Positions 1-34,593 of a stretch of 34,593 nucleotides of DNA are shown one piece after another (the stretch's first letter is position 1; each line of letters starts with the position of its first letter). The stretch lies in assembly GCA_037721215.1 (NCBI GenBank), contig JBBJNV010000033.1, positions 1 to 34,593 of the forward strand, read 5' to 3'. The position numbers were made by a program, and so were the translations under genes. Below the pieces are notes generated by a model. It was given only the letters and a program-made list of their open reading frames with translations, was not told the origin of the DNA and ran no database searches. Origin of the DNA: Gemmatimonadaceae bacterium (GTDB taxonomy: Bacteria; Gemmatimonadota; Gemmatimonadetes; Gemmatimonadales; Gemmatimonadaceae).

Positions 1-105
1 TCGCCGTCAGCGCACCGCGGGAGTTGCCTCGCCTTTCCCATTCGGGCGCGAGCGTTCTTACCGCTAAGACGTCAAAATGACCCACTACCCCGACGCCCGC
101 TGTAG

Positions 106-133
106 TTGACATTCACCGCGCCGAGAATATCAT
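106..133 (+). promoter_or_regulatory. Probable sigma-70-type promoter of rpsT
   Basis: A perfect -35 hexamer TTGACA (106-111) is followed after 16 bases by TATCAT (128-133), a good -10 match. The predicted transcript would start near 140, leaving a leader of about 55 bases before the rpsT start at 195. No gene is convincingly present in bases 1-105, although one plus-strand frame is open to a TAG at 103-105 and could be the tail of an upstream gene. Confidence 0.6.
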
Positions 134-194
134 TCAAGGCTGTACAACTGGCGTACGATTCTCGTTCGCCGCGAATCAAACAGAGAGATTGTCA

Positions 195-434
195 GTGCCG
201 AATATTGCGTCCGCGAAGAAGAACATGCGAAAGTCCCGTGCAGCGATGGTGCGAAACCGCGCTCAACGTTCCGCCCTTCGCACCGCACTGAAGAAAGCGC
301 ATGTCACGGACGCCGGCGCTGATATCCAAGTCGCTGCAGTTACGCTGCTCGATCGCGCTGCCCGCAAGGGCCTGATCCACAGGAATACCGCCGCCCGTCA
401 CAAGAGCCGGATGGCGAAGAAAGCCGCGAAGTAG
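195..434 (+). CDS. rpsT: 30S ribosomal protein S20
   Basis: This encodes the small basic protein S20, which binds 16S rRNA early in 30S assembly. The 79-residue product begins MPNIASAKKNMRKS, the classic S20 N-terminus, and ends in a basic tail (HKSRMAKKAAK); its length is typical of the family. I chose the GTG at 195 rather than the TTG at 189 because it gives the canonical start and sits a suitable distance after the purine-rich AGAGAG at 183-188. The gene is monocistronic, with a strong promoter at 106-133 and a hairpin terminator immediately after it. Identification is certain; only the exact start is a judgement. Confidence 0.95.
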   Translation: MPNIASAKKNMRKSRAAMVRNRAQRSALRTALKKAHVTDAGADIQVAAVTLLDRAARKGLIHRNTAARHKSRMAKKAAK

Positions 435-458
435 ACGACTGCAGGCTTGCGGACAAAT

Positions 459-489
459 GGAGCGCCCTCGCGGGGCGCTCCTTTCGTTT
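459..489 (+). terminator. Rho-independent terminator of rpsT
   Basis: An 8-bp GC-rich stem (GGAGCGCC 459-466 pairing with GGCGCTCC 474-481, 7-base loop) is followed by a short T-rich tract TTTCGTTT (482-489). It lies 25 bases after the rpsT stop. It also lies just beyond the end of the convergent gene that stops at 489, so it may serve both strands, but the minus-strand side lacks a clean T-run. Confidence 0.75.
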
Positions 490-1562
490 CACATTGTCGC
501 CAACTCGCCTCCGCAGCGCTCACAATACCACTCGGTAGGGTGATTGAGGGTTCCACATTCGTGGCACTTGAGCGTCTTCGACTGCTCCCCTTTGGTGTCG
601 GACTGTTTCCCGGACTTTCCCCCGCTCGTTCCGCCGAGTGGCGTTCGCATGGATCTCTGGCGTGAAGGTGCCTCCGTTTCGGGAACGGACGCGGGTATAG
701 TCGCCGAACCCGTAGCAATCGAATTTGACGTCGCAGCGGCGGGCTCAGCCGAACTACCGGGGCCCTGACTGGGCAATGCGTCCCGGTCCGCCGGATCGCC
801 CTCTGACGACGCTGGCGAGCCGCCGCCGCGCGTGGCCACGGTATCGCGACTGGAATCACCGGCGTCCGCTCGCGAAGAAACACCGTCATCGGACCGTGGA
901 GAGCCACTGTCCGGCCGCAACGAAGCGTCGTCGGGTTGCAAGCCAATAGCACCGGCCCGCGAACCAATGGCGCCGGGTCGCGAAGCAGCGTCATCCGCCT
1001 CGACCCGCGCGGGCGAGGCGGCTACGGCCGACTCACTGCGCGATGGCCCCGAGTCGCTCTCGGGCAAGGCCTCGGCATCCACCGAGGGTGTACGCTGCGG
1101 CGTGCTACGCAATCCGCTACGCGGGCCAACCGCACTCAGCGTCTGGATACTCCTGAGCTCGGCAAGCTCGTTGTCGAGACGCTCGCGGTCCACCGCGATC
1201 CGATCGAGATCTCGTTGCGACTCGACGCGGATTTCCTCCCAGCGAGCGGGGTCGTACTCGCCCACCGCCGCGCGCAATTCGGCTTCCTGAAGCGCGTCCT
1301 TTCGGGTGTCCTCATCGCGCGCCACCTCGATGAGGCGCGAGGACAGCGTAGTGATGTTCAGTTGCAGCTCTTCGGCATGGCCGCCGATTTCCCCGGACAC
1401 CCGCTCCATGCGAGTCTCATAGTCCGCATTGACTTTCTCGAACACGTGCGCCGGCGTGCCGTCGCGTTTTGCCTCGAGGACCGATATCCACTGCTCATAC
1501 TGCTGGCGTTCCGCGATCAGGGCGCGGAGCGCATCGAGCGCATTCGTCTTTGCCTTGTTCAT
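489..1562 (-). CDS. Coiled-coil protein with low-complexity linker and C-terminal zinc ribbon
   Basis: I do not recognise a named family for the whole 357-residue protein. Residues 1-145 are charged and heptad-like, a probable coiled coil. Residues about 145-320 are low-complexity, rich in Ser, Ala, Pro, Asp and Gly, with short imperfect repeats such as GAIGSRA/GAIGLQP. The last 30 residues form a zinc ribbon with Cys333, Cys336, Cys347 and Cys350 (CHEC...CERC). There is no signal peptide or membrane segment, so it is probably cytosolic. Its ATG overlaps the pyrC TGA (ATGA, 1559-1562), so it is translated as the last gene of the pyrimidine operon. A role in that pathway is not shown; the architecture suggests a scaffold or nucleic-acid/protein-binding function. 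Confidence 0.8.
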   Translation of the reverse strand: MNKAKTNALDALRALIAERQQYEQWISVLEAKRDGTPAHVFEKVNADYETRMERVSGEIGGHAEELQLNITTLSSRLIEVARDEDTRKDALQEAELRAAVGEYDPARWEEIRVESQRDLDRIAVDRERLDNELAELRSIQTLSAVGPRSGLRSTPQRTPSVDAEALPESDSGPSRSESAVAASPARVEADDAASRPGAIGSRAGAIGLQPDDASLRPDSGSPRSDDGVSSRADAGDSSRDTVATRGGGSPASSEGDPADRDALPSQGPGSSAEPAAATSNSIATGSATIPASVPETEAPSRQRSMRTPLGGTSGGKSGKQSDTKGEQSKTLKCHECGTLNHPTEWYCERCGGELATM

Positions 1563-2908
1563 TCTGGCCTCTCTCTCCCTGCGACACGACTAAGCCCCGC
1601 CGCGCCGGCATTGTCCGCCAACCTGTGAACGATCGATCCACCGACGATAGTGCATACCGCGCGCCCGGAGAGATTCACCCCTCCAAAAGGCGTATTCCGG
1701 CCCTTCGTCACGAACTCAGAAGCTTCTACCCGCCAATTCATTCCGGGATCGAATACCGTGACGTCGGCCGGCACTCCTCTCGCAAGAGACCCGCCGGGGA
1801 GCCCGAACAGCCGGGCCGGCGCACAGGACATCCTGTCCACCAGCGTCGCGAAATCTATGTGGCCCGTGTCGACAAGATTCGTAACCGACACGGCCAGCGC
1901 AGTCTCGAGACCGACAATGCCATTGGGGGCGTTCGCGAACTCCCGCTCCTTTTCGTCGTAATGGTGCGGCGCGTGATCAGTGGCGATCATGTCGATCGTG
2001 CCATCCTTTACGGCTTCCCGGAGCGCCTCGACATCCCTGGCGGTGCGAAGTGGCGGATTCATCTTGGCATTGGTATCGTAGGACAAAATCCGGTCTTCGG
2101 TCAGCGAGATATGATGCGGGCAGACCTCGGCCGTGACGTTGATTCCGCGATCCTTTCCCCAGCGAATGAGTTCCACCGAACCATGTGTGCTCATGTGGGC
2201 GAGGTGAACGTGGCCCCCCGTACGCCTGGCAAGAAGGATGTCGCGAATCACCATGATCTCCTCCGCTTCGGCAGGAATGCCCTTGAGGCCGAGTCGTGCG
2301 GATACCATTCCCTCGTTCATCGATCCGCCGTTCGCAAGTGTGGGCTCTTCGCAGTGATCGATTACAGGAACGCCGAAGGTACGAGCGTACTCCAGCGCTG
2401 TCCGCATGAGTTGCGCAGAAACGACCGGACGCCCGTCATCGCTCATCGCCACCGCGCCAGCCGCAATCATTTCGCCGAATTCGGCGAGTGTTTCGCCTCG
2501 CTGGCCCACTGAAATCGCGCCGATCACATGGACGCGAGCCGCACCGGCACGCTGGGCCTGCCGGATGATGAAGCCGACCGCGGCCTGATTGTCGGTAACC
2601 GGATCGGTGTTCGGCATCGCGCAGACAGCGGTGAATCCGCCCGCTGCTGCCGCGCGGGCGCCGCTGGCGATGGTCTCGACGTCTTCTCTGCCCGGCTCAC
2701 GCAGATGGCAATGCACGTCGATGAATCCAGGGGAGACAATACACCCCGCACAGTCAACTATTTCTGCACCATCCGGATCTCCGCTGATCCGGCCCATGCT
2801 CTCGATCCTGCCATCAATGATCAACAGGTCGGTTATTTCATCGACGCTTTGCGCCGGGTCGAGGACACGTCCTCCGCGCAGCAACAGGGGCCTGGCTGCC
2901 TCCTTCAT
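1559..2908 (-). CDS. pyrC: Dihydroorotase
   Basis: Dihydroorotase cyclises N-carbamoyl-aspartate to dihydroorotate, step three of de novo pyrimidine synthesis. The 449-residue length fits the type I amidohydrolase group. Visible metal-site residues are His66 and His68 ([10 protein letters not shown]), Asp157 (AMSDDGRPV), His185, His238 and Asp311 (ATDHAPH). Asp157 stands where other dihydroorotases carry a carbamylated lysine. The substrate-binding motif MPNTDPV is at 98-104. The frame is open to 3301, but the ATG at 2908 is preferred: it follows a GGGAGG-rich ribosome site and its ATG overlaps the pyrB stop (ATGA). It is likewise overlapped by the downstream zinc-ribbon gene, so translation is probably coupled along the operon. 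Confidence 0.95.
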
Positions 2909-3864
2909 CTCCCGCCTCCCTTCGCCGCTTCCGCAAGCTCTGGCTTGCCACCGGCAAGCAGATACAGCACAGCCATGCGGATTGCCACTCCGTTGGTAAC
3001 CTGGTTCAGAATGACGCTCTGCGGTCCATCGGCAACATCCGAGTCTATTTCCACGCCCCGGTTCATCGGGCCCGGATGCAGTATTAGCACGTCGCGCGGG
3101 GCACGTTCGAGCCGCTCGCGCGTCACACCAAATACTCTGTTGTACTCGCGACTCGACGGGACGTAGCCCGCAGTCATGCGTTCGAGCTGGAGACGGAGGA
3201 TGTTCAGCGCGTCCGCCCATCCGATTGCGTCCTCGATGCGCTCGAACACCGTCACTCCGAACTTTTCGATCGCGTTTGGCAACAACGACCTCGGGCCGCA
3301 CACCGCAACTTCAGCGCCGAGCTTCTGCAATCCCCAGATATTGGATCGGGCGACCCTGGAATGGAGCACGTCCCCGCAAATGCAGATCTTCTTTCCAGCC
3401 AGATCACCGAAATGGTCGCGAAGGGTGAGCATATCGAGTAGCCCCTGCGTAGGATGCTCATGAGTGCCATCGCCTGCATTGATGACGTTGGACTCGATTC
3501 GGTCGGCAAGAAATTGCGCGGCACCAGAGGCCCCGTGCCGGATCACCACCATGTCGATGCGCATTGCCTCCAGATTGCGAGCCGTATCGACGAGCGTCTC
3601 GCCTTTCTGCACGCTCGATCCCGAAGCCGCAACGTTCACAGTATCAGCCGACAGCCGTTTCTCCGCGAACTCGAACGATATCCGGGTGCGAGTCGAACTT
3701 TCGAAAAACAGATTTACGATCGTCGAGCCACGAAGCGCGGGCACTTTCTTGATCGCCCGCTCACTGATTTCCTTGAATGGCTCCGCAGTATCCAGAATCA
3801 GGCGGATCTGTTCGCTCGAGAGGAATTCGAGTCCGAGCAGATCCTTTCCCAGTGCACTTGTCAC
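2905..3864 (-). CDS. pyrB: Aspartate carbamoyltransferase catalytic subunit
   Basis: This enzyme condenses carbamoyl phosphate with aspartate, the first committed step of pyrimidine synthesis. The 319-residue product has the carbamoyl-phosphate motif STRTR (57-61, in [13 protein letters not shown]), the HPTQ loop, and the C-terminal HPGPMNRG aspartate-binding motif. Length and motifs are those of a normal catalytic chain. No pyrI regulatory chain is adjacent, so the enzyme is probably unregulated by nucleotides or forms a complex with dihydroorotase, as seen in some bacteria (inference). Both ends overlap neighbouring genes by 4 bp (pyrR upstream, pyrC downstream). Confidence 0.96.
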
Positions 3865-4427
3865 CGCTCGGATCGGCCGCGCTGCGTCGCGAGTACCACT
3901 GCCGACCTTCCATCCAGGTCTTCAACCAGCACGTCAACCCGGTCACCGCGGCTCACGGTGATGCGCTTCCCCACTACGTCCGGCTGAATAGGCAGTTCCC
4001 GGCCACCGCGGTCGATGAGCACCGCGAGAGCGATTCGCGCGGGTCGCCCGAAGTCGGCGATCTCATCGAGCGCAGCGCGAACCGTGCGGCCCGTGTAGAG
4101 GACATCATCGACGATGACAACGTTCCTGCCATCAACGCCCCATGGCAGATCAGTGGCCCCGACAACCGGGCGGGGGCCGATAGTCTGAAGATCGTCGCGA
4201 TACAGTGTTATGTCGAGCGATCCCTGCTGCACCGACCCCTTCGCGCTTGCCTCGATGATCGTTACGAGCCTGCGGGCCAGCTGAACACCGCGGCGCTGAA
4301 TCCCCACGATGACCAGGCCGTCAATGCCCTCATTCAACTCGACTATCTCATTGCCCATCCGCGTCAGTGTCCGTTCTACGGCGTGAGCGGTAAGAATTGT
4401 CGTTTGTTCTGCGGGTCGATCTGGCAT
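3861..4427 (-). CDS. pyrR: PyrR: pyrimidine operon regulator / uracil phosphoribosyltransferase
   Basis: PyrR proteins sense UMP and regulate pyr operons, classically by RNA attenuation, and have uracil phosphoribosyltransferase activity. This 188-residue member has the family N-terminal pattern ([20 protein letters not shown]) and the PRPP-binding loop [13 protein letters not shown] at 103-115. It is the first gene of the tightly coupled pyrR-pyrB-pyrC unit. The ATG at 4427 has no clear ribosome site. A possible -10 element (CATATT) lies only about 9 bases upstream, so a leaderless or near-leaderless transcript is possible. I see no terminator/antiterminator pair in the 67 bases between this gene and the upstream reductase, so classical attenuation is not evident. 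Confidence 0.93.
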
Positions 4428-4494
4428 CGAGGGACAAATATGCGCGCAGCGGTCATGTTATTGAAGACGGCTGAAGGCAAGACCACGAAATCGG

Positions 4495-5382
4495 TCAGCA
4501 GACGCGAACTCCGGCCCTTTGCTCGATGATTCGCACCGCTTCGACGTGATCTGCTTCTTCCCCCAGACTTGCATGGGCCTCGGCGAACAGTCGCGACGCA
4601 AGCTCGATGAAAGGAGCGGGCACTCCCGCACGCGACGCGACGTCGGCTGCAATTGCAACATCCTTGTCCAGGAGCGCAATCTTGAAGGTTCGCGGGAATG
4701 CCCGGGTAACGACACGTTCCGGAAACAGTTTCTCGGACGCATTTGACCGTCCGCTCGAGCCGTTGATTACCTCGAGCGCAGTGCTCGCATCGACTCCGTA
4801 CTTCGCGAGCGCCGTGAGGCACTCGCCCGCCGACCATATGTGAATTGCGAGCAGCGCCTGGTTCATCGCCTTGACCGCGTCGCCGGCACCAGTGCTTCCG
4901 CAGCGCACTATCCGCTTGCTGAAAGCATCGAGGACGGGCCTGGCTCGATCGATCAATGCTGCTTCCCCTCCGCACATGATCATCAGCGTGCCTGCTTCCG
5001 CGCCTTTTACTCCGCCGCTCACCGGCGCATCGATGAAGTCCACGCCGCGCCCCGCCAGCCGCGCGGCAATCTCCATCGACGTGCGTGGATCGCCCGACGT
5101 GCAGTCCACGAGAAGCGATCCGGCGCGGAGCCCGGATTCGAGACCGTCGGCACCGTCGAGCAGATTGCGGACTTCCTCCGACGACGGCAGACATGTGATG
5201 ATTACGTCGGCGTTGCTCGCGGCCGCAGCGGGGCTGGGGGCCAGACTTGCAGAATGCTCACCGGCAAACTTCCGCGCCTTCTCCATGGTGCGGTTCCATA
5301 CCGTGAGCTCAAACGGCGGCTTCGCCAGGTGCACCGCAATCGGCCATCCGATTGCGCCCAACCCCAGAAACGCCACGCGCAT
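4495..5382 (-). CDS. NAD(P)-dependent 3-hydroxyisobutyrate-dehydrogenase-family reductase
   Basis: This is a beta-hydroxyacid dehydrogenase of 295 residues, the usual family length. It has an N-terminal Rossmann fold with GLGAIG (7-12), the substrate motif DAPVSGG (118-124), and the catalytic stretch GSTGAGDAVKAMNQ with Lys171 and Asn174. Possible substrates include 3-hydroxyisobutyrate, tartronate semialdehyde or related short hydroxyacids; sequence alone does not decide. It precedes pyrR by 67 bases on the same strand but has no obvious pathway link to it. The MFS transporter upstream on the same strand (75-base gap) belongs to a family that imports small organic acids, so the two could cooperate. 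No strong ribosome site is visible before the start. Confidence 0.85.
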   Translation of the reverse strand: MRVAFLGLGAIGWPIAVHLAKPPFELTVWNRTMEKARKFAGEHSASLAPSPAAAASNADVIITCLPSSEEVRNLLDGADGLESGLRAGSLLVDCTSGDPRTSMEIAARLAGRGVDFIDAPVSGGVKGAEAGTLMIMCGGEAALIDRARPVLDAFSKRIVRCGSTGAGDAVKAMNQALLAIHIWSAGECLTALAKYGVDASTALEVINGSSGRSNASEKLFPERVVTRAFPRTFKIALLDKDVAIAADVASRAGVPAPFIELASRLFAEAHASLGEEADHVEAVRIIEQRAGVRVC

Positions 5383-5457
5383 CAGGTGATGCCGGTCGCA
5401 GTGCTTAGGGGCGTGTCAGCTACGGTCACGCCACACATGACGAAACGGTAATCCCAA

Positions 5458-6804
5458 TCATATGGGATCCCTTATATATTCTCCGGTCCCGTCCTGGCCG
5501 CCAACTTCGTCCCAGATACGAGCGGTATGACTTTCACGCAGGAAAAGTGATCCGATGACGAACGTCAGCAGCGCTACCACGATCGGGTAGATCAGACCCG
5601 CGTAGATGTTCCCCGTACGCGCCACGAGAGCGGTCGAAATGAGCGGCAGGAAGCCGCCAAACCACCCGTTGCCGAAATGATAGGGCAACGACATCGACGT
5701 ATATCGAATCTTCGCGGGAAACGCCTCGACCAGGAATGCCGCGATTGGACCATAAACCATGGTGACGAAAATCACCTGAATGAAAACAAGCGCAGTCAGC
5801 GCGACCGGATTGACCGGCTCCGAAAACGCTTTCATCGCCTGATAAATCGGATAGTAGGAAACAGCGGCGAGGAGATTGCCGGCCATCATGATCTTCTTCC
5901 GGCCAATCCTGTCCGAAAGTCCTCCAAACACGATGAACAGAGGTGCGCCGAGCAGCAGCGCCACCGCGACTATGATGTATGCGGTCGTCAACGGCACCTT
6001 CAGCACCGTCTGTAAAAAGAACAATGCGTAGAACTGGCCAGTGTACCAGACCACGGCCTGACCCGCGGTAGCGCCGAAAAGGACGAGCAAGAACACCTTC
6101 CATTTGCTCCAGGTCCCGAAGCTGTCCCGAATAGGCGCGGTCGAGGTTCCTCCCGCTGCCTTGAGTCGGGCGAAAAGCGGCGACTCCTGCAGTCTCACCC
6201 GGATGTAATACGACATGCCCACAAGCAGGATTGAAAGAAGAAACGGGATTCGCCAGCCCCATACCTTGAACGCCTCCTCGCCGACCGCCGCCCTGACGAC
6301 CAGGATGACGACCAGCGACACAAACAGGCCGAGAGTCGCGGTTGTCTGGATGAAACTCGTGTAAAAACCTCTCTTGCCATCCGGGGCGTGCTCGGCAACA
6401 TAGACCGCGGCTCCGCCGTATTCACCACCCAGAGCGAGGCCCTGCAGCAGGCGCAGTATCACCAGTAGAATCGGGGCGGCAATGCCGATTTGAGCGTACC
6501 CGGGCAGCAGTCCGATAGCGGCTGTAGATCCGCCCATGATGAGCAGCGTGATGAGAAAAGCAAACTTGCGACCGATCAGATCGCCAACGCGCCCGAATAC
6601 CAGCGCGCCAAAAGGACGAACCGCAAATCCCACGGCAAAGGTCGCCAGCGTCTTCAGAAAATTGACGGTGGCGTTGCCTTCGGGATAAAACTGTGTGGAG
6701 ATGATAGCGGCGAGACTGCCGAAGATGTAGAAGTCGTACCATTCGATCATCGTGCCAGCCGACGACGCGGCAATGACTTTCCAGATTTTCTGCTTTTCTT
6801 CCAC
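5458..6804 (-). CDS. MFS transporter, metabolite:H+ symporter (MHS) type
   Basis: This is a 448-residue, 12-helix inner-membrane transporter. It carries the two MFS loop motifs, one in each half (GRVGDLIGRK and GGLSDRIGRKK), and the MHS-family stretch RLLQGLALGGEYGGAAVYVAEH. The N-terminus (IAASSAGTMIEWYDFYIFGSL) is typical of the shikimate / alpha-ketoglutarate / ProP branch. It probably imports a small organic acid or betaine-type solute with protons; the substrate cannot be read from the sequence. The start is a GTG at 6804 with a GGGG tract upstream. The same-strand neighbour downstream is a hydroxyacid-dehydrogenase-like reductase, possibly functionally linked. Confidence 0.88.
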   Translation of the reverse strand: MEEKQKIWKVIAASSAGTMIEWYDFYIFGSLAAIISTQFYPEGNATVNFLKTLATFAVGFAVRPFGALVFGRVGDLIGRKFAFLITLLIMGGSTAAIGLLPGYAQIGIAAPILLVILRLLQGLALGGEYGGAAVYVAEHAPDGKRGFYTSFIQTTATLGLFVSLVVILVVRAAVGEEAFKVWGWRIPFLLSILLVGMSYYIRVRLQESPLFARLKAAGGTSTAPIRDSFGTWSKWKVFLLVLFGATAGQAVVWYTGQFYALFFLQTVLKVPLTTAYIIVAVALLLGAPLFIVFGGLSDRIGRKKIMMAGNLLAAVSYYPIYQAMKAFSEPVNPVALTALVFIQVIFVTMVYGPIAAFLVEAFPAKIRYTSMSLPYHFGNGWFGGFLPLISTALVARTGNIYAGLIYPIVVALLTFVIGSLFLRESHTARIWDEVGGQDGTGEYIRDPI

Positions 6805-6896
6805 TCGGCGACCCCGGATTCATGACTCGCCGATCCGCGCCACCGGCCGTGGCGGTCTCAGCGAGGAATAAATCTGGCTCGCTGCCGCTGCATCCG

Positions 6897-7496
6897 CTAA
6901 GTCGTCACGCTTCCTGCCACTTCTCCCCTGAACAGCCTCCGCACGGTTTTTATGATCCGCCGCACCAGCAGAATCAACAGTACGAGCAGGAGAATCGCAG
7001 TCGACAGTGTCAGGTAAGGATGATTCCATACAAAAAGCGCAATGGTCGAAACCGTCGCGAACTCCGCAACATTTGCGGCGGCATTCGTCACCGGCTCGGG
7101 CGAGGTATCGACGGCATAGCGCAACCCCAACTTCGTTCCGTGGGTTGTCAGTGCCAGGCCACCGCCGAGCAGGGCCGCAATCACTGTGTATGGTGATTCC
7201 AGCTGGTACGCAGTTGCGGCTGCAAGGAACGCTGCAGCGGGCGGGCGTATAAAACTCTGCGCGGTCTCCCAGAGGCTTGCAACACCGGGCACCAGCGTCA
7301 CCATGAACTCGATGACGTACAGCGTGACCGCCAACCCGATGACCCAGATGTTGCTCACTGCGTGCAGCGCGCCGGGGAGCGGGCTGATCCACCCGGCACG
7401 ATCGGCTACACCAAGTACCGCCACTGTCGCCGGAAGATTTATTCCGGCAGCGTAAGCCACACCGAGCGATTGCACTACTGTCGTGACTGATGACAT
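6897..7496 (-). CDS. DUF4126-family membrane protein
   Basis: A 199-residue integral membrane protein whose start (VVQSLGVAYAAGINLPATVAVLG) and helix pattern match the DUF4126 family, which has no known function. Hydrophobic segments span about residues 8-30, 50-70, 85-130 and 155-185. The C-terminus is basic (RRIIKTVRRLFRG), consistent with a cytosolic tail. The frame is open to 7661, but the ATG at 7496 is preferred because the extra upstream residues are non-hydrophobic, unlike the family, and overlap the coding end of the YdcF-like gene (stop at 7555). It lies between that gene and the MFS transporter on the same strand. Confidence 0.75.
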   Translation of the reverse strand: MSSVTTVVQSLGVAYAAGINLPATVAVLGVADRAGWISPLPGALHAVSNIWVIGLAVTLYVIEFMVTLVPGVASLWETAQSFIRPPAAAFLAAATAYQLESPYTVIAALLGGGLALTTHGTKLGLRYAVDTSPEPVTNAAANVAEFATVSTIALFVWNHPYLTLSTAILLLVLLILLVRRIIKTVRRLFRGEVAGSVTT

Positions 7497-7554
7497 GGAC
7501 CATTCGTGATAGAGGGTTTCACTACGATCGGTCAGCGCGTGCAGTTTCGTGCCG

Positions 7555-8364
7555 TCAGAGCCACCCTGACGCGCGATACCGGATTGTCCCCGCCGTTTCG
7601 TACAGCCACAACCTGAACGCCGTAACCCTGTCCTCACCATTTCCGAGGACAAGAAACGCAACGTCGCGCGAGTCGCTTGGAGAACAGCTGACGGTCACAC
7701 CGGCCTTCTCAAATGTGGCGCAGGCGCGTCTCGAGTGTGCAGGGGATGTTACGAGGACAATCCTCCTCCAGCCTCGTTCACGCGCCATGCGCGCCACGGC
7801 CACCGCTTCTTCCCGGGTGTTGTTGATGACGGGCGTAACGAGGGCGTTCGTCACGCCCCCAATCGCGAGCAGTCGCTTCTGATCGGCCTCGGACGTAATG
7901 ACGTTGCCACGAAATACGTTTCGCTCCCGAGTCGTTACCAGCGTCGGTGCGATACCTGCCTGGACCAGCTCCATGCCTTTCACCAGCCGATCCACAGCCT
8001 GAGCGCCGAGTAATCCGTCGTCGTTGATCCCGGCTGAGAGAACGACGATTGCATCGGCGGTCGCAACTGGTGCATCGCGTCTCACCAGCGACCTTACCGG
8101 GCCTTCGATGACACTGGTGTATACGATGACCAGCAGCACAACGGACATTGCCGCAACCGGAATCCAGAGCAGTCTCTTCAGTCGCGTGATTGCGGCAATT
8201 GCGCCGAGAACTGCAAACGGCCCGATGCCGTCATATTCGGCTATTCGAAACACGTACGGAACTCCCATCGTAAGGAGAAGTAGCCAGGTTGCTATTCCCA
8301 GCATGGCGCCGTAAGCCGCATCCGCCATTCGTTCAGTGGCGACTGCATGCCTCGGCTCATACAT
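7555..8364 (-). CDS. YdcF/DUF218-family membrane protein
   Basis: The 269-residue product has two or three N-terminal membrane helices followed by a DUF218 domain. Family motifs are visible: DAIVVLSAG, NTREEAVAVARMARERGWRRIVLVTSPAHSRRA and a C-terminal ETAGTIRYRASGWL. E. coli relatives (SanA, ElyC, YdcF) act in envelope or cell-wall processes, but the exact biochemistry is unsettled, so only an envelope role is inferred. The ATG at 8364 follows a GGA at suitable spacing. Longer starts to 8481 would overlap the divergent gene at 8417, leaving no room for a promoter. The divergent gap is 52 bases. Confidence 0.82.
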   Translation of the reverse strand: MYEPRHAVATERMADAAYGAMLGIATWLLLLTMGVPYVFRIAEYDGIGPFAVLGAIAAITRLKRLLWIPVAAMSVVLLVIVYTSVIEGPVRSLVRRDAPVATADAIVVLSAGINDDGLLGAQAVDRLVKGMELVQAGIAPTLVTTRERNVFRGNVITSEADQKRLLAIGGVTNALVTPVINNTREEAVAVARMARERGWRRIVLVTSPAHSRRACATFEKAGVTVSCSPSDSRDVAFLVLGNGEDRVTAFRLWLYETAGTIRYRASGWL

Positions 8365-8416
8365 TGAGTTCCGTGAATCGGACGGGTTGCGATCACTCAC
8401 GATTGGGGATGTATCC

Positions 8417-8908
8417 ATGTCCAGAATTATGCAGGCACGCGCGGATAACGTCACCCGCGAGCAGATGAAAGAACAGATCAAGGAGACGATCAGGATCGCT
8501 CAGGAAGCGGCCCGCGATGCACAGCAGGAAGGCGGCGTGCCGCGCCCTCCCGTCCCCCCGATCCCGCCTGTGGGCATACCCGGGATGCAGGCTCCGCAGA
8601 ACTGGGACAACGTCATGCCGCCGCAGGTCGTGGACATATCCATCGCATTTTTCATTACTGTCGCGGTCATCATCGTCGGCTATCCGATCATGCGTGCGCT
8701 TGGGAAAAGAATCGAGGGAGGTGCCCCGGTTCATCAGACCGTTCCGGGCGATATCCGTAACCAGCTTCAGCAGATCACACAATCCGTCGATGCGATTGCG
8801 ATCGAGGTGGAGCGTATCTCCGAGGGCCAGCGGTTCACCACGAAGATGCTCGCGGATCGGTCGAAAGACTCGATGCTGACGCAGATCGGCAGTTCAGCGG
8901 CGCCTTAA
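8417..8908 (+). CDS. Small single-helix membrane protein, function unknown
   Basis: The 163-residue product has an amphipathic N-terminus (ARADNVTREQMKEQIKETIRIAQEAARDA), a Pro-rich linker (PRPPVPPIPPVGIPG), one membrane helix (ISIAFFITVAVIIVGYPIMRAL) and a C-terminal helical region (IRNQLQQITQSVDAIAIEVERISEGQRF) that could form a coiled coil. I do not recognise a named family. The ATG at 8417 is preceded by GGGGAT with 6-7 base spacing, which favours it over the longer frame from 8336 that would overlap the divergent YdcF-like gene. Its last 15 bases overlap the end of the convergent gene at 8894. Confidence 0.75.
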   Translation: MSRIMQARADNVTREQMKEQIKETIRIAQEAARDAQQEGGVPRPPVPPIPPVGIPGMQAPQNWDNVMPPQVVDISIAFFITVAVIIVGYPIMRALGKRIEGGAPVHQTVPGDIRNQLQQITQSVDAIAIEVERISEGQRFTTKMLADRSKDSMLTQIGSSAAP

Positions 8909-9229
8909 CACCGGCGATAAAGTCGCGGCGCTCCACGCGAGGAGAGCGGGAAACAGTATCGTCAGCCCATAGAGCGCCGCGGGCGGCACACTCATCACTC
9001 CACTCACCTGCGATGCGACAGAACTGACAGAGCCGCGCGTGGCGTGAAGGATCAGCAGCGATCCCCATCCGAATGCGGCGCAGGCCGCAGCAAATCTCCC
9101 GCGAGTGGCGACCGGAGAACCAAACATGCCCCACAGCGCGGCGACGACTGGAACAGCCCACCATCCGGCGCCGAAAGTCATTACAGCGAACGCTTCGGAC
9201 AGCAGCAGGAATTTCACGAACACGCGCAT
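8894..9229 (-). CDS. Small membrane protein coupled to acylase gene
   Basis: The 111-residue hydrophobic protein has about four predicted helices (FVKFLLLSEAFAVMTFGAGWW, VPVVAALWGMFG, FAAACAAFGWGSLLILHA, LYGLTILFPALLAWSAATL). I do not recognise a family. Its ATG at 9229 is one base after the TAA of the acylase gene, and the acylase end supplies the AGG ribosome site (CCAGGTAAG), so it is almost certainly co-translated as the third gene of the lipoprotein-acylase unit. The frame is open further upstream to 9277, inside the acylase gene, but the 9229 start is better placed. It overlaps the convergent gene by 15 bases. Confidence 0.7.
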   Translation of the reverse strand: MRVFVKFLLLSEAFAVMTFGAGWWAVPVVAALWGMFGSPVATRGRFAAACAAFGWGSLLILHATRGSVSSVASQVSGVMSVPPAALYGLTILFPALLAWSAATLSPVLRRR

Positions 9230-9230
9230 C

Positions 9231-11720
9231 TTACCTGGGAACGAGCGTAAGGCGCGATGCGACTCGCGCTCTGTCAATGTCAGCAGCGGTTTTCGGAAAC
9301 AGCACGCGATCGAGCTGGCCGGTGCTCCATTTCGTTAGGCGGTCGACATAGCGGGGGCTCGAGGGGGCGCCGGACTGTCCACCGGGATAGGTCGACCACG
9401 CGCGAACCTCAGGTCCGAGCTCGACCACCATTCGCCAGCTCGCGCCCTGAGTACCATCTCCGCCCGACGGACTCAGCGTTGACGGACCGCCCTGCACGGG
9501 AATACCCAGCTTCGAGAACGCAGGAATCTGCAACAGGTGATTGATGTTCGCCGTTCTGATCTTTGACCAGAGCCAGCCGTCCGAGTCAGAGGTTCCATGT
9601 GAGCGGGTCACAGTCACAAGGGCGGCGCCGAGGCTTGCGGTGAGTACTGCGTCGCGATCCTCCACTGCTGGGGTGCGCCGGTCGTCCCACCATACACTTC
9701 GCGGACTTTGCAGAAGTACCGCGAGAATCTGTGACTCGGGCAAGCTGCGCTTTCGGGCTGATTCTCCGGCGGTGGTATCTCCGATTAGCTCGTCCCACGT
9801 ACGCCTGGAAAGTTCATCCATCGCGGCCTCGAACAACACCGCGCGGCGGTTGGTTTTCTCGTAACGTCGGTTCCACTCCGCAAGGAGTGATGCGGCTTCG
9901 CGTATTTGTGCATTGCCGCGGCCTCCGCGGTCAGCGCGCGCGGCGGCGGCGGCGAGAAACGCGGGTACAAACACATCCGCGCGCGCGCTGCCGGGGTCGG
10001 TCTGGTAGCGGCGCATCTTGTCGGGAGTGAGCGAGGAGTCTTCCTGGAGGAGCTGAGTGATGCGCATCGCGCGCCACGGCGAGTACCAGTTGGAACCCAT
10101 GTAATGCTGGTTCAGCAAAGGGTCGACGGGTTGCTGATTTGCGGATGCCAGGTAACCCTGAGCGGGGTTGATCGAGTACGGATACGCCGAAAGTGGGATC
10201 GATCCGGTCCAGTCGTTCGCCGATGACGACCCGCTCCGGATTACATCGCCGCGCCCATCACCCGGCCGCGCAGGATACCTGCCCGACGACCGTATGGCGA
10301 TGGATCCGGATCTGTCGGCCACCAGCCCGTTTTGAGTCGGCGCAACGTAGTCCTCCATGGCGGTGAGCCATTCCTGCGCGTTACGGGCATGACCGAGCCG
10401 CATGAACACGTCAGTTTCGCGCGAGTTGTCGTATGCAGTCCATCGCATGGATAACCATTCGCCAAGCCTCCGTGTCATCGGCCCGCGGTGGGTGAAATAC
10501 AGAGTATCTATCCTGAGAACTGCTCCGTCGGTGCCGCGGTACGATTCAAGCCGGCGCTCGATATCCCGCCATTTGCCGTCCACCATGTACCGGGACGGGT
10601 GCGTCGTATCGTCGACCGTTTCAGCGTAGTAATCGTCGACGTCCGAACCCGTATTAGTGAACGTCCACGCGACATCGCGGTTGAAGCCGATTACCACTCC
10701 TGGAACACCTGGGAAGCCAGCCCCTGCAACGTCGAGTTTTCCCGGTACCGAGATGTGCATTTCGTACCAGACTGACGGCAGCGAAAGGTCGAGATGAGGA
10801 TCCCCGGCAAGGAGGGCGTGTCCGCTGGCAGTGCGGCGCGGCGACACCGCCCAGCTATTGCTTCCAATTGCGTCGCCGGACTCGCTGCGATGGCGAACAC
10901 CGAGTTCCTGGGCGAGCGTTTCCCTGGCGTTCAGTACTACCCGGGCCGCCGGGTTTCCCTTTCCAGGCTGCGGGATGGGAGAAGTATCGAACCGCGCAGT
11001 GCGGAGTCCATTCGGCTGAATCGGTAATTGAATGGGACTGTTGACCGGAAAAAGTGCATCCGCGGCTGCTTTACCGACGAGGCTCTCTGCATGAAGTCGC
11101 CGGAAGCTTGCATCGTTGAATCCGAGAGTCAGCGCCATGCGAGAGAAAAAGAAGAGCGAATGTATGGGCTCCCATGCTATCGGCCTTGTATTGAGGAGCC
11201 TGTATTCCACCGGCAGGTCTCGCGGACGCATTTGCGTTATCCACGCGTTGACTCCGTCAGCGTAGGCGCCGATGGCACGAAAGCCGGGTGACGACCGGAC
11301 GTAAGCGGCATACTTTCTTTCTGCGCCCCACACCAGTCCCAATGCGCGACTTCGCCGGTCGAGCTCGAGTGCCCGCGGCCCGGCCCACTCGGTCAGCCTG
11401 CCGGATGCCGCTCTTGTTTGCGCTTCCATCTGAAATAGCCGATCGCGGGCAACGACGAATCCAAGTGCCCGGTAGGCGTCATCTTCAGTTGCCGCAAAGA
11501 TGTGGGGGACACCCCGGTCGTCGAAGACAACCTCCACTCTTGCCGAGAGCCCCGGTAACCGGGCGTTGTCCACGGGGGCCAGTACCGCGGATGCCGCGGT
11601 GGACCAGACTCCGTTGGCCGGATCCAACAGGGGTCCGAGTGGTGGAAGCGGACCGATCGAGCTGAATCCGGCAAAAAGAAGCGCGGCAAGCATTATCGCC
11701 GCCGCGCCTTTCCTGATCAC
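9231..11720 (-). CDS. Penicillin-acylase-family Ntn hydrolase
   Basis: This 829-residue protein is a penicillin/cephalosporin/AHL-acylase-type amidohydrolase. It has an N-terminal hydrophobic export segment (residues 5-20). The alpha-chain pattern (FDDRGVPHIFAATEDDAYRALGFVVARDRLFQME) is at about 66-99. The self-cleavage point is in DAIGSNSWAVS, so Ser287 should be the beta-chain nucleophile after processing; GFNRDVAWTFTNTGSDVDDYY and the C-terminal LSPSGGDGTQGASWRMVVEL are further family blocks. The substrate cannot be told: beta-lactams, N-acyl-homoserine lactones or other amides are all possible. It probably acts in the periplasm. The GTG start at 11720 overlaps the upstream lipoprotein stop (GTGA), and the stop is one base from the next gene. 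Confidence 0.9.
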   Translation of the reverse strand: MIRKGAAAIMLAALLFAGFSSIGPLPPLGPLLDPANGVWSTAASAVLAPVDNARLPGLSARVEVVFDDRGVPHIFAATEDDAYRALGFVVARDRLFQMEAQTRAASGRLTEWAGPRALELDRRSRALGLVWGAERKYAAYVRSSPGFRAIGAYADGVNAWITQMRPRDLPVEYRLLNTRPIAWEPIHSLFFFSRMALTLGFNDASFRRLHAESLVGKAAADALFPVNSPIQLPIQPNGLRTARFDTSPIPQPGKGNPAARVVLNARETLAQELGVRHRSESGDAIGSNSWAVSPRRTASGHALLAGDPHLDLSLPSVWYEMHISVPGKLDVAGAGFPGVPGVVIGFNRDVAWTFTNTGSDVDDYYAETVDDTTHPSRYMVDGKWRDIERRLESYRGTDGAVLRIDTLYFTHRGPMTRRLGEWLSMRWTAYDNSRETDVFMRLGHARNAQEWLTAMEDYVAPTQNGLVADRSGSIAIRSSGRYPARPGDGRGDVIRSGSSSANDWTGSIPLSAYPYSINPAQGYLASANQQPVDPLLNQHYMGSNWYSPWRAMRITQLLQEDSSLTPDKMRRYQTDPGSARADVFVPAFLAAAAARADRGGRGNAQIREAASLLAEWNRRYEKTNRRAVLFEAAMDELSRRTWDELIGDTTAGESARKRSLPESQILAVLLQSPRSVWWDDRRTPAVEDRDAVLTASLGAALVTVTRSHGTSDSDGWLWSKIRTANINHLLQIPAFSKLGIPVQGGPSTLSPSGGDGTQGASWRMVVELGPEVRAWSTYPGGQSGAPSSPRYVDRLTKWSTGQLDRVLFPKTAADIDRARVASRLTLVPR

Positions 11721-12427
11721 GGATTCTTGACGGAGACCGGTGACAGTTTGAGGTGCAGGTTGTGGTTGATTCGAAGCCCTGCTATGCCTTCGGTTGGAAG
11801 CCCGGCTTTGCTGACCGACCCTACCTGCTTGCCGTTCACGATGAACTTGACCGCGTCATTCGTAACCTGCGCCGCCAGCGCGTAACTGGCCTTGCCGCCG
11901 CCATCGACCTTGGGGATGTCGGAATTGGCCGTCCACTTGACCACATCGCGGGTCTTCTCGCCCTCGCGAACCTTGACCAGCATTTCGCCGGTCCCGCGGA
12001 CGATGAAATAAGTGTAAGCCTGCGTGGGCTTGTCGAGATCGCGGCCACCAATGAACAGTCCGAACGCCTCGGGATGCGCCGGTTTCTCGAGTAGTTCGAC
12101 CGTCGTCATCGCGGTGTAGCTGCCCGCACCCACGTCCTTCGCAGCATAGAGAATATGAGCCGGCCCGGTAGTGACCTCGAACATACTCCCACCACTCGCG
12201 ACATATTTCGCGCCGGTGATCGCGGCGTCAGGCTTGTCGGTGCGAGCCGTGTATCCGGCTGGCACACCGGCTCCGCCGACAGCATCGCGGTCCGGGTCGT
12301 CCGTCATCGGCGTGGCGACAGCTCCCGTATCTGCGCGGACGGCCATTCCAGTATCAACTGCTTCAGGCGCGTCAGACGCCGTGCATGCGGCCAGCGCAAT
12401 CGCGGTGGCGATGAACAACCTCGTCAT
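11717..12427 (-). CDS. Lipoprotein with DUF1080/LamG-like domain
   Basis: The 236-residue product begins with a lipoprotein signal (MTRLFIATAIALAAC) with the lipidated Cys at 15. An Asp/Ala-rich linker follows to about residue 65. The remainder resembles a concanavalin-like beta sandwich: the pattern HPEAFGLFIGGRDLDKPTQ...YFIVRGTGEMLVKVREG is typical of DUF1080/LamG-type domains, which bind or act on glycans in some proteins. Function here is unknown. A clear AAGGAG ribosome site precedes the ATG at 12427. It is first in a translationally coupled set with the acylase (4-bp overlap), so it may anchor or assist the acylase at the membrane (inference). Confidence 0.78.
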   Translation of the reverse strand: MTRLFIATAIALAACTASDAPEAVDTGMAVRADTGAVATPMTDDPDRDAVGGAGVPAGYTARTDKPDAAITGAKYVASGGSMFEVTTGPAHILYAAKDVGAGSYTAMTTVELLEKPAHPEAFGLFIGGRDLDKPTQAYTYFIVRGTGEMLVKVREGEKTRDVVKWTANSDIPKVDGGGKASYALAAQVTNDAVKFIVNGKQVGSVSKAGLPTEGIAGLRINHNLHLKLSPVSVKNP

Positions 12428-12541
12428 TTCCGGTCTCCTTGTGGGGTCGCGGGAATATACATGCCTCCACCCGCGATGCTCGACCGCTGCTCCATCGCGC
12501 GCCTAGGAACGGCGCGACGGAACAGATGCCGATGGAGACCG

Positions 12542-12931
12542 CTAGCGAGCTTTTGGCTTTGCGGGCGGCGTCGACACGGCGGCGACTTCGCGCGCCAGCG
12601 ACTCGAGCACAGTCTGCAGCGTCACCGCCTGCTGTGCGACCACAACCTGCGCCGCCTTCACTGCGTTAGTTGCCAGCTTGATTGCGGCCACCTTCAGCTC
12701 CGGACTTTCCGTCGCCTTGCGCACTGCTTCCTGGACAGCTATCGAGAGTTGCTCCGCTGCACGCTGCACGTCCGCAACGGTGGCAGTGTCGCGTCGCGAG
12801 GCCGAAGTGTCCGGCAATACCGTCGGCGCTGGCGGGGACGTCTTCTGCGCCTGCACCGAGCCCGGAATCAGCGAAGCCACAACTACTGCAGCGATGGCCA
12901 CGATAGTCCGGATACCGAAACTGTTATGCAT
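12542..12931 (-). CDS. Small exported helical protein
   Basis: The 129-residue product starts with a signal peptide (MHNSFGIRTIVAIAAVVVASLIPGSVQAQ), with probable cleavage after VQA. The mature part is Ala/Val-rich and helical (VADVQRAAEQLSIAVQEAVRKATESPELKVAAIKLATNAVKAAQVVVAQQAV), ending in a Pro/Lys tail. I do not recognise a family. The frame extends to 13027, but the signal peptide fixes the start at 12931. The start is unusual: the AGGA ribosome site is separated from the ATG by an uninterrupted run of nine C residues (coding strand), so tract length could alter translation. Confidence 0.7.
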   Translation of the reverse strand: MHNSFGIRTIVAIAAVVVASLIPGSVQAQKTSPPAPTVLPDTSASRRDTATVADVQRAAEQLSIAVQEAVRKATESPELKVAAIKLATNAVKAAQVVVAQQAVTLQTVLESLAREVAAVSTPPAKPKAR

Positions 12932-12940
12932 GGGGGGGGG
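12932..12940. repeat. C9/G9 homopolymer tract in a translation-initiation spacer
   Basis: Nine G on the plus strand (nine C on the coding strand) lie directly between the AGGA ribosome site and the ATG of the small exported protein. Tracts of this kind slip during replication, and their placement would alter ribosome-site spacing. Variability is inferred, not seen. Confidence 0.7.
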
Positions 12941-13074
12941 TCCTGTTAGTTGTGATACGCGCTGGAGTTCCGGGCCTTTTACACCGACGTCCGGATTGCG
13001 TGCCATCCCCTCGTGGGTCCTGGCCATCGTTGGACAGCAGCAGCGAAGAATTGGTTTCCCGTCGAAGAGACGGC

Positions 13075-14178
13075 CTATCGACGGGCTTTCGCCTTACTCG
13101 TGATTCCTGACCGCGAAGCCGAAGCAACCCGCTTGGCCTTTGACGCGTTGCGGCTCCTGGCAGCGCGTGCACGGGACGCCTTCGAACCGCGGATCCGGCG
13201 GTTCGAGCTAGCCAGCCGTCCGCCAGTGACCCAGCGCGCGCGGCTTCCTCTCACGTCGATATGGGCGAAGGGCCCGTGCGAGCCGGTGGCATGGTAGAGG
13301 CCAAGGCCCCCAAGCAGATCCGGATAGGCGCGCTCCACCCTTTCAACGGCGGCGAGAATCACTCGCGTATCACTGATGTTCACCCGTCCATCATTATTGA
13401 GATCGTCCATGCGGCCATCGTGATTGCTGTCGATGAAAATGTCGGCCGCGTCACCGAACTGGTGTCTGCTGTCGCGTGAGCGGCCACTGTTGTCGCCGAG
13501 CGCGATGTTATACTGCGGCGTTCGAAATCCCGAGAGCACCTCGACGTTGCGGACGGGCACGCCGTGCGCCTGGAGATCCTGAATCACGAGCTCGAGCTTA
13601 TCGAGCAGTGGCTCCCTCAGAACGAGATACTTCGGCCACACGTTCTGCTGATCGTGAGTGAGAAAGTCTCGCAGCCGGAAGTGCTGCGAGATCCGGGTTT
13701 CCTGATTTTCGCGGGTGACTTCGATGAATCCCTCAGGATTCTGATACGCCTCGGAACGCGCCATGCCATTTTCATTCGGCCAGAATCCAACGCGGTAAGA
13801 GCCGACAGAACCTGCGATCTTGTCGCGGAAGGACCGCATGGTGATAAGCGAAAACCGGCCGACAGAGCTGGCCCCTGCGACCTCCTCGATGCCGGGGAGC
13901 ATCTTCGATGTGTAGTTGAGGCTGCCGGCAAGGGGCGTTACGGACATTGCGCGCGGCGGAGCGACGAATCGCGCCAGCAGCTTCCCGCTTCTGCCGGCAA
14001 GCGCTCCGACAACCGAGCGAAGACTGGTGCTGTCGACCAGGGGCACCCTTCCAAGCGCCGCGAGATCAGGATTTACGATGACTTGTGCTGCCGTAAAGGC
14101 CGGGTACGCTAAGGCCGCGGCCGAGAAGGCGCAAAGAATTGCGGCATTGAGACATCCGCGATGTCCGGGAGCGTACAT
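13075..14178 (-). CDS. M15-family (DUF882/D-Ala-D-Ala carboxypeptidase-like) peptidase with EF-hand insert
   Basis: The 367-residue exported protein has a signal peptide (cleavage near residue 31, FTAAQ). Residues about 165-310 form a peptidase M15 zinc domain: SGFRTPQYN (216-224), His239 and Asp246 in RHQFGDAADIFID, and His306 in FAHIDVRG supply the metal and catalytic residues. Such enzymes cut or remodel peptidoglycan peptides. Between the second and third zinc ligands is an acidic insert with two overlapping EF-hand-like loops (Asp250/Asn252/Asp254 and Asp259/Asn261/Asp263/Asp270), a probable calcium site. The last 45 residues are strongly basic (Arg, Lys, Ser, Ala), which may bind cell-wall polymers. 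The ATG at 14178 follows a GAGG site. Confidence 0.85.
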   Translation of the reverse strand: MYAPGHRGCLNAAILCAFSAAALAYPAFTAAQVIVNPDLAALGRVPLVDSTSLRSVVGALAGRSGKLLARFVAPPRAMSVTPLAGSLNYTSKMLPGIEEVAGASSVGRFSLITMRSFRDKIAGSVGSYRVGFWPNENGMARSEAYQNPEGFIEVTRENQETRISQHFRLRDFLTHDQQNVWPKYLVLREPLLDKLELVIQDLQAHGVPVRNVEVLSGFRTPQYNIALGDNSGRSRDSRHQFGDAADIFIDSNHDGRMDDLNNDGRVNISDTRVILAAVERVERAYPDLLGGLGLYHATGSHGPFAHIDVRGSRARWVTGGRLASSNRRIRGSKASRARAARSRNASKAKRVASASRSGITSKAKARR

Positions 14179-14276
14179 GAATGGCCTCGTCGGCAGATGT
14201 CCTCGCAGCGCAGCGGAGTAAGGCTACCTGGCATTGACGAACCGTCCCGCGAAGCGTCACTTCCCCCCGGCCGCGA

Positions 14277-14651
14277 TCAGGTGCACGTGATAAGGCCGGC
14301 AGAGGATGAGGAACACGTTTTGGTGGTAAGAGTATGGCTTGCGGATGCGCTCCAGCCCGGCGGAGGACCAGCAGCCGCCGTGGCTGTTACGTCCACATTC
14401 TGGGACGCTACGAAACCCTGCATCGACGCGGGGTTGGCGCTCGTTCCCGAGAAATAAAGTCCGGAGCTATCGGCCGCGTAGCTTTCCTCGTACGTGGCAA
14501 GATTGCGGAGATCGGATTTCATCGCAGCTACATAGGCTTTTTCCTTGACGCCGGCAAATTTCGGAATCGCGATTGCGGCGAGTACGCCAATAATGACAAC
14601 CACGACAAGAAGTTCAATAAGGGTGAAGCCCGGCCTGATATTGGTTCGCAT
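14277..14651 (-). CDS. pilA: Type IV pilin
   Basis: The 124-residue product has a prepilin leader (MRTNIRPG) cut before Phe9 of FTLIELLVVVVIIGVLAAIAIP, the standard methylated N-terminus with Glu5 of the mature protein. The helix continues through KFAGVKEKAYVAAMKSDLRNL, followed by a short globular part with a terminal Cys pair (Cys113, Cys123) that could form the usual D-loop disulphide. A GGGAG ribosome site precedes the ATG at 14651. No other pilus genes are nearby, so assembly machinery must be elsewhere. It could be a major pilin or a pseudopilin; length and the Cys loop favour a type IVa pilin. Confidence 0.9.
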   Translation of the reverse strand: MRTNIRPGFTLIELLVVVVIIGVLAAIAIPKFAGVKEKAYVAAMKSDLRNLATYEESYAADSSGLYFSGTSANPASMQGFVASQNVDVTATAAAGPPPGWSASASHTLTTKTCSSSSAGLITCT

Positions 14652-14734
14652 CTGTCACTCCCTGGAAAAGAAGTGAAGCTACAAGCGCCCGGTCCAGGGG
14701 CAGCATGAAATCGCCGCGCGAGGTATTTTTTCTC

Positions 14735-14752
14735 CGCGACGTTCCCGTCGCG
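14735..14752. promoter_or_regulatory. Perfect inverted repeat between pilin and transhydrogenase genes
   Basis: CGCGACG (14735-14741) and CGTCGCG (14746-14752) flank a TTCC loop in the 126-base divergent region. It is not a terminator for either strand, because the adjoining T6 run is on the wrong side. It could be an operator for one or both divergent genes, or a hairpin in the pntAA leader. Confidence 0.35.
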
Positions 14753-14777
14753 AGGACAAATCGCAACGAGGCGTTGA

Positions 14778-15935
14778 ATGCGAATCGCGGTACCAGCCGA
14801 AGTTCAGAAGGGCGAGAAGCGGGTTGCGCTCGTGCCGGAAGTCGTGGCATCGCTGGCGAAGGCTGGCCACTCCATAGAAGTTCAGTCGGGTGCGGGGCTG
14901 CGCGCCGGATTCACTGACGAAGCGTATTCAGCGGCTGGGGCAACGGTTGTCGGAGACGCAGGGGCTGTCTACCGCGGCGCGGAGATGGTTCTCAAGGTGC
15001 AGCGTCCGGAACGAACGGAGTTCGGCAGCAGCGAATTCGATTTGCTGCGTGACGGCTCGGTGCTGATCGGACTGCTCAATCCCGCCGGCGACCCATCGTT
15101 CTTCAGCGATCTCGCCAGGCGCGACATAACTGCATGCAGCATGGAACTGGTACCGCGCACCACCAGAGCGCAGATGATGGATGCGCTCTCGTCACAGAGT
15201 ACGGTTGCCGGTTACAAGGCAGTCCTGCTGGCTGCCAACGCGCTGCAGAAATTTTTTCCGATGCTGATGACCGCCGCGGGCACGGTGCGGCCAGCGAAGG
15301 TGCTCGTCGTCGGAGCTGGCGTAGCCGGGCTTCAGGCAATTGCGACAGCAAGGCGGATCGGCGCTGTCGTAGAAGCGTTCGATACACGACCAGTTGTAAA
15401 GGAGCAGGTGAAAAGCCTTGGCGCGACATTTGTCGAGCTTGACGTAGGGTCAGATGATGCACAGGACGCCGGCGGCTATGCCAGGGAGCTGAAGGAAGAA
15501 CACATCCGCCGCGAGATGGAACTGATTCACAAGCACGCGCTCCTTGCCGATGTGATAATCACCACCGCGCTCGTGCCCGGCAGACGGGCCCCCTTACTGG
15601 TCTCCGCAGAGACAGTAGCTGCGATGAAACCGGGATCAGTCATCGTTGATCTTGCCGGCGAGCAGGGCGGCAACTGCGAGTTAACGGTACCAGGACAGCA
15701 TATCGAGCAGCACGGGGTGACGATCATCGCCCCTTTGAATATTTCCAGTGAACTTTCGTTTCATGCCAGCCAGATGTATTCGCGAAACATCGCGGCGCTG
15801 GTAACCCATCTGGCGCCCAACGGGCAACTCGAGTTGAATCTCGATGATGATATCACGAGTGCCGTGTGTGTCACTGCGGCGGGCGCGGTACGCAACGAGT
15901 CAGTCGTCAACCGCATGAAAGAGTCAACCTCATGA
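14778..15935 (+). CDS. pntAA: NAD(P) transhydrogenase subunit alpha, domain I part
   Basis: This subunit binds NAD(H) in the proton-translocating transhydrogenase, which reduces NADP+ with NADH using the proton gradient. The 385-residue protein is soluble. Visible blocks are the N-terminal MRIAVPAEVQKGEKRVALVPE, the Rossmann motif VLVVGAGVAGLQAIATARRIGA and the conserved EAFDTRPVVKEQVKSLGA. A GAGG site precedes the ATG. This is the three-gene arrangement in which the alpha chain is split: the membrane part is encoded next, and its start overlaps this gene's stop by 4 bp (ATGA). The gene diverges from the pilin gene. Confidence 0.95.
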   Translation: MRIAVPAEVQKGEKRVALVPEVVASLAKAGHSIEVQSGAGLRAGFTDEAYSAAGATVVGDAGAVYRGAEMVLKVQRPERTEFGSSEFDLLRDGSVLIGLLNPAGDPSFFSDLARRDITACSMELVPRTTRAQMMDALSSQSTVAGYKAVLLAANALQKFFPMLMTAAGTVRPAKVLVVGAGVAGLQAIATARRIGAVVEAFDTRPVVKEQVKSLGATFVELDVGSDDAQDAGGYARELKEEHIRREMELIHKHALLADVIITTALVPGRRAPLLVSAETVAAMKPGSVIVDLAGEQGGNCELTVPGQHIEQHGVTIIAPLNISSELSFHASQMYSRNIAALVTHLAPNGQLELNLDDDITSAVCVTAAGAVRNESVVNRMKESTS

Positions 15936-16234
15936 GCGTGGAGCTGGTGCTCGGCATCTATGTTTTTGTTCTCGCGATGTTCGTTGGATTCGAGGTCATT
16001 GCGCGGGTGCCGTCCGTGCTTCACACCCCATTGATGTCTGCCACCAATGCCATTCACGGCATTGTCGTGCTTGGTGCGATGCTCGTCGCTGGTGCCGCCG
16101 ACACTCCCCTGCTTCACGCACTTGGATTCATTGCGGTTGTGTTTGGCGCTGCCAATGTATTCGGCGGGTTTGTCGTCACCGACCGGATGCTCGAGATGTT
16201 CCGCAAGAAGGAGCGGGATAAGCCCCATGACTGA
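15932..16234 (+). CDS. pntAB: NAD(P) transhydrogenase membrane subunit (alpha 2)
   Basis: The 100-residue product supplies the first membrane helices of the transhydrogenase proton channel. Its helices (VLGIYVFVLAMFVGFEVI, TNAIHGIVVLGAMLVAG, ALGFIAVVFGAANVFGGFVV) and the end motif GGFVVTDRMLEMFRKK are those of PntAB. The frame is open from 15866, but the ATG at 15932 overlapping the pntAA stop is the true start. The gene overlaps pntB by 8 bp. Confidence 0.93.
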   Translation: MSVELVLGIYVFVLAMFVGFEVIARVPSVLHTPLMSATNAIHGIVVLGAMLVAGAADTPLLHALGFIAVVFGAANVFGGFVVTDRMLEMFRKKERDKPHD

Positions 16235-17630
16235 CTACCGCGGTTCGGCGATCGCAATCAGCTACATCGTGGCCGCCGTTCTTTTCATCTTTGGTCTCAA
16301 GCGGCTGAGTTCACCCGCTACCGCTCGCTCTGGAAACAGAGTTGCGGCTGCCGGCATGGCATTGGCCCTTGGCGCGACACTGCTCGACCAGCAGATCCTG
16401 TCATTCTGGTCAATTGCAACCGGAACGTTGCTCGGCGCTGCTATCGGGACGTATTTCGCGCGCACGGTCCAGATGACCGCGATGCCGCAGATGGTGGCGC
16501 TGTTCAACGGGATGGGGGGCGCAACGGCCGCACTTGTCTCGCTCGCCGAATACCTGCGGCTCGATGCAGGTGCAACCAGCGCCGGAACCGGAGAGGCGAC
16601 GTCGATCGTGCTGGGTACCATGATCGGAGCTGTCTCGTTTACCGGCAGCATCGTTGCGTTCGCCAAGTTGCAGGAGATCCTGCCCGGCAAACCGTTGCAG
16701 TTCTCGATGCAACGCTTGATCAATGCCCTGCTACTTCTTGGAATCGCAGTTTTTGGTGCAGCAGTTGTAGCGGGCAGCGGTGGTACCGCCGCGCTCTGGC
16801 TGATCTTTGTGCTATCGCTCGCGTTGGGCGCACTGTTCGTGCTGCCGATCGGCGGCGGTGACATGCCGGTAGTGATTTCCATTCTCAATTCGCTCACTGG
16901 ACTCGCGGCCGCGCTGACGGGTTTCGTGCTGCACAACCAGATGCTGGTGGTTGCCGGTGTGCTCGTCGGGGCGTCGGGCACGCTGCTGACACTATTGATG
17001 AGCAAGGCGATGAACAGATCCGTGGCAAACGTTCTCTTCGGGGCGTTTGGCGGCGGCGCCGCGGGCGAATCATCTTCCCAGGCGTCAGGTACGCTTCTCC
17101 CGATTCGCCAAACGACCGCCGAAGACACGGCGATTGCTCTTGCTTATGCACGCACGGTAGTAATTGTCCCAGGCTACGGACTCGCTGTCGCTGAGGCTCA
17201 GCACACGGTGCGGGAGCTCGCCACCGATCTCGAGAAGCGAGGGGTGACCGTCAAATACGCCATTCACCCCGTGGCCGGTCGCATGCCGGGACACATGAAT
17301 GTGCTGCTTGCCGAAGCGAATGTCCCGTACGACCAGCTGCTCGAGATGGAACAGGTGAACGGAGAGTTTCCGCAGACTGATGTAGTACTCGTCGTTGGCG
17401 CGAACGATGTCGTGAATCCCGCAGCTCGGGATGATCCTTCGAGTTCGATCTATGGTATGCCGATTCTGGATGTCGATCGCGCCCGCAACATCATCGTGCT
17501 CAAACGAAGCATGGGACATGGGTTTGCGGGAATCGAAAACGCCTTGTTCCACCATGAAAAGACGCGAATGCTGTTTGGGGACGCGAGGAAGTCGCTCACC
17601 GCGGTAGGCCAGGCGATCAAGGAAGTGTGA
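16227..17630 (+). CDS. pntB: NAD(P) transhydrogenase subunit beta
   Basis: The 467-residue subunit has about nine membrane helices completing the proton pathway (residues about 8-275), then a soluble NADP(H)-binding domain III. That domain shows VIVPGYGLAVAEAQHTV, HPVAGRMPGHMNVLLAEA, DVVLVVGANDVVNPAA and the closing MPILDVDRARNIIVLKRSM block, all family hallmarks. The ATG at 16227 gives a normal N-terminus (MTDYRGSAIAISYIVAAVLF) and overlaps pntAB by 8 bp; the longer open frame from 16047 is a shadow of pntAB. With pntAA and pntAB it makes NADPH for biosynthesis. It converges on the CDF transporter gene. Confidence 0.95.
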   Translation: MTDYRGSAIAISYIVAAVLFIFGLKRLSSPATARSGNRVAAAGMALALGATLLDQQILSFWSIATGTLLGAAIGTYFARTVQMTAMPQMVALFNGMGGATAALVSLAEYLRLDAGATSAGTGEATSIVLGTMIGAVSFTGSIVAFAKLQEILPGKPLQFSMQRLINALLLLGIAVFGAAVVAGSGGTAALWLIFVLSLALGALFVLPIGGGDMPVVISILNSLTGLAAALTGFVLHNQMLVVAGVLVGASGTLLTLLMSKAMNRSVANVLFGAFGGGAAGESSSQASGTLLPIRQTTAEDTAIALAYARTVVIVPGYGLAVAEAQHTVRELATDLEKRGVTVKYAIHPVAGRMPGHMNVLLAEANVPYDQLLEMEQVNGEFPQTDVVLVVGANDVVNPAARDDPSSSIYGMPILDVDRARNIIVLKRSMGHGFAGIENALFHHEKTRMLFGDARKSLTAVGQAIKEV

Positions 17631-17635
17631 TGACT

Positions 17636-17660
17636 GCGCCGCGCCCGGAGGGCGGGGTGC
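17636..17660 (+). terminator. GC-rich hairpin after pntB
   Basis: An 11-position stem (17636-17646 with 17650-17660, one mismatch and one G-T pair, GGA loop) fills most of the 36-base gap between convergent pntB and the CDF gene. There is no T-run on either side, so it may be a weak bidirectional terminator or an mRNA 3' stabiliser. Confidence 0.35.
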
Positions 17661-17666
17661 ACAAAG

Positions 17667-18569
17667 TCAGTGGGTCTTAACCGAGCCTGTCTCCTCTCCG
17701 TCGTAAGGTTCCATGTGTACGAGCACATCGCGTACCTGTGGGGCCGCCGCGCGAATAGCGCTTTTCACGGCGCCACTCAGCCCATGAGAATCGTGCAGGG
17801 ACATACCGGCATCGGCCTGCACATGGATATCTACGTAGTAGACCAGTCCAGCTTTGCGGGCCGTCAGTTTCTCCACCGCCATGACTCCGGGCACGCCCTC
17901 GGCGGCATTTCGTACCGGGCTCACGATATCGTCACCCGGCATTCCGTCCATCAGATCGTGCAGCGCCGGCCGTACCAGCAGGATGCCGTTGTAGAAAATG
18001 AGACACGAGGCGAACAATGCGGCCCAGTCGTCGGCCTGTTCCCATCCAGGCCCGCCCCAGAGGGCAATACTGATGCCTATGAAAGCTGCCGCAGATGTGA
18101 TTGCGTCGCTCGCATGATGCCAGGCATCGGCGCTTACGGCGGTGCTGCGTGCCTCCGCACCGATGGCCGCCGTGCGGCGAAAGAGGGCGAATTTGACAAT
18201 CAGGACGCCAACGATGACGAGTAGTGTCCAGGGTGCGGGAGTATTGTGCGGCGTTCGGATTTCCCGCACCGCTTCGATTGCGATTCCGACCGAGGCGCCG
18301 AGCAGCATGACCGACACAACGGCGGCCGCGAGCGACTCGGCTTTGCCGTATCCAAAGGGGTGTTCTTCATCCGGATCGCGGCCGGCCATTCTGAGGCCGC
18401 CCCACACCACCAGCGATGCAAAAATATCAGCCGTCGATTCAACAGCGTCAGCGACCAGCGCGTAGGTGTTGCCAAGAATCCCAGCAACGAGCTTCACTAT
18501 CGCGAGGACGGCATTGACGAGCATTCCGAGCTGGGCGCTGCGAATAAGTCGCGTCGGAGTTGTGGTCAT
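17667..18569 (-). CDS. Cation diffusion facilitator (CDF) metal transporter
   Basis: A 300-residue inner-membrane metal/proton antiporter with six helices and a cytosolic C-terminal domain (about 215-300). Metal-site residues are in DAVESTAD (helix 2) and DAWHHASDAITS (helix 5, the H-x3-D pair), and DEEHPFGYGKAESL is the conserved loop after helix 2. CDF proteins export Zn2+, Fe2+, Mn2+, Co2+ or Ni2+. The helix-2 site here is D-x4-D-like rather than a plain HxxxD site, so I do not assign a metal. It is a single gene, divergent from the big kinase gene and convergent with pntB. No clear ribosome site is seen before the ATG. Confidence 0.9.
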   Translation of the reverse strand: MTTTPTRLIRSAQLGMLVNAVLAIVKLVAGILGNTYALVADAVESTADIFASLVVWGGLRMAGRDPDEEHPFGYGKAESLAAAVVSVMLLGASVGIAIEAVREIRTPHNTPAPWTLLVIVGVLIVKFALFRRTAAIGAEARSTAVSADAWHHASDAITSAAAFIGISIALWGGPGWEQADDWAALFASCLIFYNGILLVRPALHDLMDGMPGDDIVSPVRNAAEGVPGVMAVEKLTARKAGLVYYVDIHVQADAGMSLHDSHGLSGAVKSAIRAAAPQVRDVLVHMEPYDGEETGSVKTH

Positions 18570-18748
18570 GGGGATTGAATCTTTGCCGCTGGCAAGCGCT
18601 TCCGCTACCTGTCACCAGGTCGACTTGGAATGTCAGAGCATTATCGGATTCCAGAACCGCGGAGTGAGCAGGCTGGCCAAGCACCGCCTGCCAGACCGCG
18701 CGATACTGCGGGCAGACGGACGACGCACGTGAATGCCCCTAGTCAAGG

Positions 18749-18776
18749 TTGCGCCCGTTGCTTCCAGCGCCATAAT
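18749..18776 (+). promoter_or_regulatory. Possible promoter of the tandem-kinase gene
   Basis: TTGCGC (18749-18754) and CATAAT (18771-18776) are separated by 16 bases. They lie about 47 bases upstream of the GTG at 18823, in the 253-base divergent gap between the CDF and kinase genes. Confidence 0.4.
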
Positions 18777-18822
18777 ATGAAATACGTGTCAACGAAACAG
18801 CCTGACCGGATTCGCGGACAGT

Positions 18823-21800
18823 GTGCAGGCCTCTACTGCACGCCTCCCTGATGCAGCCCGCGTGACTCAGGGCGATAGTTCAGGCTCTCCTGCTGGCAAT
18901 GCCCCGCGAATTCTGGCCGGCCACTACCGCATGGAACGGGAGCTCGGTCGGGGCGGAATGGCGACGGTCTTTCTCTGCACCGACCTGCGTGACGACCGCC
19001 GGGTAGCCTTCAAGGTCCTTAACCCCGACCTCGGCAATACCGTCACGCGTGAGAGGTTCTTGCGCGAAATAAAGTTTGTGTCCGAGTTGGACCACCCCTC
19101 GATTCCCAAGGTGATCGAGGCCGGTGTCATAGGCGAAGACCCGTTCTATGTAATGACCTATGTGACCGGCGAGTCATTGCGCGCCAGGCTGGATGGCGAG
19201 AGGCAACTTCCCATCGGCGAAGTCATTCGCATTGCGACGGGCATCCTGCAGCCGATGTCGTATGCGCACGAGCGTTCGATCGTGCACCGCGATATCAAGC
19301 CGGACAACATCCTGCTGTCGGACGACAGGGTGATCGTGCTTGATTTTGGCATTGCCCGCGCAGTCGTTGCGTCCGGCGGAGACCGGCTGACGCTCACCGG
19401 GATGGCGGTTGGTACCCCCGCGTACATGAGCCCTGAGCAGGCGGTGGGTGATCGCGAGCTGGACCTTAGGAGCGACATCTATTCACTCGGATGCGTGGTG
19501 TATGAGATGATCGCCGGGGTTGCACCCTTCACTGGGGCATCTCCGCAGATTCTCATGTTCCGGCGTTTCTCCGAAACCCCGCGGGCCCTGAGTGAAACAC
19601 GCGGCGATGTACCCGAAGCGCTCGAACGCGCAGTGTCGAAGGCGATGGCAAAAAAGGCGGAGGACAGATGGCATACGGCGGAAGCTTTTGCTGAAGCATT
19701 GACCGCCGCGGGGGTGACGGTTCCTGCGTCTGAAACAATAGATTCTGCGGCTGGCGATCCCGGCCAGGTAGCTACAACTGAGAGCCGGCGGGCGGACGGC
19801 CTCCTCGATCAGTTGCGATCGAGCTTCGCGGGCACCTACTCGGTGGAGGAGGAAATGAAAGGCGGAGGCATGAGCCGCCTTTTTCTTGCAACCGATCCCG
19901 AGCTTGGCAGGCGCGTCGTCATCAAGATTCTGCCCCCGGAGCTCACGAGCCAGATGATGCTGGCGAGGTTCCGGCGCGAAAGCGAAGTCACCGCGCGCCT
20001 GCAGCATCCGCACATCCTTCCGGTCATCTCGGCGGGCGTTCGGGACGGTCTCGCTCACTACGTAATGCCGTTTTTCGAGGGTGAGTCGTTGCGCGGCCGT
20101 CTTCAGCGGGAAGGAAAGCTGTCGATTGGTGATGGCGTACGAATCCTCCGTGAAGTGGCCGCCGCGCTCTCCTACGCTCACAAGCAGGGTGTCGTACACC
20201 GCGACATCAAGCCCGAAAACATTCTCATCCAGGACGGCCACGCCGTGCTCGCTGACTTCGGCATTGCGGCTGCGCTCGGCGGGCTTGGCAAGGAGAGCGG
20301 CGGCGAGCGCTTGACGGGAACGGGAATGTCGCTGGGTACTGTGGGTTACATGGCGCCAGAGCAGGCGCTTGGTGAGAAGAACGTTGATGCTCGCGCCGAT
20401 ATCTACGCTGTCGGTGTCGTGGGCTATGAGATTTTTGCCGGTGCGCCACCGTTTACGGGGGTGAACGATCAGGCAGTTCTCGTCGCGCATCTCACCCGCG
20501 ACGCGGTACGCCTCGATGACGTTCGCGAGGACACACCGGCCGCGGTGTCCGAGGCAATCGCGAAAGCGATGCAGAAGGACCCCGACGCCAGATACCAGAC
20601 TGCGGCAGAGTTTCGCGACGCACTCGAGGCGGCCGGTGGCGTCACGGTAGGGCGCACGCGGGTTTCTCCCTTGCGCGCGATTCGCAAGCTGCCTCTCAAG
20701 TGGAAGGCCGGGATTCCGGCGGCGGCGCTGGTGGCCGCTGCGGTAATCGCGATGGCCGTGCGATATAGAGCTGACTCGGTCGCTACGGAAGCGGTAACGA
20801 TAGCGATTGCGCCGTTCAACGCCCTCGGCACTGGACTGGAGTTGTGGCGCGAAGGCATGGTCGATGTGATGGCCAGGAATCTCGACGGAGCGGGCCCGTT
20901 GCGAACGGTATCGCCAACTGTTGCCCTAAAGGGCTTTACTACGCCTGCGACGCGTCAATCGGCGACTGAACTGGCGCGACGTACGAATGCTGACTACGCG
21001 ATCTTCGGCAGAGTGGTGGGAAGCTCCATCGATTCGGTGCGGCTATACGCCACACTCGTGAATGTCGCTACTGACGTTGCCTGGGATTATGAAGGTCGCG
21101 ATGCAAATGTCGAAAGTGCGGCGGACAAGTTCACGCTGGCGGTGCTCGCCGAGCTGGAAAAAACGCACCGGATCGGAGCCTTAAGGCAGTCGTCGCTGGG
21201 CTCGGCGTCTGTTCCAGCGATCCGCGCATTTCTCCAGGGCGAACAGTTCTATCGTCGAAGCTCGTGGGATTCTGCGTCGGTCTCATATGCCCGTGCAATC
21301 GGGTTCGATAGCAACTTTTCCATTGCCCTGCGACGTGCAGCCAAGGTCGCTGGCTGGCAGCGGAATGGCAACGATTCCCTCTCGCGTATTTTCAAGCTCC
21401 GCGCGGGACGCGCAAATCGCGGGCTGTCACCCCGGGATAGTCTGCTTGTCGTAGCGGATTCACTATCGGCATCGATTGCCACTCAATCACTCGATTCACT
21501 GAACTGGAACGACGCAAGACGGTTGTTTGCGACGGTAAATCAGGCGGCTGTGAGATACCCCAACGATCCGGACGTGTGGTATGCAGTGGGGGAGGCGCGA
21601 TTCCACACCGGATTTGGCAGTGGCGTGGCGGTGTCGGAGCGTGACGCTCTCCACGCGTTTGATCGGGCGATCGCACTTGATTCCGCGTTCAGTCCCGCCT
21701 ACGTGCACGCAATCGAGCTTGGCTTTACCCTTGACGGCGTAGCCGCGGGGCGGCGTTATCTCAGCGCTTACCGGGCGTTGAATCCAACCGATGAGGATGC

Positions 21801-22707
21801 CGTCGGCTACACTATTCTGGACGAGGTTGTGCGGGCTGGACGATTGTCGCCAGCCGTGACCGACAGCGTGCTCGACAGGGCGCTCACCAACGCGGTGTTC
21901 GCTGCTTGGTATCCAATTAGGCGATGGCCGGATTCTGCGGAAACCGCGCTCCGCCTGCTACAGTCCATCGCGAGGCGTCCGCGCAACTCGCCATCGTTTG
22001 CTTCGGACTCGGGGTTACTGCAAAGGTATCTGCCTTCAAGTCTCGCCTACCGTGGGCGGTTCAGCGAGGCGTACCTTGAACTTGGCAATCGACCGTCACT
22101 GTTATTTGTCGAGATGGCTCTGCTGGGCGCTATTCCCCGCGACACCGCGTCCGCGGTCTTCGCGCGGTGGCGGAACGAAGGCGCACCGCATGCGTATTCC
22201 GCGCTCCGATGGCTCGCTGATCACCGCGAAATCGCCGCGATACAGGAACTCGCAAGTAGCGCCGATTCAGCGACGCGCTCCGGCGGCACCGTGGGCCAGC
22301 GTGCGGCCCGATACAAAGGCGAGTCGGCGCGGGCATACCTCTCTCTCGCCAAGGGGGACACCACCGATGCTCTCAAGCGATTCAACGCACTGCCCGACAC
22401 TCTCTGTATGCGTTGCTATCTGGACAGGCTGACAACAGCACAACTCCTGGCCGCCCGCGGCAGGTTGCAAGAGGCGGCGGCACTCACACGCGAGCGAATC
22501 AACTCACTGCTGACGCCGTCGGAAGTATGGATAGCTCTGGAAAGAGGGAGGCTTGCCGCGAAGCTTGGAAAACGCTCAGAAGCGGCAAGGGCGTTTGCCC
22601 TTGTCGTCGACGCATGGTCGAGGGGTGATCCCAGCGTTCAACCGATGGTCGCCAGCGCACGGGCCGGTCTCGAAGCGGCGCGGGGTGCGACTGCCGCTGC
22701 ACGTTGA
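18823..22707 (+). CDS. Transmembrane protein with two tandem Ser/Thr kinase domains, TolB-like and TPR-type regions
   Basis: This 1294-residue protein has an unusual double kinase. Kinase domain 1 (about 35-294) has GRGGMA (42-47), Lys64, HRDIKPDN (Asp157), DFG (174-176) and GTPAYMSPEQ. Kinase domain 2 (about 339-604) has GGGM, Lys368, HRDIKPEN (Asp461), DFG (478-480) and GTVGYMAPEQ. Both look catalytically intact. A membrane helix lies at about 629-647. A TolB-like N-terminal segment (VTIAIAPFNALGTGLELWREGMVDVMARNL) starts near 658, and the rest is TPR-like helical repeats, presumably outside the membrane. The GTG start at 18823 has a GGA nearby; a later start before residue 34 is possible. 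Domain 2 is the close relative of the separate kinase at 23703. It probably senses an envelope signal and phosphorylates cytosolic targets; neither is known. Confidence 0.9.
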   Translation: MQASTARLPDAARVTQGDSSGSPAGNAPRILAGHYRMERELGRGGMATVFLCTDLRDDRRVAFKVLNPDLGNTVTRERFLREIKFVSELDHPSIPKVIEAGVIGEDPFYVMTYVTGESLRARLDGERQLPIGEVIRIATGILQPMSYAHERSIVHRDIKPDNILLSDDRVIVLDFGIARAVVASGGDRLTLTGMAVGTPAYMSPEQAVGDRELDLRSDIYSLGCVVYEMIAGVAPFTGASPQILMFRRFSETPRALSETRGDVPEALERAVSKAMAKKAEDRWHTAEAFAEALTAAGVTVPASETIDSAAGDPGQVATTESRRADGLLDQLRSSFAGTYSVEEEMKGGGMSRLFLATDPELGRRVVIKILPPELTSQMMLARFRRESEVTARLQHPHILPVISAGVRDGLAHYVMPFFEGESLRGRLQREGKLSIGDGVRILREVAAALSYAHKQGVVHRDIKPENILIQDGHAVLADFGIAAALGGLGKESGGERLTGTGMSLGTVGYMAPEQALGEKNVDARADIYAVGVVGYEIFAGAPPFTGVNDQAVLVAHLTRDAVRLDDVREDTPAAVSEAIAKAMQKDPDARYQTAAEFRDALEAAGGVTVGRTRVSPLRAIRKLPLKWKAGIPAAALVAAAVIAMAVRYRADSVATEAVTIAIAPFNALGTGLELWREGMVDVMARNLDGAGPLRTVSPTVALKGFTTPATRQSATELARRTNADYAIFGRVVGSSIDSVRLYATLVNVATDVAWDYEGRDANVESAADKFTLAVLAELEKTHRIGALRQSSLGSASVPAIRAFLQGEQFYRRSSWDSASVSYARAIGFDSNFSIALRRAAKVAGWQRNGNDSLSRIFKLRAGRANRGLSPRDSLLVVADSLSASIATQSLDSLNWNDARRLFATVNQAAVRYPNDPDVWYAVGEARFHTGFGSGVAVSERDALHAFDRAIALDSAFSPAYVHAIELGFTLDGVAAGRRYLSAYRALNPTDEDAVGYTILDEVVRAGRLSPAVTDSVLDRALTNAVFAAWYPIRRWPDSAETALRLLQSIARRPRNSPSFASDSGLLQRYLPSSLAYRGRFSEAYLELGNRPSLLFVEMALLGAIPRDTASAVFARWRNEGAPHAYSALRWLADHREIAAIQELASSADSATRSGGTVGQRAARYKGESARAYLSLAKGDTTDALKRFNALPDTLCMRCYLDRLTTAQLLAARGRLQEAAALTRERINSLLTPSEVWIALERGRLAAKLGKRSEAARAFALVVDAWSRGDPSVQPMVASARAGLEAARGATAAAR
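19801..20622 (+). repeat. Direct repeat copy 1 (kinase domain 2 of the large gene)
   Basis: This stretch encodes residues 327-600 of the tandem kinase. It aligns without protein gaps, at a constant offset of 310 residues, with residues 17-290 of the kinase at 23703, and many nucleotide stretches are near-identical. The two copies lie about 3.9 kb apart in the same orientation. Confidence 0.8.
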
Positions 22708-22904
22708 AATGATGAATCAGTGCCTCCGAGCCTGTACAAGCGCCGCAGGCTGCAGGTAACGGTCAGCGCAAGCTGATGTCACAAAGTTGTTGGCTCGATT
22801 GATTGCCGGGTTTGGCAGAGCTAAGTTGCCCCGTCCCCTGTTTTCCAGCCGCTGCGGAAGACGTCGCGGCCCCCTTGACCGGTTCGCTTGAGCCAGGAGT
22901 TACA

Positions 22905-23522
22905 ATGAGAAAGGTTTTGCTCTCGGTTGCAGTTTTTGCTTTGGCAGCCTGCCAGGAGATCAGCACATCGCCGACCGGCGCCTCTCCCGAGGTGCGCCGT
23001 GCCGTAGACGGTGGAGGCGGCGGAGGGGACGGTGTGGAATTTCCGCCACCGCCACCCTCTGACACTGGCGCCGTCGGTGTGTCAGATGGCGGCGCTTTCA
23101 GCATCAACGTCACCTATATGCTCAACAAGCCAGGCAGTTCCGGCTTCCTGTCTTTCCAGCGGAAGCAGCCTGAGGGCGTTACAGTAGACCCCAACGCGCG
23201 CGTGCAGTTGCACCAAGGCGACTTTTCTGGAAGAGGCAAACTAAGCGTTCAAACGCTGACCGGTCTGCTTGTGCTCGACCTGGCAAACGTCAGCGATCTG
23301 TCCTCCTTCGAAAGCTGCGCGGCTCCGGTCGCGCCTTCCTCCGAAGGCGTTAGTGGCGACGAAGTCGTTCCCGACAGGGGGACCTGTTTCACACTGGTCG
23401 TGGCCGGCGGAACTTTTACCTCGAACGGTCAAACCCGGCCAGTGAACGGGGCCGCTTTCCGCCCGTGCACGCCAATCAAGGGAAGTTGCCTGCAGCCGGG
23501 GACGGAAACCGGGCCGCGCTGA
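22905..23522 (+). CDS. Secreted lipoprotein, function unknown
   Basis: The 205-residue product starts with a lipoprotein signal (MRKVLLSVAVFALAAC, lipidated Cys16). A linker follows with six Gly (36-41) and five Pro (47-51), then a probable beta-rich domain (about 62-205) with Cys138, Cys161, Cys188 and Cys195, which could form two disulphides. Its core motif FSGRGKLSVQTLTGLLVLDLANVSDLSSFESC recurs, diverged, in the remnant after the second kinase gene. The ATG at 22905 follows a strong AGGAG site; the longer open frame from 22803 is not used. It lies 197 bases after the tandem kinase and ends at a strong terminator. A partnership with the kinase's extracytoplasmic half is suggested by the duplicated pairing only. 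Confidence 0.78.
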   Translation: MRKVLLSVAVFALAACQEISTSPTGASPEVRRAVDGGGGGGDGVEFPPPPPSDTGAVGVSDGGAFSINVTYMLNKPGSSGFLSFQRKQPEGVTVDPNARVQLHQGDFSGRGKLSVQTLTGLLVLDLANVSDLSSFESCAAPVAPSSEGVSGDEVVPDRGTCFTLVVAGGTFTSNGQTRPVNGAAFRPCTPIKGSCLQPGTETGPR

Positions 23523-23535
23523 GCTGCGTCGCGCA

Positions 23536-23569
23536 AAGGCCGGAGAGTCATAGCTCTCCGGCCTTTTTT
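23536..23569 (+). terminator. Strong Rho-independent terminator
   Basis: A perfect 12-bp stem (AAGGCCGGAGAG 23536-23547 with CTCTCCGGCCTT 23554-23565) and a 6-base loop are followed by six T (23564-23569). It ends the tandem-kinase/lipoprotein transcript 14 bases after the lipoprotein stop and separates it from the second kinase gene. Confidence 0.9.
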
Positions 23570-23702
23570 GCGTCGCGAGCGATCTGGCTGCGCTCGCGAG
23601 TTGCGAAGCGGTAAATACACTTAGCGTGTTTATCGAAATACGTAGACAGAAACTGCAAGCGGCCCGCGAGATCAGGGCAAGCCGCGTCACGAGACTCCAC
23701 TT

Positions 23703-24893
23703 GTGACGCGATCAGGAAGTTCGGACGAGCGTGGAAGCAATGACGGTGGGCTGATCGAGCAGCTGACAGCAGCGTTCGCAGGCACCTACCAAGTCGAAAC
23801 GGAAATGAGGGGCGGCGGTATGAGCCGCCTGTTCCTCACTAGCGACGCCGAGCTGGGCCGGCGCATCGTTATCAAGATTCTGCCGCCCGAGCTGACGAGC
23901 CAGATGATGCTGGCACGTTTTCGCCGCGAAAGCGAAGTTACCGCGCGTCTGCAGCACCCGCATATCCGGCCGGTAATCTCCGCAGGAGTTCGTGACGGTC
24001 TCGCTTGCTATATCATGCCCTTGTTCGAGGGCCAGCCACTGCGCGCTCTGCTCGAGCGCGAGGGATCGCTTCCAGTAGCAGAAGGCGTTCGTATTCTCAC
24101 CGAGGTAGCCGACGCGCTGTCCTATGCGCACAAACAGTGGGTTGCCCATCGCGACATCAAACCTGAGAACATCTTCATCCAGGATGGTCACGCTGTTCTC
24201 GCTGACTTCGGAATAGCAGCAGCACCGGGCGGAGGAATGGGCAACGAGGGCGGTGAGCGGCTCACAGGGACGGGAATGTCGCTGGGGACCGTGGGTTACA
24301 TGGCGCCGGAACAGGCGCTGGGCGACAGGAATGTGGATGCCCGCGCCGACATTTATGCGGCTGGTGTCGTCGGCTATGAGATTTTTGCCGGAGTTCCCCC
24401 GTTCACAGGACCGACCGAGCAGGCGGTTCTCGTCGCGCATCTTACTCGGGTAGCGATAAGACTCGATGATGTGCGCCGCGACACGCCGGCAGTGCTCAGC
24501 GCGACGATCGAGAAGGCGATGCAGAAGGAACATGTCGATCGGTTCCAGACCGCCGCCGAGTTTCGCGAAGCTGCTCGAGGGACAATCGCGGTCAAGTCTA
24601 AGCTGGCTTTTCGAATTCGCAGGATGCGCGGGCGACAGCGGGCGTGGAAAATTGCTTTGCCGATTGCAGCCGTCGCGGTTGCAGCGATCGCGACTACGAT
24701 TGCGATCCGGTTTCGGGGTCCGAGCGCTTCGGCCGAGTTTGTCACGTTCGCGGTTGCTCCGTTCAACGCGCCCAACGCCACGCAGGTTGGCTGCAAGTCG
24801 GCAATAAGCAGGGCGGAGGCGCTCAGGTCTCCAACGCTGCACGAGCCAGATTTCAGAACAGTGCGTTTTCCGGCAAGGGTGTCGCAGAAGTGA
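23703..24893 (+). CDS. Ser/Thr protein kinase, truncated after membrane helix
   Basis: The 396-residue product has one kinase domain (about 29-290): GGGM (38-40 region), Lys58, HRDIKPEN (Asp151), DFG (168-170) and GTVGYMAPEQ, all catalytic residues present. It is strikingly close to domain 2 of the large kinase. A basic stretch and a membrane helix follow (IALPIAAVAVAAIATTIAI, about 317-335), then the TolB-like opening FVTFAVAPFNAP. Similarity stops abruptly there. The last 35 or so residues are unrelated and come from reading a lipoprotein remnant in the wrong frame. The GTG at 23703 has a poor ribosome site. The kinase may still be active, but its sensor half is lost, so this is likely a partial duplication. 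Confidence 0.82.
   Translation: MTRSGSSDERGSNDGGLIEQLTAAFAGTYQVETEMRGGGMSRLFLTSDAELGRRIVIKILPPELTSQMMLARFRRESEVTARLQHPHIRPVISAGVRDGLACYIMPLFEGQPLRALLEREGSLPVAEGVRILTEVADALSYAHKQWVAHRDIKPENIFIQDGHAVLADFGIAAAPGGGMGNEGGERLTGTGMSLGTVGYMAPEQALGDRNVDARADIYAAGVVGYEIFAGVPPFTGPTEQAVLVAHLTRVAIRLDDVRRDTPAVLSATIEKAMQKEHVDRFQTAAEFREAARGTIAVKSKLAFRIRRMRGRQRAWKIALPIAAVAVAAIATTIAIRFRGPSASAEFVTFAVAPFNAPNATQVGCKSAISRAEALRSPTLHEPDFRTVRFPARVSQK
23751..24572 (+). repeat. Direct repeat copy 2 (kinase domain)
   Basis: Partner of the repeat at 19801-20622. Similarity in the encoded protein continues more weakly through the membrane helix to about 24775 and then ends. Confidence 0.8.
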
Positions 24894-25031
24894 CGACATC
24901 GGCAGGGATCCTCACCTTCGACCTTGCGAATATCAGCCAGTCGTCTGCATTTGTCGATTGCCGCCTCTTTGCTCAAACGTCAGGCAATCATCACCCTGAG
25001 ATCAACTGCTTCGATCCGAGACCGTCCGGTG
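24785..25031 (+). pseudogene. Frame-shifted remnant of a lipoprotein paralogue
   Basis: In a different frame from the preceding kinase, this stretch encodes GWLQVGNKQGGGAQ..., then FSGKGVAEVTTSAGILTFDLANISQSSAFVDC. It matches, position for position, residues about 80-138 of the lipoprotein at 22905 (FSGRGKLSVQTLTGLLVLDLANVSDLSSFESC). The lipoprotein's signal peptide, Gly/Pro linker and probable C-terminal disulphide part are missing. The match to the kinase family ends near 24775 and this match begins at 24785, so the junction is within about 10 bases. It has no start of its own and runs to the end of the convergent oxidoreductase gene. The best reading is a deletion scar. Confidence 0.7.
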
Positions 25032-26453
25032 TCAGCATTCCCGGAGAACCCTCCGCGCGGCGAAATAGCCGCACATACCGTGGACGCCGCCGCCTGGAGG
25101 TGTGGATGCGGAGCAGATATAGAGGCCTCTGGCCGGGGTCGAATAGAGGCTGATGGTCGGTCGCAGGAAGAGCTGTCGCACGTCCTGCGAGCCACCATTG
25201 ATATTACCGCCGACCAGGTTGGCGTTGTAGCGCTCGAGCTCGACGGGGGGCGAGACCTTCCGTCCGATGATGCAGTCGCGAAAACCGGGGGCGAACCGTT
25301 CAATCTGATTCTCAATACGCTCCGTCATGTCGAAGGTCGAACCGGCCGGGACGTGACAGTATCCCCATGCCGTGTGTTTTCCGTGGGGAGCCCGGCTGTT
25401 GTCAAACAGGCTGGGCTGCGACAGAATGACGAATGGCTTCTCCGCGTGCTGCCCCGTCGACGCTGCGTTCTCCGAATCGGCGATCTTCTCCAGAGTACCG
25501 CCGAGGTGAAGCGTAGCAGCGCGGGAACACGCTGTTGCTTTCCACGGAATTGGCGAGTTCAGCGCCCAGTCGATCTTGAATGCACCAACGTCGTAACGAA
25601 AACGCTCGAGTTTGCGGCAATACCTGCGGGGCAAACGGGCAGCAGCAATCCTCAGTACTCCGCGCGGCGTTAGATCGCAGAGTACGGCGCTGTGTGGATC
25701 CAGCAAGCCCTCAACCGAGTCTACAGGCGAGCTGGTGACGATTTCGCCGCCGATCGAACGCAGGTACGAACCCAGTGCGTTCGCCAGTTTCTGCGACCCG
25801 CCGCGCGCAATCGCCCAACCGGCCGCGTGCCCAGCCGCGCCCAGAACAAGACCGAACGAAGCCGAGAAGAGCTGGTCGAGCGACAGCATCGAATGGGCGG
25901 CGTTTCCTGCGAATAACGCCCGGGCGCGCTCGTCCCTGAAATGTCCCATTGCCAGAGTACGCGCGGAAAGCATTGCGCGCAAACCGAATTTTGCGTACGT
26001 CAGCGGATGGCGGGGAACGCGCAGCGGTCCCAGCAAGTCAGAGATGAGGTACTGCCAGTCATTCACTAATGGTGTCATGAGATCGCGGTATGCGGCAGCA
26101 TCGCGTCCCAGGTTCTCGCAGGTTTCTTCAATTGAGTGTTCGAGCGTAACGGCGGTTCCATCGTCCAGCGGATGCGCGAGAGACGCCGGGGGCTGAATCC
26201 ACTCGAGTCCGTGAGCCGCCAGCGGCAAGGTGGAAAAAAACGGCGACGCAACTGCGAGCGGATGTACACCAGAGCAGATGTCGTGGACAAAGCCGGGCAG
26301 CGTCATCTCGCCGGAACGGGTTCCTCCGCCGATCGTTTCACACGCTTCGAGCACCTGCACCGGCATCCCCTGCCGCGCCAATTCCACCGCGGCGGCGAGC
26401 CCGTTCGGACCTGACCCGATTACGGTCGAGCGCCCAATGCGGGACCGGCTCAA
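25032..26453 (-). CDS. FAD-dependent phytoene-dehydrogenase-like oxidoreductase
   Basis: The product is about 473 residues. Its N-terminal dinucleotide-binding motif is VIGSGPNGLAAAVELARQGMPVQVLEA, followed by GGGTRSGEMTLPGFVHDICSGVHPLA. The middle block GWAIARGGSQKLANALGSYLRSIGGEIVTSSPV and the C-terminal CSASTPPGGGVHGMCGYFAARRVL are typical of the NAD(P)/FAD oxidoreductase family that includes phytoene desaturases and COG1233 proteins. The substrate is unknown; no carotenoid genes are nearby. The frame is open to 26540. I favour the TTG at 26453, just after the DUF417 stop (26476), because family members begin a few residues before the GSGPNG motif; ATT or other starts nearby are possible. 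It lies 22 bases downstream of the DUF417 gene on the same strand. Confidence 0.87.
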   Translation of the reverse strand: MSRSRIGRSTVIGSGPNGLAAAVELARQGMPVQVLEACETIGGGTRSGEMTLPGFVHDICSGVHPLAVASPFFSTLPLAAHGLEWIQPPASLAHPLDDGTAVTLEHSIEETCENLGRDAAAYRDLMTPLVNDWQYLISDLLGPLRVPRHPLTYAKFGLRAMLSARTLAMGHFRDERARALFAGNAAHSMLSLDQLFSASFGLVLGAAGHAAGWAIARGGSQKLANALGSYLRSIGGEIVTSSPVDSVEGLLDPHSAVLCDLTPRGVLRIAAARLPRRYCRKLERFRYDVGAFKIDWALNSPIPWKATACSRAATLHLGGTLEKIADSENAASTGQHAEKPFVILSQPSLFDNSRAPHGKHTAWGYCHVPAGSTFDMTERIENQIERFAPGFRDCIIGRKVSPPVELERYNANLVGGNINGGSQDVRQLFLRPTISLYSTPARGLYICSASTPPGGGVHGMCGYFAARRVLREC

Positions 26454-26475
26454 TGTCCGGTGACCGTTGCTCCGG

Positions 26476-26988
26476 CTACGTGTGCACGCGGCGCGCATCG
26501 GCAGCGCGCATCGCTTCGCCTGCGGTCCAGATCGCGGCACCGAGGAAAATCAGATCCTTTGCGAGAAACCCTCCCGGCATCGGCGACAGGAATGGGAAGC
26601 CGTACCCGGGCTGCCAAACTCCGGGTGTGCTCAGCAGGAGGGTCAACGTGATCAGGAACACGCCAATTGCGCCCAGACTACCGAGCGCCGATATACGCGG
26701 GGCGAAAGCGCGTGATGCGATCATGAGGCCGAGCAGGATTTCGACGCAGCCAATCAACCTTGCGGCCGATGCGCCACTCATGATGCTCAACATCCAGGAC
26801 ATGAGCGGAGACTCGGCGACGAGGTCAGCGACACCTTTCGCTTCATAGGCCGCAAACTTTAGCGCTCCGATCCAGATCAGGACCATGGCAAGCCCATATC
26901 TGAGGACGCGGGCGCCGACACTCTCCAGCCCGCTTCGGCTGATGTCCGCACGTGACTTATGGTCCGTCCGATTCACCGTGGTCGCCAT
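26476..26988 (-). CDS. DUF417 (RclC/YkgB-like) membrane protein
   Basis: The 170-residue, four-helix membrane protein matches the DUF417 pattern: WIGALKFAAYEAKGVADLVAESPLMSW, IGCVEILLGLMIAS, ITLTLLLSTPGVW and GGFLAKDLIFLGAAIW. E. coli RclC of this family belongs to the reactive-chlorine response; the biochemical role is not established. A strong AGGAG site precedes the ATG at 26988. It is followed on the same strand by the FAD oxidoreductase after a short gap, so both may be redox-stress genes in one operon (inference). It ends with a TAG stop. Confidence 0.85.
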   Translation of the reverse strand: MATTVNRTDHKSRADISRSGLESVGARVLRYGLAMVLIWIGALKFAAYEAKGVADLVAESPLMSWMLSIMSGASAARLIGCVEILLGLMIASRAFAPRISALGSLGAIGVFLITLTLLLSTPGVWQPGYGFPFLSPMPGGFLAKDLIFLGAAIWTAGEAMRAADARRVHT

Positions 26989-27315
26989 TCGATTCTCCTG
27001 TTTCCTAATGTTGTTTTTTGGCGGAATGATCGCTGCGCTTCGAGATTGTACTCCAGCTTCGGTGATGACCGGATCCGTTACAGATTGACATTACGCGCTT
27101 CCCATCGCCTCTGACTTAACGGCGTCACATCGCGCTTCACGCGTATCGGCCGGCCGCGGGCGGATTCACGGTAATGCCAAGCCGTGGTCGAACGTGGCTG
27201 CGAAAGGAGCAATTCTTCTGCCAGTCAGGCACGGCCGCGGCGCCGAGTATGCCGAAGCGATAGGGCGTTTTGTCGATCGGCCGATCTCGCAGCCACGCGC
27301 ATTCTCATAACGCCA
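26989..27315. other. 327-base stretch without a recognisable gene
   Basis: It holds the ribosome site and upstream region of the DUF417 gene, with a possible minus-strand -10 (TACAAT, 27045-27050) but no matching -35. It also holds a perfect 12-base palindrome, GATCGGCCGATC (27275-27286). No convincing coding sequence, terminator or RNA gene is seen. Confidence 0.5.
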
Positions 27316-27474
27316 TCACGATCCTTCCCGGACGATATCCAGCGCGTGGTATCCCTTCACTCTATATATGACGGCGGCAATCAACCAGCTCAGTACAAAG
27401 ACGCCGATGATCAGGTAACCGAGGCTGCCAAAGTTGGAGCTCAGCGTACCGATGGCGTCCCAGAAAGTCCACTA
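27316..27474 (-). pseudogene. Conserved C-terminal end of the NiCoT permease, beyond an in-frame TAG
   Basis: After the TAG at 27472-27474 the same frame continues for 51 sense codons to a TGA at 27316-27318. It encodes WTFWDAIGTLSSNFGSLGYL, then a helix (IIGVFVLSWLIAAVIY) and RVKGYHALD. This is the normal last helix and tail of NiCoT permeases. With it, the full reading frame would be 343 positions, the usual family length. No frameshift is needed; one base change would restore the gene. Confidence 0.8.
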
Positions 27475-28347
27475 CAGTGACAGTTTCTCGCTGAGCAGGC
27501 CGAGCGCTTCGATGCCTCCGACAAGCACGGCGACGACGATCGAAACCGCTGTGATCGTAAGGTTGTAATAGAGCTTGCGAACTGGCTGAGTGAACGCCCA
27601 CCCGTAGGCACCGAGCATGAGTACGCTGTCAATTGTGTCGACGAGGGACATTCCAGCGGTAAACAATGCTCGAAAAACGAGGATCGACCAGATGGGCATG
27701 CCAGTGGATGCTTCAGCCGCGGAGATTCCCAGAAGTCCGATCTCCGTAGCAGTATCAAATCCACGTCCGAACAGAAATCCCAGCGGATACATGTGCCAGC
27801 TACGGCTGATGACGGCGAAGACGGGGCGGAACAATCTGCCAAGCAGCCTTCCGCCTCCGGTCATCTGGTCGAGATCATCGCCGGTATAAGAACCCCCTGC
27901 CCGCACCCGGCGGAAGGCGCGGTAGACGTCGGCGAAGATGAAGAGTTTCATCACCGCGATCACGAGCAGAAAAGTGGCTGAGATGATCGTTCCGATGGTC
28001 CCGCCCAAGGGACGGTATGCAGCCAGCGGTCCGTTCAGCGCGGTCGCGGCGACAGCGATGGCTACCGATGCGATCACAACCACGGTGGAGTGACCGAGCG
28101 AAAACCAGAGTCCGACGGCGACGGGCCGCTGACCGCTTTGCATCAGCTTTCGGGTCACGTTGTCGATGGCCGCGGTGTGATCTGCGTCCAGCGCGTGTCG
28201 CAACCCGAGTCCGTACGCAAGGAGTGCGGTACCCGGCAATAGCGGAAATTCACGGAACGCGATAAGCGCCCACGCCCATGCTCCGAGGTTCGCGATAACC
28301 AGCAGCGCGAAGATGACAATGACCCGTCCCATCGTACTGTCGCCCAC
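27472..28347 (-). CDS. NiCoT-family nickel/cobalt permease, interrupted by an in-frame TAG
   Basis: The 291-residue product is a high-affinity nickel/cobalt uptake permease of the HoxN/NixA family. The signature GLRHALDADHTAAIDNVTRKLM (helix 2) holds the metal-selectivity His/Asp residues. LWFSLGHSTVVV, LFGRGFDTATEIGLL and MSLVDTIDSVLMLGAYGWAF are the other family motifs. Seven helices are present; the eighth lies beyond the TAG. The start may be GTG 28347 or ATG 28332; neither has a decisive ribosome site. It diverges from the hyp genes, which fits nickel supply for a [NiFe] hydrogenase. Loss of the last helix may abolish or weaken transport unless the stop is read through or is a sequencing error. 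TAG is an ordinary stop elsewhere in this window (rpsT, hypD, the DUF417 gene). Confidence 0.85.
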   Translation of the reverse strand: MGDSTMGRVIVIFALLVIANLGAWAWALIAFREFPLLPGTALLAYGLGLRHALDADHTAAIDNVTRKLMQSGQRPVAVGLWFSLGHSTVVVIASVAIAVAATALNGPLAAYRPLGGTIGTIISATFLLVIAVMKLFIFADVYRAFRRVRAGGSYTGDDLDQMTGGGRLLGRLFRPVFAVISRSWHMYPLGFLFGRGFDTATEIGLLGISAAEASTGMPIWSILVFRALFTAGMSLVDTIDSVLMLGAYGWAFTQPVRKLYYNLTITAVSIVVAVLVGGIEALGLLSEKLSL

Positions 28348-28414
28348 CGTATCCGAGGGCTTCAGTTCAGCGCCGCGAAACGCTAGCTTCGCATAAGGAA
28401 GATGTGAGACCGCG

Positions 28415-28525
28415 ATGCTCCAGGGCGTGGTTCAGGCGCGCGAATATGGGCCATTGCGACGGCGGGGAGGTTTAAGTGAGGATGAGGATGCGATGCGCGA
28501 ACTCGAGGGCTACCAATTCAGCTAG
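28415..28525 (+). CDS. Possible 36-residue small protein upstream of hypD
   Basis: This short frame (MLQGVVQAREYGPLRRR..., ending ELEGYQFS) lies on the hyp operon strand, 43 bases before hypD. It has a possible GAG ribosome contact 7 bases before the ATG and an acidic C-terminal half. I do not recognise it. It could be a small accessory protein, the tail of a decayed gene or chance. Confidence 0.25.
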   Translation: MLQGVVQAREYGPLRRRGGLSEDEDAMRELEGYQFS

Positions 28526-28568
28526 GCGCGGGTACACGGGCATTGCATTCGACAGAGGATGAGAGGCG

Positions 28569-29684
28569 ATGAAATTTGTCGATGAATTCCGCGATGCACA
28601 TCTGATCCGGCAGGCCGCAGGGGAGATTCGCCGACTGGCGGACCCAGCGCGGCACTATCGGTTGATGGAGGTGTGCGGCGGTCACACGCACGCCATCTAT
28701 CGCTTTGCGTTGAAGGACGTGTTGCCGGACAACATCGAGCTGGTCCATGGGCCCGGCTGCCCCGTGTGCGTGCTCCCCATGGGCAGGGTCGACGATGGCT
28801 TGTCGATTGCCAGCGACCCGAAAGTGATCCTCGCGACATTTGGCGACATGATGCGCGTGCCGGGCCGGAACGGAACGCCACTCGAGCACAAGGCGCGCGG
28901 CGCAGACATCCGGATGGTTTACTCGCCGCTTGACGCGCTCAAGCTCGCTGAAAAAAATCCCGATCGCGAAGTGGTGTTTTTCGCTATCGGGTTCGAGACG
29001 ACCGCACCATCCACGGCGCTCACTCTGATGCGCGCCCGCGCACTCGGTATCAGAAATTTCTCGGTCTTCTGCAACCACGTTACGATCATTCCGGCGATCC
29101 GGGCAATTCTCGATTCGCCGGACATGCGGATCGAGGCATTCATCGGGCCGGGACACGTGTCAACAGTCATCGGCTGCCGGCCGTACGAATTCATCTGCCG
29201 GGACTATAAGCGTCCACTGGTTACGTCCGGCTTCGAGCCGCTGGACGTTCTGCAGTCGATCGTGATGATTCTTCGCCAGCTCGAGGCGGGAACAGCGTTT
29301 GTCGAGAACCAGTACGCCCGCGTGGTTCCGTGGGAAGGCAATCTGCCGGCACTGCGCGCGATGGCCGAAGTGTTCGAGTTGCGGCCCTATTTCGAGTGGC
29401 GAGGGCTCGGATTCATTTCGCAGTCGGCGCTCAAACTGCGCGACAGTTACGCCGCTTGGGACGCAGAAAGCCGGTTTCATATTCCGGGTATTCGCGTAAC
29501 GGATCCCAAGGCCGCGCAGTGTGGCGAGGTTCTGAAGGGTGTGCTCAAGCCGCATCAATGCAAACTGTTCGGCCGCGAGTGCACGCCGGAGAAGCCGGTA
29601 GGCGCGTTGATGGTGTCTTCTGAAGGAGCATGCGCGGCGTATTACAACTACGCGCTCCGCACGACGGCCGCGGCAGCGGTATAG
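28569..29684 (+). CDS. hypD: Hydrogenase maturation factor HypD
   Basis: HypD carries a [4Fe-4S] cluster and, with HypC, is the scaffold on which Fe(CN)2CO is built for the [NiFe] hydrogenase active site. The 371-residue product shows MEVCGGHTHAIYR (Cys36), GPGCPVCVLP (Cys64, Cys67) and the C-terminal cluster ligands Cys318, Cys331, Cys338 and Cys355. FCNHVTIIPAIRAIL and FIGPGHVSTVIG are further family blocks. AGAGGA lies 9 bases before the ATG at 28569. It is the first large gene of hypD-hypE-SIS-Grx-hypF; its partner HypC is not encoded in the window. Confidence 0.96.
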   Translation: MKFVDEFRDAHLIRQAAGEIRRLADPARHYRLMEVCGGHTHAIYRFALKDVLPDNIELVHGPGCPVCVLPMGRVDDGLSIASDPKVILATFGDMMRVPGRNGTPLEHKARGADIRMVYSPLDALKLAEKNPDREVVFFAIGFETTAPSTALTLMRARALGIRNFSVFCNHVTIIPAIRAILDSPDMRIEAFIGPGHVSTVIGCRPYEFICRDYKRPLVTSGFEPLDVLQSIVMILRQLEAGTAFVENQYARVVPWEGNLPALRAMAEVFELRPYFEWRGLGFISQSALKLRDSYAAWDAESRFHIPGIRVTDPKAAQCGEVLKGVLKPHQCKLFGRECTPEKPVGALMVSSEGACAAYYNYALRTTAAAAV

Positions 29685-29718
29685 CACGATCGAGGACGAC
29701 ACCTCCGCGCCCCGCGGC

Positions 29719-30759
29719 ATGCCCGACTACAAGGCTCAGATCCGCTTTTCTGATTCGCAGATCGAGATGGCGCACGGTGCCGGCGGCAAGGCAAGCCGCC
29801 GCCTGATAGAAGGGCTGATCGCGCCAGCGCTTGGCGGTCCACTGCTCGAAGCACTCGGCGACGCCGCACTCGTTGAGATTGCCGGCGCCCGGCTAGCCTT
29901 CACGGCGGACAGCTTCGTCGTCAAGCCACTTCGCTTTCCCGGTGGATCCATCGGTGATCTTGCCGTAAACGGGACAGTCAACGATCTCGCGGTGTCGGGA
30001 GCGAAGCCGGCGGCGTTACTGGTGACGCTGATCCTCGAGGCGGGGTTGTCATCTGAAGTACTCGAGGTGGAGTTGCGGGCTATCGCCGCGGCGGCCCGAC
30101 ACGCGGGCGTCGTAGTGGTAGGGGGCGATACGAAGGTTGTCGAGCACGGAATGGCGGACGGCATGTACATAACAACCGCCGGCATCGGGGCCGTCGATCC
30201 GAGGGCGACTTGCTCACCGAAGCTGGTGAAGCCCGGTGACAGAATTCTCCTCTCGGGGCCTATCGGCGATCACGGGATCACCATCCTGCTTGCGCGCGGT
30301 GAAATTGATCTGGAGACGGACCTTCGCTCCGACACCCGGCCCGTGTACCCGATGATAGAGGCACTTATCGGGCGTGTTGGCTCCGGCGTCAAGTGGATGC
30401 GTGATCCGACACGGGGAGGGGTCGCCAGCTCGCTCAATGAACTGGCCGCTGATGCGCGCGTCGCAATTGCGCTGTTCGAAGAAACAGTTCCGGTACGCGA
30501 GCAGGTTCGCGGCGCGTGCGAGATACTCGGCCTCGAGCCGATGCACATCGCCAACGAAGGTCAGTTCCTTGCGGTCGTTGCCCCTGAATGCGCCGAGGAA
30601 GCCCTCGATGCGGTGCGATCGGTCGCGGGAGGGGAGGAAGCCGTATTTATCGGGGAGGTACGCGAGGCCCCTGCGCGGACAGTCCTTTCAATTTCCGCCT
30701 ACGGTGGAACGCGCGTTGTAGACATGCTCGTCGGGGATCCGCTTCCGAGGATCTGTTGA
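29719..30759 (+). CDS. hypE: Hydrogenase maturation factor HypE
   Basis: HypE receives a carbamoyl group from HypF on its C-terminal Cys and dehydrates it to a thiocyanate, the cyanide donor for the active-site iron. The 346-residue protein ends in the diagnostic PRIC, with the acceptor Cys last. It has the PurM-like ATP-binding pattern (MAHGAGGKASRRLIEGLI, GGSIGDLAVNGTVNDLAVSGAKPAALLVTLILEAG, VVGGDTKVVEHG, RDPTRGGVASSLNELA). The ATG at 29719, 34 bases after hypD, has only a weak ribosome site. It works with HypF, encoded at the end of the same operon. Confidence 0.96.
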   Translation: MPDYKAQIRFSDSQIEMAHGAGGKASRRLIEGLIAPALGGPLLEALGDAALVEIAGARLAFTADSFVVKPLRFPGGSIGDLAVNGTVNDLAVSGAKPAALLVTLILEAGLSSEVLEVELRAIAAAARHAGVVVVGGDTKVVEHGMADGMYITTAGIGAVDPRATCSPKLVKPGDRILLSGPIGDHGITILLARGEIDLETDLRSDTRPVYPMIEALIGRVGSGVKWMRDPTRGGVASSLNELAADARVAIALFEETVPVREQVRGACEILGLEPMHIANEGQFLAVVAPECAEEALDAVRSVAGGEEAVFIGEVREAPARTVLSISAYGGTRVVDMLVGDPLPRIC

Positions 30760-30790
30760 CGCTCCGCGGCACTCGCGCCACGCGAGGCCG

Positions 30791-31972
30791 ATGATGACGG
30801 ATCCTGTCATGCTTGCGGGGATGATCGGCGAGTCCCTGGTGTCACGCAATCGATTATCCGATGAGTTCTTCCGTCGCGAATCAGACCGCCTTGCACTGGC
30901 GTGCCAGGAAATGTCCGCGCGTTTTATTCGCGGCGGCCGGCTGCTGGCTTTCGGAAATGGCGCAAGCGCAACTGACGCGCAGCACGTGTCGGTTGAATTC
31001 GTCCATCCTGTGATCGTGGGCAAGCGCGCACTTCCCGCCCTTGATCTGTCGAGTGCATTTGTGGAATGGGCGCCTGCCATCTGCCGGCCCGACGATATCG
31101 CGATGGGATTTGCGCCGCCGGGGGATGATGCGTCGGTGACGACGACGCTCGCACGGCTCCGGGAACTTGGCGCGTTCACATTTGCGCTCAGCGGCCGCGA
31201 CGCAGACTTCCAGTTGGACTCGCCATCTGCCGATCCATTTATCGCGCAGGAGGTGATAGAGATTCTCTATCATACGCTTTGGGAGACAGTACACGTTTTC
31301 TTCGAGCACAATGAACAGGGTCATGATGTTGGAAGCGCCGGCTTTCTGTATCCGTTTCTTGGTAAGGAGAAGCAGGATACGGTTGCTGTTCTCGCGAGCG
31401 TCGCCGAGTCCATCCGCGTCAAGGCGGCCGACGTCGCGAGGTTGCGGGAACAGGTTGCCGCCGCTCAGTCGGCGCAGATTGCGGCGGCCACCTTCGCTAT
31501 TTCCGAAGCAGTGCGCGCCGGCGGCAAACTGATTCTCCTGGGGAATGGCGGCTCGGCGACTGACGCAAACGACTTGGCGCTGGATTGCGTCGCGCCTCCA
31601 AAGGGTTACCGGCCGGTGCCGGCGGTATCACTTTCAATGGAACCGGCGAACATAAGCGCAATCGCCAACGACATCGGCGCCGATGCGATCTTCCTGCGTC
31701 AACTCATTGCGCAGGCTGCGCCCAGTGATGTAGTGGTTGCACTGTCGACGAGCGGCGGCTCATCAAACGTCTTCGCCGCACTCGAGGAAGCGAGAAAGCG
31801 GCGGATGCCGACCGTCGCGCTGCTGGGTTACGATGGTGGTGAGATCGTGAGGCGCGGGCTCGCGGATTTTCCGGTGGTTGTCACGAGCGACTATGTTCCC
31901 CGCATTCAGGAAGTGCAGGCGTCTGTCTATCACGTGATGCGCGACATGCTCGAGGTACTGGCACATGAGTGA
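30791..31972 (+). CDS. Tandem double SIS-domain protein in hyp operon
   Basis: The 393-residue product is two phosphoheptose-isomerase-like (GmhA) SIS domains in one chain. The N-terminal domain (about 18-195) has GNGASATDAQH (55-65), but where the Ser-rich phosphate loop is expected it reads AMGFAPPGDDASV, so it looks degenerate. The C-terminal domain (about 200-393) keeps GNGGSATDAND (251-261) and the loop ALSTSGGSSN (317-326). SIS domains bind phosphosugars; isomerase activity is possible only for the second half. It sits between hypE and hypF, and its end overlaps the glutaredoxin-like gene by 8 bp, so it is co-translated with hydrogenase maturation genes. Its job there is unknown. GmhA-like genes occur near some hydrogenase clusters, as far as I recall. 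Confidence 0.85.
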   Translation: MMTDPVMLAGMIGESLVSRNRLSDEFFRRESDRLALACQEMSARFIRGGRLLAFGNGASATDAQHVSVEFVHPVIVGKRALPALDLSSAFVEWAPAICRPDDIAMGFAPPGDDASVTTTLARLRELGAFTFALSGRDADFQLDSPSADPFIAQEVIEILYHTLWETVHVFFEHNEQGHDVGSAGFLYPFLGKEKQDTVAVLASVAESIRVKAADVARLREQVAAAQSAQIAAATFAISEAVRAGGKLILLGNGGSATDANDLALDCVAPPKGYRPVPAVSLSMEPANISAIANDIGADAIFLRQLIAQAAPSDVVVALSTSGGSSNVFAALEEARKRRMPTVALLGYDGGEIVRRGLADFPVVVTSDYVPRIQEVQASVYHVMRDMLEVLAHE

Positions 31973-32201
31973 AGTGGAGCTCTTTGGCGGAAGCGGATGT
32001 CAATACACCGCGGAGCTGAGGGAGCAATTGATGTGGGAGCAGCGAGAGTTCGTCGAGTATGACGTCGAGACCGATGTCGTCGCGCTGCGGCGGATGATCG
32101 AGCTTACCGGCGGGCAGCGCACCGTTCCGGTTCTGGTCGTGGATGGCCGTGTCGAGCAGATAGGCTGGCACGGACGCGGGTGCACAGTCTCGCCACCGTG
32201 A
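31965..32201 (+). CDS. Glutaredoxin-like protein with a C-x-x-T active site
   Basis: The 78-residue product is a minimal thioredoxin-fold protein. The active-site position reads GSGCQYTAEL, so Cys12 is kept but the second Cys is Thr15, making it monothiol. The cis-Pro loop TVPVLVVDG is present, and a second Cys (Cys73) lies near the C-terminus in GWHGRGCTV. It could be a thiol or [2Fe-2S] carrier rather than a disulphide reductase (inference). It overlaps the SIS gene by 8 bp and its TGA shares a base with the hypF ATG (TGATG), so it is embedded in the hydrogenase maturation operon. Confidence 0.8.
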   Translation: MSEVELFGGSGCQYTAELREQLMWEQREFVEYDVETDVVALRRMIELTGGQRTVPVLVVDGRVEQIGWHGRGCTVSPP

Positions 32202-34528
32202 TGTCCCGCGCTGGCGGGCGCGGGCCGCCTCTGAACGACCAGACGCACGACCGACCGCAGGTAGAAAATTCGCTTCATGCTCAGACCATCCGAATCAGTG
32301 GAGTTGTCCAGGGTGTAGGGTTCCGCCCATTTGTGTATCGGATCGCAAACGCTCACGGCATTCGCGGCTGGGTGTTGAATGACGCTGACGGCGTCTGCAT
32401 TCGCGCCGAAGGAAGCGAGGAGGCGCTGGCCGCATTCAATCACGATCTGACCGTAGCAGCTCCGCCTGCCGCGCGAATCAATTCGGTCGCGATACACTGC
32501 ACCTCCGCCGCCGGCCACTACGACTTCAGGATCGCGGAAAGCGAGAAGGGGGACAATCCGACAGCGGGGATCTCACCGGATCTGGCTGTTTGCGATGCAT
32601 GCGTTGCCGAGCTGCTTAACCCCGCTGACCGTCGCGCCGGGTATCCGTATATCAACTGCACGAATTGCGGGCCCCGATTTTCGATAATCCTTTCCCTTCC
32701 GTACGACCGGCCCACGACGACAATGGGCGCGTGGACGATGTGCTCCGATTGTGCGGCCGAGTATGCAGACCCGGCGAACCGTCGGTTCCACGCGGAGCCC
32801 AACGCGTGTTCGCGCTGCGGGCCCGGGTATTCGTTGCATCAGGACGGAGTTCCGGTGATCGCGGACAGTGAAGCCGCCATCGGTGAGGCCGTCCGGCTGC
32901 TGGGTGACGGACGAATCGTTGCCATCAAGGGAATCGGTGGATACCACCTTGCCTGCGACGCAACCAGTTCCATCACGGTCGCTGCGCTCCGTGAGCGGAA
33001 GTTTCGCAAGGAGCGACCGTTCGCGGTGATGGTTCGAGACGTCGCCGTGGCCCGCGAAATCATGGAACTTACCGCCGAGGCCGATGCGTTACTGGGATCA
33101 ACCGCGCGACCGATTGTAGTCGCAAGCAGGCGTGTAGAGCTCGAAGGCGTAGCGCCGGACACCGCCGAGGTCGGTGTGATGCTGCCGTACACGCCGTTGC
33201 ATCACATGCTTTTCGCTCAAGGCGCACCCGCGATGCTGGTGATGACGAGCGCGAACCGGTCCAGCGAGCCCATTGCGTATCGTGACGAGGCTGCGCTCGA
33301 CAGTCTGGCCGGAATTGCTGACGCATTCCTTGTCGGTGAGCGGGAAATATCGCGGCGGGTGGATGATTCGGTTGTGCGCGTTGGCGGAATGGGGCCTGTG
33401 ATACTCCGACGCTCCCGCGGCTATGCTCCGGGCGTAGTCGCGAGGATTCCGCTAGAGCAACCGACGCTGGCGCTGGGCGGCGATCTCAAAAGTACGATAA
33501 CTCTGGTGGCGAACGGCGATGCGTTCGTAAGCCAGCATATAGGCGATCTAGGCCATTTTTCTGCCATGGAATCGTTTCGCGAGACCGTTGCCGATGTTAC
33601 GTCGATGTATGGCCTGGATGTCGAGGCACTTCACATAGTTCACGACATGCATCCGGAGTATGCGTCAACGGCATTTGCACTTGGACTGCGGTGCTGTAGC
33701 CGGCGTGCGGTACAGCATCATCGGGCTCACATCGCCAGCGTGCTGGCGGAACGCGAAGCGTTTGATGAGCGCGTGATTGGGGTTGCGTTCGATGGCACCG
33801 GGTATGGTGATGACGGGACGATCTGGGGCGGGGAATTCTTTGCGGGTAGCATCGAAGGTGGATTGGAGCGAATAGGCCATCTGCGTCCCGCGCGGCTGCC
33901 TGGGGGCGATGCGGCCGCGCGGTTCCCGGTGCAGGCAGCCGCCGGCTTTCTCACGGACCTGGGCCCGGAGATTGTGGGGTCGATGAGCGGCCCGCCGTTT
34001 GAGTTTCCTGAGCGATTTCTCCGCGCCACCGAGCTTGTGCAGAAGGATGTGAGGTGTTTCACCACCACATCGGCGGGCCGTCTGTTCGATACTGTCGCCG
34101 CGCTGCTGGGGTTCACGCGAGAAGTGACGTTCGAGGGGCAAGCCGCGATCTGGCTGGAACAGCTCGCGCGCACGGCGCCTCGTGCGGCGGCGTTGCCGGT
34201 ACCGTTCGCCGCCGGCCAAATGGATTTTCGCCCTGCCCTGGTCGCGATCATAGATTCGCGCCGGCGCGGATATGCGGCTGCTGACATTGCGCGTGCATTC
34301 CACCACGGGATGGCGCGAGGCATCGGCAATGCCGTTGCTGTCCTGGCCGAAGAACACGGTGCGTCCACGGCAGTGCTCTCAGGCGGCGTGTTTCAGAACG
34401 ATCTGCTGCTCTCGGACGTAGTTGATGACCTCGCCGAAAGGAGTCTAGGGGTGTGGACCAATCGCATCGTACCACCCAACGACGGCGGCATCAGTCTTGG
34501 GCAGGCTGCGATAACGCTCCGGAAATGA
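32201..34528 (+). CDS. hypF: Carbamoyltransferase HypF
   Basis: HypF makes carbamoyl-AMP from carbamoyl phosphate and transfers the carbamoyl group to HypE. The 775-residue product has the full set of domains. An acylphosphatase domain comes first (about 29-115; RISGVVQGVGFRPFVYRIA with Arg42, Asn60). Two zinc fingers follow (Cys131/134/153/156 and Cys181/184/203/206), then a YrdC-like domain (KGIGGYHLACDA... to about 385), and a Kae1-like domain with HHRAH and the closing LSGGVFQNDLL block. The ATG at 32201 overlaps the preceding stop; a GTG at 32180 in the same frame is less likely. It is the last gene of the operon in view, ending 12 bases from the 3' end of a convergent tRNA gene. Confidence 0.96.
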   Translation: MSRAGGRGPPLNDQTHDRPQVENSLHAQTIRISGVVQGVGFRPFVYRIANAHGIRGWVLNDADGVCIRAEGSEEALAAFNHDLTVAAPPAARINSVAIHCTSAAGHYDFRIAESEKGDNPTAGISPDLAVCDACVAELLNPADRRAGYPYINCTNCGPRFSIILSLPYDRPTTTMGAWTMCSDCAAEYADPANRRFHAEPNACSRCGPGYSLHQDGVPVIADSEAAIGEAVRLLGDGRIVAIKGIGGYHLACDATSSITVAALRERKFRKERPFAVMVRDVAVAREIMELTAEADALLGSTARPIVVASRRVELEGVAPDTAEVGVMLPYTPLHHMLFAQGAPAMLVMTSANRSSEPIAYRDEAALDSLAGIADAFLVGEREISRRVDDSVVRVGGMGPVILRRSRGYAPGVVARIPLEQPTLALGGDLKSTITLVANGDAFVSQHIGDLGHFSAMESFRETVADVTSMYGLDVEALHIVHDMHPEYASTAFALGLRCCSRRAVQHHRAHIASVLAEREAFDERVIGVAFDGTGYGDDGTIWGGEFFAGSIEGGLERIGHLRPARLPGGDAAARFPVQAAAGFLTDLGPEIVGSMSGPPFEFPERFLRATELVQKDVRCFTTTSAGRLFDTVAALLGFTREVTFEGQAAIWLEQLARTAPRAAALPVPFAAGQMDFRPALVAIIDSRRRGYAAADIARAFHHGMARGIGNAVAVLAEEHGASTAVLSGGVFQNDLLLSDVVDDLAERSLGVWTNRIVPPNDGGISLGQAAITLRK

Positions 34529-34540
34529 TCGGCACCGCAA

Positions 34541-34593
34541 CGGACGGAGAGAGATTCGAACTCTCGGTACGCTTTCACGTACACACGCTTTCC
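34541..34593 (-). tRNA. tRNA-Ser(GGA), 3' part only
   Basis: Read on the minus strand, the last bases of the window begin at the anticodon GGA (34593-34591) and continue AAAGCGTGT. Then come a long class II variable arm (GTACG stem, TGAAAG loop, CGTAC), a T arm GAGAG-TTCGAAT-CTCTC, an acceptor strand TCCGTCC and discriminator G at 34541. CCA is not encoded. The long variable arm and GGA anticodon identify serine. The 5' half lies beyond the window. Confidence 0.9.

What the first reader, a model, noticed from the sequence alone, without database searches (positions are those of the whole stretch)
23703..25031. Collapsed duplicate of a kinase-lipoprotein unit: deletion scar joining kinase to lipoprotein out of frame
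Kinase similarity to the large gene runs to VAPFNAP (about 24775). Within about 10 bases a lipoprotein-like sequence begins in another frame (FSGKG...GILTFDLANISQSSAFVDC), matching the lipoprotein at 22905. The neighbouring intact order is kinase, TolB/TPR half, lipoprotein, so an ancestral second copy that lost everything between TolB start and lipoprotein core explains both the truncation and the remnant. Alternatively, a kinase-helix-beta-domain fusion exists and a single frame error hides it.
Basis: partly seen in the sequence, partly recalled or inferred. Interest (0 to 1): 0.6.

Follow-up and report, generated by a model that had tools for sequence, protein, structure and literature searches.

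The report
Broken second kinase–lipoprotein gene pair
In a bacterium of the Gemmatimonadaceae an old duplicate of a sensor-kinase gene and its lipoprotein neighbour has lost its middle (about 2.3 kb), leaving a kinase without its sensor joined out of frame to a lipoprotein fragment: an ordinary gene-decay scar, which also points to a small unnamed lipoprotein family that travels with these kinases.

Summary
ORF 23703-24893 is a paralogue of the second kinase domain of the large gene (71% amino-acid identity up to APFNA). From 24782, in another frame, 60 codons match residues 79-138 of the lipoprotein at 22905 without a gap (40%; E 7e-7 genome-wide). A profile of eight relatives that excludes the remnant finds it at E 2e-9; the next frame in the window scores 0.6. 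In relatives the lipoprotein follows a kinase-TolB/TPR gene (four in the genus, three outside) or precedes it (one), so this is a conserved pair and the locus is a collapsed second pair. None of the 12 other lipoprotein-family hits in 179 genomes is fused to a kinase, and a frame error alone could not remove ~620 kinase and 78 lipoprotein residues. Two additions: the remnant is also cut at its 3' end, beside an oxidoreductase not found in the 18 other genus genomes; and the kinase was long under purifying selection but carries nine substitutions at conserved columns against none in its sister, suggesting recent relaxation. No intact second copy was found, so the deletion is inferred. An ordinary decay scar; the lipoprotein family has no Pfam model.

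The parts
18823..22707 (+). Intact first copy: tandem Ser/Thr kinase domains, TM segment, TolB-like/TPR ectodomain (1294 aa)
Evidence: PF00069 twice, E 1.9e-88; orthologue in G006 syntenic.
22905..23522 (+). Intact lipoprotein-type gene downstream (205 aa, signal peptide with a lipobox-like LAAC motif)
   Evidence: sequence; conserved next to kinase-TolB/TPR genes; no Pfam family
23537..23570 (+). Intrinsic terminator-like hairpin closing the first unit
   Evidence: hairpin followed by T run, shuffle z -5.6
23703..24779 (+). Second copy: kinase domain, juxtamembrane segment, one TM helix (k2 residues about 317-335), start of ectodomain to APFNAP
   Evidence: 71% identity to second kinase domain of the first copy; PF00069 E 2.1e-35; hydropathy
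24771..24785 (+). Junction (inferred deletion scar); about 2.3 kb of the first unit (20824-23138) has no counterpart in the second
24780..24893 (+). 37-residue out-of-frame tail of the kinase ORF, read through lipoprotein DNA, to the stop at 24891-24893
24782..24967 (+). Lipoprotein remnant matching residues 79-140 of the intact lipoprotein; no signal peptide, no C-terminus
25032..26540 (-). Convergent FAD-dependent oxidoreductase whose stop abuts the truncated 3' end of the remnant; not in the other 18 genus genomes searched

Best explanation
The locus is a decayed tandem duplicate of a two-gene unit: a membrane kinase with a TolB/TPR sensor half, followed by a lipoprotein. The unit was duplicated long ago. 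Later a deletion of about 2.3 kb in the second copy joined the kinase just after its transmembrane helix to the core of the lipoprotein in another frame, and the 3' end of that lipoprotein was lost beside an oxidoreductase gene that other genus members lack. What remains can still make a membrane-anchored kinase of 396 residues with a meaningless 37-residue tail and no sensor; the lipoprotein fragment has no signal peptide and is probably not made. Shown: homology of both fragments, conserved gene pair, absence of fusion precedents, absence of the lost half elsewhere in the genome, faster substitution in the truncated copy. Inferred: the single deletion, its timing, and decline of function.
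For: Both fragments are homologous to the two ends of the intact neighbour unit. The pair is conserved: lipoprotein directly after kinase-TolB/TPR in G001, G006, G008, G138, G162 and L101, after one intervening gene in G004, directly before it in G032. Tandem copies of these kinase-TolB/TPR genes have precedents (L048 two copies, L102 a row). Divergence of kinase (71%) and remnant (40%) in the second copy resembles that of orthologues (G006: 68% and 29%), as expected if both were duplicated together. The missing half is nowhere else in a 96.6% complete genome. k2 groups with the second kinase domains of tandem-kinase genes (100/99) and beside its own neighbour (86/75). dN 0.14 and dS 1.34 in the kinase part, and no stop in 340 codons (2% expected in a neutral simulation with half the changes on this branch), show long constraint; nine k2-specific changes at columns at least 80% conserved against none in the sister, among them G146W just before HRD, suggest later relaxation.
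Against: No relative with an intact second copy is held, so the ancestral state is reconstructed. The sister grouping of k2 with its neighbour is only 86/75. Catalytic motifs (VIK lysine, HRD, DFG, APE) are all present in k2, so the kinase may be alive. The 3' breakpoint of the remnant is a second event that a single deletion does not explain.
Confidence: 0.85

Rival explanations
1. A genuine kinase-TM-beta-domain fusion hidden by one sequencing frame error at about 24775-24785.
For: The two frames would join after a shift of one base; the topology (extracytoplasmic after the TM helix) would fit; the remnant frame is open.
Against: None of the 12 other lipoprotein-family hits in 179 genomes (35 genera) lies in a kinase ORF; their open frames are 95-286 aa. 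The fragment lacks its C-terminal third too, and the kinase lacks the ectodomain that its membrane-bound relatives have. A deletion is needed anyway.
Confidence: 0.05
2. The truncated kinase is a stable, useful product: a sensor-less membrane kinase that partners or modulates the intact neighbour, with the lipoprotein fragment as mere downstream junk. This shares the duplication-deletion history of the best explanation and differs on the function that remains.
For: Catalytic motifs intact, long purifying selection; a further paralogue in the same genome (contig C10) is a tandem kinase without TM and ectodomain, so sensor-less forms exist.
Against: Nine changes at conserved columns against none in the sister, lower Pfam score than its relatives (122.8 against 140-152), a 37-residue out-of-frame tail, no terminator-like site behind it on the + strand.
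Confidence: 0.25
3. Assembly chimera that joins two distant places.
For: The genome is a 45-contig assembly; reads could not be inspected.
Against: The two kinase copies are only 76% identical in DNA, too different to be collapsed by an assembler, and the lipoprotein has no third match in the genome from which the fragment could have come.
Confidence: 0.04

Closest known systems
Hanks-type bacterial Ser/Thr protein kinases with an extracytoplasmic TolB-like/TPR half (Gemmatimonadaceae paralogue family; PF00069)
   Same: Kinase domain with all catalytic motifs, juxtamembrane segment, single TM helix
   Different: The second copy has one kinase domain instead of two and ends about 20 residues after the TM helix instead of carrying ~620 residues of ectodomain
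Unnamed lipoprotein family next to these kinases (relatives in G001, G004, G006, G008, G138, G162, G032)
   Same: 60-residue beta core with the conserved GxG motif (SGKG)
   Different: Only the core is left; no signal peptide, no lipobox, no C-terminus
Gene remnants left by duplication followed by deletion
   Same: Two fragments in the ancestral order, out of frame at the junction
   Different: The upstream fragment is still an open, largely conserved kinase frame

Membership tests
Hanks-type Ser/Thr kinase (PF00069) | Profile match above the gathering score | tested here: met
   122.8 bits against a cut-off of 31.7
Hanks-type Ser/Thr kinase (PF00069) | Catalytic motifs VIK, HRDxxxxN, DFG, APE present | tested here: met
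   alignment of 15 kinase domains
Hanks-type Ser/Thr kinase (PF00069) | Kinase activity | not testable with these tools
   needs an assay
Kinase-TolB/TPR receptor subfamily | TM helix followed by TolB-like/TPR ectodomain | tested here: not met
   TM present, ectodomain missing after APFNAP
Kinase-linked lipoprotein family | Profile match of the beta core | tested here: met
   E 2.1e-9 with a profile that excludes the remnant
Kinase-linked lipoprotein family | Signal peptide with lipobox cysteine and full-length C-terminus | tested here: not met
   match covers residues 79-140 of 205 only
Kinase-lipoprotein fusion protein | Single in-frame ORF in some relative | tested here: not met
   12 other hits in 179 genomes, none in a kinase ORF
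Collapsed tandem duplicate | Intact second copy in a close relative | tested here: inconclusive
   no genome close enough is held; genus relatives with a strong match have one copy

The most novel reading that the evidence does not exclude
The sensor-less kinase is kept as a working partner of the intact tandem kinase, so that deletion of a receptor half created a signalling-blind subunit; and the conserved lipoprotein is the ligand-binding or anchoring accessory of a TolB/TPR receptor kinase, an undescribed receptor pair in Gemmatimonadaceae.
Probability: 0.15. Interest if true: 0.45.

Novelty: new member of a known kind. Interest (0 to 1): 0.22.

Why it matters
Gene duplication followed by deletion is commonplace, so the scar itself is ordinary. 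Its use is as evidence: because the remnant lies where the neighbour unit predicts, it led to a small lipoprotein family without a Pfam model that sits beside TolB/TPR receptor kinases in several genera, and it shows how kinase paralogues in this kinase-rich lineage (34 matches in one genome) lose their sensor halves.

Tried and rejected
A scan of named genomes for the lipoprotein found no relative; the family is too divergent for peptide patterns. The structure model of the lipoprotein is a beta protein with a more confident core (residues 71-130, block pLDDT 70-89) but mean 61.9, and no PDB fold matched (none at E <= 0.001), so no function follows from it. Literature searches gave nothing relevant. 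Considered and rejected: frame error hiding a fusion; assembly chimera; chance similarity. The profile hit for the remnant (E 1.3e-24) is inflated, since the remnant was in that alignment, and is not used as evidence. The lipoprotein remnant was too short and too diverged (pS 0.78, saturated) for a selection test of its own.

Full report
What is there. The window is one contig of a genome whose nearest named records are Gemmatimonadaceae. The large gene 18823-22707 has two kinase domains, a TM helix and a TolB-like/TPR half; a 205-residue lipoprotein-type gene follows at 22905 and a strong terminator-like hairpin at about 23537-23570 closes the unit. Next comes ORF 23703-24893 (k2).

Check of the observation. 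k2 residues 16-356 are 71% identical to the second kinase domain of the large gene, including juxtamembrane and TM segments, and similarity stops at APFNA. From 24782 in another frame the translation AGWLQVGNKQGGGAQVSNAARARFQNSAFSGKGVAEVTTSAGILTFDLANISQSSAFVDC aligns without a gap to lipoprotein residues 79-138 (40%). It is the only other match to the lipoprotein in the genome (E 7.2e-7). A profile built from eight relatives without the remnant finds it at E 2.1e-9, the next frame of the window at 0.62. It is not chance.

The unit is real. In the same genus the lipoprotein follows the kinase-TolB/TPR gene in G001, G006 and G008, and in G004 after one intervening gene; in other genera it follows directly in G138 and G162, and a named record (L101) shows the same; in G032 it precedes the kinase. 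G006 also shares the upstream genes: transhydrogenase, cation efflux, tandem kinase, lipoprotein. Rows of kinase-TolB/TPR genes occur in L048 and L102, so tandem duplication of this gene type has precedents.

History. k2 falls among second kinase domains of tandem-kinase genes (support 100/99) and next to its neighbour (86/75). Since the other members of that clade all carry an N-terminal kinase domain, k2 probably lost one; this is inference on weak support. Silent differences are near saturation (dS 1.36) while the kinase part has dN 0.14, and 340 codons have no stop, which a neutral simulation gives in 2% of trials with half the changes on this branch. k2 was therefore under selection for most of its life. 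Against its sister it has nine changes at conserved columns and the sister none; relative-rate counts are 38 to 19 with G006 as outgroup (chi2 6.3; 25 to 16, chi2 2.0, with the more distant G008). This fits relaxation after the collapse, though a shift of function would look alike.

The collapse. Compared with the first unit, about 2.3 kb (equivalent of 20824-23138) is missing between the two fragments. The missing TolB/TPR half is not elsewhere in the genome: the only other matches are 27-28% identical. The remnant also lacks about residues 139-205, and 65 bases further lies the stop of a convergent FAD-dependent oxidoreductase that is full-length against its homologues, not found in the 18 other genus genomes and present in 16 other genomes of the family. 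Arrival of that gene may have cut the 3' end; this is inference.

The fusion alternative. The 12 other lipoprotein-family hits in 179 genomes of 35 genera lie in open frames of 95-286 residues, none in a kinase. A one-base error could not account for the missing ectodomain, signal peptide and C-terminus.

Mechanism. The most likely product is a membrane-anchored kinase without sensor, carrying a 37-residue tail read out of frame through lipoprotein DNA. Catalytic motifs are intact, so activity cannot be excluded; changes such as G146W beside HRD and the lower profile score speak for decline. The lipoprotein fragment has no signal peptide and no evident start of its own.

Verdict. The by-product of some interest is an unnamed lipoprotein family (no Pfam model; no fold match) tied to TolB/TPR receptor kinases.

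Noticed in passing
window 22905-23522; L041 2706-3251, L042 7755-8258, L044 7963-8595, L087 2971-3510, L088 5856-6344, L047 7637-8248, L101 4741-5313: Unnamed lipoprotein family, no Pfam model, conserved beside kinase-TolB/TPR genes in several Gemmatimonadaceae genera; beta core with GxG motif.
   Followed up: partly
L046 6824-8695 (own genome, contig C10): A further paralogue: tandem kinase of 623 aa without TM helix and TolB/TPR half, so sensor-less forms exist at two places in this genome.
   Followed up: partly
whole genome G000: 34 matches to the kinase domain in a 3.5 Mb genome: a strong expansion of Ser/Thr kinases.
   Followed up: no
window 25032-26540: FAD-dependent oxidoreductase not found in the 18 other genus genomes but in scattered genera of the family (52-59% identity); possibly acquired by transfer.
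   Followed up: partly
window 27472-29684: NicO nickel transporter and HypD lie next to each other, suggesting hydrogenase maturation genes in this part of the window.
   Followed up: no
L102 1-9327: A record titled Gammaproteobacteria MAG holds a row of kinase-TolB/TPR genes like those of Gemmatimonadaceae; the title may be a misassignment.
   Followed up: no
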